Shown here piece by piece: positions 1 through 64,000 of a DNA stretch of 64,000 nt. The stretch comes from Stappia sp. BW2. GTDB lineage: Bacteria; Pseudomonadota; Alphaproteobacteria; Rhizobiales; Stappiaceae. Position 1 is the stretch's first letter, and the number at the start of each line of letters is the position of its first letter. The notes below the pieces were generated by a model, which was given only the letters and a program-made list of their open reading frames with translations, was not told the DNA's origin and searched no databases. Position numbers and translations under genes: made by a program. Location of the stretch: NCBI RefSeq assembly GCF_008107695.1, contig NZ_VIRG01000066.1:806001-870000 (forward strand). The letters run 5' to 3'.

Positions 1-2350
1 CACGGGCATAGCTGAAGCCGAGCCCCTTGGCCGAGGCCTGCATGCGGAACATGTCGACAATCTGATCCAGAAACTCGTGAATGTTGATCTCGTTGGAATA
101 GATCTGCAACCTTCCGGCTTCGATGCGCGAGATATCCAGAAGACCATCGATCAGCCCCGACAGATGCTCGGCGCTGCGCCGGATCGTGCTGACGGCAGGC
201 TTGCGGGCTTCCGGCACGCTGTCATCGTGCTCCAGCACCTGCGCATAGCCCATGACCGCGTTCAGCGGGGTTCTGAGTTCATGACTGAGACCAACCACAT
301 AACGGCTCTTGGCAAGATTGGCCGCCTCGGCATCTTCCTTCGCCTTCTGCAGGGCTGCGTCGGTGACACTGTGGGCATCGATTTCCTTTTGGAGCAGCGC
401 GTTCTGGCGCATGGATTCTTCCTCAGCGACCCGGCGCGTGTCGTGGGCCAACACCAGAAACCAGCAGGCAATGCCGACGACGATGGCGAAGACGAAGAAG
501 ATCAATAGAACCGTCTGCCCGATAATTCCGGTCGGGTCTCCCAGACGGTTCTCCGCCTGGGCGTAGATGATCCAGAGCACCAGACCGATTGCCGCATTCG
601 ACAGGACGGAGATGAGCGCGTAGCGCCCCAGCCGGGATCGCAGGAACGCCATTGCCTTTTCCGGCAGAACATGCCCCGCGACGGTGCCGACCTGATAGGA
701 CAACCGCGCCTTCGGTTTGCAGCTGTCGTGACAGCGCGCGTCGAGAGAACAGCACAGCGAACAGATTGGAGACTGATAAGCCGGGCAATAGGCCATGTCT
801 TCCGGTTCGAACGGGTTTTCGCAGATCGAGCAGGCGATGTGTTCCTTCGACTGCCAGCTCTGGCGCGGTTTGCGCGCGAGATAGAACCGTCCCCTGGTCG
901 CATAGGCGATCAGGGGCGCAGCCACGAAGGCGATGGCCATGGCGAGGAAGGTGGCCATCGCCTCGGCAGTCTCGCCGAACTCGCCAAAGTGCGCCGCAAG
1001 AGCAAACCCCGCAGCCAGAAGCATGGCCCCGGTGCCGACGGGGTTGATGTCATAAAGATGCGCGCGCTTGAACTCGATGCCCGGAGGCGACAGCCCCAGC
1101 GGCTTGTTGATGAAGAGATCCGCCGAAATGGCCGACAGCCAGGCCATTGCAATGATGGAAAAAACGCCGAGGGTTTCCTCCAGCAGCCGGTAGATGCCGA
1201 GTTCCATCAGCAGCAGGGCGATGCCAACATTGAAGACCAGCCAGACAACCCGCCCCGGATGGGAATGGGTGAGGCGCGAGAAGAAGTTCGACCAGGCGAG
1301 CGACCCGGCATAGGCGTTCATCACGTTGATCTTGAGCTGCGCCACCATTACGAAAGCTGCCATCAGCAGAAGGACCACGGTTTCGTTCGGGATCACGTAG
1401 CCAAAAGCAATGGCGTACATGCGCGACGGTTCGTCGGCATGCTGAACCGGAACACCGTGGGACAGCACAAGCACCGCCAGAAACGATCCGGCAATCATCT
1501 TGGGAGCGCCGAGAACGACCCAACCAGGCCCAGCCAGAAACAGGGCAAGCCTGTGTCTGCGCCGGGCAAAATCCTGCGCCGGCAGAAACCGGAGAAAATC
1601 CACCTGCTCACCGATCTGGGCCATCAAGGCCAGGATGACGGCAGACGCCGCACCGAAGCTGACCAGATTAATACTGTCCCAGCCGCCCACTGTGGTGCGC
1701 GGGGCCTGCGTGACCGGGTCAATGCCGGAAAAAGTCAGCCACTCGCCAACGGCCTGCCAGTCGGTGAAGGCGATGAAGACGAACGGCAGGATGTTCAGGA
1801 TGATCCAGAAAGGCTGGGTCGCGAGCTGAAAGCGGCTGATCCAGGTAATGCCGTGGGTGACCAGCGGAATGACCGCAACAGCGCTGACGACATAGCCCAG
1901 CCACAAAGGCACACCGAAGGCAAACTCCAGCGCGCTCGACATGATGGAAGCTTCAATCGCAAAGAGTATGAAGGTGAAGCTGGCATAGATCAGCGACGTG
2001 ACGGTCGACCCTATGTAGCCGAACCCGGCACCGCGGGTCAGCAGATCGATATCCACGCCGTAGCGCATGGCATAGCGGCTGATCGGCAGGCCAACGATCA
2101 ACAGAACAAGGCTGCCAACCAGAATGGCCAGGAAGGCATTGGCCGTTCCATGGGACAAGGTGATCGCCCCGCCGATGGCTTCCAGCGCCAGGAAAGAGAT
2201 CGCGCCGATGGCTGTCTGAGAGATTGCCCGAGAGGAGAAACGGCGCGCGCTCTTTGCGGTGAAGCGCAGCGCGTAGTCCTCAAGCGTCTGGTTGTTGACC
2301 CATTTGTTGTACTGACGACGAACAGGCAAGATGCGCTGGCGGGCTCTCAT
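1..2350 (-). CDS. NCS1 permease-like hybrid sensor histidine kinase (3' end outside window)
   Basis: The frame is open from ATG 2350 to the window edge, giving 783 residues with no stop. Residues about 1-480 form a many-spanning membrane domain of the purine/cytosine permease (NCS1) type. A cysteine cluster follows (C507-x2-C510, C522, C530, C533, C534, C540, C544), then one or more membrane segments (about 560-640), a short coiled coil and a HisKA domain with motif SHELRTPLN, whose phospho-acceptor is H690. The ATPase domain and any receiver lie left of the window. Transporter-kinase fusions of the CbrA type sense or couple to substrate uptake. Here the permease is NCS1, so a nucleobase, allantoin or related nitrogen compound is a reasonable ligand, but that is inference. 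The gene is two genes from the divergent urea transporter operon. The cognate response regulator is not visible. Confidence 0.9.
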   Translation of the reverse strand, partial: MRARQRILPVRRQYNKWVNNQTLEDYALRFTAKSARRFSSRAISQTAIGAISFLALEAIGGAITLSHGTANAFLAILVGSLVLLIVGLPISRYAMRYGVDIDLLTRGAGFGYIGSTVTSLIYASFTFILFAIEASIMSSALEFAFGVPLWLGYVVSAVAVIPLVTHGITWISRFQLATQPFWIILNILPFVFIAFTDWQAVGEWLTFSGIDPVTQAPRTTVGGWDSINLVSFGAASAVILALMAQIGEQVDFLRFLPAQDFARRRHRLALFLAGPGWVVLGAPKMIAGSFLAVLVLSHGVPVQHADEPSRMYAIAFGYVIPNETVVLLLMAAFVMVAQLKINVMNAYAGSLAWSNFFSRLTHSHPGRVVWLVFNVGIALLLMELGIYRLLEETLGVFSIIAMAWLSAISADLFINKPLGLSPPGIEFKRAHLYDINPVGTGAMLLAAGFALAAHFGEFGETAEAMATFLAMAIAFVAAPLIAYATRGRFYLARKPRQSWQSKEHIACSICENPFEPEDMAYCPAYQSPICSLCCSLDARCHDSCKPKARLSYQVGTVAGHVLPEKAMAFLRSRLGRYALISVLSNAAIGLVLWIIYAQAENRLGDPTGIIGQTVLLIFFVFAIVVGIACWFLVLAHDTRRVAEEESMRQNALLQKEIDAHSVTDAALQKAKEDAEAANLAKSRYVVGLSHELRTPLNAVMGYAQVLEHDDSVPEARKPAVSTIRRSAEHLSGLIDGLLDISRIEAGRLQIYSNEINIHEFLDQIVDMFRMQASAKGLGFSYAR

Positions 2351-2524
2351 GCCACTGCCTCTTCATTAAGCAATCGACCGTTTTTCAAGCACAATACCCG
2401 CAAAGCAACAAGGCTGAAGCCCAACTCAACCGCATTCCAACCGACAATTGCAGAACAGCAACAATTGTGCCGGAAATACAATCTGCACATTTCCGGCCCC
2501 AGGGAACAATTGCCTTGTCTGCGA

Positions 2525-3076
2525 CTATATCCGCTTGCCGGTTCTGGACAGCTTCCAATACTGGCCTGAGAGGTTGGCACAGTTGGTGAGGTGCGGCATG
2601 TTGTTGTTGGCACCGCCATTGAAGACATCCAGACACATGGATGCGCCCCGGAACTGCGTTGTCAGTCTGCTCCAACCGCCCTGACGTGTTACTTTCCAAA
2701 ACTGGCCGGAGTAGTCGGCGCATTGTGTAAGATGCACCTGATTGTTTCGCGCCCCGCCGTTGAAAACGTCCAGACACATGTTTGCCCCCCGGAACATCGT
2801 TGTCAGCTTGTAGTATCCGTCCCCGGCAGGCTGGAAACGCCAGTACTGACCGGAGAGATCGGCACACCTGGCAAGGTGGGTCATGTTGTTCTTCGCGCCG
2901 CCGTTGAAGACATCGAGACACATGTCGTCACCACGAAACTGGGTGGTGAGGCGAAAGTAATATTGAGGATCAACCGATTGTGCGACGGCAGCCGATCCGA
3001 ACGTTCCGAAACCCAGAATCCCTCCAAGAATCAAACCCAGCACAACCTTCTGAAATCGTGACTTTACCCAAAGCAT
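2525..3076 (-). CDS. Secreted ricin-type beta-trefoil lectin-like protein with three repeats
   Basis: 183 aa. An N-terminal signal peptide (about residues 1-33, ending AAVAQ) is followed by three repeats of about 44 residues. Each has the pattern LTT-x-FRG-x2-MCLDVFNGGA, then NN, HL, a conserved cysteine and SGQ(Y/F)W. Three such units and the Q-x-W ending match the ricin B (beta-trefoil) fold, which usually binds carbohydrate. The two cysteines per repeat probably form a disulfide in each lobe. The protein is small and has no attached enzyme domain, so it may be a free periplasmic or secreted binder. It sits 174 bp upstream of the NCS1-kinase gene on the same strand. The gap between them shows no clear terminator, so co-transcription is possible. 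The ligand is unknown. Confidence 0.8.
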   Translation of the reverse strand: MLWVKSRFQKVVLGLILGGILGFGTFGSAAVAQSVDPQYYFRLTTQFRGDDMCLDVFNGGAKNNMTHLARCADLSGQYWRFQPAGDGYYKLTTMFRGANMCLDVFNGGARNNQVHLTQCADYSGQFWKVTRQGGWSRLTTQFRGASMCLDVFNGGANNNMPHLTNCANLSGQYWKLSRTGKRI

Positions 3077-3621
3077 TTCGTGTCACCCAAAAATATTAAA
3101 TTGAAGATTTTCATCTGACGCGCATGTATTTTTCGACAATATACTTACCCCGGCACGCACCAGGCATTCAAATTTCCTATCAGAATTTACCAGCAACTAC
3201 CACATAAGGATTCCAGTTCGCGCAAACACCAAAGAAGTTGACCGGAATTCATTCAACAAGGGCACTGCATGAGGCCCCTCTGCACGTATTTTCACCACGG
3301 GTGCCTGACGAATTCTCCTGGATGCAGCCCTGACACGCCTACTGCAACGAACAGGCTGTTTCGGAGCGAGGTGATGTCCCGAAAGACCGCTCAGGGCGGA
3401 GGCGTTTCCTGTTCGGACCGCTGAATCAGATCTCAATCGAACTGCGTGCCAATACACGCGACTCAGGCTCGATCAGGTCCCTGTGGGTCGGGAGTTACGT
3501 CAAACGACGTATGTTGCAGTGCGTCGTTTCCGGCGCACGATCCATCCCCGACGGCGCCGCTCCTTCCGGGGCCCGCCTTGCACCGGCCGGGAACCGGTGC
3601 CGTGACCAAGGGGAAAATCAC
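3077..3621. other. Divergent intergenic region between lectin gene and urtA
   Basis: 545 bp without a convincing gene. It must hold the promoters of the lectin gene (minus) and of urtA (plus). The part next to the lectin gene is AT-rich and the part next to urtA is GC-rich. A perfect palindrome lies at 3496-3511 (listed separately). No textbook sigma-54 or NtrC site was recognised by eye. Confidence 0.5.
3496..3511. promoter_or_regulatory. Perfect palindrome upstream of urtA, candidate operator
   Basis: TACGTC-AAAC-GACGTA is a perfect 6-bp inverted repeat with a 4-bp spacer, 111 bp before the urtA start. The size and symmetry suit a dimeric regulator, but no protein is assigned. Confidence 0.35.
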
Positions 3622-4908
3622 ATGAAAAAGACATTTGCCAAACTCGCACTCGCAGGCCTGATGGCTTCCACCATTGCAGGTGGCGCGTTTGCGGAGGATG
3701 ACACCATCAAGGTCGGCATCCTGCACTCGCTGTCTGGAACGATGGCCATCTCCGAAACGACCCTCAAGGACGCCATGCTGATGCTCATCGAAGAGCAGAA
3801 CAAGAAGGGCGGCCTCCTGGGCAAGAAACTCGAAGCTGTTGTCGTCGACCCGGCTTCCGACTGGCCGCTGTTTGCTGAAAAAGCGCGCGAGCTGATCGAA
3901 GTGAACGGCGTCGATGCCGTCTTCGGTTGCTGGACGTCCGTTTCGCGCAAGTCCGTTCTGCCGGTCTTTGAAGAACTCAACTCGCTGCTATTCTATCCGG
4001 TTCAGTACGAAGGCGAAGAATCCCAGCGCAACGTCTTCTACACGGGCGCTGCACCGAACCAGCAGGCCATTCCGGCTGTCGATTACCTGATGAACGAAGA
4101 AGGCGTCGAGCGCTGGGTTCTGGCAGGCACCGATTATGTCTATCCGCGCACAACCAACAAGATCCTGGAAGCCTACCTGAAGTCCAAGGGTGTTGCCGAC
4201 GAAGACATCATGATCAACTACACGCCGTTCGGTCACTCCGACTGGCAGACGATCGTGTCCGACATCAAGACCTTCGGCTCGGCCGGCAAGAAAACCGCCG
4301 TTGTTTCCACCATCAACGGCGATGCCAACGTTCCCTTCTACAAGGAACTGGGCAACGCGGGCATCAAGGCAGAAGACATTCCTGTGGTCGCCTTCTCCGT
4401 GGGTGAAGAAGAACTGGCCGGTCTCGACACGGCACCGCTCGTCGGCCACCTTGCCGCCTGGAACTACTTCCAGTCCGCCGACACCGAAGCCAACGCAGAG
4501 TTCATCGACGCATGGCACGCCTACATCGGCGACGACAATCGCGTGACCAACGACCCCATGGAAGCTCATTTCATCGGCTTCAACATGTGGGTCGAGGCTG
4601 TCGAAAAGGCCGGCACGACCGATCCTGACGCAGTGATCGATGCAATCGTCGGCGTTTCCGTTCCGAACCTGACCGGCGGCTACTCCGCGATGATGCCGAA
4701 CCACCACATCACCAAACCGGTGCTGATCGGTGAAATCCAGGACGACGGCCAGTTCGAAACCGTCTGGGAAACCTCCGGTCTCGTCGTTGGCGATGCCTGG
4801 TCCGACTATCTGGAAGGCTCCAAGGACCTGATCTCCGATTGGCGCGCACCGCTTTCCTGCGGCAATTTCAACACCGTCACCGGCAAGTGCGGCGGTTCCG
4901 GGTCTTAA
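3622..4908 (+). CDS. urtA: Urea ABC transporter substrate-binding protein UrtA
   Basis: 428 aa periplasmic binding protein of the branched-chain amino acid/amide (HAAT) class. The Sec signal peptide ends at about AGGAFA (residues 19-24). The mature protein begins with TIKVGILHSLSGTMA and continues through the GCWTSVSRKSVLPVFE segment typical of UrtA/FmdD proteins. The frame is open further upstream, but ATG 3622 has an AAGGGG Shine-Dalgarno at good spacing and is directly followed by the signal peptide, so it is preferred. It delivers urea (possibly short amides) to the UrtBC channel. It is first in urtABCDE and is followed by strong stem-loops that could raise its level relative to the membrane genes. 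Confidence 0.95.
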   Translation: MKKTFAKLALAGLMASTIAGGAFAEDDTIKVGILHSLSGTMAISETTLKDAMLMLIEEQNKKGGLLGKKLEAVVVDPASDWPLFAEKARELIEVNGVDAVFGCWTSVSRKSVLPVFEELNSLLFYPVQYEGEESQRNVFYTGAAPNQQAIPAVDYLMNEEGVERWVLAGTDYVYPRTTNKILEAYLKSKGVADEDIMINYTPFGHSDWQTIVSDIKTFGSAGKKTAVVSTINGDANVPFYKELGNAGIKAEDIPVVAFSVGEEELAGLDTAPLVGHLAAWNYFQSADTEANAEFIDAWHAYIGDDNRVTNDPMEAHFIGFNMWVEAVEKAGTTDPDAVIDAIVGVSVPNLTGGYSAMMPNHHITKPVLIGEIQDDGQFETVWETSGLVVGDAWSDYLEGSKDLISDWRAPLSCGNFNTVTGKCGGSGS

Positions 4909-4925
4909 GGGAGGACACGGAAATC

Positions 4926-4975
4926 GGACGGGTCTTACGAGACCCGTCCCCTTCTTCCCCCGGTTTTCGAACCGG
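4926..4975 (+). terminator. Tandem stem-loops after urtA (attenuator or mRNA stabiliser)
   Basis: The first hairpin is GGACGGGTCT (4926-4935), loop TACG, AGACCCGTCC (4940-4949), a perfect 10-bp stem. The second is CCGGTT (4960-4965), loop TTCG, AACCGG (4970-4975), with a stable UUCG tetraloop. No long U tract follows, so partial termination or 3'-end protection of urtA mRNA is more likely than full termination, because urtB continues on the same strand. Confidence 0.6.
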
Positions 4976-5076
4976 AAAGGTTTGCCTGGAGACAAGCTCC
5001 CAGCTCTCCCCTCCTCCTGCGGAGGACCACAAGGTCCATCTCGAAAGGTGGGCGGCAAACCCGGAAGCAAGTGGCC

Positions 5077-5113
5077 CATCCTTCGAGACGCCGCACTGCG
5101 GCTCCTCAGGATG
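5077..5113. repeat. Short interspersed palindromic repeat (RIME/REP-like)
   Basis: The element starts with CATCCT and ends with AGGATG, its exact inverse, and has an inner stem GCCGCA/TGCGGC. The text around it (CTTCGAGACG to CTCCTCAGG) matches from memory an intergenic palindromic repeat common in Hyphomicrobiales genomes. It lies in the urtA-urtB spacer, 30 bp before the urtB start. Only one copy was seen in this window. Confidence 0.65.
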
Positions 5114-5142
5114 AGGTCGTCAGGTGAAAGCTCAAAACACCG

Positions 5143-6774
5143 GTGGACACGATGTCCTTGATGAGATCCTTCCTACTGCTCCTCAGCCTCGCTGCCAGTC
5201 TGCTCGCCACGCCGGCTTTGGCCCAAAGTGATGCTGCGACGCTCCGTCCGCTGATCAACGAACTGGCCAAGGGCAAATATTCCGAGACGGAAAAGCAGAT
5301 CGGCGCGCTGGTCGCGACCGGCGATCCACAGGTCGCACCGGCCCTCGAAGCGCTGAGTGACGGCGACCTTTACGCGCGCAAGGCCGATGGCGAGGTCTTT
5401 ATCATCAAGAAGGCCGGTAAGGCCTACACCTTGATTGATCCGCTGACCATGGAAACAGCCGGTGAAGCTTCCAAGCGCGAGATCAAGAAGATCAAGGTCA
5501 ACAACAGCCTGCGCCGGGTGATCCGGTCCGCTCTCGGGTCCCTGACCCTGATGGCGCCCGATCCGGCGGTGCGGATGGCGGCAGCGGAAGCCATTTTCAA
5601 GGCGAAAGACCCGGACGGTATCGAGGCGCTGGATGCCGCCATTGCCGCTGAAGCGGACGACGGCGTGCGCAAGAAGATGGAAGAAGCCCGGGCTGCGGCG
5701 GTCCTGAATTCAGACATGGACGAGGCAGCAAAACTTCAGGCGGTCTCGACGCTGGGTACAATGGGCAATCGTGATGCACTGTCGCGTCTGATAGCCGTGC
5801 AATCCTCGTCCGAAGGCGCCTTGCGCGAAGCGGCGACGACGGAAATCACCAAGATCGAGAAATCCATCGCGGCCTGGGATGCCGCGCAGAACATCTGGTA
5901 CGGCCTGTCTCTTGGCTCGGTTCTCCTGCTCGCCGCCATCGGCCTTGCCATCACCTTCGGTGTCATGGGCGTCATCAACATGGCGCATGGCGAGATGGTG
6001 ATGATCGGGGCCTACGTCACCTTCGTGGTTCAGGAGTTCATTCGCTCCTCGGCGCCCGGCCTGTTCGAATATTCTCTTTTCATCGCCCTGCCGCTTGCCT
6101 TCCTCACCTCGGGACTGGTGGGCGTTGCCATCGAGCGCGGCGTCATCCGCTGGCTGTACGGTCGCCCCCTGGAAACGCTGCTTGCGACCTGGGGCATCTC
6201 GCTGGTGTTGCAGCAGGCGGTGCGCTCGATCTTCGGCCCGACCAACCGGGAAGTCGGCAATCCGGACTGGATGTCCGGCGCCTTCGAGATCGGCCAGATG
6301 ACGATCACCTATAACCGCATGTGGATCATCGTCTTCGCGATGCTGGTTTTCGCCGGATTGATGCTGGTCCTGAAGAAAACCCCGTTCGGGCTCTATACCC
6401 GTGCCGTGACGCAAAACCGGCGCATGGCGGCCTCCATGGGCATCCGGACACCGTGGATCGACGCCCTCACCTTCGGGCTCGGGTCCGGCATTGCCGGGAT
6501 CGCCGGTGTCGCGCTGTCGCAGATCGACAATGTCTCGCCGAACCTCGGCCAAGGCTACATCATCGACAGTTTCATGGTCGTGGTCTTCGGCGGTGTCGGC
6601 AACCTGTGGGGTACGCTGGTGGGCGCCATGACGCTTGGCGTGGTCAACAAGTTCCTCGAACCCTATGCAGGAGCCGTGCTCGGCAAGATCTTCGTGCTCG
6701 TCTTTATCATTCTCTTTATCCAGAAGCGTCCAAGGGGGCTGTTCGCCCTCAAGGGCCGGGCAGTTGAAGCATGA
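5143..6774 (+). CDS. urtB: Urea ABC transporter permease UrtB
   Basis: 543 aa from GTG 5143. ATG codons at 5152 and 5161 are equally possible starts, since the signal peptide (MRSFLLLLSLAASLLATPALA) begins at 5161. The domain order is that of UrtB: cleavable signal, a periplasmic alpha-helical extension of about 220 residues, then a LivH-type permease domain with about 8-9 membrane segments from residue 250 onwards (motif GVMGVINMAHGEMVMIGAY and the later GGVGNLWGT). The long extension distinguishes UrtB from ordinary LivH. It pairs with UrtC to form the channel in the inner membrane. The stop codon overlaps the urtC start (ATGA). Confidence 0.95.
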   Translation: MDTMSLMRSFLLLLSLAASLLATPALAQSDAATLRPLINELAKGKYSETEKQIGALVATGDPQVAPALEALSDGDLYARKADGEVFIIKKAGKAYTLIDPLTMETAGEASKREIKKIKVNNSLRRVIRSALGSLTLMAPDPAVRMAAAEAIFKAKDPDGIEALDAAIAAEADDGVRKKMEEARAAAVLNSDMDEAAKLQAVSTLGTMGNRDALSRLIAVQSSSEGALREAATTEITKIEKSIAAWDAAQNIWYGLSLGSVLLLAAIGLAITFGVMGVINMAHGEMVMIGAYVTFVVQEFIRSSAPGLFEYSLFIALPLAFLTSGLVGVAIERGVIRWLYGRPLETLLATWGISLVLQQAVRSIFGPTNREVGNPDWMSGAFEIGQMTITYNRMWIIVFAMLVFAGLMLVLKKTPFGLYTRAVTQNRRMAASMGIRTPWIDALTFGLGSGIAGIAGVALSQIDNVSPNLGQGYIIDSFMVVVFGGVGNLWGTLVGAMTLGVVNKFLEPYAGAVLGKIFVLVFIILFIQKRPRGLFALKGRAVEA

Positions 6775-8009
6775 TGTCCTCCTTTCTCTTCCGCGCCATG
6801 GATGCCCGAGCGGGGCTCTTCCTCGCCATCATGGCAGCCGTGATTATCCTGGTGCCAGCCTGCAATCTGCTCCTGCCCGAGGGGTCTACCTTTCACGTGC
6901 CGAACTATGCGGTCACGCTGATGGGCAAATATCTGACCTACGCCCTGCTGGCGTTGGCAGTGGATCTGGTGTGGGGCTATTGCGGCATTCTCTCGCTCGG
7001 TCACGCAGCCTTCTTCGCGCTCGGCGGCTATGCCATGGGCATGTATCTGATGCGCCAGATCGGCACCCGCGGCGTCTATGGCGACCCGATCCTGCCGGAT
7101 TTTATGGTGTTCCTGAACTGGGGTGAATTGCCCTGGTACTGGTACGGCTTCGACATGTTCTGGTTTGCAGCGCTTATGGTGCTGCTGGTGCCGGGCGTGC
7201 TGGCCTTCGTCTTCGGCTGGTTCGCCTTCCGCTCCCGCGTGACCGGCGTCTACCTGTCGATCATCACTCAGGCCCTCACCTATGCGCTGCTGCTTGCCTT
7301 CTTCCGCAATGACATGGGCTTCGGCGGCAACAACGGCCTGACCGATTTCAAGGACATTCTCGGCTTCGATATTCAAGCCGACACGACCCGTGCCGGCCTG
7401 TTTGCAGCCTCAGGCCTGGCACTGGTCCTGTGTTTCCTCATCTGCCGGGCGATCACCCGATCGAAACTTGGCAAGGTGCTGGTGGCCGTGCGCGATGCGG
7501 AGAGCCGGACGCGCTTCCTGGGCTATCGTGTGGAACACTACAAGCTGTTCGTCTGGACCCTGTCCGCCATGATGGCCGGTATTGCCGGTGCACTTTATGT
7601 ACCGCAGGTCGGGATTATCAACCCGGGTGAATTTGCGCCTGCGAACTCCATCGAGGTGGTGATCTGGGTCGCGGTCGGCGGACGCGGAACACTGGTTGGC
7701 GCCGTGCTCGGCGCCGTGCTGGTCAACTTCGCCAAAACCTGGTTCACCGCCGCCCTGCCCGATATCTGGCTGTTTGCTCTTGGTGGCCTCTTCGTGGTCG
7801 TGACCCTGTTCCTGCCGAAAGGCATCGTCGGCATCGTTTCCCAGGGCTGGACAGCCTTGCGGCAACGCAAGATCTCCGAAGATTACGAGGCAGGGTCGGA
7901 CGAGCCACCAAGCCAGGCACCGCAGTCGCCCGCCTCACCGGCCAATGTCAGCCCGAAGACATCCTCTTCGACCCTGCCGGCGGATGCCGAGCCCCAACCT
8001 GCGGAGTAA
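6771..8009 (+). CDS. urtC: Urea ABC transporter permease UrtC
   Basis: 412 aa LivM-type inner-membrane permease. It has about nine to ten membrane segments and the motifs VWGYCGILSLGHAAFFALGGY and WVAVGGRGTLVGAVLGA. ATG 6771 overlaps the urtB stop by 4 bp, and a second ATG at 6774 is also possible. The C-terminal 45 residues are hydrophilic and rich in Pro, Ser and Ala, which is a variable tail in this family. It is translationally coupled to urtB and followed 4 bp later by urtD. Confidence 0.95.
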   Translation: MMSSFLFRAMDARAGLFLAIMAAVIILVPACNLLLPEGSTFHVPNYAVTLMGKYLTYALLALAVDLVWGYCGILSLGHAAFFALGGYAMGMYLMRQIGTRGVYGDPILPDFMVFLNWGELPWYWYGFDMFWFAALMVLLVPGVLAFVFGWFAFRSRVTGVYLSIITQALTYALLLAFFRNDMGFGGNNGLTDFKDILGFDIQADTTRAGLFAASGLALVLCFLICRAITRSKLGKVLVAVRDAESRTRFLGYRVEHYKLFVWTLSAMMAGIAGALYVPQVGIINPGEFAPANSIEVVIWVAVGGRGTLVGAVLGAVLVNFAKTWFTAALPDIWLFALGGLFVVVTLFLPKGIVGIVSQGWTALRQRKISEDYEAGSDEPPSQAPQSPASPANVSPKTSSSTLPADAEPQPAE

Positions 8010-8013
8010 AGCA

Positions 8014-8760
8014 ATGGCACGATCTTCCAGTCTTCTTTATCTCGACGGCGTGTCGGTCTCCTTCGACGGCTTCAAGGCGCTGAACGAATTGTCGTTGACG
8101 ATTGCCCCAGGCGAAATGCGGGCCATCATCGGCCCCAATGGTGCGGGCAAGACCACGATGATGGACGTCATCACCGGCAAGACCCGGCCGGACAGCGGCG
8201 AGGTGTTTTTCAACGGAACGGTCGACCTGACGGGCGAAGATGAAGCCTCGATCGCCGAGCTTGGCATCGGCCGTAAATTTCAAAAACCCACCGTCTTTGA
8301 AAGCCACACCGTCTGGGACAACCTGGAACTGGCACTGAAAGCGCCGCGTGGGCCGTTCGCGACCCTGTTCCACGTCATTTCCGGAGCTGAAAAGAAACAG
8401 GTCGACCATCTGCTCGACCTGATCCGGCTCGGTTCCAAGAGGAACGAGCTTGCAGCCAACCTGAGCCACGGCCAGAAGCAATGGCTGGAAATCGGCATGC
8501 TGCTGGCACAGGACCCGAAGCTCCTTCTCGTAGACGAACCTGCCGCCGGCATGACGGATGCAGAAACCGCTGAAACCGCTGAACTCCTGAAGGATATCGC
8601 CAATGATCACTCGGTCGTCGTGGTCGAACACGACATGGTGTTTGTGCGCTCCCTGGGCGTCAAAGTCACTGTTCTGCATGAAGGCTCCGTCCTGGCTGAG
8701 GGTTCCCTCGACCATGTCTCAGCCAACGAACGTGTCGTGGAAGTTTATCTCGGACGATGA
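8014..8760 (+). CDS. urtD: Urea ABC transporter ATP-binding protein UrtD
   Basis: 248 aa LivG-type ATPase. Walker A is GPNGAGKT (residues 40-47), the signature is LSHGQKQWLEIG, Walker B is LLLVDEPAAGM and the H-loop is VVEHDM. The start ATG 8014 lies 4 bp after the urtC stop with GCGGAG as ribosome-binding site, although the frame is open upstream. The signature LSHGQ (instead of LSGGQ) and the short YLGR C-terminus are usual for UrtD. It powers urea import together with UrtE. Confidence 0.95.
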   Translation: MARSSSLLYLDGVSVSFDGFKALNELSLTIAPGEMRAIIGPNGAGKTTMMDVITGKTRPDSGEVFFNGTVDLTGEDEASIAELGIGRKFQKPTVFESHTVWDNLELALKAPRGPFATLFHVISGAEKKQVDHLLDLIRLGSKRNELAANLSHGQKQWLEIGMLLAQDPKLLLVDEPAAGMTDAETAETAELLKDIANDHSVVVVEHDMVFVRSLGVKVTVLHEGSVLAEGSLDHVSANERVVEVYLGR

Positions 8761-8867
8761 GGGCTAGTCTTTGTCCGTTGTCGTTTCGGTTGGTGCCGCA
8801 TCGATGACGGAAGCTAACGAAGCAAAGTGCTCCAGCCGTATTGAGATCAGCGAAGGGAAGGCAGCCC

Positions 8868-9563
8868 ATGCTGCAAGTTGAAAACATCGATCTTCACTAT
8901 GGCGCCGCCCAGGCGCTGAAGAAGGTTTCACTAAAAGCCGAGACAGGCAAGGTAACCTGCCTAATGGGACGCAATGGCGTCGGCAAGACCTCCACCTTGC
9001 GCGCGGTTGCCGGGCAACACGGCATCAGCGCCGGCAAGATCCTGTGGGACGGCGAGGATATCTCCTCGTTAGCCGCCCACGCCCGCGCAAAGAAGGGCAT
9101 TGCCATCGTGCCGCAGGGACGCGAGATTTTTCCCCTCCTGTCGGTGAAGGAAAACCTTGAGACCGGCTACGCGCCGATCCCGCGCAAGGACCGTTTCATT
9201 CCCGACACGATCTTCGAGCTTTTCCCGGTGCTGAACGACATGCTGTCCCGCCGGGGCGGTGACCTGTCCGGCGGGCAGCAGCAACAGCTTGCCATTGCCC
9301 GGGCCCTTGTCACCCGCCCGAAGCTTCTGGTCCTGGACGAGCCGACGGAAGGCATCCAGCCTTCCATCATCAAGGATATCGGCCGGGCCATTTCCTGGCT
9401 GCGCGATCAGGGCACCATGGCCATTGTGCTGGTGGAACAATACTTCGAGTTTGCGCGTGATCTGGCGGATGATTATGCCGTGATGGATCGGGGTGAAGTG
9501 GTGCTTTCCGGCACCGGGGCGGATCTGTCGGAAAGCGAGGTCCGGCGGTATCTGACGATATAA
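8868..9563 (+). CDS. urtE: Urea ABC transporter ATP-binding protein UrtE
   Basis: 231 aa LivF-type ATPase. Walker A is GRNGVGKT (34-41), the signature LSGGQQQQLAIARAL and Walker B LLVLDEPTEG. The ATG 8868 start is preferred over 8841 because GAAGGGAAGG stands just before it and homologues begin MLQVEN. The 107-bp spacer after urtD is larger than the other gaps in the operon but shows no terminator. No urease gene follows within the window, so the urease locus must be elsewhere. Confidence 0.95.
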   Translation: MLQVENIDLHYGAAQALKKVSLKAETGKVTCLMGRNGVGKTSTLRAVAGQHGISAGKILWDGEDISSLAAHARAKKGIAIVPQGREIFPLLSVKENLETGYAPIPRKDRFIPDTIFELFPVLNDMLSRRGGDLSGGQQQQLAIARALVTRPKLLVLDEPTEGIQPSIIKDIGRAISWLRDQGTMAIVLVEQYFEFARDLADDYAVMDRGEVVLSGTGADLSESEVRRYLTI

Positions 9564-9747
9564 AGCCGGGTGCGCTTTTCACGCCCGCTCCCCCCCCTGC
9601 TTTTTCCAGTCTTTGGCACGCTGCTTTTCCGGTGTGCTTCGAATAGGAGACCTGGTCGACGTCGGTCACGGCAGATTTGACGCGCGGCGCGCAGTTGATA
9701 GGGTGCAGGCAAATTGCCTGCCTCTTCACTCACTCAGCCGGACCGTC

Positions 9748-11034
9748 ATGTCACAACCACTTTCAAAAGAAGCCGTTTCCGCAATCACAGCTGCTGTCGA
9801 CACGGCCTTCGAGAACGAGATTGCCTTCCTGCAGGAGATTGTTCGCGCCCAGTCCCTGCGCGGCGAAGAGGCCGGTGTTCAGAGTATCGTCGCCGACGCG
9901 CTTCGAAGCCGTGACTATGAAGTCGAGACCTATCCTGTCGACGTGGCTTCGCTTCAGTCCCATCCGGCCTATTCTCCTGCCACCATCGATTACAAGGACA
10001 CGTTCAATGTCAACGGCCGCAAGATGCCGGCTGCGAATGGACGTTCACTGATCCTGAATGCCCATGTCGATGTCGTTCCCACCGCCAACCCGGCCTGCTG
10101 GACCCACCCGCCCTTCGCGGCCGTACGCGAGGGCGACTGGCTTTTCGGGCGCGGGGCCGGTGACATGAAGGCAGGCCTTGCGGCCAATCTTTTTGCCGCC
10201 GATGCCATCGAGGCCGCCGGCTTCAGTTTGCAAGGGCCTCTCGAGGTCCAGTCCGTCATCGATGAAGAGGTGACCGGCAACGGCACTGCAGCTGCGATCC
10301 TGCGCGGTGCGACAGCTGACGCCGTGCTCATTCCCGAGCCGACGGATGAAGACGTCATCTATGCAAACTCCGGTGTGATCAAGTTCCGGATTGCTGTTCA
10401 GGGCGTCCCGGCCCACCCCCGCGAGCCGGAGTCCGGCCTCAGTGCCATTGAAGCGGCTTTCCTCGTCATCAACGAACTGAAGGCGCTGGAAGCCCGCTGG
10501 AACGAGGAAAAGACCGGGCATCCCGGCTTCGACGGTCTGCGTAATCCGGCGAGCCTCAACATCGGCACCATCAACGGTGGCGAATGGCAGTCGTCAATCC
10601 CGTTCGAATGCACCTTTGAAGGCCGGATCGGATTTTATCCTGGCAATGCCCCACAAGACCGGATGGCCAGCCTGGAGGACATGCTGAAGACGCTTGGTGC
10701 GAGGGACCCCCGGCTTGAAAAAGCCAACCCGAAGCTGGAATGGACCGGAACCTGCCAGGCAGGATACCTGCTCCCCGAAGGCAGCGACGCTGAAAACACG
10801 CTCGCAGAAGCTCACAGGATCACATCCGGCACTGCTCTCGACCGGTCGATCATGGCCTGTTATCTGGATGCCGCGCTCTACATGAACCATTGCGGCATTC
10901 CCGCTCTCACTTATGGCCCGCTGACGAAAAACATTCACGGCATAGACGAATGCGTCAATCTGCCGTCGCTGAAAAGAGTCACCAAGACGATTGCCCTGTT
11001 TACCGCCGCGTGGTGTGGCATCACACCAAAGTAG
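9748..11034 (+). CDS. M20 family ArgE/DapE-type metallo-deacylase
   Basis: 428 aa cytosolic amidohydrolase. Zinc-site motifs of M20 enzymes are intact: LNAHVDVVP (H106, D108), GRGAGDMKAG (D139), the EE pair at 173-174, IPEP with its Glu, and a final His in HGIDE. The middle part is the usual dimerisation domain. ATG 9748 is chosen because the preceding open frame is not protein-like. The substrate could be an N-acylated amino acid (ArgE-like) or a related amide and cannot be read from the sequence. It lies 184 bp downstream of urtE in the same direction and may be an independent unit. Confidence 0.85.
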   Translation: MSQPLSKEAVSAITAAVDTAFENEIAFLQEIVRAQSLRGEEAGVQSIVADALRSRDYEVETYPVDVASLQSHPAYSPATIDYKDTFNVNGRKMPAANGRSLILNAHVDVVPTANPACWTHPPFAAVREGDWLFGRGAGDMKAGLAANLFAADAIEAAGFSLQGPLEVQSVIDEEVTGNGTAAAILRGATADAVLIPEPTDEDVIYANSGVIKFRIAVQGVPAHPREPESGLSAIEAAFLVINELKALEARWNEEKTGHPGFDGLRNPASLNIGTINGGEWQSSIPFECTFEGRIGFYPGNAPQDRMASLEDMLKTLGARDPRLEKANPKLEWTGTCQAGYLLPEGSDAENTLAEAHRITSGTALDRSIMACYLDAALYMNHCGIPALTYGPLTKNIHGIDECVNLPSLKRVTKTIALFTAAWCGITPK

Positions 11035-11357
11035 ACTGGCGAAGGGGTACCTATTTTTGCCCCCTCATCGCGCAGGGAGATCTTGTGTTGAGCGCCCCGT
11101 GACCCCTTGAGCCAGAAAATGCTCCCGTTTTTTGCTTCATTCCACTAAGCTGCGCGCTTGAGACACGATCGGGCAATTGCAGACGCCTTGTCGAGTCTTG
11201 TTTAAAAGTGTTTACGGAGCTGATTTTCAAAATTTCAAACCACACGATTTCAACGATCTGGTCTTTTGCTGCCCATCCATGTAATTCGAGCAGCACCTAG
11301 CGGGCTTACGGTGATTGACTAACGCCTGAAGACCACCCAGAAGCAGGATATTTTAAT
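11035..11357. other. Intergenic region before udg
   Basis: 323 bp without a gene. It contains the presumed udg promoter. A weak GGGG/CCCC hairpin just after the deacylase stop (about 11044-11065) could be a terminator. Nothing else was recognised. Confidence 0.4.
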
Positions 11358-12665
11358 ATGCGTGTTGCAATGATTGGGACCGGCTATGTCGGTCTGGTGT
11401 CCGGAACCTGTTTTGCTGATTTCGGTCATGTCGTGACCTGCATCGACAAGGATGCAAGCAAGATCGATGCACTGAACAACGGACAGATCCCGATCTACGA
11501 ACCCGGCCTACAAGATCTTGTCGCCAAGAACGTTGCCGAAGAACGTCTTTTCTTCACCACGGATCCGGAAGAGGCGATCCGCGGTGCGGATGCTGTTTTC
11601 ATTGCCGTTGGAACGCCTACCCGGCGCGGTGACGGCCATGCCGACCTGTCGTACGTTTATGCAGCGTCAGAGGAAATCGCGCGTCTTATAGAGGGCTTCA
11701 CCGTTGTCGTTACCAAATCGACCGTTCCGGTCGGCACGGGTGACGAAGTGGAAGCGATTATTCGCAAGACGAATCCAGATGCGGATTTCGCCGTCGTTTC
11801 CAACCCGGAGTTCCTGCGCGAAGGCGCTGCAATCAACGACTTCAAACGTCCGGACCGAGTCGTTGTCGGCACGGAGGACGATCGCGCTATTGAAGTGATG
11901 CAGGAGCTTTACCGCCCGCTTTACCTCAATGAAACGCCGATCATCGTGACCCGCCGCCGCACGTCCGAGCTCACCAAATACGCGGCGAACGCCTTTCTGG
12001 CGGTCAAGATCACCTTCATCAACGAAATTGCGGATCTGTGCGAGAAGGTTGGTGCCAACGTTCAGGAAGTGTCGCGCGGCATCGGCCTCGATAACCGCAT
12101 TGGCGGCAAGTTTCTTCACGCTGGTCCTGGTTACGGCGGGTCCTGCTTTCCCAAGGACACACTCGCGCTGTCCAGGATCGCCGCCGGCGCCCAATCGGAT
12201 CTGAAGATCGTCGATTCCGTTATTGAGGTGAATGCAGCCCGCAAGAAGAAAATGGCCGACAAGGTCATCGAATTCATGGGCGGTGATGTCAGCGGCAAGA
12301 CCATTGCGCTGCTCGGCCTCGCCTTCAAGCCCAACACGGACGACATGCGTGAAGCCCCGAGCATCGATATCGTCGCGAAACTGCAGGAAGCCGGTGCCAA
12401 GATACGGGCCTATGACCCGGCCAGCATGGAAGAGGCCGAGAAGGTTATGTCGGGCGTCATGTTCTGTGATGGCCCCTATCACGCCATCGAAAATGCTGAC
12501 GTGGTTGTAATCGTCACGGAGTGGGATCAGTTCCGGGCGCTTGACCTAGATCGAGTTAAATCTCTGGTTGCGTCACCCAAGGTGGTAGACCTCAGAAACA
12601 TCTACAAACCAGATTATATGGAAACCCGCGGCTTCGAATACACCAGCGTCGGACGCAGCTATTAA
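11358..12665 (+). CDS. UDP-glucose 6-dehydrogenase
   Basis: 435 aa. The N-terminal NAD-binding Rossmann motif is GTGYVGL (residues 7-13). The catalytic cysteine is C263 in GYGGSCFPKDT, and the C-terminal UDP-binding domain has the GLAFKPNTDDMREAPS segment. It oxidises UDP-glucose twice to UDP-glucuronate, a precursor of acidic surface polysaccharides. Length and motifs match the Ugd/RkpK family of alphaproteobacteria. A strong terminator follows, so it appears monocistronic. A sugar transferase gene follows that terminator. Confidence 0.95.
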   Translation: MRVAMIGTGYVGLVSGTCFADFGHVVTCIDKDASKIDALNNGQIPIYEPGLQDLVAKNVAEERLFFTTDPEEAIRGADAVFIAVGTPTRRGDGHADLSYVYAASEEIARLIEGFTVVVTKSTVPVGTGDEVEAIIRKTNPDADFAVVSNPEFLREGAAINDFKRPDRVVVGTEDDRAIEVMQELYRPLYLNETPIIVTRRRTSELTKYAANAFLAVKITFINEIADLCEKVGANVQEVSRGIGLDNRIGGKFLHAGPGYGGSCFPKDTLALSRIAAGAQSDLKIVDSVIEVNAARKKKMADKVIEFMGGDVSGKTIALLGLAFKPNTDDMREAPSIDIVAKLQEAGAKIRAYDPASMEEAEKVMSGVMFCDGPYHAIENADVVVIVTEWDQFRALDLDRVKSLVASPKVVDLRNIYKPDYMETRGFEYTSVGRSY

Positions 12666-12702
12666 GCGGGTATTTTTACCACTGACATTTTTTAATCGAT
12701 AA

Positions 12703-12732
12703 GAACGCCGGGCTGACAACAGTCCGGCGTTC
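12703..12732 (+). terminator. Rho-independent terminator after UDP-glucose dehydrogenase gene
   Basis: Stem GAACGCCGG-G-CTG, loop ACAA, CAG-T-CCGGCGTTC, followed by GAAATTTT. The stem is 13 bp with one mismatch, placed 38 bp after the stop. Confidence 0.8.
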
Positions 12733-12944
12733 GAAATTTTAAAAATTAAATTAATTTCATATCATTTTTGACGTTTGCACGTTGCTCACGTCGCGTCACT
12801 ATGGTAACCAAACCCTTAATGGACAACAATTTTCCTGATCTTATTAACCACATATTAACGATACAATAGCGATTGCAACTGCCTCCAGTTAGGATGCTGA
12901 AGCACTTTAAGTGGTCTCGTAAATCAGGTTGAGGCTGGCATATC

Positions 12945-13685
12945 TTGGCAGACGAAACAGTATCTTACGACGCAGATGGTCACCGCCGCGACGCTCTCAA
13001 ATTTGGCGGCCTGGTGCCTTGGGGCTATCTTCCCACCGACCGGATCACCATGCCGAACCGGAGCCGAAGGTCACGTGGTGCTCTACACACCGTATTGAAG
13101 AAATGCATTGACCTGATAGGGGCTGGAACCGGCGTTTTGCTGCTTTTTCCCCTATTTGTTGTATGCGCGGTTGCAATAAAATTGACGAGCCGCGGACCGG
13201 TGTTTTTCCGCCAGTGGCGCTACGGATTGAACGGCAAGAAATTTGCCGTGCTCAAGTTCCGCACGATGTACGAAGATCAGTGCGACAGCACCGGAATTTC
13301 GCAAACGGTTGCCAATGATCCGCGCGTGACGCAGATCGGCTCCTTGCTTCGGAAGAGTAATTTCGACGAGCTGCCGCAATTGATCAACGTGTTGCGGGGT
13401 GAGATGTCTCTGGTCGGCCCACGGCCGCATGTGCCTGGCATGCTGGCAGCTGGAAAGCCCTATGAAGATTTCCATCCCAGATACATGGACCGTCACACGG
13501 TTCTGCCGGGCATCACCGGCCTGGCTCAGGTCAATGGCTTTCGCGGTGAGACCAAAGACCCCTACGCGGCCCGTATGCGTCTGGCCTACGATCTTGCCTA
13601 TGTCGAGCGCCAGTCGGTCGCCCTGGACGTCAAGATCCTCGCTACGACCATCGTGAAGGAATTCTTCAGCGCAACTGGTTCCTGA
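12945..13685 (+). CDS. Polyprenyl-phosphate sugar-1-phosphate transferase (ExoY/WcaJ family)
   Basis: 246 aa from TTG 12945. ATG 13050 (211 aa) is the alternative. A GAGG box stands about 10 bp before the TTG. One membrane helix (residues about 54-75) is followed by the cytosolic bacterial-sugar-transferase domain with KFRTM, the [11 protein letters not shown] segment, the SLVGPRP motif and [10 protein letters not shown]. These enzymes transfer the first hexose-1-phosphate onto undecaprenyl phosphate and begin exopolysaccharide or capsule repeat units. With the adjacent UDP-glucose dehydrogenase it suggests an acidic polysaccharide pathway, but no polymerase or flippase is in the window. Confidence 0.88.
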
Positions 13686-13832
13686 AGCAGGTCGCGATCA
13701 TTTGCCTTTGTGCGGCATGCTTCCCTACATTATTGACGAACATCTTTTTCCAGAACCCGGCACCCATGATTTTCGGTGTGCGCCAAGCTTCAGCAAAGCC
13801 CAAAGTCTTCGTCCACTGTCAGCAGCCCCGGC

Positions 13833-14276
13833 TTACCCGTTGGCGCACAGTGTCACCATCCGTTGAAGGGCCAAGAGGTAGCCTTCTACACCGCAGCCGG
13901 CGATGACCGCGTCGGCCCGGGCGGAAACATATGAATGATGCCGGAAGCTTTCCCGCTTGTGGATGTTCGAGATATGAACCTCGATCACCGGACAACTGCA
14001 GGCATTGAGCGCATCCAGAATTGCAATCGACGTGTGAGTATAGGCTGCCGGGTTGATGACGATGCCAGCCGCAGCTTCCCGCGCCTCGTGGATCCAGTCG
14101 ATCAACTCATGCTCTGCATTGCTCTGACGGAACACGATCCGGAGACCAGCCGGCTTCGCTGCCGCTTCGCACATGGCCTGAACGTCGTCCAGCGTCTGAG
14201 CCCCATAGATCTCGGGTTGCCGCTTGCCGAGAAGATTGAGATTCGGGCCGTTCAGAACATAAATGATTTTTGCCAT
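13833..14276 (-). CDS. aroQ: Type II 3-dehydroquinate dehydratase
   Basis: 147 aa, the family's usual length. It has the N-terminal [18 protein letters not shown] segment with catalytic R19 and Y24, the [12 protein letters not shown] motif and the catalytic H101 in [17 protein letters not shown]. It removes water from 3-dehydroquinate in the shikimate pathway and forms a dodecamer in known members. In many alphaproteobacteria accB and accC follow aroQ, but here aroQ stands alone and points towards the sugar transferase gene. Confidence 0.95.
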
Positions 14277-14476
14277 TGAGTTTTCCCTGAAACTTCACAG
14301 ACAACTTGCCGTGCACTGGTCACTTTTACCAAGAAAATCGAAGATTTCCGGCAAAAGATTGTGGACGGGTACTAAGGGAGGTGATACCGCGAGCGCGCGT
14401 TCTTGCAACGATTCACTTTACGCTTTATTAACCATAAAACTCCAGTGTGAGAAAAAAATCGGCGCATCGGGTAATC

Positions 14477-14704
14477 ATGATCAAACTCCGTGAACGGCTG
14501 GACACACTTGAAGCTTTGATGGCTGCCATCGAAGGTTATCATCACCTGCCAATCGATGTTCTTTCGCAGTTCCTGCTCGACCACTACACGGTTGATCTAG
14601 ACGTGCTTGCACAGTTTGCCGAGGCAGCAGAAGCCTCCAATTCGCAAGGTGCTGCATCTTATCCGGCAACGAACACGCGCGCCGCGGCACAATCAGCCGC
14701 CTGA
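14477..14704 (+). CDS. Small conserved-looking hypothetical protein
   Basis: 75 aa from ATG 14477. A GTG at 14447 would give 85 aa. The sequence is amphipathic alpha-helical over residues 1-50 (IKLRERLDTLEALMAAIEGY and onwards), with an Ala/Ser-rich tail. No membrane segment, signal peptide or known motif is seen. The ribosome-binding site is weak. It lies in a 480-bp space between two minus-strand genes. Codon use is normal for the window, and this supports a real gene moderately. Confidence 0.45.
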   Translation: MIKLRERLDTLEALMAAIEGYHHLPIDVLSQFLLDHYTVDLDVLAQFAEAAEASNSQGAASYPATNTRAAAQSAA

Positions 14705-14756
14705 CGAAATCATCGTCTGACGCCTCCACACAATCTTGTGCTGAAATTGTCGTCGC

Positions 14757-15293
14757 TTAGCCGATCGCGGTGAGCTTTGCGTCACCCTCGCCATCTTGCG
14801 GCGGCTGCTGCGGCTGGCCGGGGCCGCCTTGCCAGATTTTCTGGCGGTTGCGGATTTCACGGGGTGCCGGGCCAAAATAGGTCGCCGTCTTGATGAAATC
14901 GCGCGGGTGCAGGATCACGCTGGAAACGCGCTGATAAAGAGCCTTTGCCGAGATCGGCTTTGACAGTAACTCATGCACGCCAAGACGCCGGGCTTCGACA
15001 ATCCGGCTGCGCTCGGTATGCGCCGTTACCATGATGATCGGAATATAGGCGAAGGGATTGTTCGGGCTGCGGATCATGCGCACCATATCCGCCCCGTCCA
15101 GGATCGGCATGACCCAATCCAGAATGAGGATATCCGGGTTCGCCCGGTCCATGGCCTCCAGGCCAGACGCGCCATCTTCGGCCTCGACAATGCGACGCGC
15201 TCCGAACCCCTGAAGCATGGTGCGCAGGATGGTCCGCATGTAAGCACTGTCTTCGACCAGCAAGAATGTCAGAGAGGCAAGATCAAGGCTCAC
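14757..15293 (-). CDS. CheY-like response regulator with C-terminal extension
   Basis: 178 aa. A receiver domain spans about 8-125 with acidic residues E14-D15, phospho-acceptor D59 (ILDWVMP) and K112 (SKPIS). There is no DNA-binding or enzymatic output domain. The C-terminal 50 residues are Gly/Pro/Gln-rich and contain DFIKTATYFGPAPRE, a segment seen in a group of alphaproteobacterial receivers. The GTG start has an ideal AAGGAGG at 5-bp spacing, so expression may be high. No kinase gene is adjacent, and the partner is unknown. Confidence 0.88.
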   Translation of the reverse strand: MSLDLASLTFLLVEDSAYMRTILRTMLQGFGARRIVEAEDGASGLEAMDRANPDILILDWVMPILDGADMVRMIRSPNNPFAYIPIIMVTAHTERSRIVEARRLGVHELLSKPISAKALYQRVSSVILHPRDFIKTATYFGPAPREIRNRQKIWQGGPGQPQQPPQDGEGDAKLTAIG

Positions 15294-15549
15294 CTAGTCC
15301 TCCTTGTTTGACTTTACCATTGCCATGAAAGTCTGAACAATGAGTTAGTTCTGTGCCTTTCGACACCTCAATTATCCGCATGCGCGGGATCGACTTTGAA
15401 TAGTTACGCAAAGGCTGAGAAATTGATTGCAATACACTAAAGCATTTCACGCATTGGTAAGATTGCGATCAATTAACCTTTTGGCCGGGCTGAAATTAAC
15501 GGGACTTTCAATTGTGCGCCGTCATCTTGCAGGCACGAAATAGAACTGA

Positions 15550-15750
15550 ATGAGCGGCCTGTTGCAAACGATTGTAAGAACCATGTCCCGAGATCCTGAA
15601 ACGTTCGGGGAAGACGACCCGCTCCCCATGGAGAACGAGCAGTCCGACCTCGCATCGCACGCAAAACTGAGAGACAATCTTCTTCTGCTGGCCGGCATAG
15701 GGCTCGTCCTGCTTGCCACCGGAATGGCCCTGTCCAACGTTCTTTCCTAG
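15550..15750 (+). CDS. Small single-span membrane protein, hypothetical
   Basis: 66 aa. Residues 1-42 are hydrophilic and acidic. One hydrophobic helix of about 20 residues (LLLLAGIGLVLLATGMAL) lies near the C-terminus, as in a tail-anchored protein. The ribosome-binding site is poor, and ATG 15583 is an alternative start. It lies in the space between the receiver gene and a methyltransferase gene, both on the other strand. No family was recognised. Confidence 0.4.
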   Translation: MSGLLQTIVRTMSRDPETFGEDDPLPMENEQSDLASHAKLRDNLLLLAGIGLVLLATGMALSNVLS

Positions 15751-15780
15751 CCAGCTCGTTGCGGCCTGTGATCAGAAGCT

Positions 15781-16452
15781 TCAGGCAGAACGAGGCTCCC
15801 TGGCACTGAAGAGTGCCACGCATCCGATCCTTTCCACCGTCACGTCATCAAATCGCTTTTCGAGTTCCGTCCGCAGGCTCTCCTGCGTATCGGCTTCGTT
15901 CGAAAAGACCCCTTTTCGGTTATAGACACGCATCAGCTTGCGAGCGGCACCAGACCGTGGTGCGTCGCCTTGCAGGATGGTGGAACCGAAGACGGTTCCC
16001 CCCTCATCGAGATGCGGGATGGCGTGATCGAAAATCACGGCCTTTTCAGCCATGGTTCCCGGCAGGCAATGAAGCACGTAGTTCAGACCGATCGTCTTGA
16101 ATGTGCCGATATTGCCCGGCCACGGTACCAGGGCGTCAGCTTGAATGGTTACAGGGTTCAGGCGGGCAATTCTTGCAGCGGCCTTGCCGAGGCAATCCCT
16201 GTTGGGATCGAGCAAGGCTACCTTGGGATCTGCAACGGGAAACCGCGTCTTGTCCAGGAAGTAGCCCGTCCCCACGCCGATATCCAGGTGATTGGCGGAA
16301 ACATGGTGATTGTAAAGCGCGACCAGATGGGAACTCGGGCAACGCCAGATCCAGCGGTTGGACAGCCCCAGCACAAGTGCATCGTAGATGGCAAGCGACG
16401 TTCTGGAATAAACGGCGTAGCCAGGTTTGTGCGCTTCGGGAAACGTTTCCAT
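15781..16452 (-). CDS. Class I SAM-dependent methyltransferase
   Basis: 223 aa from ATG 16452, which has TTGGAGC at good spacing. ATG 16482 and an upstream start at 16524 are in the same frame. Motif I is LDIGVGTGYFLDK. Motif II-like acidic residues are in VALLDPNRDCL, and a later GLNYVLHCLPG segment resembles the motif IV region. The N-terminus (YAVYSRTSLAIYDALVLGLSNRWIWRCP) resembles methyltransferases acting on small molecules or lipids. The substrate is unknown. It is next to ccoS but is separated by 72 bp and is probably not part of the oxidase assembly set. Confidence 0.8.
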   Translation of the reverse strand: METFPEAHKPGYAVYSRTSLAIYDALVLGLSNRWIWRCPSSHLVALYNHHVSANHLDIGVGTGYFLDKTRFPVADPKVALLDPNRDCLGKAAARIARLNPVTIQADALVPWPGNIGTFKTIGLNYVLHCLPGTMAEKAVIFDHAIPHLDEGGTVFGSTILQGDAPRSGAARKLMRVYNRKGVFSNEADTQESLRTELEKRFDDVTVERIGCVALFSAREPRSA

Positions 16453-16524
16453 GCATTGCTCCAACGATCTCAAGGAGTGCATGGGGCTAGGCCCGCAGCG
16501 GGCCAAAGTCAAGATTGCCGGCAA

Positions 16525-16677
16525 TCACTTGCCGGGCAGGTCATCATCGTCAAGGATGCGCCACTTGGCGCCTTCCAGATCGTCATACTGACCACTTTTC
16601 AGAGACCAGAGAAACGCTCCCAGTCCCAGAGCTCCAAGAAGCAGTGCGATCGGTATCAGATAGATCAGAACGTCCAT
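16525..16677 (-). CDS. ccoS: Cytochrome cbb3 oxidase maturation protein CcoS
   Basis: 50 aa. It has a single N-terminal membrane helix (LIYLIPIALLLGALGLGAFLWSL), then the typical SGQYDDLEGAKWRIL segment and an acidic tail. It begins 7 bp after the ccoI stop. CcoS is needed for insertion of heme b and copper into the oxidase in Rhodobacter. Its place as last gene of ccoGHIS supports the assignment. Confidence 0.93.
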   Translation of the reverse strand: MDVLIYLIPIALLLGALGLGAFLWSLKSGQYDDLEGAKWRILDDDDLPGK

Positions 16678-16684
16678 GTTGGTC

Positions 16685-18931
16685 TCATTCCGCTGCCTGC
16701 TGTTCCGCGATGCCGGGCGCTCCGGTTTCCGCATTCCTGCCACCAGTCCCCCAGCGCAGTTTGAGCGCATTCGCGGTAACCGCAAGAGAGGACGCAGACA
16801 TTGCTGCGGCCGCCATCAAAGGCGTGACGAACCCCGCCACGGCAATGGGCACGGCAATGACGTTGTAGACGACCGAGATCCACAGGTTCTGCTCAATCGC
16901 CGCCCTTGCCCGTTTCGACAACCTCAGCGCATCGGCCACCGGCTGCAAATTGTCACCGAGGAAAACAGCGTCCGCTGCCGCCTGACTGAGATGAACGGCC
17001 GATACCGGGGACAGCGAGACATGTGCACCGGCGAGCGCCGGGGCGTCATTCAGGCCATCCCCGACCATCAGAACCTTTCGACCACCGGACTGAAGCTCCT
17101 CAAGACGGGCAATCTTCTGGGCAGGCTTCATGCCAGACTGCCACTGCGAGACACCCAGGGCCGCCGCGCAATCGGCAACAGCGGGTCTGGTATCGCCGGA
17201 GAGGATTTCAAGCGCGTAGCCGCGCCCCTTCAACTGGTCAATCACCGCCCTTGCGTCCGGCCGCAGTCTTTGCCGGAACGCCAACAGGCGAACTGGCTCC
17301 GTGCCGAAGCGGATGGCAAGCAGTGACGCCCCCGGGTTCGCTTCAAGGGCTGCCTCGACCTGATCTCCCGACGCCTCGCAGAAGAGCGGACTGCCAAGAC
17401 GCAGACGTTTTCCGAACACCGTCGTTTCAAGACCGGCACCGGAGGTTTCGCTGACGTTCGGAAGCGGCTGCAGCGCACCTGTTGCCTTGACCAGAGCGGC
17501 CGACAAGGGATGCCGGCTGGCAAGCGCAAGACGCCCTGCCAGAGCAAGCGTCTCGTCATCTGGATCGATGGAGCCGCACAGGTCCGGCTCGGTAAGCGTC
17601 AGGGTTCCGGTCTTGTCGAACAGGATCGTGTCGATGTCCGACAGCCGTTCGATGGCATCACCGGAATTCAGCAGAACGCCGCAGCGGAAAAGCTGACCGG
17701 ATGCGACCACCTGCACGGCAGGAACCGCCAGCCCGAGTGCGCAGGGACAGGTGATGATCAGAACCGAAATCGAAATGATCAGGGCCGGCTGCCAGTCGAG
17801 CCCGGCGAGCAACCATCCGAGAAACGTCAAAGCTGCCGCTCCATGTACCAGCGGTGCATACAACCGAGCCGCGCGGTCGGCGATGCGCACGTATTTCGAT
17901 TTTGCCTGGGATGCGGCTTCCAGCAGGCGATTGACTTCATCCAGCAGCGTTGCACCGGAGGCCGCCTGGACCCGGACCTGCAACGCCCCTCCCCCGTTCA
18001 GCGTCCCTGCATAGACGCGCTGCCCCGGAGCGACAGGCGCCAGCACGCTTTCGCCGGTTACAAGGCTCTGGTCGATCTCCGAGACACCGGTTTCGACCAC
18101 GCCATCCACCGGAACCCGCTCGCCACCGGACACCAGAACAAGATCACCTGCGGCAATTTTCGAGAGCGGGACCTCGCGCACAGCCCCGTCGGGGTGGATC
18201 CGTGCGGCGACTTCCGCCTTGAGCGCGGCAATATTCTCGGCAAAGGAACGCGTGCGCCCGCGCATGTTGTGATCGAGATACCGCCCGACCAGCAGGAAGA
18301 ACAGCAGCATGACGGCGGATTCGAAATAGGCGTGATGCTGGTGCTGCATTGTCTGGACAACAGACAGCGCAAGGGCCAGCGTCACGCCGATCATGATCGG
18401 CACGTCCATGTTCAACCGGCCGGCAGCCAGAGCGTTGAAGGCACTGCGAAAGAACGGTCTCCCGGCATAGGCCACCGTCGGCATGGCGATCAACGCCGAC
18501 AGCCAATGGAAGAAATCCCGTGTTTCCGGGGTGATGTCCGTGGCATTGCCCGACCAGACGGAGACAGACAGGAGCATGATGTTCATGCCGGCAAACCCGG
18601 CGACCGCCAGGCAGCGCAGCAATTGTTTGCCGGTCTTGTCCTGACGTTCCTTCTGGCTGGCCGGATCGAACGGGTGGGCCTTGTAGCCGAGCCGCGCCAG
18701 TTCGGCGACGATCTCATCAGCCCCGGTCTGGTCCTGCGACCAGTCAACGGCAAGCCGCTGGCTGGTCAGGTTGACACGGGCGGTCCGGATACCCGGAAGC
18801 CGCTTCAGACCCCGTTCGATTTCTCCCATGCAGGCTGCGCAGGTGATACCGTCGACGGCAAGGTCCATATGGACCGCGCCGTCATCGCCCGGTGTCACGA
18901 ATGCCTGCCAATCACGCTGATGGACCGTCAC
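16685..18931 (-). CDS. ccoI: Copper-translocating P-type ATPase CcoI (FixI)
   Basis: 748 aa from GTG 18931, which has GAGG 8 bp before it and lies 10 bp after the ccoH stop. Domains in order: a heavy-metal-binding domain with C31-A-A-C34, about eight membrane helices, the TGES actuator motif, the ion-binding CPC in helix 6, DKTGT with the phosphorylated Asp, the HP locus (SRHPLSAA) and GDGLNDAPAL. This is the P1B copper pump used for cbb3 assembly in the inner membrane (known family role: copper supply to CcoN). Loss normally abolishes oxidase assembly. Confidence 0.95.
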   Translation of the reverse strand: MTVHQRDWQAFVTPGDDGAVHMDLAVDGITCAACMGEIERGLKRLPGIRTARVNLTSQRLAVDWSQDQTGADEIVAELARLGYKAHPFDPASQKERQDKTGKQLLRCLAVAGFAGMNIMLLSVSVWSGNATDITPETRDFFHWLSALIAMPTVAYAGRPFFRSAFNALAAGRLNMDVPIMIGVTLALALSVVQTMQHQHHAYFESAVMLLFFLLVGRYLDHNMRGRTRSFAENIAALKAEVAARIHPDGAVREVPLSKIAAGDLVLVSGGERVPVDGVVETGVSEIDQSLVTGESVLAPVAPGQRVYAGTLNGGGALQVRVQAASGATLLDEVNRLLEAASQAKSKYVRIADRAARLYAPLVHGAAALTFLGWLLAGLDWQPALIISISVLIITCPCALGLAVPAVQVVASGQLFRCGVLLNSGDAIERLSDIDTILFDKTGTLTLTEPDLCGSIDPDDETLALAGRLALASRHPLSAALVKATGALQPLPNVSETSGAGLETTVFGKRLRLGSPLFCEASGDQVEAALEANPGASLLAIRFGTEPVRLLAFRQRLRPDARAVIDQLKGRGYALEILSGDTRPAVADCAAALGVSQWQSGMKPAQKIARLEELQSGGRKVLMVGDGLNDAPALAGAHVSLSPVSAVHLSQAAADAVFLGDNLQPVADALRLSKRARAAIEQNLWISVVYNVIAVPIAVAGFVTPLMAAAAMSASSLAVTANALKLRWGTGGRNAETGAPGIAEQQAAE

Positions 18932-18941
18932 GGCATGTGCC

Positions 18942-19454
18942 TCAGTTCTTGACGAAAATCCGGTTTTCCGACCGGAATTTCCGTTGACCACCCTGCTCGA
19001 TATCCAGAATGAGTGTCCAGTTGCCGTCAGCAAGATTTTCGACCGTGCCCACGTAGCGGCCCCCGCCATCGGCCGTGAAGTCGACCTTCACGTCGGCACC
19101 GCCATGAACCGGATTGCGCAAAAGGGCCTTGAGCGCCACCCCGTAGAGTGGTGTGCCTTGCGCGTCCATGGCCGAGACAACCAGCTTGCCGTCCTGACCG
19201 CTGGTGCGAACAAATTCGCTCGACACCTGCCAGTTCAGTTCCGCCTGGGCTTTCGCAGCCGCGATTTCCTCGTTGTAGACCTGGCCCGCCTCATAGGAGC
19301 TTTCCACCACCACGCCCGGGAAAGACCCGAGCGCGAGATAGATGAAGACCGCATTGGCGGCGAAAACCACACCGAAGAAGCCCAGAAGCCAGGCAAGGAC
19401 CGTCTTTCCGGAAATCGCCTTGGGATCTTTCATGTTCGATTGAACCATTGTCAT
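18942..19454 (-). CDS. ccoH: Cytochrome cbb3 assembly protein CcoH (FixH)
   Basis: 170 aa. One membrane helix lies near the N-terminus (residues 19-43), followed by a periplasmic domain with the YEAGQVYNEEIAAAKAQ segment and a beta-rich FixH region ending ENRIFVKN. The GAGGAG ribosome site overlaps the stop of ccoG. CcoH is a stable partner of the assembling oxidase. An ATG at 19448 is a near alternative. Confidence 0.93.
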   Translation of the reverse strand: MTMVQSNMKDPKAISGKTVLAWLLGFFGVVFAANAVFIYLALGSFPGVVVESSYEAGQVYNEEIAAAKAQAELNWQVSSEFVRTSGQDGKLVVSAMDAQGTPLYGVALKALLRNPVHGGADVKVDFTADGGGRYVGTVENLADGNWTLILDIEQGGQRKFRSENRIFVKN

Positions 19455-19464
19455 TTCTTGCTCC

Positions 19465-20928
19465 TCAAGGTTTTTTCGGTGCCTTGAACGTGTCCTCGGC
19501 CGTCACGACTTCGCCCATCACGCTTTCGGTGATCCGGAAGGTAACCGGCGTCGAGTGCGGCATCTTTGCCCAGGGCGGAGACGTTACGAGAATACGAACT
19601 TCACGCGTCGTGTCCGGGCCAACGGAGATGATCGGACGGCCTGCGAAAGTGTCTTCCGTGCCAACGGCTTCAACCTTGGTGTTGGCCGGCATTCCTTCCA
19701 CGTGCAGCATGAAGTGACGCTCGTAGCGGCGTTTGTTGGACAGGCGAACGGTATAGCCGTTGCGCACGGATCCGTCGGATTGTTCGACGAAAACCGGGTT
19801 TCTGTCGTGCAGAACGCTGATGTCGGCGAAATCGCGGTTGAGCATCGCATACAACATGATGCCACAGACCACGGCGATGATGCCGACATAAAGAACCGTG
19901 CGCGGGCGGACGATCTCGTAGATCGAATCCTTGCCGTCCAGGCGGCGCTGGATGTTTTCGTCCGTGTCGTATCCGATCAGCCCCTTCGGCTTGCCGATCT
20001 TGGTCATGACGTTGTCACAGGCATCGATGCACAGGCCGCACTGGATACAATCGAGCTGCATGCCCTTGCGGATATCGACACCGGTCGGGCAGACCTGGAA
20101 ACACTGGTAGCAGTCGACACAGTCGCCTGCGGGCAAGCCCTGCTCGGTAAGCTTCTTGTTGTGCTTCAGAGATCCGCGCGGCTCTCCACGGTCCCAGCGA
20201 TAGGTGACGTTGAGGGCCTTCTCATCGGTCATGGCAGCCTGGATACGCGGCCACGGGCACATGTAGATGCAGACCTGTTCCCTCATGAAACCGGCCAGAA
20301 GATAGGTTGTCGTGGTCAGAATGGCGATCCAGACGTAGGCAACCATCGGCGCCTGAAAGGTCAGGAGTTCCCAGACGAGGGTCGGAGCATCGTTGAAATA
20401 GAGCACCCAGGCGCCGCCCGTCCACCAGGCAATCATCAGCCACAGGAAGTGCTTGGTCACACGCTTGCGGACCTTGCCGAAAGTCCACGGGTCCTTGTCG
20501 AGCGCAATGCGCTCGCGCCGGTCGCCTTCCACCTTGCGCTCGACCCACAGGAACAGGTCTGTCCAGACCGTCTGCGGGCACAGATAGCCGCACCAGACAC
20601 GTCCTGCGACGGCGTTCATGAGGAACAGCGTCAGGGCTGCCAGGATCAGAAGACCGGTGAGGTAGTAGACTTCCTGGGGCCAGATTTCGATGAAAAAGAA
20701 ATAGGCACGCCGGCCTTCCATATCGACCAGAACCGCCTGGCTCGGCGCATCCGGCCCACGGTCATAGCGGAGGAAAGGCAGGAAATAATAAATGCCCAGC
20801 GTGATGAACAGCAGCGCCCACTTGATCCTGCGAAACAGGCCATGCGTCGCCATTGGATAGATCTTTTTGGCCGATGCAAACCACTCTTCGGATTGCGCGC
20901 CCTCATGCGTCTCGGTGTCCGTAGACAT
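19465..20928 (-). CDS. ccoG: Cytochrome cbb3 accessory iron-sulfur protein CcoG (FixG)
   Basis: 487 aa from ATG 20928; a TTG 18 bp earlier is the alternative. Several membrane helices are followed by a polyferredoxin-like part with CVDCYQCFQVCP and CIQCGLCIDACD (two 4Fe-4S sites). The C-terminus is an immunoglobulin-like periplasmic domain. In studied bacteria CcoG reduces Cu(II) for delivery to the cbb3 active site. It is the first gene of ccoGHIS. No FixK box was seen in its upstream 170 bp, so it may depend on readthrough from ccoP or on another promoter. Confidence 0.95.
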   Translation of the reverse strand: MSTDTETHEGAQSEEWFASAKKIYPMATHGLFRRIKWALLFITLGIYYFLPFLRYDRGPDAPSQAVLVDMEGRRAYFFFIEIWPQEVYYLTGLLILAALTLFLMNAVAGRVWCGYLCPQTVWTDLFLWVERKVEGDRRERIALDKDPWTFGKVRKRVTKHFLWLMIAWWTGGAWVLYFNDAPTLVWELLTFQAPMVAYVWIAILTTTTYLLAGFMREQVCIYMCPWPRIQAAMTDEKALNVTYRWDRGEPRGSLKHNKKLTEQGLPAGDCVDCYQCFQVCPTGVDIRKGMQLDCIQCGLCIDACDNVMTKIGKPKGLIGYDTDENIQRRLDGKDSIYEIVRPRTVLYVGIIAVVCGIMLYAMLNRDFADISVLHDRNPVFVEQSDGSVRNGYTVRLSNKRRYERHFMLHVEGMPANTKVEAVGTEDTFAGRPIISVGPDTTREVRILVTSPPWAKMPHSTPVTFRITESVMGEVVTAEDTFKAPKKP

Positions 20929-21011
20929 ACCGTCCGTCCTCTTCAACGCGATCCTGCCCCAATAGGATCTTTTGTAAAATCATTCGCCACTCACTCTTAG
21001 CAGCGAGTGCT

Positions 21012-21049
21012 CAAAATAAACCGGCGCAAAGCGTCACACTTTGCGCCGG
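21012..21049 (-). terminator. Terminator between ccoNOQP and ccoGHIS
   Basis: Perfect 11-bp inverted repeat CCGGCGCAAAG (21021-21031) and CTTTGCGCCGG (21039-21049) with a 7-base loop. On the minus strand TTTATTTTG follows. This should separate the structural and assembly operons at least partly. Confidence 0.8.
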
Positions 21050-21099
21050 ATCAAATTGTTCAGGTTATCTGGCGCATTTGTCGCACCAGATCCGCTGAT

Positions 21100-21978
21100 T
21101 TACTGCCCGCCCCCGAAGGAGTGGACATAGACCGTCAGAGACTTGATGGTCGCCGGGTCGAGACGGTCCACCCAGGCAGGCATCACGCCGTTGCGCGGGT
21201 TGTTGATCTGCGACTTGATGGCGTCCAGAGACTTGCCATAGAGGTAGTTGGCGGACAGCAGGCTCGGCGCACCGACCTCCTGAATGCCCTTCAGGTCTTC
21301 ACCGTGGCAAGCCGCACAGTTGTCTTCAAAGACAGTCTGTCCTGCTGCCAGGTCGACACCTTGTTCGGTCTCAAGCCCGGCACGGGATGCGACGAAGTTG
21401 GCGACCTGATTGATCTCCTCACGACTCAGCAACTCATCGCGCCCGAAGGCAGGCATTTCGCCGATGCGTGCATCGTCATTGCCGGACCGGATACCGTATT
21501 CCAAGGTGGTGTGGATGTCGTCCAGCGTCCCACCCCAGATCCAGGTGTCGTCCTGCAGGTTCGGAAAGCCTTCCGCGCCCGTACCGCCGGAACCGTGGCA
21601 CGGTGCACAGTTGTCGCCGAAAGCTGCCTGGCCGTTGGCCCGTGCAAATTGCAGCAGTTCCTGATCCGTCGCGATATCCTCAAGAGAGGCTGCCACGATC
21701 TTGTCGGCAAAGACTGACCGTTCGGAAATGCCCTTGTCATAGGACGCGATCGCCTCGGTCCGCTGGTTGGCACCCAGAATACCGGTGGTATAGCTGGAGA
21801 TCAGCGGCCAGGACGGGTAGAGAACCCAGTAGATCACGGCCCAGACGATGCAGGCATAGAACAGATACAGCCACCATTTCGGCAGTGGGTTGTTCAGTTC
21901 TTTCAGACCGTCCCACTCGTGGCCGGTGGTTTCGACCCCGGAGATCTGGTCGACTTCCTTGTTATGTGTGTCTGCCAT
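21100..21978 (-). CDS. ccoP: Cytochrome cbb3 oxidase diheme subunit CcoP (FixP)
   Basis: 292 aa. The N-terminal cytosolic part with the HEWDGLKELNNPLPKWW segment is followed by one membrane helix (about 34-56) and two cytochrome c domains with CAPCH and CAACH. The axial methionine candidates lie in GEMPAFG and GVMPAWV. It carries electrons to CcoO. The start is 3 bp after ccoQ, with a GGGAGGA site inside the end of ccoQ. Confidence 0.96.
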   Translation of the reverse strand: MADTHNKEVDQISGVETTGHEWDGLKELNNPLPKWWLYLFYACIVWAVIYWVLYPSWPLISSYTTGILGANQRTEAIASYDKGISERSVFADKIVAASLEDIATDQELLQFARANGQAAFGDNCAPCHGSGGTGAEGFPNLQDDTWIWGGTLDDIHTTLEYGIRSGNDDARIGEMPAFGRDELLSREEINQVANFVASRAGLETEQGVDLAAGQTVFEDNCAACHGEDLKGIQEVGAPSLLSANYLYGKSLDAIKSQINNPRNGVMPAWVDRLDPATIKSLTVYVHSFGGGQ

Positions 21979-21981
21979 TGA

Positions 21982-22137
21982 TCAGTCCTCCCGGAACGGG
22001 ATTTGAGAAGCGTCGTCGAACTTTTTCCGGTTCTTCGGCCACAGTGCGTAGGCCAGTACGACGCCAAACAGGATCATGAAATAGAGTAGGCCCCAGGTTT
22101 GCGCGAAGCCTGCGAATGCGGAGTATGTCTCGTTCAT
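21982..22137 (-). CDS. ccoQ: Cytochrome cbb3 oxidase subunit CcoQ (FixQ)
   Basis: 51 aa. It starts MNETYSAFAGFAQTWGL, has one membrane helix (WGLLYFMILFGVVLAYALW) and ends with a basic PKNRKKF and acidic tail. Size, helix position and location between ccoO and ccoP identify CcoQ. It stabilises CcoP in the complex. Confidence 0.93.
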   Translation of the reverse strand: MNETYSAFAGFAQTWGLLYFMILFGVVLAYALWPKNRKKFDDASQIPFRED

Positions 22138-22142
22138 CGCTC

Positions 22143-22877
22143 TTACCTCGCGTTTGCCTTGTCGTCATAAATCGAGAAGTCGACCATGGTCCCGAGAACC
22201 TGCAGATAGGCGACAAGCGCGTCCATCTCGGTGACTTCCTTCGAGTTGCCGTCGAAATCGCGGATCGTGGCGTTCGGCCAGCGTTCCTCGAAGCCGTCGG
22301 CGGCTTCCGTATCCGGTTTCGCCTGACCGATGATGTCAGATGCGGCATTTGCGATCTGTTCTTCGGTGTAAGGCACGCCGACGATGGTGTTGACCGACAG
22401 GTGGGCCTCGATGTCCCGGGTGTTCAGGCGGTTTTCAGCCAGGAACGGATAGCCGGGCATGATGGAGGCAGGAACCAGCGCGCGCGGGTCCTTCAGGTGC
22501 TCCACATGCCAGTCGTCGGAGTATTTGCCCCCGACGCGGGCCAGATCCGGGCCGGTCCGCTTGGACCCCCACTGGAAGGGGTGGTCGTACATCGACTCCG
22601 CCGCCAGTGAGAAATGGCCGTAGCGTTCCATTTCGTCGCGCATCGGACGCACCATCTGCGAATGGCACAGATAGCACCCCTCGCGGATGTAGATGTTGCG
22701 TCCGGCAAGTTCGAGCGGCGTGTAGGGCCGCATGCCTTCGGTCTTCTCAATCGTGCTTTTCAGATAGAAGAGCGGAGCGATCTCGACCAGGCCGCCGATG
22801 GCGACCATGACCAGAATGCCGATCAAGAGGATGAAGGAGTTCTTTTCGAAGACTTCGTGTTTTTTCCATGCAGACAT
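22143..22877 (-). CDS. ccoO: Cytochrome cbb3 oxidase monoheme subunit CcoO (FixO)
   Basis: 244 aa membrane-anchored c-type cytochrome. There is one N-terminal helix (residues 15-36), then the heme site CYLCH in [16 protein letters not shown], which is the hallmark of CcoO. The [16 protein letters not shown] segment and the IMPGYPFL methionine are also present. It follows ccoN by 14 bp with a GGGAGGG ribosome site. Confidence 0.96.
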
Positions 22878-22891
22878 TGTCTGTCCCTCCC

Positions 22892-24547
22892 TTATTCGGC
22901 CGGAGCCAGGGAGCCAGCCGGCGTGGCATCGGCTTCTTCAGCCTCGCCGTGACGGACGGTCATCCAGAGATTGTAGGCCATGATCACAGCGCCGAGCAGG
23001 AACAGCCCACCACCAAGAGCACGAATGATGTAGAAGGGATGCATCGCCTCGACGGTTTCCACGAAGGAGTATTCCAGGAAGCCGAGCTGATCGTAGGCGC
23101 GCCACATCAGGCCCTGCATGATACCGGACACCCACATCGCGGTGATGTAGAGAACGATACCGATCGTCGACAGCCAGAAGTGCAGGTTCACCAGCTTCAG
23201 AGAGTAAAGCTGACGCTTGTTCCACAACCACGGGATCAGGCAGTAGATCGCGCCGAAGGAGATGTAGCCAACCCAGCCCAGAGCACCGGAGTGCACGTGA
23301 CCAATGGTCCAGTCGGTGTAGTGCGACAGGGAGTTGACCGAACGCAGGCTCATCAGCGGGCCTTCGAAGGTGGACATGCCGTAGAAGGCGACCGAAACCA
23401 CCATCATACGCAGGACCGGATCGGTCCGCAGCTTGTCCCAGGCGCCCGAAAGCGTCATCAGGCCGTTGATCATGCCCCCCCAGGACGGCATCCACAGGAT
23501 GATGGAGAAGGTTGCACCCAGCGTTGACGCCCACTGCGGCAGAGCCGTGTAGTGGAGATGGTGCGGACCTGCCCAGATGTAGATGAAGATCAGCGCCCAG
23601 AAGTGCACGATGGACAGACGGTAGGAGTAGACCGGCCGCTCTGCACGCTTCGGGATGAAGTAATACATGATGGCCAGGAAGCCGGCGGTCAGGAAGAAGC
23701 CCACCGCGTTATGGCCGTACCACCACTGCACCATTGCGTCCTGAACACCCGACCAGACGATGTAGGACTTGGTCGAGTAGATCGAGACCGGAATGGTCAG
23801 GTTGTTGGTGATGTGCAGCATGGCAATCGTGACGATGAACGCCAGATAGAACCAGTTGGCCACATAGATATGCGGTTCCTTACGCTTCCAGAGCGTGCCC
23901 AGGAACAGCAGCAGGTAGAAGACCCAGACGATGGTCAGCCACAGATCGGCATACCATTCCGGCTCTGCATATTCCTTGCTCTGCGTCGCTCCAAGCAGAT
24001 AGCCCGTTCCCGCAATCACGATGAAGGCGTTGTAGCCCAGGATCACGAACCATGGCAGGATCTTGCCAGGCATGCGGACACGGCTGGTGCGCTGGACCAC
24101 ATACATGGATGTTGCCAGAAGCACGTTGCCGCCGAAGGCGAAGATCACTGCGGAGGTGTGCAGCGGACGCAGCCGCCCGAAGTTTGTCCACGGCAGATCG
24201 AAGTTCAGCGCCGGCCAGGCCAGCTGAAGAGCGATGATCAAACCGACCGTGAAACCGGCAAGGCCCCAGAACATCGCCGCGACCGCACCGAACTTGATCG
24301 GCCCGATGTTGTAGTTTGGTTTGCCGTCGATTTCGGCCGGAATCGCTTCCCCGCCGTCATCGAAGTAATTCTTGAAAATCAGAAACACGCTGACGGCGGC
24401 GAACAATGCGCCTATGCCAGCGTGGAATGCCATGACCTGATCGAATGTCTTGCCCGCCACGATGATGCAGGCAAATGCAAGCAGCACAAGGAAGATGGCG
24501 AAGCCGCCTTCCTCGAGCGAGATCATTTTGGCCTTGTTGTGTGCCAT
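22892..24547 (-). CDS. ccoN: Cytochrome cbb3 oxidase catalytic subunit CcoN (FixN)
   Basis: 551 aa heme-copper oxidase subunit I of the C family. It has about 13-14 helices; histidine-rich sites for heme b, heme b3 and CuB appear in [29 protein letters not shown] and [10 protein letters not shown]. It reduces oxygen to water with high affinity and pumps protons. It is first in ccoNOQP and is preceded by a perfect FixK/FNR box, so expression at low oxygen is expected. Confidence 0.97.
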
Positions 24548-24624
24548 TTTAGCGCCCCAGTCTTGAAATCGTTACAAGGTGCCAACGATGGCACGACCAT
24601 GCACACGACTCTAAAAATGCTGCG

Positions 24625-24638
24625 TTGATTCATATCAA
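24625..24638 (-). promoter_or_regulatory. FixK/FNR box upstream of ccoN
   Basis: TTGAT-TCAT-ATCAA is a perfect match to the TTGAT-N4-ATCAA consensus. Its near edge is 77 bp before the ccoN start. The fixK gene in this window is the obvious regulator. Confidence 0.9.
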
Positions 24639-24918
24639 CATGCCCGCAATTGACGATCCCAGAAGTGCCCCCAAACGTCAGATTGCATTGGATAAATTGT
24701 CGCGCCTACGATGCAGGGCGACCGTAAAAAGGATGTGACATCCGTTCGATTTCAGTTTCCTGTCGCAGCAATCCGACTGCCCTCGGGGCCCTGGTGCCAG
24801 TGTCCACTCCCCTGCCCCTCCGGGTTTTCCAAAGCCAAGCACCTGGAAACGTGTTAGCCCTGCGTCTTCCGCTGAAGGGTGATGTTCAGGTGCCTGCAAA
24901 GAGCGTTCACCTGCCCCT
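24639..24918. other. Intergenic region between FixK box and EamA gene
   Basis: 280 bp with no convincing gene. A 97-codon minus-strand frame here lacks protein-like composition. The EamA promoter should be inside. Confidence 0.4.
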
Positions 24919-25857
24919 TTGGCTTTCCTTTTCGATACCGGACCTCTCCCTTTGACCGCAGCTTTCAACAAAGGCGCAGGCCTTCACCCCAACATCATCG
25001 GCAGTCTGTGGATGGTGGCCGCAATGGCCGCCTTTGCGTTCGAAGATACCTTTGTGAAACAGGCCGCCACCCAATTGCCTGTTTCGGAAATCCTCGTGCT
25101 GTTCGGTGTCGGCGGAACCCTATGCTTTTTTGGCCTTGCGGCCGCCAGGGGAGAAAAGGTTCTGAACCGGGACGTTTTCTCGCGGGTCATGCAGGTGCGT
25201 TTCGCCTTCGAGCTGGTCGGCAGGCTGTTCTATATCCTGGCCCTTGCGCTGACGCCGCTCTCCTCGACCACGGCCATCCTTCAGGCCACGCCGATATTCG
25301 TCGTGTTGGGCGCTTCCCTGTTCTTTGGCGAGAAGGTCGGGTGGCGTAGATGGACAGCGATCTTCATCGGTCTTGTGGGTGTGCTGATCGTGCTGCGCCC
25401 GACCAGCGACAGCTTCTCCGCACTTTCGCTACTGGCCGTCATCGGCATGCTCGGCTTTTCCGGCCGTGACCTGGCCAGCCGTGCCGCGCCAGCAACGCTC
25501 AGCACCAATATTCTGGGGTTCTACGGGTTTCTGACAATCATCATCGCAGGGCTTGTCTACGGTCTTTGGGACCGTTCAGCCTTCGTGGTGCCGGGAATGA
25601 CTTCAGCTGCGGCGCTTGGAACTGCTGTCTTTTGCGGTGTCTTCGCTTACAGCGCGCTGATGAAGGCCATGCGCACAGGTGAAATCGCCACCGTCACACC
25701 GTTCCGCTATTCGCGTCTCCTGTTCGGCGTCCTGCTGGGGACCGTCTGGTTCAACGAGCGGATCGATGCACCTATGCTGGTCGGATGTGCCGTCATCGTG
25801 GGATCGGGACTGTTCATCCTCTGGCGTGGCAACAAAGCAAAGACCCGGCGCGGTTGA
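24919..25857 (+). CDS. EamA (DMT superfamily) transporter
   Basis: About 312 aa if it starts at TTG 24919; TTG 24952 would give 301 aa. ATG 25012 would cut the first helix and is unlikely. It has ten membrane helices in two EamA repeats. Each half ends with a conserved Pro/Glu segment (LTPLSSTTAILQATPIFVV and later FGEKVGWRR; TVTPFRYSRLLFGVLLG and later FNERID). Such proteins export or import small metabolites, and the substrate cannot be predicted. It is transcribed away from the oxidase genes. Confidence 0.85.
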   Translation: MAFLFDTGPLPLTAAFNKGAGLHPNIIGSLWMVAAMAAFAFEDTFVKQAATQLPVSEILVLFGVGGTLCFFGLAAARGEKVLNRDVFSRVMQVRFAFELVGRLFYILALALTPLSSTTAILQATPIFVVLGASLFFGEKVGWRRWTAIFIGLVGVLIVLRPTSDSFSALSLLAVIGMLGFSGRDLASRAAPATLSTNILGFYGFLTIIIAGLVYGLWDRSAFVVPGMTSAAALGTAVFCGVFAYSALMKAMRTGEIATVTPFRYSRLLFGVLLGTVWFNERIDAPMLVGCAVIVGSGLFILWRGNKAKTRRG

Positions 25858-25880
25858 AAGCAAAGCCTGCATTCGGACGC

Positions 25881-26762
25881 TTATCCGATTTCACGCAAGG
25901 CCTGCAGCACCTGACCGGCAGCGCCATTGGCACGGCTTGATGGAAGGCTCCACAGGCAAATCTGCCGGTGCAGCGGAACCACCGTTGAAAAGGGTGCCAC
26001 CAGAGCGCCCGCTGCAAGCTGTTCGGCAACAAGCGCGCGATGGGCCATCAAGACCCCTGCCCCGTTGAGCGCTTCTTCCACGGCCAGGGCATACAGCGAG
26101 AAGACAGGGCCGCGTGGCGCAAACCCGGCGCCCGACAGCACATGATCAGCCCAAAGCCGCCAATCGTCCGCCCAGGCCGTATCCGTCAGACAAATCGCCT
26201 CTTTCAGATCACTCGGCTGACTGAGTTTCCTGGCAAGTGCCGGGGTACAGACAGGCAGCAACGCGTCGCCTGAAAACGCGATCCCGTTTTCAGGAACAGT
26301 GTCGCAATAAAACAGGCAGAGATCGAAGGGCACCCGTTTCAGGTTCGGCGGTGTTTCCAGAGCCGTCACCGAGATGTCGATCCCGGGCAGTTTCTTGCGT
26401 AGCGTGGGCAGCCTGGGTCCCAGCCAAAGCTGGGCGAGTGCCGGCAAGGCGGCAATGTGGATCTTGCCGGGTGCAGCGTCGCGCCTCAGATCGCGCACGG
26501 CTGTTCCCATCTGGTCGAAAGCCGCGACAAAACCCGGCAGCGCCCGCTCACCCGTGGCTGTCAGGCGCACACCCTTGGCGTGGCGCACGAAAAGGGCTGC
26601 GCCGATCTCCTGTTCCAATGACTTGATCTGTGCCGCCACAGCTCCCGGCGTAACCTGCAGTTCGGCAGCTGCCTGCGCGAACCCGCCGAGGCGTGCCGAC
26701 GCTTCAAAGGCCCTCAGCGCATTCAGCGACGGCAGTCTGGGCACAGGTGGAGATACAGACAT
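25881..26762 (-). CDS. LysR-family regulator, GcvA-like
   Basis: 293 aa from ATG 26762. The open frame extends further but its extra 55 codons overlap the divergent promoter. The N-terminal winged helix (PSLNALRAFEASARLGGFAQAAAEL and VTPGAVAAQIKSLEQEIGAALFVR) is typical of the GcvA/AmpR branch. The C-terminal effector domain is LysR type 2 periplasmic-binding fold. It is divergent from the SHMT-like gene with about 100 bp between starts, so it very likely controls that gene. Confidence 0.88.
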   Translation of the reverse strand: MSVSPPVPRLPSLNALRAFEASARLGGFAQAAAELQVTPGAVAAQIKSLEQEIGAALFVRHAKGVRLTATGERALPGFVAAFDQMGTAVRDLRRDAAPGKIHIAALPALAQLWLGPRLPTLRKKLPGIDISVTALETPPNLKRVPFDLCLFYCDTVPENGIAFSGDALLPVCTPALARKLSQPSDLKEAICLTDTAWADDWRLWADHVLSGAGFAPRGPVFSLYALAVEEALNGAGVLMAHRALVAEQLAAGALVAPFSTVVPLHRQICLWSLPSSRANGAAGQVLQALREIG

Positions 26763-26806
26763 CTCAAGCCTCAATTTTTCTAGCCCTTGAATTTCTAAAA
26801 ACTGAT

Positions 26807-26820
26807 TTGCACGAACGCAA
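26807..26820. promoter_or_regulatory. Candidate LysR operator between the regulator and SHMT-like genes
   Basis: TTGC-N6-GCAA is a 4-bp dyad that contains a T-N11-A pattern, the core form of LysR sites. It lies centrally in the divergent 100-bp intergenic space. Confidence 0.4.
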
Positions 26821-26862
26821 GCGCAGAGGGACACTTTGTTCAAATCGAACCGGAGTTCCGAC

Positions 26863-28185
26863 ATGAGCGCACAAGACAATTGCCCCTGGCTGCCCGCTGT
26901 GGCTGCCACCCGTATCGACGAGATCACTCAGGCAACCGCGTCTCTCGGATCCGAAGCGCTTGCCGCGCGCGTCGAAGCGCTTGCCAAGACCAACAGGTCC
27001 ATTCACGAGAAGGACTGTTTCAACCTCAATCCGGCGACCAACGTGATGAACCCGCGCGCCGAAGCTTTGCTGTCGAGTGGCATGGGATCCCGGCCTTCCC
27101 TCGGCTATCCGGGTGACAAATATGAAATGGGCCTCGAAGCCATCGAGGAAATCGAGGTAATTGCAGCGAACCTTGCCTGCGAGATCTTCGAGTCGGCCCA
27201 TGCGGAAATCCGGGTTGCCTCCGGTGCGTTGGCAAATCTTTACGCGTTCATGGCAACGACCAAACCGGGCGATGCCATCATCGCCCCTCCGGCTTCCGTT
27301 GGTGGCCATGTCACCCATCACGCACCGGGGTGCGCCGGTCTATATGGTCTGGACATCCACGAGGCACCGGTCGATGCCGACGGCTATACGATCGATCTGG
27401 AGGGCCTGCGCGCCCTGGCGCTGCAGGTGCGACCCAGGTTGATCACCATCGGGATGAGCCTCAACCTGTTCCCGCACCCGGTGAAGGACATTCGTGCCAT
27501 AGCCGATGAAGTCGGTGCCTTTGTGCTGTTCGATGCCGCCCACCAGTGCGGCATGATTGCCGGCGGGGTGTTCTCAGACCCGCTGTCGGAAGGCGCGCAC
27601 CTGATGACCATGAGCACCTACAAGAGCCTGGGCGGTCCGGCCGGCGGACTGATCGTAACCAATGAACAGGATCTCGCCCGAAAGCTCGACGGAATTGCGT
27701 TTCCGGGGCTGACCGCCAATTTCGACGTTGCGAAGTCGGCGGCACTCGCCATCACTCTGCTGGACTGGCGCGACTACGGCCAGGCATATGCAGCCGAGAT
27801 GGCGGCAAGCGCGCATACGCTGGCCGATGCCCTTGCCGCGGAGGGAATGCCTGTGTTCTCCACGGCAAAGGGGACAACCGCGTCCCACCAGTTTGCGCTG
27901 GAGGCAGCAGCCTTCGGCGGCGGCCAGGCGGCCTCGAAGAAGCTTCGTCAGGCCGGATTTCTGGCATGCGGCATCGGCCTGCCGATTGCGCCCGTTGATG
28001 GCGACATGAACGGGCTCAGATTCGGAACTCCGGAACTGGTCCGATGGGGCATGACGAGCGCCGACATGCCGGAACTGGCCAGGCTGATAACCGAGGCCCT
28101 GCGTTCGAACGATCCGCAGGCAATGGCCGAACGCGTCTCCAAGTGGCGGCAGAGTTTCGATACGCTCCACTTCATCCGCTCGTAA
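26863..28185 (+). CDS. Serine hydroxymethyltransferase-like PLP enzyme
   Basis: 440 aa from ATG 26863, which has CCGGAGTTCCGAC before it. The fold type I region includes LNPATNVMNPRAEALLSSG, LGYPGDKYEMGLEAIEEIE, the VLFDAAHQCGMIAGG segment with the PLP-binding Asp and His, and the Schiff-base K254 in MTMSTYKSLGGPAGG. In true SHMT the last motif is THKTLRGP, so this is a divergent paralogue. Possible activities are alpha-methylserine hydroxymethyl transfer, beta-hydroxy amino acid aldolase or ordinary SHMT. A divergent GcvA-like regulator fits glycine or beta-hydroxy amino acid metabolism. Confidence 0.85.
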   Translation: MSAQDNCPWLPAVAATRIDEITQATASLGSEALAARVEALAKTNRSIHEKDCFNLNPATNVMNPRAEALLSSGMGSRPSLGYPGDKYEMGLEAIEEIEVIAANLACEIFESAHAEIRVASGALANLYAFMATTKPGDAIIAPPASVGGHVTHHAPGCAGLYGLDIHEAPVDADGYTIDLEGLRALALQVRPRLITIGMSLNLFPHPVKDIRAIADEVGAFVLFDAAHQCGMIAGGVFSDPLSEGAHLMTMSTYKSLGGPAGGLIVTNEQDLARKLDGIAFPGLTANFDVAKSAALAITLLDWRDYGQAYAAEMAASAHTLADALAAEGMPVFSTAKGTTASHQFALEAAAFGGGQAASKKLRQAGFLACGIGLPIAPVDGDMNGLRFGTPELVRWGMTSADMPELARLITEALRSNDPQAMAERVSKWRQSFDTLHFIRS

Positions 28186-28247
28186 AATCGACGCCCGACC
28201 TGAAGCGCGGCAGTTGATGGTTGAACGCAGCGCGTCACGGCTCAGCC

Positions 28248-29297
28248 TCAGTTGCTTCGCCGCCCCAGCACAAGCCCGGTGATGAAAGGCAGCAGCAGCA
28301 CCATTCCGGTGAAGCGTGCGATCTGGTGAGCGGCGACGAAGGCCGGGTCGAGATCCAGCATGAAGGCGAGCAGTGTCATCACCTCCAGGCCGCCGGGCGC
28401 ATAGGCAAGCAAGGCCTGGCCGAACGGGATATCCACCATTTCGGCAACCATCCAGGCCCCGGCAAGCGACGTCATAAACGCCGCTGCGAAGGCCGCGATG
28501 GATGCGCCGAGGACGCTGACGAACTGGCGGAGCGTCATATTGCCAAACCGGCAACCGATATGGGCGCCCATCATCACGAAACACGGCAGCACGATGTAAG
28601 TCGGTAGAACGAGCACCAGCAGACCCGACGCATTGAGACCTGCGCTCATAAAAAACGCGCCCGTCAGTCCACCGCCTGGCACCCTGGCCTTGACCGCAAG
28701 CCAGCTTGCAGCCAGGCAGAGCGGTATGCCGATCAGAAAATCCCAGAGACCGGAGACATAGACCGCGCTGCTGCCGATGCCCGTCGGTTCCGCAGAGGAG
28801 ACGACGGCAAACGGCAGAACCGCCACCAGAACGAACAGACGCAGCGACTGGCTGGAGGCAATGCGGGGAAGATCAGCCCCCCTGTCCGTGGCAAGGGCGA
28901 TAACATAGGAGAGAGCCCCCGGGATCGCCCCGAAGAAAGCCGTTTCCTTGGACCATTTCGCGCCGTAGTGCAGCACCGCGTAACCGGCAAACGTGACAGC
29001 CACCATCACCGCCAGGAGCATGGCCATGGACACCGGCCATTCTGCCACCCGCTCAACGATATCCGGATGGACCCCTGCCCCCATGGAAATGCCGATCATG
29101 ATGAAGAGCGCATCCCGCAGCGGGACCGGCATAAGCGTTGGCACCCGCGCCAGGGTCGCAATTGCGACAAAGACCATGGCACCGGACAACCATCCTGCTG
29201 GCAGCCCGAGCAGGTTGAACACCGCTCCCCCGGCAGTCGCGACGAGAAGCGTGACCGCCAGTCTTCCTGCGGCAGATTGAAACGATATGTCAGGCAT
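28248..29297 (-). CDS. AbrB-family membrane protein (putative transporter)
   Basis: 349 aa with about ten membrane helices in two repeats. Each repeat carries a glycine-rich turn, such as LPAGWLSGAM, GAIPGALSYVIALA and AYAPGGLEVMTLLAFMLDLD, that is typical of Pfam AbrB (PF05145). Many databases call this family ammonia monooxygenase or AbrB regulator, but no enzymatic or DNA-binding part is present. E. coli AbrB was linked to regulation of aidB and its transport substrate is unknown. It converges on the SHMT-like gene. Confidence 0.85.
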   Translation of the reverse strand: MPDISFQSAAGRLAVTLLVATAGGAVFNLLGLPAGWLSGAMVFVAIATLARVPTLMPVPLRDALFIMIGISMGAGVHPDIVERVAEWPVSMAMLLAVMVAVTFAGYAVLHYGAKWSKETAFFGAIPGALSYVIALATDRGADLPRIASSQSLRLFVLVAVLPFAVVSSAEPTGIGSSAVYVSGLWDFLIGIPLCLAASWLAVKARVPGGGLTGAFFMSAGLNASGLLVLVLPTYIVLPCFVMMGAHIGCRFGNMTLRQFVSVLGASIAAFAAAFMTSLAGAWMVAEMVDIPFGQALLAYAPGGLEVMTLLAFMLDLDPAFVAAHQIARFTGMVLLLPFITGLVLGRRSN

Positions 29298-29397
29298 CAG
29301 GACCCATTGAGCTTGGCAAGGCTCCTTGAGCTATAAATGGATTGATCGGCCAGCGCATGGTTGATTGCATGGATCAACATGTACGAGGCGATTCTTT

Positions 29398-30144
29398 TCA
29401 GGCGGTTGTCCCCGGCAAATGAGCAGGACGGGGCTCTGTGAAAGGTTTACCCTCAATTCCTTCCAGTTCACAGGCCTTGCATACGGCCGGACGCGTTTCC
29501 AGCCTCTCAAGAAGGGCACGCAAATGCGGCGTTGCCTCCAGAGACCACTTGCCCTCATTGCGATAAAGCTGCGCCCATCTGGCGCAAGCAGCAACATAGT
29601 GGTCCAGAACGGAAAGCGCGCCTCCCAGCAGAAAGGGACCGCCCTGCGCGGAGAGTTCAGCTTCGAGATGCCCGAAACTGCCGGTGATCCGGCGGATCAG
29701 ACCGGCATGAAGGCTCGCCGCCACCTGCGCTTCGGGAACGTATCTTTCGGGCTTGAAGGAAATCCGCAGGTCCGAGTGCAACGTGTTTGACAGGAAGAAC
29801 AGCCACTTCAGGAACCGTCCGCGGTCAGGAGAGGCAATAGCCGGCGCGAAATTTTCGTGCGTGTCCGCCAGATGCAGGACGATCGCCGCCGTTTCGAACA
29901 TGGGGCCATCCTGCCCGGGCACTTCCAGAACCGGAATCAGGCCCTGTGGATTGAGCCGCCGATAGGCATCGGAGTTCTGCTGCGAGATCAACCGGTCGAC
30001 GGGCGCATAGTCATAGACAAGACCGAGTTCTTCCAGAACCATCCTGACGATGAAATTGGCGCTGTCCGGAGAGCCGTGCAGACGATATCGCTCAGGAGAA
30101 TCGGGGAAACGTTTTTCTTCGGCAAGGGGTGGCAAGTCGGTCAC
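29398..30144 (-). CDS. Glutathione S-transferase family protein
   Basis: 248 aa from GTG 30144, with GAAGGA 10 bp upstream. The N-terminal thioredoxin-like domain starts at YRLHGSPDSANFIVRM, where a Ser or Asn would replace the catalytic Ser/Tyr/Cys. The cis-Pro is in LIPVLEV and the glutathione gamma-Glu site is in FETAAIVLHLAD. The C-terminal helical domain contains the LSVLDHYVAACARW N-capping motif. It is a cytosolic detoxification or isomerase-type protein of unknown substrate. It is divergent from hemN with about 90 bp between starts. Confidence 0.88.
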   Translation of the reverse strand: MTDLPPLAEEKRFPDSPERYRLHGSPDSANFIVRMVLEELGLVYDYAPVDRLISQQNSDAYRRLNPQGLIPVLEVPGQDGPMFETAAIVLHLADTHENFAPAIASPDRGRFLKWLFFLSNTLHSDLRISFKPERYVPEAQVAASLHAGLIRRITGSFGHLEAELSAQGGPFLLGGALSVLDHYVAACARWAQLYRNEGKWSLEATPHLRALLERLETRPAVCKACELEGIEGKPFTEPRPAHLPGTTA

Positions 30145-30187
30145 GCCGGATCATTCCTTCGGTTTCATCGTCATCCCTACCAGGGAC

Positions 30188-30201
30188 TTGAGCGATATCA
30201 A
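30188..30201 (+). promoter_or_regulatory. FixK/FNR box upstream of hemN
   Basis: TTGAG-CGAT-ATCAA has nine of ten consensus bases of TTGAT-N4-ATCAA. Its centre is 41.5 bp before the first hemN ATG, which would place transcription start at or next to the start codon for a class II promoter. Confidence 0.75.
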
Positions 30202-30235
30202 GGCGCGATCCCGGACCGGACGGTTAGATCGCCAC

Positions 30236-31609
30236 ATGATGAAAGATCCGCTCTCTTACGCCATGCGCAACGTACCGCGCTACACCAGTTATCCGACAGC
30301 ACCGCATTTTCATGACGGCGTAACGGCCGGTGTCTATGCGGACTGGCTCAAGGCGCTATCGCCGCAGGATTCGCTCTCGCTTTACCTGCACGTGCCCTAT
30401 TGCCGTGAGCTCTGTCATTATTGCGGCTGTCATACCAAGGCAACGCGCCAGGACGCGCCGCTCAAGGCCTATGCCGCGATGCTCGGGCAGGAAGTGAACC
30501 TGGTTGCCGAGCACATGCAGCAGGCGGGTCCTGTCCGCCATATTCATTGGGGGGGCGGCACTCCCAGCCTCCTGCCGCGCGATAGCCTGATCGATCTGAC
30601 CGGACTGATGCGTGTCAATTTCGATCTTGCGCCGGATCTGGAACACGCCATCGAGCTCGATCCGAGGCTGGTGACGGACCGGCTTGCCGAAACGCTCGCC
30701 ATCATCGGCGTCAACCGGGCCAGCCTTGGCGTGCAGGATTTCAATCCTGACGTACAGAAAGCCATCGGCCGCATACAGCCCTACAGAGTCGTCAAGCAGG
30801 CTGTGGACTTCCTGACAGAGGCCGGGGTGACCGCGCTCAACTTCGACCTGATGTATGGACTGCCCGGCCAGTCGCCGGAGACGATTCTCGATACGGTGGA
30901 TAAAACGCTCTCGCTGTCTCCTGGCCGCATTGCCCTGTTCGGCTATGCCCATGTGCCCTGGATGCGGAAACACCAGCGCCTGATCGACGAAAGCACCTTG
31001 CCGAACGCCGCAGAGCGGCTGGCTCTTGCGGATCTTGCCCGCGCCGAATTGTTGAAGGCCGGGTATATCGCCATAGGCCTCGACCATTTCGCCCGCCCGG
31101 ACGACAGCATGGCTATTTCCCTTTCAGACGGATCCCTGAAGCGCAATTTCCAGGGATACACCACGGATCAGGGAGAACAGCTGATCGGATTTGGCGTCTC
31201 TTCCATCGGACGGCTGTCTGCTGGCTACGTTCAGAATGTGTCTGATGTCGGCAACTGGCGCCGGGCTATCATGTCAGGCGAGTTGCCGGTCACGAAAGGA
31301 TTGGCACTTTCCGCCGACGACCGCCTGCGTGGACGGATTATCGAAGAGCTGATGACCAACTACGCTTGCGATCTTGCGCCCGCCTGCCGGGACTACGGCC
31401 TGCCTACCAGCCACCTTGCAGATGCTTTCGACGCGTTACAGGATCTGGTGTCTGATGGTTTGGTCCGGCTGGATCCGGACACTGAAACCGCCAGGGTTGA
31501 AGTGACGGAGGCCGGGAGACCCTATGTGCGCCTCGCCGCCGCGGCGTTCGACGCCTATCTGGCGGCAAGTCAGGCAAGCGGGAAAGCTCGCCATTCTGCC
31601 GCGGTTTGA
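30236..31609 (+). CDS. hemN: Oxygen-independent coproporphyrinogen III oxidase HemN
   Basis: 457 aa radical-SAM enzyme. The 4Fe-4S motif is C56-x3-C60-x2-C63, extended by C65 (PYCRELCHYCGC), as in genuine HemN rather than HemW. The PRYTSYPTAPHF segment upstream and the HWGGGTPSLL, FDLMYGLPGQ and SSIGRL regions are typical. The start is ATG 30236 or the adjacent 30239. ATG 30263 would remove residues before PRYTSYP that homologues retain. It oxidatively decarboxylates coproporphyrinogen III without oxygen, supplying heme for cbb3 under microaerobic conditions. Confidence 0.95.
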   Translation: MMKDPLSYAMRNVPRYTSYPTAPHFHDGVTAGVYADWLKALSPQDSLSLYLHVPYCRELCHYCGCHTKATRQDAPLKAYAAMLGQEVNLVAEHMQQAGPVRHIHWGGGTPSLLPRDSLIDLTGLMRVNFDLAPDLEHAIELDPRLVTDRLAETLAIIGVNRASLGVQDFNPDVQKAIGRIQPYRVVKQAVDFLTEAGVTALNFDLMYGLPGQSPETILDTVDKTLSLSPGRIALFGYAHVPWMRKHQRLIDESTLPNAAERLALADLARAELLKAGYIAIGLDHFARPDDSMAISLSDGSLKRNFQGYTTDQGEQLIGFGVSSIGRLSAGYVQNVSDVGNWRRAIMSGELPVTKGLALSADDRLRGRIIEELMTNYACDLAPACRDYGLPTSHLADAFDALQDLVSDGLVRLDPDTETARVEVTEAGRPYVRLAAAAFDAYLAASQASGKARHSAAV

Positions 31610-31616
31610 ACAACGA

Positions 31617-31643
31617 AGCCCCAAGCTGGACGAGTTTGGGGCT
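31617..31643 (+). terminator. Probable terminator after hemN
   Basis: AGCCCCAA and TTGGGGCT form a perfect 8-bp stem with an 11-base loop, 8 bp after the hemN stop. There is no clear U tract, so efficiency is uncertain. Confidence 0.5.
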
Positions 31644-31710
31644 GGACCTTGGGGCTGGTCGGTTCCTGATGCCAGACCAGACGCCACCAATCTGGAAGGG
31701 ACGACCAGCC

Positions 31711-31740
31711 ACAAAAAAGGCTGCGAAAATCGCAGCCCTT
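31711..31740 (-). terminator. Rho-independent terminator after fixK
   Basis: On the minus strand GGCTGCGA, loop TTT, TCGCAGCC is followed by TTTTTT. It lies just after the fixK stop at 31764. The structure is ideal. Confidence 0.85.
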
Positions 31741-31763
31741 TGAAATCGACGATCAAGCGGTGT

Positions 31764-32477
31764 TCAGTGCATGCCGGTCATCTGACAGAGGCCGCAGACC
31801 TTGTTGAGATGGATCCGGTCTGCACGGTCAACGCGGATAACGTCCCGGCGCTTCAGATCGGACACCACGCGGCTGACCGTCTCGATGGTCAGGCCGAGAT
31901 AATCGGCAATTTCCTGCCGGGTCATGTGCAACCGCAAATCGAAGCCGTCGTCACTTTCGTCGGTCGGACCGACGCAACCGACGCCGCCCCGCTCCGGGAC
32001 AAGATGCATCAGGAAGCTCGCGACCCGCTCGACGGCAGACTTGCGGCCGAGCAGAACGGCATGTTCGTGAAGCACGTGCATCTGGTTGGTCAGGCATTTG
32101 GTGAGCGTGCGCTGAAGCGCATCGGACCGCTCAACCTGCCTCAGGTCGATTTCCTGAATATCGGCATTGGTGAGTGTTTCGGCGGTGCAATCGTATTCGT
32201 CGCCGCCGGCGAGACCAAAAATATCACCGGGCCGAAGAACTTCGACAACCTGGCGGCGCCCGTCCGGCAGCAGCTTGTAAAGCATCACCGAGCCCTTCAC
32301 CAGCTCGTACAGCCGCTTGGCGGAATCACCTTCGTAGTAGATCACCGCATGGGTGTCGTACTGCACGGACTTGCCGCCGAAGTCTGAAAATGATGTTTTT
32401 CTGGGTGTGCAGACCGGCGCGCCCGTCATTCTAGGTGCAGCTCCCTGGCCGGGGGTACCCGCGTCGAAATAAGCCAT
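31764..32477 (-). CDS. fixK: Crp/Fnr-family regulator FixK
   Basis: 237 aa from ATG 32477. A CRP-like nucleotide-fold domain (residues about 40-155) is followed by a helix-turn-helix with HMTRQEIADYLGLTIETVSRV; the E-x2-SR recognition residues predict TTGAT half-sites. Only one cysteine is near the N-terminus, so the FNR iron-sulfur cluster is lacking and oxygen sensing must come through FixLJ. The C-terminus has an extra CGLC pair of unknown use. It lies downstream of fixL, fixJ and a lone receiver gene, all on the same strand. It probably acts on the boxes before ccoN and hemN. Confidence 0.92.
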   Translation of the reverse strand: MAYFDAGTPGQGAAPRMTGAPVCTPRKTSFSDFGGKSVQYDTHAVIYYEGDSAKRLYELVKGSVMLYKLLPDGRRQVVEVLRPGDIFGLAGGDEYDCTAETLTNADIQEIDLRQVERSDALQRTLTKCLTNQMHVLHEHAVLLGRKSAVERVASFLMHLVPERGGVGCVGPTDESDDGFDLRLHMTRQEIADYLGLTIETVSRVVSDLKRRDVIRVDRADRIHLNKVCGLCQMTGMH

Positions 32478-32834
32478 ATGTCCCTCCTTCGTGCCTGAAG
32501 CACGGCCTTCATTTGCTACGTTGGCGATTGATCTTTTACCCGGCGCGTTCCTGTCGCGCCTCTGGCAAGATCGACCGCTGATTGCAGATGCCCCGTCCGA
32601 CACCTGGTAGCTTGCGGGGTGCACTCTAGAACGCGGATAGCAGGGAATGAAATTCGGTCGACTGCGTAAGATAAACTACATATGAGCCGTAACGCCGCAG
32701 CCGACGAAGGTCTAAGTTATTGAAGAGTCAGCACGAGCGGCACAGGCGTGCGCACCCAAAACGCGCCATGAAACTTGGCGCTCCGGACCTGAAATCCGGG
32801 AAATTTCAAAAGGGATTCCGGACGAACAGCATCC
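32478..32834. other. Upstream region of fixK
   Basis: 357 bp without a gene. It should contain the FixJ-dependent fixK promoter. The minus strand at 32676-32683 reads ATATGTAG, which matches the published class I FixJ core GTAMGTAG at six of eight bases, too little to call. No FixK autoregulation box was found. Confidence 0.4.
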
Positions 32835-33191
32835 TCAAACCATGGCCTTGGGAGCCATGGCCGCAGTCACCATGTCAATCGACAACGGCTTTCGCAAAAC
32901 CGTCAGGTCCGGAAGCTCCCGAATTTGCTGCAGGAGATTCACTTTCGACTTGCCGGAAATGGCAAGGATGCCCGGAGGCGCCGGTAGATCCATAAGCTCG
33001 CGGACGACCTCTGTACCGCACCTGTCCGGAAGTCCGATATCGACAATCACCCAGTCGTCTGAACTGGGTGCGGCGCTGGCGAGAAAACTCTCTGCGTCCT
33101 TGTAAGTGACTGAATGATGATCGAAATCCTCGAGCGCGATCGCCAACGCATCGGCAACTGCTTCATCATCTTCAACAATGTGAACAACCAC
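32835..33191 (-). CDS. Single-domain response regulator (FixT-like position)
   Basis: 118 aa, a receiver domain and nothing else. The acid pocket is E7-D8-D9, the phospho-acceptor is D51 (WVIVDIGLPD), the switch serine is S79 and the lysine is K101. All residues for phosphorylation are present. It lies between fixJ and fixK. In Caulobacter and Sinorhizobium a small protein named FixT restrains the FixL kinase, and in Caulobacter it is a single-domain receiver. A feedback or phosphate-sink role is therefore likely by position, but this is inference. Confidence 0.85.
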   Translation of the reverse strand: MVVHIVEDDEAVADALAIALEDFDHHSVTYKDAESFLASAAPSSDDWVIVDIGLPDRCGTEVVRELMDLPAPPGILAISGKSKVNLLQQIRELPDLTVLRKPLSIDMVTAAMAPKAMV

Positions 33192-33331
33192 GAAAGTAGA
33201 TCCTCAAAGCCTGCGGACATGCAGTCTGTCTCTACTTATACGCCATAAAATGCATACCGGCTGTACGCAGAAATACGATTCGGCCTTCACATGATGCCGA
33301 AATGCCGTCCGGCAAATCGAACGGCCTGACC

Positions 33332-33949
33332 TTATCCGGCTGACGGGTGACCCAGAACGATACGGACAAGATCGGCCGCATTACGCGCGCCTAGCTTTTC
33401 CATAATCCGCGCCCGGTGCACCTCCACCGTTCTCGGACTGATGCCAAGAGTGCGTCCAGCTTCCTTGTTGGAAGCTCCGTCCGTGATTTCCTTGAGGACC
33501 TCAAGTTCCCGGCGCGTCAGAAGGTCTGCCCCCTGGAAAGACGCCGGCACAACGTCGTCCTGCCGCTGCCTTGTGATGGCGATGCTTTCCTTCACCCGCT
33601 CCAGAACGGTCTCGGCGGAAAACGGCTTCTCGACAAAGTCGAAGGCCCCATTGCGGATGGCTTCGACTGCCATGGGAATATCGCCCTGCCCGGAGATGAT
33701 GAAGATCGGCGCCGGGTAGTTTTCCGCGTTCAGTGCCTTGAGGATCTCGATGCCCGACCGGCCCGGCATGTGAACATCCAGCATGACACAGGCCGGCACG
33801 GCCTTGCTTGCGGACTGAATGAACGTGTCGCCGTCCGAGAAAGTTTCGACCACATAGCCTTCCATATTGAAAAGCACCGACAACGCGTCGCGCACCGCCG
33901 GATCGTCATCAACGATGTAAATGGCCTCCGCGTCAGCTTTTATGTCCAT
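33332..33949 (-). CDS. fixJ: Response regulator FixJ
   Basis: 205 aa from ATG 33949 (GTG one codon earlier is possible). The receiver has phospho-acceptor D58 (VMLDVHMPG) and K108 (VEKPFS). The LuxR-type helix-turn-helix is at the C-terminus (LTRRELEVLKEI, then SNKEAGRTLGISPRTVEVHR). ATG overlaps the fixL stop by one base, with GAGGAAG as ribosome site, so the pair is translationally coupled. Phosphorylated FixJ activates fixK in rhizobia. Confidence 0.95.
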   Translation of the reverse strand: MDIKADAEAIYIVDDDPAVRDALSVLFNMEGYVVETFSDGDTFIQSASKAVPACVMLDVHMPGRSGIEILKALNAENYPAPIFIISGQGDIPMAVEAIRNGAFDFVEKPFSAETVLERVKESIAITRQRQDDVVPASFQGADLLTRRELEVLKEITDGASNKEAGRTLGISPRTVEVHRARIMEKLGARNAADLVRIVLGHPSAG

Positions 33950-35160
33950 CACTTCCTCAACTTATCTTCTGCCGGATCCTGAGATTCGGCTTTTTCTGAA
34001 ACATCATCTTCGGGCGGGTCTATTGGCAACGACAACAAGAAGGAAGCCCCGTGTCCATTCGCTGCCTGCTCCAGCCGCAAATCACCGCCATGATTTTGCG
34101 CTATCGAACGGGATATTGCCAAACCCAGGCCGACCCCCTTGTGTTTGGCTCCTGTAAAGGCCCGGAACAGGTTGTTGACCAGTTCCTCAGGAACCCCCGG
34201 ACCATTGTCCGTGACACGGAATTCCAGTCGATCGCCATTGCAGCACACAGAGAGCACTACCATGCGGTCGGCCTGATCGCTGACCGCTTCGCGCGCGTTG
34301 CGCAGAAGATTAATCAGGATCTGCCGGATCTGCACCGGATCGGCCATCAGCGGCGGCAGCCCCTCCGCGATCTCCGCCTTCATGATCGACCCGCCCTGAC
34401 CACTGCCGAGTTCGGCCATTTCCAGACAACTTGCGATAAAGTCCCGGACTTCGATGGCCTCGCGATTGGGCGTCTTTTTTTCCACCAGTTGACGCATGCG
34501 CTGGATGATTTCTCCAGCCCGCTCGGCTTCGCGCACCGCCTTGTCGATAACCTCGATGATGAAGGGATCCAGGGAATTGTCGGCCCGGGTCTTTCGCGAT
34601 ACGGACTGCAGATACAGCAGAATGGCTGTCAGAGGCTGGTTGAGCTCATGCGCGATTGCAGCTCCCATCTCGTCCAGAGCGCTGATTCGAGTCATGTGAA
34701 GAAGCTGCGCCTGGGTTTTGGCCAGCCGGTCTTCCATCTGTTTGCGTGAGCGCAGGTCGCGCAGAATGCCGATGAACTGGCGCCCGGCCGGCGTCCACGC
34801 CTCCCCAACGGATAATTCGATGGGAAAGACCGTGCCGTCCTTATGGCAGGCCTGCACCTCGCGGCCGATTCCGATGATTTTCTTATGACCGGTGGTGAGA
34901 TAGTTGTTCACGTAGTGGTCATGCGCGTGGGCATATTCATCCGGCATGATCCGATTGACATTCCGTCCCAGAAGATCCGCCGCTTCATAGCCGAACAACC
35001 GTTCGCAGGCCTTGTTGAAGGCCAGCACCTGAGCACGGTCGTTGATGACAATAATACCGTCGGCAGCGGTATCGAAAACACTCGCAAGACGCGCTTCCGT
35101 TACGGCTGCATTGTCATCATCCTTGTCTGAAATGCCGTCCCGCACTATCCCTGCACCCAA
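33949..35160 (-). CDS. fixL: Oxygen sensor histidine kinase FixL
   Basis: 403 aa from TTG 35160, which has GGGGGTCAT upstream. A heme-PAS domain spans about 23-140 and contains the proximal heme histidine H80 (HAHDHY) and the oxygen-sensing arginine R100 (IIGIGR), equivalent to H200 and R220 of Bradyrhizobium FixL. The kinase part has H171 in IAHELNQPL, an N-box ILINLLRNAREA and G-boxes DNGPG and GVGLGL. There is no membrane segment, so it is a soluble sensor. The deoxy form phosphorylates FixJ. Confidence 0.95.
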   Translation of the reverse strand: MGAGIVRDGISDKDDDNAAVTEARLASVFDTAADGIIVINDRAQVLAFNKACERLFGYEAADLLGRNVNRIMPDEYAHAHDHYVNNYLTTGHKKIIGIGREVQACHKDGTVFPIELSVGEAWTPAGRQFIGILRDLRSRKQMEDRLAKTQAQLLHMTRISALDEMGAAIAHELNQPLTAILLYLQSVSRKTRADNSLDPFIIEVIDKAVREAERAGEIIQRMRQLVEKKTPNREAIEVRDFIASCLEMAELGSGQGGSIMKAEIAEGLPPLMADPVQIRQILINLLRNAREAVSDQADRMVVLSVCCNGDRLEFRVTDNGPGVPEELVNNLFRAFTGAKHKGVGLGLAISRSIAQNHGGDLRLEQAANGHGASFLLSLPIDPPEDDVSEKAESQDPAEDKLRK

Positions 35161-35222
35161 ATGACCCCCATGTACTATCTAGGTTTAGGGGTTTTCCCGT
35201 AGGCCAGCAACCCGTTTGCAAC

Positions 35223-36395
35223 CTAAATCTCTGGTATCCAAGTGCCAATTCGACGCACCGCTTCCGTTAGGTGATCTTCGCGCCGGGCATAGCATAAGCG
35301 CAGGTAGTGTTCGCCGCCTTTTCCAAACGCCGTTCCAGGTGCCAGACCCACGCCTGTCTGGCGAACGAGGTCCAACGCGAACTTGCGCGTATCCGTGACG
35401 CCCTCAACCGAAAAGAACAGGTAAAATGCGCCGTCGGGCGGCAAAACCTTCACGCGATTCAGCCCCTTCAGACCATTGAGAACACACTCTCGTCCCCTGC
35501 GGGCCCGCTCAACCTGTTCTTGCAGGAAGCCGCGCCCCTCAGTCAGTGCGGCAACGGCACCCCACTGCGAGAAAGCAGGAACACCGGAGGTTGAATACTG
35601 GATCAGATTTTCAAACACCTGGCCCAATTCCGGCGGAGCGGAAATCCAGCCGACCCGCCATCCGGTCATGGCCCAGTTCTTGGACATCGAGTTGACGAAG
35701 ATGATTCGGTCATCGTCCTCGGCAATGTCATAGAATGACGGAGCGCGCGGCCCCTCTCCGTAATAGAACAGCGCGTAGATCTCATCGGCGATGATCCAGA
35801 GGTCACGCCTGCGCGCAAGCTCCAGGAAGGCCTTCAATACGTCTTCATTGGCAACCCACCCTGTCGGGTTGCAGGGGGAATTCAGAAAAAGGGCGGTCGT
35901 CTGCGGCGTAATGGCTGCTTCAACATCTTCTATCGCCAGTCTCCAGCCATCTTCCTCCTCGCGCATCGGCACACTGACCGAACGCGCCCCGTGAATATCG
36001 ATGGCTGCTGAAATGTTCGGCCAGGCCGGCGTCGGCACGATCACCTCGCTCCCCGGCCCGGCGACGGCCTGTACGGCGAGTTGGATGGATTGCATGCCCG
36101 ATCCGGTCACATAGAATCGCTCCGCGGAGAACGGCTTGCCGTAAAGATCCTGGTGATAGGCGGCCAAGGCTTCGCGCAAGGGCGGAATGCCGCGCTGATA
36201 GGTGTAGAAGGTTTCGCCCCGGTCGAGAGAGGCTTTTGCCGCTTCGCAAATGAACCCGGGCGTCGGCAGATCACCCTCGCCTGCCCACAGCGGGATCAGA
36301 TCTTCCCGCTCCCGACCGGCATTGAACACTTCGACAATACCGCTTTCCGGCGCATTTCTGGCTTGCGGGCTCAATCGCTCGATCAGGCTGGTCAC
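35223..36395 (-). CDS. PLP-dependent class I/II aminotransferase
   Basis: 390 aa from GTG 36395, with AAGGA 8 bp before it. The fold type I aminotransferase motifs are TGSGMQSIQLAVQA, NSPCNPTGWV, DEIYALFYYG, the Schiff-base Lys in SMSKNWAMTGWRVGW and the Arg that binds carboxylate in YLRLCYARR. The closest recognisable group is AspC-like enzymes acting on amino acids such as aspartate, and the substrate is uncertain. It lies 62 bp upstream of fixL on the same strand, where only a weak GGGTT/AACCC hairpin is seen, so it may be co-transcribed. Confidence 0.88.
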   Translation of the reverse strand: MTSLIERLSPQARNAPESGIVEVFNAGREREDLIPLWAGEGDLPTPGFICEAAKASLDRGETFYTYQRGIPPLREALAAYHQDLYGKPFSAERFYVTGSGMQSIQLAVQAVAGPGSEVIVPTPAWPNISAAIDIHGARSVSVPMREEEDGWRLAIEDVEAAITPQTTALFLNSPCNPTGWVANEDVLKAFLELARRRDLWIIADEIYALFYYGEGPRAPSFYDIAEDDDRIIFVNSMSKNWAMTGWRVGWISAPPELGQVFENLIQYSTSGVPAFSQWGAVAALTEGRGFLQEQVERARRGRECVLNGLKGLNRVKVLPPDGAFYLFFSVEGVTDTRKFALDLVRQTGVGLAPGTAFGKGGEHYLRLCYARREDHLTEAVRRIGTWIPEI

Positions 36396-36669
36396 TTTGG
36401 GAGTCCTTCTTTGGCAGGTCGCGCAACCATATCGTGTTTGCGCATATATCTTTCATGAAAGGATTTGAAGAAGACTTCACTGATGGTGATCAATTCAAAC
36501 ATCCGGGCGAAGCTGTGAAAGAGTGTCAGTCGCAAGGTGAATAGACAGATCGGCCTGGCTGTGGTCGGATCGCAATAGGCAACCTGGCTTTTTGCCGTGA
36601 AACAGGTCCGAGCTGTCCCGGCAAGAGGCGGCCGGAACCTACGCCGCTCGGGAGGACGGTTAGCAGATC

Positions 36670-39600
36670 ATGCTGCATGGATGGCTCGTGATACTGGCCG
36701 CAACGGCCTACATCCTGTGCTTGTTCGCCATCGCCAGCTTCGGCGACCGTATGCCGCGCCGGTATACGTCCCGTACCGGCGGCCGCCCGTTCATCTACGC
36801 CCTGTCTCTGTCGGTCTATTGCACCTCCTGGACCTTCTACGGCTCGGTTGGCAACGCCAGCCGGACCGGCTTTGAATTCCTGACGATCTACATCGGCCCC
36901 TTGCTTGTCTTCGCGCTCGGCTATCCGCTGCTGCAACGGATCATCCAGATCTCCAAGACCGAAAGCATCACGTCGATTGCCGACTTTATCGGCGCGCGCT
37001 ACGGCAAGAGCCAGTCGGTCGCGGCGCTGGCCACGCTGATCGCGGTGATCGGCGTCATTCCCTACATCGCCCTGCAGCTGAAAGCCGTCTCGCTGTCGAT
37101 CACCACCATGATCGGCCCGTTGATCTCGCCAGGCGACATCTTCACGCCCGTGTTCGACGACGTCACGCTGCTGATCGCCCTCGGCATGGCCATTTTCAGC
37201 TGGGCGTTCGGGACCCGGCACATAGACGCGACAGAGCACCAGGAAGGGTTGATGCTCGCCATCGCCGCCGAGGCGGTGGTCAAGCTCGTTGCCTTTCTTG
37301 CAGTCGGTTTCTGGGTGACCTATTCGCTGTTCGATGGCCCGGTCGACCTGATCCGCTCCATCTCGGAAGCACCTGAAGTCTCCCAGATTTTCGAAAAACC
37401 GCTGAATACCGGCAACTGGCTCGTGATGTCGTGCCTGTCGGCCTTCGCGGTTCTCATGCTGCCGCGTCAGTTCCACGTCACGGTGACGGAAAACAACTCC
37501 GACGCCGAGCTGCGCCGTGCAACCTGGATGTTCCCGCTCTATCTGGTGTTGATCAACCTGTTCGTGATGCCGATTGCGGCGGCCGGCCTGCTGCGCTTCG
37601 GACAGGACATCAATCCGGACACATTCGTGCTGGCGCTGCCCATTGATGCCGGACACCCCTGGCTTGCGCTCTTTGCCTTTATCGGCGGTCTGTCCGCTGC
37701 AACGGCCATGGTCATCGTCGCAACGGTTGCGCTGGCCATCATGATTTCCAACGACATTGTCGTGCCGCTGCTGCTGCGCCGGCACAGCGAGGACGACATT
37801 GTCAACACCGGCGGCCAGGACATGAGCGACAAGTTGCTCACGATCCGGCGCCTTGCCATCTTCGGTATCCTTCTGCTGGCCTACGCCTATTACAAGGCGG
37901 CCGGCAACACCGCTGCCCTTGTGTCGATCGGCCTCCTGTCGTTTGCAGCAATCGCCCAGTTCGCGCCAGCGTTCGTCGGCGCCCTGTTCTGGCGCCGCGC
38001 CACGTCCTTGGGGGCCATCGCCGGTCTCAGCGGCGGGTTCGTGTTCTGGGCCTATACCCTTCTCCTGCCAACCTTTGCCAAATCCGGCCTGATTTCAGAC
38101 GGGTTCCTGGAAACCGGACCGTTCGGTATTGCCCAACTGAACCCGCAGGCGCTGCTTGGGATCAACATCGATCCCTTCATCCACGGCACGCTGTGGAGCC
38201 TCATCGTCAACATCATTCTGTTTGTGGGTGGCTCCTTCCTGAGAAAGCCGCTGCCTGCGGAAACGCTTCAGGCCAATGTCTTCGTGCCGGCGGAATTCGC
38301 GCCCTCGCCCAGCCTGCGGTACTGGCGCACGTCGGTGACCGCAGGAGACCTGCAGGCGACCGTCGCACGTTATCTCGGTGAAGAGCGTACCGCCCGTTCC
38401 TTCCGCCGTTTCACGAGTGAGCGCGGCATCGAACTTGATCCGAAAAGGTTGGCGGATGCCAACCTGCTGCGCTTCTCCGAGCAGCTTCTGGCAAGCGCCA
38501 TCGGCGCGGCCTCCTCCCGCCTTGTGCTGACCTTGATGCTCAAGCGGCACGACCCCTCGACAAAGGGCGCGGTGAAGCTGCTCGATGACGCTTCGATTGC
38601 CATTCAGTACAACCGCGACCTGCTGCAGACGGCCCTCGATCAGGTGCGCCAGGGCATTGGCGTGTTCGACCGGGACTTGCGTCTGATCTGCTGGAACCGG
38701 CAATTCCGTGATCTGCTTGGACTGCCGGCCGAATACGGTCAGGTCGGCACGACACTGGATGCGATCCTGCGGTTCAACGCCGAGCGGGGTGTGCATGGCC
38801 CTGGGCCAGTGGAAGCGATTGTCGCCGACCGGATCGAAAAGCTTGTTCTGATCCAGGAAACCTTTCAGGAGAAACTGGAGTCGGACGGAACCGTGTTCGA
38901 AGTCCGCATCAGCCCAATGCCCGATGGCGGCATTGTGACCACCTACACCGACATCACCGAGCGGGTTCTGGCGGAAGAAGCGCTCGCCCGTGCCAATGAA
39001 ACCCTGGAACGCCGGGTTCGGGAACGCACGGAAGAACTGACCCACGTCAACGAGCGCCTGGTGGAAGCCACCCGCGCCGCTGAAGAAGCCAATATCGGCA
39101 AGACCCGATTCCTGGCCGCGGCCGGTCACGACATCCTTCAGCCGCTCAACGCCGCTCGTCTCTATGCCTCGGTGCTTGTGGACAAGGTGAAGGACGGCGA
39201 AGACGGCGCATTGGTCCGCAATGTGGAAATGGCACTGGAGTCGGTTGAGGATATTCTCGGCGCCGTCCTGGACATTTCCCGTCTGGACACCGGGGCCCTG
39301 AAACCGGAACCGACAGTATTCCGCCTCGATGAACTCTTGCGCGGGATCGAACTCGATTTTCAGCCTGTCGCCAAGGAAAAAGGGTTGGAACTGCGGATCG
39401 TGCCGACGTCCCTTTCGGTGCGGACAGACCGGCGGCTGCTGCGTCGACTGCTGCAAAACCTTGTATCGAATGCCCTGAAATACACGCAGCAGGGCCGTGT
39501 TCTGGTCGGCTGCCGGCGGCATGGCAACCGGGTTATCGTGGAAGTTCACGACACGGGCATGGGTATCCCGAAAAGCAAACAGAAGGCAATTTTCCAGGAG

Positions 39601-40191
39601 TTCCACCGGCTCGACGACGGCATGCGCGTTGCAAAAGGTCTTGGGCTCGGACTGTCCATTGTGGAGCGGATCAGCCACGTTCTGAATCACCCGGTGATGC
39701 TGCGCTCGGAAGCCAACAGGGGCTCGTGTTTTTCGGTTGAACTGCCGCGGTCAGCAGACATGCCGGATCTGGTTGCCATCCCTCAAGCGCCTGCCATCGC
39801 TGGACAACTCGACGGCTTGTGTGTGGTTGCCATCGACAACGAACCGGACATCCTGAGCGGGATGCGTCATCTGTTGACGAACTGGAACTGCAAGGTGATC
39901 GCGGCCGCAGATGACGTTGAAGCAGCCAATGAGTTGAGCAAGGCCGGGCTGACACCCGATGTCATTCTGGCGGACTATCACCTGGACAATGGAACCGGTA
40001 TCGAAGCGATCCTGAAACTGCGGTGGAAGTTTGGGCGCCAGATACCGGCGATCCTGATCACTGCCGACCGGAGCCGCCCTGTGCGCACCGAGGCGGAGGA
40101 AAAGGACATCGCCTTCTTCAACAAACCCTTGAAGCCGGCAGCGCTGCGTGCCCATCTGGCGCGCTGCCAGGCAGGCCAGGCCGCCGAATAG
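36670..40191 (+). CDS. Sodium:solute symporter-hybrid sensor kinase (CrbS/MxtR-like)
   Basis: 1173 aa. The N-terminal part (about 1-490) has about 13 membrane helices of the solute:sodium symporter family (SVYCTSWTFYGSVGNAS and PYIALQLKAVSLS segments). Then come a linker domain (about 540-640), a PAS domain (about 650-765), a coiled coil, a HisKA domain with H820 (AAAGHDILQPLNAARL), an ATPase domain (DTGMGIP, GLGLGLSIVER) and a C-terminal receiver with D1102 (LADYHLD). The architecture and H-box match CrbS/MxtR/ErcS' sensors, which control acetate use in gammaproteobacteria. A LuxR-type regulator gene lies 2.8 kb to the right. Confidence 0.93.
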   Translation: MLHGWLVILAATAYILCLFAIASFGDRMPRRYTSRTGGRPFIYALSLSVYCTSWTFYGSVGNASRTGFEFLTIYIGPLLVFALGYPLLQRIIQISKTESITSIADFIGARYGKSQSVAALATLIAVIGVIPYIALQLKAVSLSITTMIGPLISPGDIFTPVFDDVTLLIALGMAIFSWAFGTRHIDATEHQEGLMLAIAAEAVVKLVAFLAVGFWVTYSLFDGPVDLIRSISEAPEVSQIFEKPLNTGNWLVMSCLSAFAVLMLPRQFHVTVTENNSDAELRRATWMFPLYLVLINLFVMPIAAAGLLRFGQDINPDTFVLALPIDAGHPWLALFAFIGGLSAATAMVIVATVALAIMISNDIVVPLLLRRHSEDDIVNTGGQDMSDKLLTIRRLAIFGILLLAYAYYKAAGNTAALVSIGLLSFAAIAQFAPAFVGALFWRRATSLGAIAGLSGGFVFWAYTLLLPTFAKSGLISDGFLETGPFGIAQLNPQALLGINIDPFIHGTLWSLIVNIILFVGGSFLRKPLPAETLQANVFVPAEFAPSPSLRYWRTSVTAGDLQATVARYLGEERTARSFRRFTSERGIELDPKRLADANLLRFSEQLLASAIGAASSRLVLTLMLKRHDPSTKGAVKLLDDASIAIQYNRDLLQTALDQVRQGIGVFDRDLRLICWNRQFRDLLGLPAEYGQVGTTLDAILRFNAERGVHGPGPVEAIVADRIEKLVLIQETFQEKLESDGTVFEVRISPMPDGGIVTTYTDITERVLAEEALARANETLERRVRERTEELTHVNERLVEATRAAEEANIGKTRFLAAAGHDILQPLNAARLYASVLVDKVKDGEDGALVRNVEMALESVEDILGAVLDISRLDTGALKPEPTVFRLDELLRGIELDFQPVAKEKGLELRIVPTSLSVRTDRRLLRRLLQNLVSNALKYTQQGRVLVGCRRHGNRVIVEVHDTGMGIPKSKQKAIFQEFHRLDDGMRVAKGLGLGLSIVERISHVLNHPVMLRSEANRGSCFSVELPRSADMPDLVAIPQAPAIAGQLDGLCVVAIDNEPDILSGMRHLLTNWNCKVIAAADDVEAANELSKAGLTPDVILADYHLDNGTGIEAILKLRWKFGRQIPAILITADRSRPVRTEAEEKDIAFFNKPLKPAALRAHLARCQAGQAAE

Positions 40192-40236
40192 GCTGGTTGC
40201 AGGGTTCGGTCGAAAAGACTGTCCGACCCAAACGCA

Positions 40237-42729
40237 TCAGGAAACGGAGCGAAGTGCTCCGGGATCCTTCGGCGCGGTGCTCGGGGACCGGTCCAGCCAG
40301 TCCTCCTTGCGGATCTGGGCGACCCGCATCGGATTGGGATCCGGCCTGCCGAAGAAATAACCTTGCATGGTATCGCAACCGAGTGTGCGCAAAGCCTCCA
40401 CCTGAAACTGGCGCTCCACCCCTTCCGCCGTCACCTCGAGGCCGAGGTTATGCGCAAGTGCAATGACTGCCGAGATGATGGCAAGGCCATCGCTGCGTTC
40501 ACCGATCTCGTCGACAAAAGACTTGTCGATCTTGATCTTGTCGAACTTGTAGTGCCGCAGATACGAAAGCGAGGAGTAGCCGGTGCCGAAGTCATCCAGC
40601 GCGATCCGGATACCGAGGTCACGCAGCTTCTGCAGCTTGATCGACGCGGTGCCAAAATCGCGCAGGAACACCGATTCCGTGATTTCCAGGACGAGCCGCT
40701 CCGGTGGGAACCCCGTCTCCTGCAGCACACCGAGGATCTGTTCCACCATGTTCGGATCCATGAACTGAACAGGCGACAGGTTAACCGCGACACTCTCTAG
40801 CTCCGGACATTGTGCGGCGGCCGCACAGGCCTTCTTCAGAACCCAGTTTCCAAGCGGCAGTATCAGGCCGGCATGTTCGGCAATCGGGATGAACACATCC
40901 GGCGGCACCTCGCCACGCACGGGATGAAGCCAGCGAACCAGAACCTCGCTGGACACCACCTCGCCGGTCCGGGCATTCACGATCGGCTGAAAATCGACGT
41001 TGAGCTTGCCATATTCAAAAGCCTCGCGCAGGTCGGCTTCAAGTTCACGGCGCTCACGGACCTCGCGCTCCATGTCCTGTTCGAAGGCGAGCGAGCGACC
41101 CCGGCCACCTTCCTTTGCCTTGTAGAGTGCGATGTCGGCCTTACGCATCAGGTCATCGACCGTGTCCTTGCTGTCGTGCAGGCGCGTGAAGCCAACCGTG
41201 GCACCAATGGCGAAGTCGCGACGGCCGATGCGGAAAGGCTTGCGGGTGGCGGCAACAAGTTCCTCGGCGAATGCCAAGGCCGCCTGATCGCTGACGAAGC
41301 GGCCGAGTGCGGCGAATTCGTCGCCTCCGAAACGCGCCAGCATCGTGTGGCCTTCGCCAAGGGCCGTAAAGCGGCTTGCGACCTGGCGCAGCAGCTCGTC
41401 GCCGGCCGGATGGCCGCTGGTGTCGTTCACCACCTTGAAATTATCGAGATCGATCAGGAACAGTGTCAGGGTGTTCTGACCATTCTGGTTCTGCTCTTCC
41501 AGCTGCGCCTCGGCTTGCTTCAGGAACCAGCTGCGGTTGCCGATACCCGTCAGGGAATCGTGCTCGGCGAGATGCGAGACCAGAGAACTCGCCCTGTGGG
41601 CGTCGGTAATGTCCGATGCCACACCGTGATAACCGGTGAAGGACCCATGGTCGTCGTAGACCGGACGTGCCGCAAGCGACCACCACCGCTCCTCACCTTT
41701 GACATCCACCCCGATGGCGATTTCACGGAAGGCCTGCTGGCGCGTCATGGCGTTTTCCAGCGCTGCCACCGCGGCCCGCGCATCGCTCTCGTCCAGGGAA
41801 TACGCCAGATCAACCATGCGCAAGGTTTCCAGCTCCGCCCTGTCACGGCCGCTGGCATGCAGAAACCGATCGGAAATCGAGTGCAGAACGCCTTGGCTGT
41901 CTGTCTTCCAAAGCCAGTCGCTCGACTTTTCCTCAAACTCGTTGAGTAGCAGGGCAATCAGTTCGCCGCGATGCTCCAGCTCTGCTTCGGCAAGGAAGTG
42001 CGAAGCAAACAGCCATGCCGCGGACGCGACACTGCCGATCACCACAAGCGTGTAGCTGCTCAGCAGGAAGAACAACGGCCACAGCTCCGCGCTGCGTCCG
42101 ATTGCGAAGGACATGAGCGAGGCAACGAACAGGATGGCGACCCAGCGGAACGCCGCCTGAGGGACCGTTGCCAGCGCAAACCCGCCACCACAAAGCATGC
42201 CGGTCGTCAGGCAGGAGGCGATCCAGATGCCATCCGGGTCACCATAAACAAAGGCGGCAATCGGAACGGCTGCCCAAAGGGTGCTGAAGATCGTCGCATG
42301 CATGACGGCCTTGTTCAGAGACCGCCGCGACGCAAGTTGAACCGGTAATTTTCTGGCCTTCAGCCATTTGAACAGGGTAAGGCACAAAAACGTGCCAATC
42401 GCCACGAGCCAGACAGCAATCAAGCTCATTGGCATGAAGCTTCGGAACGTCAGCACAATGACGAGCACGTTGACGACATTGGCCAGTACGATGAAGGGCG
42501 TCAGGCGCGCGATACTTGCAATTTGTGCGGCGCGGACCTTGCGGGCCAGAAGCTCGTCAACGACCGGATGTCCGAACGCAAGCATGAGCGCCCGGATGGG
42601 ATTGGCCTCCCGCTGGCCATTCCCCAGGCCGCGATCGGAATGGAAATCCGCTTTCAGCTGACGACCGGGCAACAGAAAGGCCATTCCGATCAGTTGGAAG
42701 ATCAGTCGCCAATTGAAGCTGAGCCGCAT
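40237..42729 (-). CDS. Membrane-bound PAS-GGDEF-EAL cyclic-di-GMP enzyme
   Basis: 830 aa from ATG 42729 (GGGGAC site). The N-terminal half-sensor has about six to seven membrane helices (residues about 60-255). A PAS domain covers about 270-385. The GGDEF domain carries the intact motif GGDEF at 468-472. The EAL domain reads EVL at 595-597, but the metal and catalytic motifs (NLSPVQF, EITES, DDFGTGYSSL, KIDKSFV, TAEGVE) are kept. Both synthesis and breakdown of cyclic di-GMP are possible. It is convergent with the CrbS-like gene (45 bp between stops) and downstream of the response regulator gene. Confidence 0.93.
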   Translation of the reverse strand: MRLSFNWRLIFQLIGMAFLLPGRQLKADFHSDRGLGNGQREANPIRALMLAFGHPVVDELLARKVRAAQIASIARLTPFIVLANVVNVLVIVLTFRSFMPMSLIAVWLVAIGTFLCLTLFKWLKARKLPVQLASRRSLNKAVMHATIFSTLWAAVPIAAFVYGDPDGIWIASCLTTGMLCGGGFALATVPQAAFRWVAILFVASLMSFAIGRSAELWPLFFLLSSYTLVVIGSVASAAWLFASHFLAEAELEHRGELIALLLNEFEEKSSDWLWKTDSQGVLHSISDRFLHASGRDRAELETLRMVDLAYSLDESDARAAVAALENAMTRQQAFREIAIGVDVKGEERWWSLAARPVYDDHGSFTGYHGVASDITDAHRASSLVSHLAEHDSLTGIGNRSWFLKQAEAQLEEQNQNGQNTLTLFLIDLDNFKVVNDTSGHPAGDELLRQVASRFTALGEGHTMLARFGGDEFAALGRFVSDQAALAFAEELVAATRKPFRIGRRDFAIGATVGFTRLHDSKDTVDDLMRKADIALYKAKEGGRGRSLAFEQDMEREVRERRELEADLREAFEYGKLNVDFQPIVNARTGEVVSSEVLVRWLHPVRGEVPPDVFIPIAEHAGLILPLGNWVLKKACAAAAQCPELESVAVNLSPVQFMDPNMVEQILGVLQETGFPPERLVLEITESVFLRDFGTASIKLQKLRDLGIRIALDDFGTGYSSLSYLRHYKFDKIKIDKSFVDEIGERSDGLAIISAVIALAHNLGLEVTAEGVERQFQVEALRTLGCDTMQGYFFGRPDPNPMRVAQIRKEDWLDRSPSTAPKDPGALRSVS

Positions 42730-42992
42730 TTTGTCCCCGGGTCGTTGCTCGCACTGTGCGTGGCGTCGCCCCGCGACAACGACGGATACAGCCATACCCT
42801 GAAATTCCGGTAAAAATGCAGGTCAGGATTCAGCTATGTTTTTGCAATTCTGACTGGAAAAATGCCGACTTGCCACGCAATTCCGCAACCGGAGGGATTG
42901 CTTCGGGTCACGACAAACGACCAGACGTCAGCCGGCCAAGAAACTGCCTTCAACGCAGCAACGGCCTGCCGAAACGTAAATGGATCTGCGCT

Positions 42993-43676
42993 TTATTGTG
43001 CCTGAGCGGCCTCTGTTGTTTCTCCACCAAGCTGCCATTGTCCGGCTTCGATCTTGGACGCCGCGATGACAGCCTGTGTCCTGCTTTCCACGCCGAGTTT
43101 TTGCAGGATCGCGGAAACATGTGCCTTTACGGTTGCCTCCGAGACTGACAGTTCGTAGGCGATCTGCTTGTTCAGAAGGCCTTCGGACAACATCATCAGG
43201 ACCCGCACCTGCTGGGGTGTGAGGGTTGCAAGGCGCTGTACCAGATCGCCGCTGCCATCGTCGGCGGCAAGATCCACGTCCGGCGGGGTCCACATGTTGC
43301 CCGACATGACTTCGGAAATCGCTTCCCGGATAACATCGATGCCGTGGGACTTGGGAATGAAGCCGGATGCGCCGAATTCAACCGCACGCCGGATGGCTTG
43401 CGGATCTTCGTTCGCCGAAACCACCACCACCGGAACGCCGGAATATTGCGCTCTCAGATACATAAGCCCGGAAAAGCCGCGCATGCCCGGCATGGACAGA
43501 TCCAGCAGAATGAGATCCACCTCGCCATCCTGTTCCAGGTTGGCCGTAACGTCCTCCAACGCACCGGCTTCCTCGATCACTGCATCCGGATATTGCGTTT
43601 CGAGCGTTTGACGGAGGGCACCCCGGAACAGGGGGTGATCGTCCGCGATAATGAACCGATACGATGTCGCCGACAC
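42993..43676 (-). CDS. LuxR-type response regulator (CrbR/ErdR-like)
   Basis: 227 aa from GTG 43676, with GGAGG 9 bp before it. The receiver has D12-D13, phospho-acceptor D59 (LLDLSMPG) and a KSHG segment. The C-terminal LuxR helix-turn-helix covers about 150-210 (LTPQQVRVLMMLSEGLLNKQIAYELSVSE and onward, with VKAH). The sequence type is that of CrbR/ErdR/AgmR regulators, the partner of SSS-type kinases. It is a likely partner of the hybrid kinase at 36670. The gene ends 263 bp before the start of the GGDEF-EAL gene on the same strand. Confidence 0.9.
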   Translation of the reverse strand: MSATSYRFIIADDHPLFRGALRQTLETQYPDAVIEEAGALEDVTANLEQDGEVDLILLDLSMPGMRGFSGLMYLRAQYSGVPVVVVSANEDPQAIRRAVEFGASGFIPKSHGIDVIREAISEVMSGNMWTPPDVDLAADDGSGDLVQRLATLTPQQVRVLMMLSEGLLNKQIAYELSVSEATVKAHVSAILQKLGVESRTQAVIAASKIEAGQWQLGGETTEAAQAQ

Positions 43677-44134
43677 GTTGTTAATCCTCCCTCAACGGTC
43701 CGTTTGGCCCGCAGGGTCCGCCTGAGCCATGCGGTGCTGACTGACATGCAGTCACCGCTCGCTTCTTGGTTTTTCGGCGAAGCCCCGTTGTTGTGGCCAT
43801 CTTAAAGTATGTTTGCAACATGGGTTGCGCGCAAGTCAAACCATGCTTTTGACCAACCCTGTGGAATCGCTCGCAACCCCGATGCAACCAGAATGGCAAA
43901 CAGTCTACCCCTTCCAGTAAGAAAGAAGGAAGGCTACAACCAATCGCAATCATCAACCTGAAGTTTAAAAAAATTCCCCGTAGTTGAAATTGCGTTTCTT
44001 CTTACTTCCCCAACGTTGCTCAAGATAATTTTCCACAGTCTGCATTTTTTGTTGATAATCAAATCAAATACAGCAACAAATGATGCACCGAATACACATC
44101 ATATAATCGAAATCGCTGAGTATACGAACCAAAT
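43677..44134. other. AT-rich divergent intergenic region
   Basis: 458 bp with no gene recognised. From about 43930 to 44130 the base composition is clearly lower in GC than the neighbourhood. A short palindrome TTGAT-A-ATCAA is at 44052-44062. It separates the response regulator gene from the thioesterase gene and should contain both promoters. Confidence 0.5.
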
Positions 44135-45004
44135 ATGACAATTCAGGCAACGCTGTTTTCATTTGTGAACCGCTGGGAATGTGACGAAAATGATCATTTA
44201 AATGTCCAGTTCTACTTCAGTCGTTTCGAAGAAGCAGACCGCCAGTTCCGTCTGCTAAGCGGATTAAGCGAAACCATCGTCGGGGCTCGTCGTGTGCGCC
44301 ACGTGCGCTACCACAAGGAAATGCGAACGGGAGACCTGATCACCGTTCATTCCAGCATCGCCTTTGACGGACCGCATATGCTGACCGTCATCCACGAGAT
44401 GCGCGACGGGGCCACGGGCACACTCACCGCGACCGCGCTCGACGGATATGAGCCTAGCGCCACCGCGGCCAAACCTCTGCGTCAGCGCTTTCGCGACTTC
44501 CAGTCACCCATGATTGCAGAGGCAGGGCCGAGAGGAATCACCGCCGCCCCTGCAAATGCGCGCGCGACGCTTGCCGCCCTTCAGGCCAAGGGGGCGCAGA
44601 TCGTTTACCGGGGAACCGTGCTCCCGCGCGATATCGGCCCGGACAGCAAGGCAGACGACAGGTTTGCCCTGTCCTGCTGCACGGACGGCGTACCCCACGT
44701 CTGGCAACGCACGCCCATGACTCACAGCTATCTGACGGAAAACGGGTACGGCCGGGTGGCTGTCGAAATGAAACTGACCTGGCTAACGCCTCTGAAGACC
44801 GGCGATGCAATGCTGGTCGTTTCTGGCTTTACCGGCGTCAGTCCCAAGACATTCTCGATGCGCCATCATCTGTTTGAAACGCGGACGAACCGTCTGGTCG
44901 CCGTGCTGGATGTTGTTGCGCTGACGATGGACCTGACGAAGCGGGTTTCTGTCGAACTACCGGACGAGGCCTATCAGGCCATCAGCAAAATGCTGATCGA
45001 CTGA
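44135..45004 (+). CDS. Double-hotdog acyl-CoA thioesterase-like protein
   Basis: 289 aa cytosolic protein with two hotdog halves, about 5-120 and 155-280. Both have the family opening: FVNRWECDENDHLNVQFYFSRFEEA in the first half and PMTHSYLTENGYGRVAVEMKLTWLTPLKTGD in the second. The Asp-x-x-Asp-His-like residues resemble the 4-hydroxybenzoyl-CoA thioesterase catalytic region. The substrate is unknown. The carnitine-metabolism thioesterases of alphaproteobacteria have similar doubled domains. No ribosome site stands out before ATG 44135. Confidence 0.75.
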   Translation: MTIQATLFSFVNRWECDENDHLNVQFYFSRFEEADRQFRLLSGLSETIVGARRVRHVRYHKEMRTGDLITVHSSIAFDGPHMLTVIHEMRDGATGTLTATALDGYEPSATAAKPLRQRFRDFQSPMIAEAGPRGITAAPANARATLAALQAKGAQIVYRGTVLPRDIGPDSKADDRFALSCCTDGVPHVWQRTPMTHSYLTENGYGRVAVEMKLTWLTPLKTGDAMLVVSGFTGVSPKTFSMRHHLFETRTNRLVAVLDVVALTMDLTKRVSVELPDEAYQAISKMLID

Positions 45005-45088
45005 TTTTTTCGGCAGCAGAAAGCTCATTTGAAGATCGCGTATCCCGAACAGAGACACGCAATCTTTCCACCGCCCTTCTGAAAGCGC

Positions 45089-45628
45089 TCAGTTGCCGTC
45101 GCCTTCGAAGTCCTTCTGCAGATCGCGGACCATGCCGAAAAAGCGGCGCATGGCGCTTTCGGTGAAGGTCAGAACCTTTTCGAGTTCCTCGTCTTCCTCG
45201 GTCGCCGACGGGCTACGACCGCCTTCTCCTGGCTTGGGTGCCGGACGGTCGAGCGCGGAACCGGGCGGCAATTGTTTGCCGGACTTTCCGCCCTTGCCTT
45301 CCAGTTCTTCCAGGCGGGCCGTCAGACGATCCACCTCACCGGCCAGTTCGTTGATCTCCGCAAGATAGGCCTCTTCGGCCAGCGGCACCGGATTGCAGCG
45401 CCATGCATCGCTCTGTTCCTTGCAAATGGAAACAGTGCCGTTCTGACGGTCCACTCTCAGGATATCTTCATCGACTTTGACCAGTGAAAAGCGGTTCGCC
45501 TGCCCCTTCGTGACTGCGTCTGCCGTTTCAGGCGCGACCTTTTCCTGAGCGATGGCTGCCGGGACCAGAAGAACGGCCACGGCCAGTCCGCGGAACAGGG
45601 GAGCCAGAAATGTGTTGCGGATCGTCAT
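45089..45628 (-). CDS. Secreted coiled-coil protein, hypothetical
   Basis: 179 aa from ATG 45628. Signal peptide: about residues 1-28 (LFRGLAVAVLLVPAAIA). The mature part has a short beta region with two cysteines (SICKEQSDAWRCNPVP), a coiled coil (residues about 82-110), a Gly/Pro linker and a C-terminal helix (RRFFGMVRDLQKDFE). No membrane span is seen after the signal peptide, so it is periplasmic. It resembles uncharacterised proteins of Hyphomicrobiales. It lies downstream of the DNA ligase gene on the same strand with 160 bp between. Confidence 0.7.
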   Translation of the reverse strand: MTIRNTFLAPLFRGLAVAVLLVPAAIAQEKVAPETADAVTKGQANRFSLVKVDEDILRVDRQNGTVSICKEQSDAWRCNPVPLAEEAYLAEINELAGEVDRLTARLEELEGKGGKSGKQLPPGSALDRPAPKPGEGGRSPSATEEDEELEKVLTFTESAMRRFFGMVRDLQKDFEGDGN

Positions 45629-45790
45629 AGTGCCTCTCCGGTTGGCGGCCGTGCGTTTCCCGCATGTGGGAACAGCCCTTTCGAAAGCAGGGCTACCGTC
45701 GGCCATTGTTTCGTCCATGCGTGCCATATTTCCATGGCCAAAGCACGACTTAAGGGCGGGTTTTCAAAAACCAGTTGTCGAAACCCGGGA

Positions 45791-47446
45791 TTATGTTTTC
45801 TCACCCGGCAGCATTGCCTGCAGCGTTTCCAGTCTGTCGGCTTCAGCAGCCGGCTTGTCCCAGCGCAGTCTGGAAATGCGGGGAAAACGCATGGCGACCC
45901 CTGACTTGTGCCGTGTGGACCGGTTGAGGCCTTCAAAGGCGACTTCCAGAACAAGCCCCTTTTCGGCGCCGTGAACCACCTCCCGAACCGGACCAAAACG
46001 GTTGATAGTGTTGTTTCGCACGTAGCGATCGATTTCACGCAGCTCCTCGTCGGTAAATCCGAAATAGGCCTTGCCGACCGGGACCAGCTCGGCACCGGTC
46101 TCTCCGTCGCGCCAGACACCGAAGGTGTAGTCGGAATAAAACGAGGAGCGCTTGCCATGGCCGCGCTGTGCATACATCAGCACCGCATCGATCAGGTAGG
46201 GCTCCCGCTTCCATTTGAACCAAAGTCCCTTTGGCCGACCCGTGACATAGGGCGCATCCCATCGTTTCAGCATCAGGCCTTCAACGGCCTCGGCATCGGC
46301 GGCCGGCAGATGGGCATGGGGTTCGGCACGCGCCGCGGTGATTTCCTCCCAACCTGTTGCATGCACCATGGGAGACAGATCGATGCTTCCCTCGGGCAGA
46401 TCGGCGATAAATGCTTCAAGCGCCTTGCGCCGTTCCTTAAACGGCAACTCCCTTAAATCGGTGCCGCCGACACTCAGCAGATCGTAGGCACGGATCGCAG
46501 CCGGATACTCACGGATCAGCTTTGGACCGGCGGTCTTGCGGTTAAGGCGTTTCTGAAGATCCGCAAAGGGACGGACCTTGCCCTCCGAGACCACCAGCAG
46601 TTCGCCATCGATGCAGGCATCGAATGTCAGGAGTTCCAGAATGTCGGGAAAGGCCTTCGATATGTCTTCGCCGGTCCGGCTGAACAGACGACGCACGCGG
46701 TCTCCGGTGTCGCTCTGGCCAGCGGCTGCCTGCACGCGTATTCCGTCCCACTTCCACTCAACGGCGAAATCCTGTGCGTCCAGCAGGTCCGTATCTTTGG
46801 TTTCGTCCAGAGGGTGCGCCAGCATCACGGGGCGAAATGGAGCGGGATCGGATGTATCGGGCGGACCGGACCGGCCTTCTGCCCACGCGAACAAAGCCTC
46901 ATAGGGAGGCTCCAGCCCGTGCCAGACTTCCTCCACCGAGGCGACATCCAGGCCGCCGAGCCTGGCAACCGCCGTTTTGGCCAGTCTTGCAGAAACCCCG
47001 ACGCGCAAACCGCCCGTCACCAGTTTCAACAGAGCCCACCTGCCGGTTTCATCCAGTGTGTCCAGCCAGTCCGTCAGCAAACCGGGTACTTCGCTCTTGC
47101 CGGCGTTTTCCAGGCGATTGACCACTTCAGACAGAGTTGGGGCTGCGTCTTGCACGGCAACATCCCCGGATGTTGCCTGCGGCCACATCAGGGCAATGGT
47201 TTCCGACAGATCGCCGACGAAATCATAGGAAAGCGCAAACAGCTCCGTGTCTGTCCGCTCACCGATCAAAGCTCTCAGGAGGGCTGGTTTGGCATTCTTG
47301 AAACGCAACCCACCGGTCAGCGCAGCCAGCGCGAAACCCCGGTCCGGATCTGCCACGTCCTGAAAATACCGGATCAAAAGCGCTTCCTTGGCGAGGCGCC
47401 TGGGTTCCAGGGAAAGCCGGTCGAGCAAATGGGAAAAGGCCTGCAT
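45791..47446 (-). CDS. ATP-dependent DNA ligase, damage-response type
   Basis: 551 aa. The N-terminal DNA-binding domain (about 1-205) is followed by the adenylation domain with nucleophile K232 in EWKWDG, the motif III and IIIa regions (SRTGEDIS, DACIDGEL) and motif V (GLWFKWKRE). The C-terminal OB-fold is about 420-540. It belongs to the group annotated as cisplatin damage response ATP-dependent DNA ligase, usually encoded with an Lhr-like helicase, a beta-CASP exonuclease and PdeM. Here those three partners lie 7-14 kb away. The start at ATG 47446 fits homologues. Confidence 0.92.
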   Translation of the reverse strand: MQAFSHLLDRLSLEPRRLAKEALLIRYFQDVADPDRGFALAALTGGLRFKNAKPALLRALIGERTDTELFALSYDFVGDLSETIALMWPQATSGDVAVQDAAPTLSEVVNRLENAGKSEVPGLLTDWLDTLDETGRWALLKLVTGGLRVGVSARLAKTAVARLGGLDVASVEEVWHGLEPPYEALFAWAEGRSGPPDTSDPAPFRPVMLAHPLDETKDTDLLDAQDFAVEWKWDGIRVQAAAGQSDTGDRVRRLFSRTGEDISKAFPDILELLTFDACIDGELLVVSEGKVRPFADLQKRLNRKTAGPKLIREYPAAIRAYDLLSVGGTDLRELPFKERRKALEAFIADLPEGSIDLSPMVHATGWEEITAARAEPHAHLPAADAEAVEGLMLKRWDAPYVTGRPKGLWFKWKREPYLIDAVLMYAQRGHGKRSSFYSDYTFGVWRDGETGAELVPVGKAYFGFTDEELREIDRYVRNNTINRFGPVREVVHGAEKGLVLEVAFEGLNRSTRHKSGVAMRFPRISRLRWDKPAAEADRLETLQAMLPGEKT

Positions 47447-47586
47447 GAGCGCTATACGAACCGCGAAAGGGTCCGGACTGCAAGCCCTGTCAGATTTTCT
47501 TTAGAAGGTCTGGCCGGTCACCTTCCCGGCATCCGGTCAGACTAACGGTTTTATAACGGCTGACGCGCAAGGTGGCTTGCAGCCGA

Positions 47587-49908
47587 TCAGGCTGCGTCAG
47601 CCATGCTGCCAGCTTCCGCTCGATACTGAAGCCCGACCATGTCGTCCCTCACCCATTTGATTTCCATCGGGAACTTTTTGCCGGAAAAGTCCTCATAGGT
47701 CACCAACTGGCCTGCTCGGGCGCCATCGAAATGCATCACCCCGATGCCCCCTTCTGAACTGTTCATCAGGCGGGTCTCGATCGATTTGCCATCCTGGGTC
47801 AAAAGCGTGACGTGCTGACCCATTTCCTGCTTGCGGCTTGCCCGGCGACGCTCTTCGACGTCACGGGTCATCTCTTCCAGGAAGCCTTCAATGCCGTCGG
47901 CCATCTCGGTCGCGACCTGCTTGACCTCGCCTGCGATTGTATCAACCCTCTCCGCTTCACCGGCGGTCGTCTGGATCGCTTCGTCGACCGTCTCTGCACT
48001 CCGGACGGCATTGCTGGTTTCGCTCGCTGCCATGGTGATGCTTTGCGAGATTTCCTGTGTGGCGACGCTCTGCTCCCCGACCGCCACGGTGATGGCGCCG
48101 GTAACTTCCTGGATCAGTTCGATCGACCCGGAAATCCGGCGAATGGAATCGACAGCCTCGTCGGTAAGTCCCTGGACGGAGGAAATCTGACTCGAAATTT
48201 CTTCCGTTGCCTTTGCTGTCTGGGTCGACAGTTCCTTGACCTCCGCCGCGACAACGGCAAAGCCCCGTCCCGCCTCGCCTGCACGCGCCGCTTCGATCGT
48301 CGCGTTCAGGGCAAGCAGGTTGGTCTGCTCGGCAATGGCACGGATCATTTCGACAACCGTGTCGATTTTTTCAACCGCTTGGGCAAGGCTGGAAACGCTG
48401 GTATCCGTGCGCTGTGCCACGCTCGTCGCCTCGTCGATAACACCACTCGCCCGCTCGGCCTGGCTCATGATTTCCTGGATCGCCGCCGCCATTTCCTCGG
48501 CTGCTGCTGCAACCGTCTGAACGTTGTTCGACGAGGAGGTGGAAGCGTTTTTCGCTTCTGAAGCCGCAGCCGAGGCTTCCTGTGAAATGCTGCGGACACG
48601 CGCAGCGATATCCGCCATGGACGCTGTCCGGCTATCGACGTTGCCCGTCACGGTCACCATCAGCGACCGGAACTTTTCGATAAGGGCCTCGACATGGTTC
48701 TGGCGCAGGCGCTCTCGGTCGCGCTCCTTTACAGCTTCCTCTTCGAGTGCCTGCCGGACCCTTGCATTTTCCTGGAAGATGCGTCCCGCCCTGGCGAGGT
48801 CGCCGACAACGTCCTTCCGCTCGGAGAAGGGCAGCTCGAAATCAAGGTCGCCCCTTGAAATGCGAACGAGTTCGGTGGTCAGCCGTGAAAGAATGCCGTT
48901 CACACGGCCGATCTGCCAGACACAAAGCGCAATCGTGATCAAGACGACGGCCACCTTCGCGATGATGGCATTGCGCAGACGCGACGCAGCTTCATCGGAA
49001 AGCTGCCCAGCGCGGGCCTGGGCAGCTGCAAGCATGCCAAGCGACGCTTCCCGGATGAGGTGCAACCGGTCCGTTGCCTTGCCGAACCAGACAGACCCGT
49101 CAATGCCCTGTCCGTCCTTGGTTTCGGGCAGCCCGCGCAACACCTTGCGCCATTCGATGACCTGATCGACCGACGGACCGGAAACCAGTTGCTCGTAAGC
49201 GGCCAGCTGTTCCGGTGTGGCAATCTGTTTGAAGTTGCTCAAGAACGCCTGTTCAACCGACAATCTGTCGAAGTAGGCCTGAAACCTGTCTGTTGGAACC
49301 TCACCGTTGCGAGCAACGAGGGTGAACAATTGCCCGCCAATGGCGCGCTCCAGCCCGCCAGCCTCGCCTGCTTCGGTCAGTTGAACGAATGGGTGCATCT
49401 GCTCGGTATAGGCGCCGTCTTCCGTTGCCTGGGCGGCCGCCTGAACGAGCGTAATCAGATCCCTCACCTTGCCGGAGTAAAAGGCAAGAACTTCCGGGGT
49501 CGCTATGGACTTGCTGTCAACGCTCGCGCGCAGCGCCGCAATCGGTTCCATTCCGGCAGCAGCTTCCCGAGCGGCAGCAAGCAACTTCGTGTTGTCGACG
49601 GCGAAGCCGTCAACAGTCGTAACCAACTGCTCAACAGCCTCGTCCGTCGCGGCGCGTTGTTTCTGGAGAAGACCTTGCGGTTCGGGGGCATATCCTGAGG
49701 CAATCAGCACTGCCGTGCGGCCGCGCTCCTTCTGCAATTCGTGCAGAACGGATTCCGATTTCCTGGCCATGTCGGCGATAGGCAGAATTTCAGACGCATG
49801 CCGGCTATCCCGGTAAGCCTCTTCTATCGTCATTGCCCCAAGCACGACGAAAGCAAGCAATGGAACGATCGCCAGCAGCGCGATCTGAACTCGAATTGAT
49901 TTCAACAT
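47587..49908 (-). CDS. Methyl-accepting chemotaxis protein with NIT and PilZ domains
   Basis: 773 aa. After an N-terminal membrane anchor (9-25), a periplasmic NIT domain (about 45-300) with [18 protein letters not shown] follows; NIT domains are associated with nitrate/nitrite sensing. A second membrane helix (about 313-333), HAMP (about 335-390) and the MCP signalling domain with the hairpin [22 protein letters not shown] come next. The C-terminal 90 residues are a PilZ domain with RRASR (RxxxR) and NSSEGG (N-x-S-x2-G), so cyclic di-GMP binding is plausible. No chemotaxis genes are adjacent. Confidence 0.92.
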
Positions 49909-50209
49909 GTCTCATCCCCAACCTGAAGATGCAATATCAAACGCAGGGGCAAGTTAATAATTTAAGTAACCTTGAGGTGAAAAATTAGGCACTATAAACC
50001 TATGGTATTATTTCCAATATTTATGCGAGCGTTCCCTGATAATCCTTGGCGGTTTTGTCAGGGTTAGCCTGGTCTCCCGAAATGCGGGATGGACGGAAAC
50101 GGAAAATACCTGTATAAGCCGCGGCCATCCATGGGCCCATAACTGGATGGCCCTATCCGGTAGACTGCTGACTGGCATGCAGAAGATCCGGAGCAGTTGA
50201 AAGATTTCT
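49909..50209. other. Leader and promoter region of the DEAD-box helicase gene
   Basis: 301 bp without a gene. The first part is AT-rich and presumably holds the MCP and helicase promoters. Further hairpins appear at about 50033-50062 (CCCTGA/TCAGGG) and about 50074-50088 (TCCCG/CGGGA) before the stem-loop at 50123. Confidence 0.5.
50123..50152 (+). promoter_or_regulatory. Stem-loop in the 5' leader of the DEAD-box helicase gene
   Basis: GGCCATCCA (50123-50131) and TGGATGGCC (50144-50152) form a perfect 9-bp stem with a 12-base loop, 57 bp before the ATG. It could be a folded leader or a protein site. Confidence 0.5.
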
Positions 50210-52297
50210 ATGACCGATTTGACTTCTCTCGCCCCGGCGCTGAAGGCCGCGCTGGCGAAACGTGGCTATGAAAACCTCACCTCCGTTCAGGAAAGCATTC
50301 TGAGCGACGCTCCGCCGGAAGCCGACCTTCTGGTGTCCGCGCAGACCGGGTCCGGCAAGACCGTTGCCTTCGGCCTCGCACTCGCCCCTACCCTGCTGGA
50401 CGGACAGGACAGCCTCGGCAGAGCAGGCGCGCCTTTGGCGCTGGCCATTGCCCCGACCCGTGAGCTTGCCCTTCAGGTGAAGGAAGAACTGACCTGGCTC
50501 TACAATGAAGCCGGTGCCGTGACGGCCTCCTGTGTCGGCGGCATGGACCCGCGCATGGAACGGCGGACACTGGAGCGCGGTGTTCACATCGTTGTCGGTA
50601 CGCCGGGTCGCCTGCGCGATCATATCGAACGCGGCGCACTGGACCTTTCCGAGATCAAGGCCGTCGTGCTCGATGAAGCCGACGAAATGCTGGACATGGG
50701 CTTCCGCGAGGATCTGGAGTTCATTCTGGATACCGCGCCGCAGGAACGACGTACGCTGATGTTCTCCGCAACGGTTCCCAAGCCGATCGCGGAACTGGCC
50801 AAGCGCTTTCAGAAAGACGCCGTTCGCCTGTCGACCATCAATGCGCGCGAACAGCATGGCGACATCGACTATGTCGCGCATCCGGTTGCGCCGAACGAGC
50901 GCGAAAACGCCATCATCAACGTGCTGCGCCAGCACGAAGCGGAAAAGGCAATCGTATTCTGCTCGACCCGTGAAGCCGTCAGCCGGCTGACATCCCGTCT
51001 CGCAAACCGCGGTTTTTCCATCGTCTCCCTTTCCGGCGAACTCAGCCAGGAACAGCGCTCCAGCGCGCTGGCCGCGATGAAGGATGGCCGCGCCCGTGTC
51101 TGCGTCGCGACAGACGTCGCCGCGCGCGGTATCGACCTGCCGAACCTCGATCTGGTGATCCATGCCGACCTGCCGACAGGCAAGGCGGCGCTGTTGCACC
51201 GCTCCGGCCGTACGGGCCGCGCCGGGCGCAAGGGCACCTGCGTGCTGATGGTCCCCTTCCCGCGTCGCCGCCAGGCAGAACGCGTGCTGCATTTCGCCGG
51301 TATCACGGCAACCTGGAAAGGTGCGCCGACTGCGGATGACATCCGTGCCAAGGACAAGGAACGGCTTCTGGCCGATCCGGCACTGAAGGTGGAGCTGGAA
51401 GAAGAAGAACTGGCAATTGCCAACGAACTGCTTGCGCTGCACAGCCCGGAACAGTTGGCGGCAGCCTTTGTCAAACTGCGTCAGTCGCGTCTGCCCGCTC
51501 CGGAAGAAGTATCGGGTCTGGATGACTCGTCTCTGAAGGGCCGGGATGCCGGTTCACGCGGTGGCCGCACTGCGGAAATCACCGGCAAGTTCGAAGACGG
51601 CATCTGGTTCTCCCTGTCGCTTGGCCACCGCCAGCGCGCTGAACCGCGGTGGATTCTTCCGATGATCTGCCGCGCCGGTCACGTGACCAAGAAGGAAGTC
51701 GGCGCAATCAAGATCTTCCAGAACGAGCTCTATTTCGAAATCGCCGGCAGCCATGGCCAGCGCTTTGCCGACGTGGTCAAGCGTGAGGGCACGGGTGAAG
51801 AAAATGCCACCATCAAACTGCTCGACGCGCGTGGCGGCAAGATACCGGCTCCGCCGAAGGATGATGGCTTCCGCCGTGACCGCTCCGGTCCGCCCAAACG
51901 CCGCCCGCGTGGTGCGGACGCACCGGACTATGAAAACCTCGGTGCAGAAGACAGCCTGAAGGCGGGCCGCCCGAAGCGCGAAGGCCGCGGCAAGTTCGAC
52001 GGCCCAAAGGGAAAATTTGACGGCCCTCGCGGGAAACCACGCCGTCGGTCCGGCGACGACGATTTCGTTCCGAACCATCCTGCCTATGAGCCTCTGAACA
52101 CCAAGGAACTGGCCCGGGATCTCGACAGCGGCGACCAGGCTCCCAAGCGCAAGAGCCGTTCCGCGGATGCACCTGACGGCGAACGCCGCAAACCGCGCAG
52201 CCGTCCTGCAGCCAACGCCGCAGGGGTCAAGAAGAAAGCCGGGAAGAAAAACAAGCCGTCGCGCTCCGAGCGCAAGGCTTCGAAAACCAAGCCCTGA
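50210..52297 (+). CDS. DEAD-box ATP-dependent RNA helicase
   Basis: 695 aa. Motifs in order: Q motif region with VQESIL, Walker A AQTGSGKT, PTREL, GG and TPGR, DEAD (VVLDEADEMLDMGF), SAT, the C-terminal RecA domain with VFCSTRE, ATDVAARGID and HRSGRTGRAG. A DbpA-type RNA-binding domain spans about 460-540 (IWFSLSLGHRQRAEPRWILP and onwards). The C-terminal 150 residues are basic and Lys/Arg/Gly-rich, as in DeaD/CsdA-type proteins. It probably works in ribosome assembly and cold adaptation. Confidence 0.94.
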   Translation: MTDLTSLAPALKAALAKRGYENLTSVQESILSDAPPEADLLVSAQTGSGKTVAFGLALAPTLLDGQDSLGRAGAPLALAIAPTRELALQVKEELTWLYNEAGAVTASCVGGMDPRMERRTLERGVHIVVGTPGRLRDHIERGALDLSEIKAVVLDEADEMLDMGFREDLEFILDTAPQERRTLMFSATVPKPIAELAKRFQKDAVRLSTINAREQHGDIDYVAHPVAPNERENAIINVLRQHEAEKAIVFCSTREAVSRLTSRLANRGFSIVSLSGELSQEQRSSALAAMKDGRARVCVATDVAARGIDLPNLDLVIHADLPTGKAALLHRSGRTGRAGRKGTCVLMVPFPRRRQAERVLHFAGITATWKGAPTADDIRAKDKERLLADPALKVELEEEELAIANELLALHSPEQLAAAFVKLRQSRLPAPEEVSGLDDSSLKGRDAGSRGGRTAEITGKFEDGIWFSLSLGHRQRAEPRWILPMICRAGHVTKKEVGAIKIFQNELYFEIAGSHGQRFADVVKREGTGEENATIKLLDARGGKIPAPPKDDGFRRDRSGPPKRRPRGADAPDYENLGAEDSLKAGRPKREGRGKFDGPKGKFDGPRGKPRRRSGDDDFVPNHPAYEPLNTKELARDLDSGDQAPKRKSRSADAPDGERRKPRSRPAANAAGVKKKAGKKNKPSRSERKASKTKP

Positions 52298-52302
52298 CAA
52301 AA

Positions 52303-52332
52303 GGCCGGTGACCAGCGTCACCGGCTTTTTTC
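52303..52332 (+). terminator. Rho-independent terminator after the helicase gene
   Basis: GCCGGTGA, loop CCAGCG, TCACCGGC is followed by seven T. It lies 6 bp after the stop and is a strong structure. Confidence 0.9.
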
Positions 52333-52344
52333 TTTTGGACTGGT

Positions 52345-53745
52345 CTAGCTCTGCCCCGTTTGGCAGACCTCCGGCTTCGGCCCGACTGACGCCTTGTCTG
52401 GCTGATCGAGAACGGTATCCGTGTACTCCCCCTCCGCGAGGAAGCTGTTCTGCAGGAAGCTTCGCCCCGAGGGAGAGACGTTTGTGTTGCCTTCGATAAC
52501 GGTTCCCTCAATCGGCCGGTTCAACACCCGTGCCCGGAACGGGCTGCCAAGATAAAGATATTCGAAGTCCCCCAGGAACAGGTTTTTCCTGACGGTGTTG
52601 CCGTCGTCTTCGATCCGGATGCCGGTGACAAGGTTCTCGAAGCAATTGCCCTCGTAGGTATTGTCTTCTGCGAAATCCTCGTAAAGGTGCAGTTCCATCG
52701 GAAACGGCCACCTGGGGGCAAGGGCATTCTTGTCGACCAAGCCAGCGATCAGCTCCGGATTGAAGCGATAGCCCAGGAAATTGTCGGACTTGCCCCACGG
52801 GCGCTCACCCATCATCAGGTTCAGGGAAACCGGATTGTCGTAGGGGCTCTTGTCGCCGCAATCCCACATCACCAGATCCCGCGCCTGACGCGAAGCGACC
52901 CAGATGCCGATGTCCATGTTGCGAAAGACGTTGCCCCGGATGACATTGCCGTCCGATCCTTGCAGGCGCGGGCGGCTTTCGGGGTTGGTGGTGTGGAATT
53001 CCCAGCAGTTCTTGTAGTGGAAGATGCCGCCGAAGGCATTGCTGTCGAAAACGTTGTTTTCAATGAGATTGTAGGCCGACCCATCCACGGACAGGCCTTC
53101 GCGACGGGTCGGGCCGATGCGCCGGATGCCCTTGTTGGTGAAGAGGCCGTTGTTGCGGATCAGATTGCCTGAAACGACGTTCTTCTGCGATCCGTGCTCC
53201 AGATAGATGCCGACGTGGTGACCATCGGCGACGATGGAATCGCGGATGGTCGCGCCGACCACGTAGTGATCGACAAAAACGCCGGTCATATAAGAGTTGG
53301 TGATGGTCAGATGATCGAGAACAACACCTTGCGACGATGTTGCCCGCGCCTCATCCCGTGCCGCCGCATCATCCGCCGGTGTCTGTCCCTCGATCAGGAT
53401 GCCGCCGGTATCATCCAGGCGGCAATCGCGGATGGTGACGTTGTTCAGACCGGGCCGGATGGTGATGCCGCGCCGGTGCATGCCCGATATGGTGCCTCCA
53501 CGGCAATCCAGAATGACATTGCCGGTGGAAATCACGACCGGATCCGAATAGCGGCAATCCGTCTCCAGCAACACCTTGCCCGGGGCAATCTCCGGAAGCT
53601 CGCAGGCTTTCAAGCTTTCCGGTGCTGGTGTCAGCGCACCATAGGCTGCCGGCGTCTCGGCTCCAGCCCGTACAGACAGGGCCGACAGCAGGCAAAGGAC
53701 CGGCAGGACAAGACGACCTGCCCTCCGGCCCTTCGTTTTATTCAT
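52345..53745 (-). CDS. Secreted right-handed beta-helix protein
   Basis: 466 aa from ATG 53745, which overlaps the end of the preceding gene by 8 bp. A signal peptide (residues about 1-30) is followed by repeated short coils such as NVILDCRGG, NVTIRDCRLDD, ATIRDSIVADG, NVVSGNLIRNNG, NLIENNVFDSN and NVIRGNVFRNMD. These are parallel beta-helix (NosD/CASH-type) repeats, found in polysaccharide-degrading or periplasmic carbohydrate-related proteins. No catalytic residues can be assigned. It converges on the DEAD-box helicase gene, and its stop lies 12 bp past that gene's terminator. Confidence 0.85.
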   Translation of the reverse strand: MNKTKGRRAGRLVLPVLCLLSALSVRAGAETPAAYGALTPAPESLKACELPEIAPGKVLLETDCRYSDPVVISTGNVILDCRGGTISGMHRRGITIRPGLNNVTIRDCRLDDTGGILIEGQTPADDAAARDEARATSSQGVVLDHLTITNSYMTGVFVDHYVVGATIRDSIVADGHHVGIYLEHGSQKNVVSGNLIRNNGLFTNKGIRRIGPTRREGLSVDGSAYNLIENNVFDSNAFGGIFHYKNCWEFHTTNPESRPRLQGSDGNVIRGNVFRNMDIGIWVASRQARDLVMWDCGDKSPYDNPVSLNLMMGERPWGKSDNFLGYRFNPELIAGLVDKNALAPRWPFPMELHLYEDFAEDNTYEGNCFENLVTGIRIEDDGNTVRKNLFLGDFEYLYLGSPFRARVLNRPIEGTVIEGNTNVSPSGRSFLQNSFLAEGEYTDTVLDQPDKASVGPKPEVCQTGQS

Positions 53746-54181
53746 TGATGATGCAGGCAATAACCCAATCCGCTCCGTCCTGGATGAGCTGATAGTGGCA
53801 GGTGAACTCCAAAACGGCCTCGCCGTCAGCCGTTTCCTGGCTCCAGTCGAGGGTCACCAGTGCGGCCGAACCGCTGACGTGGCTGGAGACGACGTGGAAA
53901 TCCGAATGGGACACGCCTTCCTTTTCCAGGGCTTGCAGAAGTGCCTCGATATTCTCGATCAGTTCTTCGTCGTCGTTGAAGACATGGCCCTTCTCATGCT
54001 GCCAGATGACGGTCGGCAGCGCGAAGCAATCGCAGATCCTGTCGATGTCATAGTCGTTGAAACCGGCCTGGTAGTCGTCAAAGAGCTGGGCAATCGCTTC
54101 TTCCGCATCGCCATTTGCGCTGGCCCCGGCCCCGTTTGTCTGTCCGTTTCCGGCTCCCGCAAATCCACCGTTGTCCGCCAT
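53738..54181 (-). CDS. NTF2/SnoaL-like protein
   Basis: 147 aa. Residues 1-25 are a Gly/Asn/Ala-rich tail. The rest has the NTF2-like layout, with an N-terminal helix (AIAQLFDDYQAGFNDYDIDR), FALPTVIWQ, a long helix, then four beta strands ending CHYQLIQDGADWVIACIINE. There is no signal peptide, so it is cytosolic. The stop codon region overlaps the start of the beta-helix gene (AATGAATAA), which indicates coupled translation. GGGAGAGG precedes the start. The function is unknown; such folds bind small molecules or act as enzymes. Confidence 0.8.
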   Translation of the reverse strand: MADNGGFAGAGNGQTNGAGASANGDAEEAIAQLFDDYQAGFNDYDIDRICDCFALPTVIWQHEKGHVFNDDEELIENIEALLQALEKEGVSHSDFHVVSSHVSGSAALVTLDWSQETADGEAVLEFTCHYQLIQDGADWVIACIINE

Positions 54182-54232
54182 GACTACCTCTCCCCCAAAA
54201 GGAAAATATGCCGTAATTCCGTGCAGGCCTGA

Positions 54233-55255
54233 TCAGCCATGTGTGGCCCGCGCAACGTCGGCATCCTCGCCGTCGTCATAGCCTATCATATTGAGCGGGC
54301 GGGCGTTTCGTCCATTCAATTCGCACCAGTGGACAAGTGCCTCTTCCGCGCCGTGGGTTACCCAGATCTGCTCGGCACCCGTTTCCAGAATGGTGCGGCA
54401 AAGGTCTTCCCAGTCGGCATGGTCGGACAGGATCAGCGGCAGTTCGGCTCCTCTTTGCCGGGCCCGGGCCCTGACGCGCATCCAGCCCGATGCCATCGCC
54501 GCAACCGGATCGCCGAAGCGGCGGGACCATCGGTCTGACAGCTGCCCGGGCGGACACAGGACAATTTCACCGGCAAGCTCCTTGCCGCGCTGGCCAACGG
54601 CTTCGACATCGCCAAGATCGATCCCCTGGCTCTGGTAATAGGCCGTCAGCTTTTCCAGCGCGCCGTGCATGTAGATCGTCTTTTCATAACCGGCCGCCCG
54701 CAATTCGGCGATCACGCGCTGCGCCTTGCCGAGCGCATAGGCCCCGACCAGATGGGTCTGCTCCGGAAACAACTCCAGCGAGGAAAGCAGCTTGGCGATT
54801 TCCTCTCGCGCCGGGGGATGGCGAAACACCGGCAAACCGAAGGTCGCCTCAGTCACGAAGGTATCGCAGGGGACGACTTCAAACGGAGCACAGGTCGGAT
54901 CCGCCTGGCGCTTGTAGTCGCCGGAGACGACGGTTCGCTGACCGGCAGATGTCAACAACACCTGGGCAGAGCCGAGCACGTGTCCTGCCGGATGAAGCGA
55001 GATCTCGACACCCTGAAGTTTCAGCGTCTCGCCAAAACCGATTGCCTGCGCCGCCCCGCAGAAATTCTCGCCGTAGCGGATGGCCATGATGTCGAGTGTC
55101 TGGCGGGTCGCCAACACCGCCCCATGGCCCGACCGGGCATGATCGGCATGGCCGTGTGTAATGACAGCCTTTTCAACCGGGCGGACCGGATCGATATGAA
55201 CACCTGCTTCAGCGCAGAACAGGCCTTCGGGCGTGAGCGTTAGAAGATCGGACAT
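54233..55255 (-). CDS. Ligase-associated DNA damage response exonuclease (MBL/beta-CASP)
   Basis: 340 aa metallo-beta-lactamase/beta-CASP nuclease. Metal motif ITHGHADHARSGHG lies early, followed by PAGHVLGSAQV and VSGDYKR, with the beta-CASP histidine/aspartate region further on (LSDHADW). These proteins usually accompany the damage-response DNA ligase and Lhr-like helicase and are thought to trim DNA ends. The start is ATG 55255. It lies 51 bp upstream of the NTF2-like gene on the same strand. Confidence 0.9.
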   Translation of the reverse strand: MSDLLTLTPEGLFCAEAGVHIDPVRPVEKAVITHGHADHARSGHGAVLATRQTLDIMAIRYGENFCGAAQAIGFGETLKLQGVEISLHPAGHVLGSAQVLLTSAGQRTVVSGDYKRQADPTCAPFEVVPCDTFVTEATFGLPVFRHPPAREEIAKLLSSLELFPEQTHLVGAYALGKAQRVIAELRAAGYEKTIYMHGALEKLTAYYQSQGIDLGDVEAVGQRGKELAGEIVLCPPGQLSDRWSRRFGDPVAAMASGWMRVRARARQRGAELPLILSDHADWEDLCRTILETGAEQIWVTHGAEEALVHWCELNGRNARPLNMIGYDDGEDADVARATHG

Positions 55256-55294
55256 CAGACGCTAGATAGGGCCTGTTTGGCGTTTGTGCCACAG

Positions 55295-55318
55295 CCATGC
55301 GGCCCGAAGGCCGCATGG
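55295..55318. terminator. Perfect stem-loop between the SH3-DUF4189 and exonuclease genes
   Basis: CCATGCGGCC, loop CGAA, GGCCGCATGG is a perfect 10-bp stem that follows the stop of the minus-strand gene at 55331. No T run follows, so it may be a weak terminator or an mRNA-protecting hairpin. Confidence 0.5.
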
Positions 55319-55330
55319 TGTTGTTTCAGA

Positions 55331-56254
55331 TCATTGGCAATAGCTGTATTCGATGCGACAGCCGCTTGCGCCGCTGTTCGAGCACCAGCCCATGGCGAAA
55401 TTCATTGCGGCCTGTTCGCTATCGCCCGCGCCAATACCATGACTGGAGGGTGACACGGCGAGCGCATGGCACCTTGCCTGCGTCGTGTCCGCAATCCTGC
55501 ATTGGTTGTTGCCACAATATTGCATGGCGAACTGCTCCGCACCTGCCCGGGTCGGGGCAGCGCCATGACCAAAGGCTCCACCGGGGGCCAGCGCGAAGGC
55601 CATCCAGCCGCCGCCTTGCTGCTGAGCCACCTTCACAGCCGGTTGCGAAGACGCCTGCGCACCGCAGGCCTGATAAACACCGGCAATCTGCGAGCCGTTG
55701 GAGCACATGATCCCGCCCCACTGGTAACCGCGCAAACCGCTGTCAGCCGCAACTTCGAACCAGTCGTAGCCATCCATTCGCACACCCGTGTTCTTCAGGA
55801 TCGTGACCCAGGTTCCTTCCGGAAGGCTGCCGGTCTGCCGGAAATTCAGACCAGGCCCATCGCGAAGCTTGCCACCCAGAGATTGTCCCTGGAGATTCAA
55901 TTGCGTGTCGTTCCCGCCAACAGCGCCGTTCGAATGTGTCTGGTTGCTGGAAGCCGGTGTCGCTATCTCGCAGCGATGCGACACATCGCCGAGCCAGAGT
56001 TCGGGGACGGGCTTGTCCCGGTCAAAGGAAATCTCCTCGCCATCGTTGAAGTAACCGCCCCGCCCGTCCGGTACCAGAATGGTCTTGCCGTCAATGTCCT
56101 CAAGAATTGCGCGCCCCTCTTCCGGGATCGTTTCAATGAAGGCGAACTGATTGCCGAGATTGCAACGGTAATTAAGGCTTTCCGAAGCCTTTGCACCAGC
56201 AGTTGCAGACAGAACAGCGGCCGACAATATTCCAATAAATGCAAGTGTTTTCAA
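55331..56254 (-). CDS. Secreted protein with MliC-like, SH3 and DUF4189-type regions
   Basis: 307 aa from TTG 56254, which has a strong GGGGGAGGT before it. A signal peptide covers about 1-22. Residues about 26-97 resemble the lysozyme-inhibitor (MliC) fold (YRCNLGNQFAF and a closing cysteine in SHRCEIA). Residues about 125-185 are an SH3-like region (KLRDGPGLNFRQTGSLPEGTWVTILKNTG with YDWFEV). Residues about 215-307 contain GWMAFALAPGGAFGHG and paired cysteines as in DUF4189 proteins. It looks like a cell-wall or lysozyme-related envelope protein, but no function is proven. Confidence 0.78.
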   Translation of the reverse strand: MKTLAFIGILSAAVLSATAGAKASESLNYRCNLGNQFAFIETIPEEGRAILEDIDGKTILVPDGRGGYFNDGEEISFDRDKPVPELWLGDVSHRCEIATPASSNQTHSNGAVGGNDTQLNLQGQSLGGKLRDGPGLNFRQTGSLPEGTWVTILKNTGVRMDGYDWFEVAADSGLRGYQWGGIMCSNGSQIAGVYQACGAQASSQPAVKVAQQQGGGWMAFALAPGGAFGHGAAPTRAGAEQFAMQYCGNNQCRIADTTQARCHALAVSPSSHGIGAGDSEQAAMNFAMGWCSNSGASGCRIEYSYCQ

Positions 56255-56371
56255 CAGAACCTCCCCCTAAGGCATCTTCCCGCACGATTGACCAAAGCGG
56301 ACTTGAAGGCAAGACGAACATTCTAGGAACATCCCCTCGCTTTTCGCCCAGCCCTGACCTAAAACCAAGCC

Positions 56372-58876
56372 ATGGACGCGCAGTTGCTACCGAATAGATT
56401 CCAAAGCTGGTTTGCCTCGCGGGGATGGGCTCCGAGGCCGCATCAGCTTCAACTGATCGATCACCTTCAACAAGGTCATTCCACGCTGCTGATCGCGCCA
56501 ACGGGCGCCGGCAAGACGTTGGCAGGGTTCCTGCCCAGCCTGGTCGAACTTGAGTCGCGCGGAAAAAGGAAACCCGGGTCCGCGGGCAACGGCATCCACA
56601 CGCTTTACATTTCTCCGTTGAAAGCGCTTGCCGTCGACATTGCCCGCAATCTGGAAGCCCCCGTTTCAGAGATGGATCTTGCCGTCCGGCTGGAGACGCG
56701 TACCGGTGACACACCGTCTCACAAGCGCCAGCGGCAGAAGCTCAATCCGCCGGATATTCTGCTGACCACGCCGGAGCAGATCGCCCTGCTGCTGTCGGAC
56801 CCGGCCTCGGCGCGCATGTTCGCCTCTCTTCGCACCGTCATTCTGGACGAGTTGCATGCGCTGGTGACGTCCAAACGGGGCGATCTCCTCGCGCTAGGCC
56901 TCGCCCGTCTGCGCAGGCTGGCACCGAACCTCAGAACCATTGGCCTTTCAGCGACCGTCGCCGAGCCGGATGACCTTCGCGCCTATCTTGTCGACCAACC
57001 CGACCCCGATGGACGGGCTCTGTCTCATGTGGTCGAGGTTGCCGGTGGCGCGAGGCCGGATATCTCGATCCTTGACAGCGAAGAACGCGTGCCCTGGTCC
57101 GGGCACTCGTCACGTTATGCCATTGCCGACATCTACAAGCTGATCAAGGCGCACAACGTGTCGCTGCTGTTCGTCAACACGCGCAGCCAGGCCGAAATGG
57201 TGTTTCAGGAACTGTGGCGCATCAACGACGATACGCTGCCGATTGCGCTTCATCACGGCTCTCTTGATGTTGGCCAGCGGCGGAAGGTCGAAAGCGCCAT
57301 GGCCTCCGGAGCCCTGAAGGCGGTGGTCGCCACCTCCTCGCTCGATATGGGCATCGACTGGGGCGACATCGATCTGGTGGTCAATATTGGTGCGCCGAAG
57401 GGGGCGAGCCGTCTTGCCCAGCGGATCGGCCGCGCCAATCACCGCATGGACGAACCGTCCAAGGCGATCCTCATCCCCTCCAATCGCTTCGAGGTGCTGG
57501 AGTGCCAGGCGGCTCTTGCCGCTTCCATGCGGGGTGACCAAGATACGCCGCCGCTGCGCCAGGGCGCGCTGGACGTGCTCGCTCAGCATCTGCTTGGTCT
57601 GGCCTGCGCCGACCCGCTGGATGCGGTGGACATCTTCAACGAGATACGGTCTTCGGAAACCTATAGACATCTCGACTGGGAAACCTTCGAGCGGGTCCTC
57701 GATTTTGTCGCGACCGGCGGCTATGCGCTCAAGAGCTACGATCAATATGCGAAGCTGCGAAAAGGCAAGGACGGGCTCTGGCGCATCTCCCACCCGAAGA
57801 TCGCGCAGCAATATCGGCTGAACGTCGGCACCATCGTTGAAGCGCCGATGCTGAAGGTGCGGCTGGTCCGCTCCAAGGCTTCCGGGCGCAGGACGCCCGT
57901 TGGTCGGGGCGGCCGGGTGCTGGGCGAGATGGAGGAGTATTTTCTGGAGCAGATGACGCCGGGTGACACATTCCTCTTCGGCGGCGAGGTCGTCCGTTTT
58001 GAGGGCATCCGCGAAAGCGAAGCCTATGTCTCGCGCACGACATCGGACAATCCGATGATCCCGTCCTATATGGGCGGCAAGTTTCCGCTCTCCACCTATC
58101 TCGCCGAAGGCGTGCGCACGATGCTGGCGACGCCCGAAACCTGGAAGGCACTGCCGGAACAGGTGCGCGACTGGCTGACCATTCAGCAGGAAAAATCCGT
58201 ATTGCCCTCCAGGGATGGCTTGCTGGTGGAGACATTTCCACGCGCGAACAAGCATTACATGGTCTGTTATCCCTTCGAAGGGCGCCTTGCGCACCAGACG
58301 CTCGGGATGCTGCTGACCAAGCGGCTGGAACGCCTGGGCGCAAACCCGCTCGGCTTCGTTGCCAACGACTATGCGCTTGCGGTCTGGGGACTTGGCGATC
58401 TGTCCCTGCAGTTTTCCTCCAGCAGGATCCCACTGGATCAATTGTTCGAGGAAGACATTCTCGGAGACGATCTTGATGCCTGGCTAGCTGAATCCAGTCT
58501 CATGAAACGGACGTTTCGCAATTGTGCTGTCATTGCCGGCCTGATCGAACGCCGCCATCCGGGGCTGGAGAAGTCGGGACGGCAGGTAACCGTTTCCTCC
58601 GACCTGATCTATGACGTGCTGCGCGCCCATGAACCAGACCACATACTCCTGAAGGCAACCTGGAACGATGCTGCCGAAGGACTTCTGGATATCTCTCGTC
58701 TGGGGGAACTTCTTGCCCGTATCCGCGGACGAATCACGCATACTGACCTTCCACATGTTTCGCCCCTTGCCGTGCCAATTCTTCTCGAAATAGGGAAAGA
58801 ACCGGTCTACGGGGAGGCCATGGATACGCTGCTGGCCGACGCCGCCGAAGAACTCGTACTGGAGGCTATGGAATGA
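56372..58876 (+). CDS. Ligase-associated DEXH-box helicase (Lhr-like)
   Basis: 834 aa. Domain 1 has Walker A APTGAGKT, SPLKALA, TTPEQ and DEXH motif DELH (VILDELHALV), with SATV as motif III. Domain 2 has FVNTRSQAE, HHGSL, TSSLDMGIDWG and QRIGRANHR. A winged-helix and Lhr-specific C-terminal part follow (PVGRGGRVLGEMEEYFLEQM, LPSRDGLLVETFPR). This is the Lhr-Core type, shorter than E. coli Lhr. It translocates on DNA and works with the damage-response ligase. ATG overlap with pdeM (ATGA) shows coupling. Confidence 0.93.
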   Translation: MDAQLLPNRFQSWFASRGWAPRPHQLQLIDHLQQGHSTLLIAPTGAGKTLAGFLPSLVELESRGKRKPGSAGNGIHTLYISPLKALAVDIARNLEAPVSEMDLAVRLETRTGDTPSHKRQRQKLNPPDILLTTPEQIALLLSDPASARMFASLRTVILDELHALVTSKRGDLLALGLARLRRLAPNLRTIGLSATVAEPDDLRAYLVDQPDPDGRALSHVVEVAGGARPDISILDSEERVPWSGHSSRYAIADIYKLIKAHNVSLLFVNTRSQAEMVFQELWRINDDTLPIALHHGSLDVGQRRKVESAMASGALKAVVATSSLDMGIDWGDIDLVVNIGAPKGASRLAQRIGRANHRMDEPSKAILIPSNRFEVLECQAALAASMRGDQDTPPLRQGALDVLAQHLLGLACADPLDAVDIFNEIRSSETYRHLDWETFERVLDFVATGGYALKSYDQYAKLRKGKDGLWRISHPKIAQQYRLNVGTIVEAPMLKVRLVRSKASGRRTPVGRGGRVLGEMEEYFLEQMTPGDTFLFGGEVVRFEGIRESEAYVSRTTSDNPMIPSYMGGKFPLSTYLAEGVRTMLATPETWKALPEQVRDWLTIQQEKSVLPSRDGLLVETFPRANKHYMVCYPFEGRLAHQTLGMLLTKRLERLGANPLGFVANDYALAVWGLGDLSLQFSSSRIPLDQLFEEDILGDDLDAWLAESSLMKRTFRNCAVIAGLIERRHPGLEKSGRQVTVSSDLIYDVLRAHEPDHILLKATWNDAAEGLLDISRLGELLARIRGRITHTDLPHVSPLAVPILLEIGKEPVYGEAMDTLLADAAEELVLEAME

Positions 58877-59610
58877 GTGCCCTGACATCCCATCTGCGCA
58901 AATATGCTGCTGCGCCGGTATGTCATGACATTCAGATCAATGGCCAGTTGGTCGGTCTGCATGACAGCGGAATCCTGTGGTGGCCGGACGAATCCACCCT
59001 GATCGTCGCGGATCTCCATCTTGAAAAAGGCTCCAGCTACGCCCGGCGCGGCGTGATGCTGCCGCCTTATGACACCGGAGCAACGCTGGAAAAGCTTGCC
59101 GGCGTGATCGATGCTTTCGACCCGGCCTGCGTCATTTGCCTCGGCGACAGTTTCCACGACCCTGACGGCTCCGACCGGTTGCCTGCGCCCTACCGGGCCA
59201 TGCTGACAACACTGCAGCTCGGCCGCGAATGGATCTGGGTCACCGGAAACCACGATCCGGTTGCGCCGGTCCGCCTGTGCGGTGTCACGGTCGATGAAAT
59301 CACCATCGGACCGCTGACCTTCCGCCACGAACCGGTCGAAAAGGTCGGCTCAACCGAGACCACCGGGGAAATCTGCGGTCATCTGCATCCCGCCGCCCGC
59401 GTACGCCGCTTCGGACGTTCGATCCGGCGGGCCTGTTTCGTCACCGACGGCACCCGTCTTGTCCTGCCCGCCTTTGGCGCGCTGACAGGTGGCCTCAACG
59501 TCACCGACGAGGCCTATGGCATGCTGTTCCGGCGGCGCCAGTTTTCGGTCTTCATGCTCGGCAACGACCGCCTCTACCCCTTCACCGCCAGCCGGCTGGT
59601 CGGGGACTGA
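58873..59610 (+). CDS. pdeM: Ligase-associated metallophosphoesterase PdeM
   Basis: 245 aa calcineurin-type phosphoesterase. The metal motifs are IVADLHLEKG (D and H), CLGDSFHDP (GDSFHD), TGNHDP (GNHD) and CGHLHPA (GHLH). It is translationally coupled to the Lhr-like helicase gene by a 4-bp overlap, the usual arrangement. In the literature on this cluster, PdeM-like proteins are DNA end-processing enzymes. Confidence 0.93.
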   Translation: MSALTSHLRKYAAAPVCHDIQINGQLVGLHDSGILWWPDESTLIVADLHLEKGSSYARRGVMLPPYDTGATLEKLAGVIDAFDPACVICLGDSFHDPDGSDRLPAPYRAMLTTLQLGREWIWVTGNHDPVAPVRLCGVTVDEITIGPLTFRHEPVEKVGSTETTGEICGHLHPAARVRRFGRSIRRACFVTDGTRLVLPAFGALTGGLNVTDEAYGMLFRRRQFSVFMLGNDRLYPFTASRLVGD

Positions 59611-59660
59611 CACTTTACCTGCTGCTTGTGCAGGCGGCATCATTTGACTAAGCCAAAGTG

Positions 59661-60614
59661 ATGCTAACGACCACTCCCGCCCAACCTTGCCAATCCGACA
59701 GTCCCGAAAGTGCTTCACCAGCAATGTTTGCACTGGCCGATGCTGTCTGGAAGTTTGCGCAGACGGATGGTGTCACCCCGTCCCCGCTTGCCTCCGTCTG
59801 GGTGTTGAGACTGTCGGAATGCCTTCCCTATCATCGTGGCCGGAACAGGGGATTGTCAGTCGCTGTTGCAGTATCCGGGTTGAAACGCGTTTCCCTGTGC
59901 GACAAGCAGATCATCAATGACACAGGCCACGTGATCGCGTTTCATGGTGATACTGCTTACAGCGCCTATGTGGAGGGCTCTCCGGCAGAGCCTTACCTCG
60001 CCATCAAACTGCAACTGCCACCGGAGCTGATTGCTCAAACGCTGGTCCGCCTTTCCGAAACCCATGCCGATGTGTCCTCCCCGGCCAATGGCGCGCTTAT
60101 CGCCTGCGAGCCACTTGACGATGGACTTGCCGCTTCGCTGCTGCGCCTCTTGACCGCTTTTCAGGATCCTGCCGACTGCCACGTCCTGGCGCCCCTCTGC
60201 CTGCAGGAGATCTGTTACCGGATCCTGCGGTCCAACGCATTTGGCGTGCTGAGGAGCATGGTGGGTGCAACGGATGAAAGGTTGGTCAAGGCCTTGCGCT
60301 ATATCGAGGCCCATGCTGCAAAACCGGATCTGACAGTTGCCGAAATCGCCTCCGAGGTTGCCTTGAGCCCCTCGCATTTCGCACATGGTTTCACTGCCCT
60401 GTTCGGCCAGTCGCCGCTTCAATATCGCAAGCAGGTACGTCTAGATCGCGCCCGGCAGCAACTCCTGACTTCAAACACGAGCGTCGCCCGTGCCGCCGAG
60501 GCTGCCGGCTACGCCAGCACGTCCCATTTCACGCGCGATTTCAAATCCGCTTTCGGCCTGGCTCCGCGCCAATATACAGAGACGCTGCATAGCCCTCGCC
60601 AGAACGACGGCTGA
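59661..60614 (+). CDS. AraC-family transcriptional regulator
   Basis: 317 aa from ATG 59661 (GTG 59658 is also possible). The N-terminal AraC_N-type beta-barrel region (about 20-190) resembles the YqhC-like subgroup that senses aldehydes. The C-terminal double helix-turn-helix covers about 200-300, with DLTVAEIASEVALSPSHFAHGF and the signature ARAAEAAGYASTSHFTRDFKSAFGLAPRQY. It stands 50 bp after pdeM. The next gene, a monooxygenase 110 bp downstream, may be its target. Confidence 0.9.
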   Translation: MLTTTPAQPCQSDSPESASPAMFALADAVWKFAQTDGVTPSPLASVWVLRLSECLPYHRGRNRGLSVAVAVSGLKRVSLCDKQIINDTGHVIAFHGDTAYSAYVEGSPAEPYLAIKLQLPPELIAQTLVRLSETHADVSSPANGALIACEPLDDGLAASLLRLLTAFQDPADCHVLAPLCLQEICYRILRSNAFGVLRSMVGATDERLVKALRYIEAHAAKPDLTVAEIASEVALSPSHFAHGFTALFGQSPLQYRKQVRLDRARQQLLTSNTSVARAAEAAGYASTSHFTRDFKSAFGLAPRQYTETLHSPRQNDG

Positions 60615-60725
60615 AGAAAGGTTCGCAGGATCGGGCAGTCGTTTAGCAGGAACGGGTCTGTTGTTATCTCTCTTGCCAGCTTATCCCATGCCCGCACCAC
60701 ACAGCCAACGCGGAAGGGACTCCAC

Positions 60726-61013
60726 ATGGCCATCAAAGTTGTCGTTCACTTCAAGGCACTCAAAGACAAGCAAGAGGCTTTTGAATCCATCATGCGCTCC
60801 GTCGCGACCGAACTTCCAGGCGTGTCCGGATGTCACGGCGTCGAGGTTCTGAGAGACCGGGATGATGCCTGCCACTTTACGCTTGTCGAAAACTGGGAAA
60901 ACGAAGCAATCCACAAGGCGCATGTCGACGGACTGGTTGCCGATGGAACCTGGGCGGCGATTTCCAACCATCTCGCTGAAGATCCGGCAAGCGGCTATTT
61001 CCAGACGCTCTAG
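60726..61013 (+). CDS. ABM-type (antibiotic biosynthesis monooxygenase-like) protein
   Basis: 95 aa ferredoxin-like alpha/beta protein. The pattern VVVHFKALKDKQEAFESIM, GCHGVEVLRD, FTLVENWENEAIHKAHV and AISNHLAEDP is that of ABM family proteins. The GGAAGGGA site before ATG 60726 is strong. Members are small cofactor-free monooxygenases or quinol-like oxygenases. Its TAG stop shares the CTAG sequence with the stop of the convergent gene. Confidence 0.85.
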   Translation: MAIKVVVHFKALKDKQEAFESIMRSVATELPGVSGCHGVEVLRDRDDACHFTLVENWENEAIHKAHVDGLVADGTWAAISNHLAEDPASGYFQTL

Positions 61014-62140
61014 CGATCGGGCAAGCTCGTCGCTTCAGCCGGCCTCTTCTCGCCTGCCTTCACCCATGCAATGACCAGTTCGTAAAACACCGCCAGAATG
61101 ACGGGCCCGAGAAACAGGCCTATCAGGCCATAGGCTATGGTGCCGCCGAGAACGCCGATCAGGATCACCAGCATCGGCACGTTCAGGCCCCGGGACATCA
61201 GGATCGGTCGCAAGACATTGTCGATCAGCATCACCGGAACCATCAGCACGGTGAACAGGAGCGCTGGCATCAGGTCCCAGGAGCTCCACGCCCAGATGAT
61301 TGTGGGAATGATTACCAGAGCAGGACCGATCTGAACGATGCACAGGATCAGCGCCACGAAGGTCAGAACACCGGCAAGCGGCACGGAAAACACGATCAGC
61401 ACGATGCCCGTCAGCAGCCCCTGGACGACGGCGACACCGATGACCCCACGCGAGACGTTGCGGATGGTGGCCCCAGCCAGATCGACGAACTCTGATCCGC
61501 GCGGAGCGATGATGCGGTCGGCAAACAGCTTGGCACCCTTTGCCAGAGAGGGAGCTGGCACGAACAGGCAGCCTGACAGAATGATGGAGACAACAAAGAA
61601 CAGAACGCTGCCGCTCAGCGATGCCAGGACGCCGAGGATGCGGCCACCAGCGGGCACCAGTGTTGGACCGACCTTGGCCAACACCTGTTCCAGACCCTGG
61701 CCGGTAAGGTGCCAGATTTCGGAAAGTTTCTCACCGACGACCGGCAAGGTGCCCAGTTTCTCGGGCAACGGCGGCAGCTTGAGCACGCCGCTGGCAACGC
61801 CGTGGTACCAGCCCTGCAGCGTGTCGACGAGACTGACGATCAGCACGGCGACGGGACCGATGACAATTGCCAGGCAGCAGAGCGTGATCAGGACAGCAGC
61901 CAGAACCTTGCGTCCGCCAAGCCTGGCTGTCAGCCAGCCATAGACCGGATAAAGTGCAACTGTCAGCACCACGGCCCACACCAGAAACAGAAAGAACGGT
62001 GCCACCAGCTGAAGCGAAAAATAGGCGAAAAGCCCGAGAACGCCGAGGCGGATGGCAACATCGATCACCTTCGCGTCCAGCGTCGGATCCTGTTTCACGA
62101 CTGTTTCCACCCGTGGCCTGGATGAGGGTTCATCTGTCAT
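61010..62140 (-). CDS. AI-2E family transporter
   Basis: 376 aa from ATG 62140; the open frame continues 44 codons upstream without protein-like character. It has about eight membrane helices (for example SLQLVAPFFLFLVWAVVLTVALYP and a C-terminal pair with GGTIAYGLIGLFLGPVI). The family includes E. coli TqsA, an AI-2 exporter, but most members have unknown substrates, with sodium-proton exchange reported for some. It overlaps the ABM gene convergently by 4 bp at the stop codons. Confidence 0.9.
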   Translation of the reverse strand: MTDEPSSRPRVETVVKQDPTLDAKVIDVAIRLGVLGLFAYFSLQLVAPFFLFLVWAVVLTVALYPVYGWLTARLGGRKVLAAVLITLCCLAIVIGPVAVLIVSLVDTLQGWYHGVASGVLKLPPLPEKLGTLPVVGEKLSEIWHLTGQGLEQVLAKVGPTLVPAGGRILGVLASLSGSVLFFVVSIILSGCLFVPAPSLAKGAKLFADRIIAPRGSEFVDLAGATIRNVSRGVIGVAVVQGLLTGIVLIVFSVPLAGVLTFVALILCIVQIGPALVIIPTIIWAWSSWDLMPALLFTVLMVPVMLIDNVLRPILMSRGLNVPMLVILIGVLGGTIAYGLIGLFLGPVILAVFYELVIAWVKAGEKRPAEATSLPDR

Positions 62141-62319
62141 GTCCGCCTGCCCCAACAGTCTGAAAATTCGATAGACTTGAGAATAGCCACAGCTGCTGCG
62201 AGCGCCAGCGGAAAGTGCGTAGAAAAGCGATTTGACGCTGCGAAACAAAGGTGTTGCGCAGGTGGCAAGCAATCAGAACCGTGCGAGTTGAATGGTGCCG
62301 GGGGCCCACAACGGGCTGA

Positions 62320-63102
62320 CTAGTCCTTGCGGAAAATCACGCCGGCGAGCCAGCCGGTGAAAATGGCCAGCGAGACTGCAAGAACGCCGTAAAACAACGG
62401 ATAGGACTGAGCCATTTCGAAAGTAACCTGTTCAAACCCGCTTTTCGCAACGGCCAGTGTCTGCTCCGTCTGGGCCACCACATGGCCGTGCAGGAACAGG
62501 AAGCTTTTCACCTTGTAGTCGCCAACCGGAATGTTGGCCGGCAGCGGAATATTGGTGCGGAACATCGTCTCGGTCAGAAAAGTGATCGAGGCTTCCTGCT
62601 CCGAATACAGGCCCATTTGCTTCCGCAAACGGATAAAGGCACGGCGGAAATCATCCCGGTCGGACAGTGCCACATTGGAAACGCCGGACACAGCCAGGTT
62701 GATGTGATTGAGACCGATGCCAAGATCATCGAGCACCGTGCGGTTCGCCATGCTGCCGATATTGACGGTGCTGGCGACCGCGTAAAAGGACGGGACGTGC
62801 TGGAAGCGCTCGGCCTCGCGGTTGACCCACACCCCCAGAAACCGGCCCTTGCGTCGTGTGGTTATGTCCTGGGGCGGGCCTTCGACAACGATGGCGAGTT
62901 CGTAACTGCTTGGATCGTTCGGCTGGCGCTGGATGTCGCTCGCCTGGCCGAAAATAACGATTTCCGTGCCCGTGAAATTGGACTGGATGGAAATCAGGTC
63001 CGACGACAGGGAGGTCACCAGCTCCTGAGCGGGCCGCTCCTGCGCTTGTGCGCCTGTCGTCAGACACAGGACCATCGACAGAAGCAGGAACAGCCGGCTC
63101 AT
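62320..63102 (-). CDS. TIGR02186-family membrane-anchored protein
   Basis: 260 aa. A signal peptide (about 1-20) is followed by a periplasmic domain with the ELVTSLSSDLISIQSNFTG opening. A C-terminal membrane helix (LFYGVLAVSLAIFTGWLAGVIF) ends in a short cytosolic RKD. The family is annotated as conserved hypothetical TIGR02186 and is usually encoded beside TauE/SafE permeases, as here. It overlaps that gene by 4 bp (ATGA). The function is unknown, but a periplasmic accessory to the permease is likely. Confidence 0.85.
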   Translation of the reverse strand: MSRLFLLLSMVLCLTTGAQAQERPAQELVTSLSSDLISIQSNFTGTEIVIFGQASDIQRQPNDPSSYELAIVVEGPPQDITTRRKGRFLGVWVNREAERFQHVPSFYAVASTVNIGSMANRTVLDDLGIGLNHINLAVSGVSNVALSDRDDFRRAFIRLRKQMGLYSEQEASITFLTETMFRTNIPLPANIPVGDYKVKSFLFLHGHVVAQTEQTLAVAKSGFEQVTFEMAQSYPLFYGVLAVSLAIFTGWLAGVIFRKD

Positions 63103-64000
63103 GCCCCTGCCCCCTTCCGGATCGCGATGGAATAGAAGTCGTCCGGTGTCAGCAGAAGGTCGATCGCAAATCGCAAGCCCACAGCCAGCACCAGCAGGGC
63201 CAGCAGCATGCGCAGCTGGTCGCCGCGCAGGTTCTGGCCCATACGCGCGCCGAACTGGGCTCCGATAACACCACCGATCATCAACGTCATGGCCAGAACG
63301 ATATCGACCGTCTTTGTGCCCATGGAATGGAACACGGTCGCGGCCGCCATCGTGAACAAGATCTGGAACAGGGAGGTGCCGATGACGATGTTGGTCGGAA
63401 CACGCAGCAGATAGATCAGCGCCGGCACCATCATGAAGCCGCCGCCGATGCCCAGGATCGTGCCGAGAAAGCCGATGATTGCGCCAAGCCCGACAACCGG
63501 AATGACGCTGACATAGAGCTTGGAGCGGCGGAACCGCACCTTCAGCGGCAGGCCGTGGATCCAGTTATGCTGGCCGGGTCTGCGCGCTTTGGGCGCAACA
63601 CCGGATTTGCGCCGCCGGATGGCACGGATGGATTCGAACAGCATCAGGCCGCCGATGGCACCAAGAAACGTGACATAGGACAGCGAAATCACGACGTCGA
63701 GCTGACCGATGGACTGCAGAACCTGGAACAGGACGACGCCGATAAGCGAGCCGAACACACCTCCGCAAAGGAGGATCGTGCCGAGTTTCAGGTCGATGGC
63801 CTTTCGGCGCCAATAGGTGACGACAGCCGACGACGATGAGGCGACCACCTGGGTGGTGACCGTCGCGACGGACACTGCCGGAGGGATGCCGGAAAAGATC
63901 AACAGCGGTGTCAGCAAGAACCCGCCGCCGATACCGAACAGCCCCGACAGGAACCCCACGGCACCACCCATGCCGAATATCACGAAGATATTCACCGGAA
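63099..64000 (-). CDS. TauE/SafE family sulfite/sulfonate exporter-like permease (5' end outside window)
   Basis: The frame is open to the right edge. GTG 63995 is the only start in the window, giving 298 aa, but homologues read as a longer chain with a few residues before VNIF, so the true start is probably right of the edge. It has about eight membrane helices and the family repeats GMGGAVGFLSGLFGIGGGFLLTPLL and GFLGTILGIGGGFMMVPALI. It moves sulfite or small organo-sulfur/carboxylate anions out of the cell in studied members. It is translationally coupled to the TIGR02186 gene. Confidence 0.88.
   Translation of the reverse strand, partial: PVNIFVIFGMGGAVGFLSGLFGIGGGFLLTPLLIFSGIPPAVSVATVTTQVVASSSSAVVTYWRRKAIDLKLGTILLCGGVFGSLIGVVLFQVLQSIGQLDVVISLSYVTFLGAIGGLMLFESIRAIRRRKSGVAPKARRPGQHNWIHGLPLKVRFRRSKLYVSVIPVVGLGAIIGFLGTILGIGGGFMMVPALIYLLRVPTNIVIGTSLFQILFTMAAATVFHSMGTKTVDIVLAMTLMIGGVIGAQFGARMGQNLRGDQLRMLLALLVLAVGLRFAIDLLLTPDDFYSIAIRKGAGA

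Follow-up and report, generated by a model that had tools for sequence, protein, structure and literature searches.

A hybrid histidine kinase with an NCS1-type membrane domain beside urtABCDE: a candidate sensor of urea and small amides

Introduction

In the 64,000-nucleotide stretch of Stappia sp. BW2 DNA analysed here (the window; G000:C28:806001-870000), a histidine kinase gene with a permease-like membrane region stands beside a divergent urea transporter operon, which raises the question of what the kinase senses and which genes it controls. Fusions of this general kind are known: in CrbS/CrbR, MxtR/ErdR and CbrA/CbrB an SSS-family permease is fused to a histidine kinase, and in the first two of these systems the kinase is a hybrid one whose partner is a LuxR-type regulator. 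The reading favoured for the window, with a probability of roughly two in three, is a two-component system that governs the uptake and breakdown of urea or small amides and detects these compounds through a domain descended from a permease. Taking up urea or formamide is a common way of scavenging nitrogen, and the locus offers a case in which to test whether a transporter fold has become a receptor.

Results

The reading frame of the kinase runs on the minus strand from position 2350 off the left edge of the window, with 783 residues inside it (Table 1). The complete kinase has 1129 residues in the genome (locus L004, 8961-12350; loci are numbered L and genomes G), and its parts follow the order NCS1-fold membrane domain, eight cysteines, two membrane helices, HisKA, HATPase and receiver. 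Pfam matches HisKA at residues 681-746, HATPase_c at 793-902 and Response_reg at 928-1037, and these domains, together with the catalytic residues, identify the protein as a hybrid histidine kinase. A gene for a 309-residue regulator with Response_reg and GerE domains and the phospho-acceptor Asp (L004:8057-8986, outside the window), a response regulator of the LuxR/NarL type, overlaps the end of the kinase gene. The same genome holds a second copy of the kinase (L005), which adjoins urtEDCBA-fmdA; a GerE regulator with no recognised receiver (L005:14652-15359) follows this second kinase-regulator pair.

Table 1. Features of the locus, in window coordinates
Feature	Position	Strand	Basis or remark
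Hybrid histidine kinase, residues 1-783 of 1129	1..2350	-	remainder left of the window
HisKA dimerisation/phosphoacceptor domain, residues 681-746, His690	113..310	-	Pfam and conservation
Two further membrane helices, approximately residues 574-640, linking to the kinase core	431..631	-	hydropathy
Cluster of eight cysteines (C507-C544), probably a site for two metals	719..832	-	conservation
NCS1-like membrane sensor domain, residues 28-491, about 12 helices	878..2269	-	fold, profile, hydropathy
Predicted operator TACGTCAAACGACGTA	3496..3511		centre about 118 bp 5' of the urtA start (3622)
urtA, urea ABC transporter binding protein	3622..4908	+	start inferred from signal peptide; longest ORF from 3511
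urtB, with N-terminal HEAT-like extension	5143..6774	+	
urtC	6771..8009	+	NCBIfam
urtD (longest ORF; family match from residue 30)	7945..8760	+	NCBIfam
urtE (longest ORF; family match from residue 11)	8841..9563	+	NCBIfam

The divergent operon is urtABCDE, with all five products above the cut-offs of the NCBIfam models UrtA to UrtE. Between the kinase and urtA, an ORF on the minus strand (2525-3076) encodes a Ricin-B-type lectin (PF00652) with a signal-peptide-like start. The loci of the best 80 of at least 568 relatives show no listed match to this lectin ORF, which may therefore be an insertion in this lineage.

Conservation was followed in two sets. A phylum sample of 398 genomes contains 64 with any match, and 52 of them, the window genome included, hold 58 kinases, defined as full or near-full matches below E 1e-150; this threshold excludes the weaker matches, which are stand-alone permeases plus a fragment of 50 residues in G236. 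The second set comprises the best 80 of at least 568 relatives and leans to Hyphomicrobiales because only the best 80 were kept. His690 is kept in 58 of 58 phylum-sample kinases and in 80 of the best 80 relatives (of at least 568), and the receiver Asp976 in 56 of 58 and 80 of 80, respectively; the two exceptions are non-hybrid. These non-hybrid members (L165:9058-11715 and L169:9076-11760; 885-894 residues) possess the same membrane and cysteine parts and lie near fmdA, and an OmpR-type regulator adjoins the one at L165. A REC-GerE gene lies within 100 nt of the kinase in 55 of 58 loci of the phylum sample and in all of the best 80 relatives (of at least 568), and the phospho-Asp is present in 131 of 131 regulators extracted.

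Hydropathy places approximately 12 plus 2 membrane helices in the protein, with the cysteine cluster between them (overlapping peaks merged by eye). Pfam gave no match to kinase residues 1-649 even at E <= 10, and PF02133 in particular had no match at this threshold in the N-terminal part of either kinase of the genome. As Pfam is silent on the membrane part, an NCS1 label needed other tests. Alignment with hhalign of kinase-domain profiles against profiles containing E. coli CodB gave E-values of 1.5e-11 and 3.1e-21, and a stand-alone homologue of 497 residues (L173:9948-11441) matches the kinase membrane domain at E 7.6e-32 and is itself a member of PF02133 (36.4 bits; cut-off 23.5). For two more stand-alone relatives, L174 and L175, Pfam found nothing at E 0.001. 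The L173 protein, a candidate amide or urea permease, is encoded near a protein 28% identical to UrtA (12915).

An AlphaFold model of the sensor domain, built on an alignment of 64 sequences (the window kinase and 63 of the 80 relatives), is of middling confidence (mean pLDDT 67, pTM 0.56). A Foldseek search with this model returned Mhp1 and CodB as its three best rows, and a structure ranking of the same pLDDT 67 model placed CodB at Z 25.6, Mhp1 at Z 22.6 and the next family at 20.8 among the PDB chains listed. SSS-type folds ranked below NCS1 with the pLDDT 67 model, and Pfam gave no SSS match. Sequence searches of the PDB returned no NCS1 chain among the rows listed (60 of 215, 60 of 71 and 1 of 1). 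The sensor domain is NCS1 by descent and fold, outside Pfam membership. The initial annotation had proposed an NCS1 permease fused to a histidine kinase, which the profile match, the PF02133-positive intermediate and the structure ranking bear out; it had also suggested that extending the contig to the left would uncover the rest of the system, and the HATPase, the receiver and the REC-LuxR partner regulator were found there.

The tripeptide Lys340-Ile341-Asn342 aligns with Thr278-Thr279-Asn280 of CodB in three alignments that share sequences, so that Lys340-Ile341 stands in place of the Thr278-Thr279 pair, which, with its Mhp1 counterpart, we take to be the TM8 sodium site. Lys340 is invariant in the phylum sample (58/58) and among the best 80 of at least 568 relatives (80/80). 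The position is occupied by Arg in the three stand-alone relatives examined (L173, L174 and L175), and a basic residue alone therefore does not exclude transport; four of the eight other NCS1 proteins aligned have Gly at the first position, that of CodB Thr278.

Positions that might separate urea-type from amide-type kinases were sought, but a null made of other clade sets was not clearly exceeded. There are two 4-of-4 columns against a null mean of 0.44, and at least one such column occurs in 39 of 126 null clade sets, or in 10 of 70 without the non-hybrid clade. Position 406 is Gly in 36 of 38 amide-type kinases and mostly Ser, Cys, Met or Thr in the urea type. Given this null, the shifting residues do not mark out a binding pocket.

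The eight cysteines (507, 510, 522, 530, 533, 534, 540 and 544) are invariant in all 138 homologues, comprising the 58 of the phylum sample and the best 80 of at least 568 relatives. Folded alone, the cysteine domain reached a pLDDT of 73.6, and a fold search with it against the PDB gave nothing significant; the top rows were RING and PHD fingers, the best being a RING finger at E 0.47. Without a significant PDB match, 'zinc finger' remains a guess for this module.

Gene neighbourhoods were compared in stretches of mostly about 8 kb on each side of the kinase. In the phylum sample, 56 of 58 kinases lie near urt, amidase or urease genes within the fetched stretch: 36 loci have urt of the second type with an amidase, seven urt of the first type with urease, six urt of the first type alone, four urease alone, one urt of the second type with urease, and two, both with non-hybrid kinases, amidase alone. 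The two kinases with no such neighbours (L130 and L176) lie at contig ends that leave 363 and 0 bases upstream. Among the best 80 of at least 568 relatives, urt genes are near the kinase in 77, with none in the fetched stretch of L052, L097 and L110. The genes that recur beside the kinase encode the urea ABC transporter, formamidase, aliphatic amidase and urease, a set of partners suggesting that the signal is urea and short amides; fmdA or amiE occurs at 38 of 58 loci. A Pfam check was made on a single representative of each of the following: urease, UreD, UreF, UreG, UreJ, CN_hydrolase and the zinc ribbon resembling FmdB. The model TIGR03407 was found in 255 of 398 genomes, above its cut-off in 135, and so urtA is commoner than the kinase.

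The initial annotation had tied the kinase to urea uptake and had made this link depend on a consistent urt neighbourhood among homologues; such a neighbourhood exists, and the link stands. Its further idea, that a nucleobase-type sensor responds to purine breakdown, found no support. Purine or pyrimidine breakdown genes were seen neither in 30 recurrent neighbour clusters (10 representatives scanned with Pfam, the rest read by eye) nor among the most frequent families (25 of 62 and 25 of 173) listed by two scans that covered 83 of the 327 unassigned neighbour ORFs with at least 200 residues. The purine link was rejected for the part of the neighbourhood scanned. Nearest to purine genes is a presumed methylthioadenosine phosphorylase, read by eye in three loci of one clade; in these loci (L127, L130 and L132) an IF-2B family gene, probably mtnA, likewise recurs near the kinase. 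In three further loci, proteins of 312-396 residues lie between urtA and the kinase (L148:7100-8038, L149:12133-13254 and L238:7262-8452). Those of L148 and L149 look secreted and that of L238 has no Pfam match; the proteins could be outer-membrane porins of the FmdC kind.

A tree of sensor domains was built from 70 of the 138 kinases by a quick search with SH-aLRT support only. The amide and urea labels require four changes on it, at least three of which are forced by well-supported branches, and the labels cluster far more than shuffled ones, a result to which near-copies contribute. Plasmid records contain a homologue at E 1e-100 in 506 of 72,556, and 338 of the 506 are from Klebsiella. In one Klebsiella plasmid examined (L178), amiF-urtEDCBA is followed by a divergent kinase and regulator, and TACGTCATTTAACGTA lies between urtA and the kinase (L178:13879). 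On a pSymB of S. meliloti, the kinase and regulator precede C4-dicarboxylate genes and urtA is about 8 kb away. A scan of viral contigs gave one locus only, matching just the kinase/receiver part.

The urtA promoters of kinase-linked systems carry a palindrome of the TACGTCAATTGACGTA type. The 6.44 Mb genome has a single copy of TACGTC-N4-GACGTA, at window position 3496-3511, and none of the reversed control pattern. This site is also the single exact copy of TACG-N8-CGTA in the window; with up to one mismatch the looser pattern is no commoner than expected (7 copies against a shuffle mean of 7.5). Across loci, the palindrome core was found upstream of 36 of 47 kinase-linked urtA genes in the phylum sample and 77 of 77 among the best 80 of at least 568 relatives; 5 of the 11 genes lacking it have a variant scoring at least 15. 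By comparison, the palindrome was present at 0 of 20 urtA genes of kinase-free genomes and 3 of 20 unlinked urtA genes of kinase-bearing genomes, both control sets being hand-picked from a listing rather than drawn at random, and in 115 of 2760 stretches of 851 bp taken at random from the loci with the true sites left in place. Among non-redundant loci, an exact-dyad search upstream of the kinase itself found TACG-N8-CGTA at 21 of the 29 of amide type and 19 of the 44 of urea type, where the commonest dyad across ten shuffles reached at most 8 and 7, respectively.

A matrix made from 48 distinct sites yielded 55 sites scoring at least 13 in 56 loci, 54 of them close to a called start, be it that of urtA, the kinase or fmdA; the exception, at L162, falls inside an ORF called too long, ahead of the part that matches the urtA family. 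At eight loci fmdA has a site of its own (L134, L140, L141, L143, L146, L147, L151 and L152). The longer form TACGTCA-N2-TGACGTA has nine perfect copies in the 398 genomes, against one for its reversed control. Seven are at kinase/urt loci (G196, G170, G142, G387, G054, G356 and G146) and two in genomes with no kinase match (G342 and G240). As 14 fixed bases are estimated to predict a handful of copies by chance, the weight rests on the location of the seven.

Thirteen of the 56 loci have no matrix site, and for six of these the genome's urtA, beyond the fetched stretch, has a site or variant. At the distant urtA of urease-linked kinases with no urt nearby, variants score 20.0 in G389, 14.2 in G379, 10.8 in G225 and 10.4 in G019. 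Scores near 10 are weak, given 11.0 for one control region (L225) and a maximum of 9.4 over 60 shuffled regions. Sites at urtA genes about 10-11 kb from the kinase score 22.5 in G158 and 30.8 in G142. The G225 and G019 variants are TACGCC/GGCGTA inverted repeats. A second kinase is present in G225, G379 and G158, with its own standard site in G225 and G379. Two of the three unlinked control matches (L211 and L214) are the urtA genes of G389 and G225, which could make them members of the regulon; the third (L228) resembles a chance match. No palindrome site was found in L144, L149 and L153, or in 5.3 kb around urt in G360, to which L155 belongs; in L141 the palindrome is at fmdA only, and in L148 at the kinase only. 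The second system of the window genome (L005, urt-fmdA) has no such palindrome. Its kinase/urt-fmdA intergenic region (L005:9499-9871) lacks the TACG palindrome and contains other dyads such as TGATCGGTGTTTACCGATCA, possibly an insulated operator.

At one recognition-helix position of the regulator, 69 of 76 proteins paired with a TACGT operator have Asn and the others Thr, and 11 of 15 paired with a TACGC operator have Asp or Thr. The recognition helix may thus shift with the operator variant; this covariation is only a hint, because the rows are related.

Discussion

The favoured reading can be set out as a chain of proposed steps. The kinase and its adjacent REC-LuxR regulator (L004:8057-8986) would form a two-component system for scavenging urea and short amides. 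The NCS1-fold domain would act as a receptor rather than a sodium symporter. Urea or a short amide (formamide, acetamide), bound from the periplasm, would alter the state of the HisKA/HATPase core, with the cysteine module and the two additional helices as the connection. Phosphate would pass from His690, possibly via Asp976 of the kinase's own receiver, to the LuxR-type regulator; this regulator is predicted to bind the 16-bp palindrome at 3496-3511 and to switch on urtABCDE. In the amide subtype, the regulator may act also on fmdA and often on the kinase gene.

Other readings start from the same fold or the same neighbours. CodB and Mhp1 are matched over nearly the whole length of the domain and CbrA-type SSS-kinases with transport activity are known, both of which would suit a working urea or amide permease that is also a sensor in one protein; the Lys that all 138 sequences (80 of them the best of at least 568 relatives) have where the sodium site is presumed to lie, and the dedicated ABC transporter usually next door make this unlikely. 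The fold is also that of nucleobase and hydantoin carriers, so the domain might sense a nucleobase, hydantoin or other purine-breakdown product, with urt indirectly recovering purine-derived urea. This is very improbable, however, as the examined part of the neighbourhood holds no purine or pyrimidine breakdown genes and as purine breakdown would leave fmdA or amiE at 38 of 58 loci unexplained.

Some sensors dock ABC transporters, and the kinase and urt genes co-occur, mostly as divergent neighbours, which would be expected if the NCS1 domain read the transporter's state by docking the UrtA-ligand complex or the UrtBC permease. Such docking is distinctly unlikely, given the four urease-only and two amidase-only loci with no urt in the fetched stretch and a deep conservation that sits in the membrane helices of the permease fold. 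Least probable of the readings weighed is that some other regulator uses the palindrome, which would then simply go along with this urt type. Kinase loci that lack the palindrome, including the L005 paralogue, would agree with it, but the palindrome is absent at 20 of 20 hand-picked urtA genes of kinase-free genomes, is found also at fmdA, and has variants that track recognition-helix changes in the neighbouring regulator. A direct sensor of urea or small amides is the preferred reading. Evenly poised between right and wrong is a broader proposal, that a receptor family derived from NCS1 permeases, having lost the sodium site and gained a metal-binding cysteine module and a hybrid kinase, senses urea and small amides directly, with a shared palindromic regulon (urt, fmdA and the kinase), repeated switches between amide and urea, and carriage on many Klebsiella plasmids.

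If correct, this provides a candidate sensor, regulator and operator for S. meliloti, other rhizobia and Roseibium, and a plasmid-borne one in Klebsiella, where the plasmid copies would adjoin an uptake cluster proposed by others to aid growth in the urinary tract. The predicted operator makes the regulatory claim directly testable. In the open-access literature covered, with subscription papers mostly outside its scope, no urea- or amide-responsive two-component system was found assigned to urtABCDE. For Pseudomonas, the excerpted text of PMC13209695 suggests that urtABCDE with a formamidase imports formamide. The genes treated in PMC2651895 appear in the excerpts of PMC2912261 as 'branched-chain amino-acid transport' and are lowered in a tolC mutant. 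In S. meliloti, the excerpts of PMC12542648 give SMb20609 as 'Histidine kinase' and SMb20610 as 'Putative two-component response regulator protein'; they describe SMb20609 as bound and regulated directly by PhaR and functionally uncharacterised, and state no urea link for either gene. Going by numbering and neighbours, the two are probably the pSymB homologues described above, orthologues of the window kinase and regulator.

The 'UTS' cluster of Klebsiella CG307 (UrtABC/AmiF) is described in the excerpted text of PMC13060141 as a transporter with a formamidase; the terms 'histidine kinase', 'two-component' and 'response regulator' have 0 occurrences in that text, which gives UTS no regulator. 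We infer that the Klebsiella plasmid urtABCDE-amiF locus is this cluster; the plasmid locus stands beside homologues of the kinase and regulator, with a palindrome site between urtA and the kinase. Like Mhp1 (HyuP) and CodB, the sensor domain has the NCS1 fold (VIA-align Z 22.6 and 25.6) and a profile match to the CodB set; unlike them, it is fused to a kinase, has Lys340 in place of CodB Thr278 and lies below PF02133 detection. As in CrbS/CrbR, MxtR/ErdR and CbrA/CbrB, a permease-fold membrane domain replaces the usual sensor, whereas the window kinase, unlike CrbS, MxtR and CbrA, appears to be of the NCS1 rather than the SSS family, possesses an eight-cysteine module, has urt, fmd and urease genes as neighbours, and is accompanied by a palindrome of its own.
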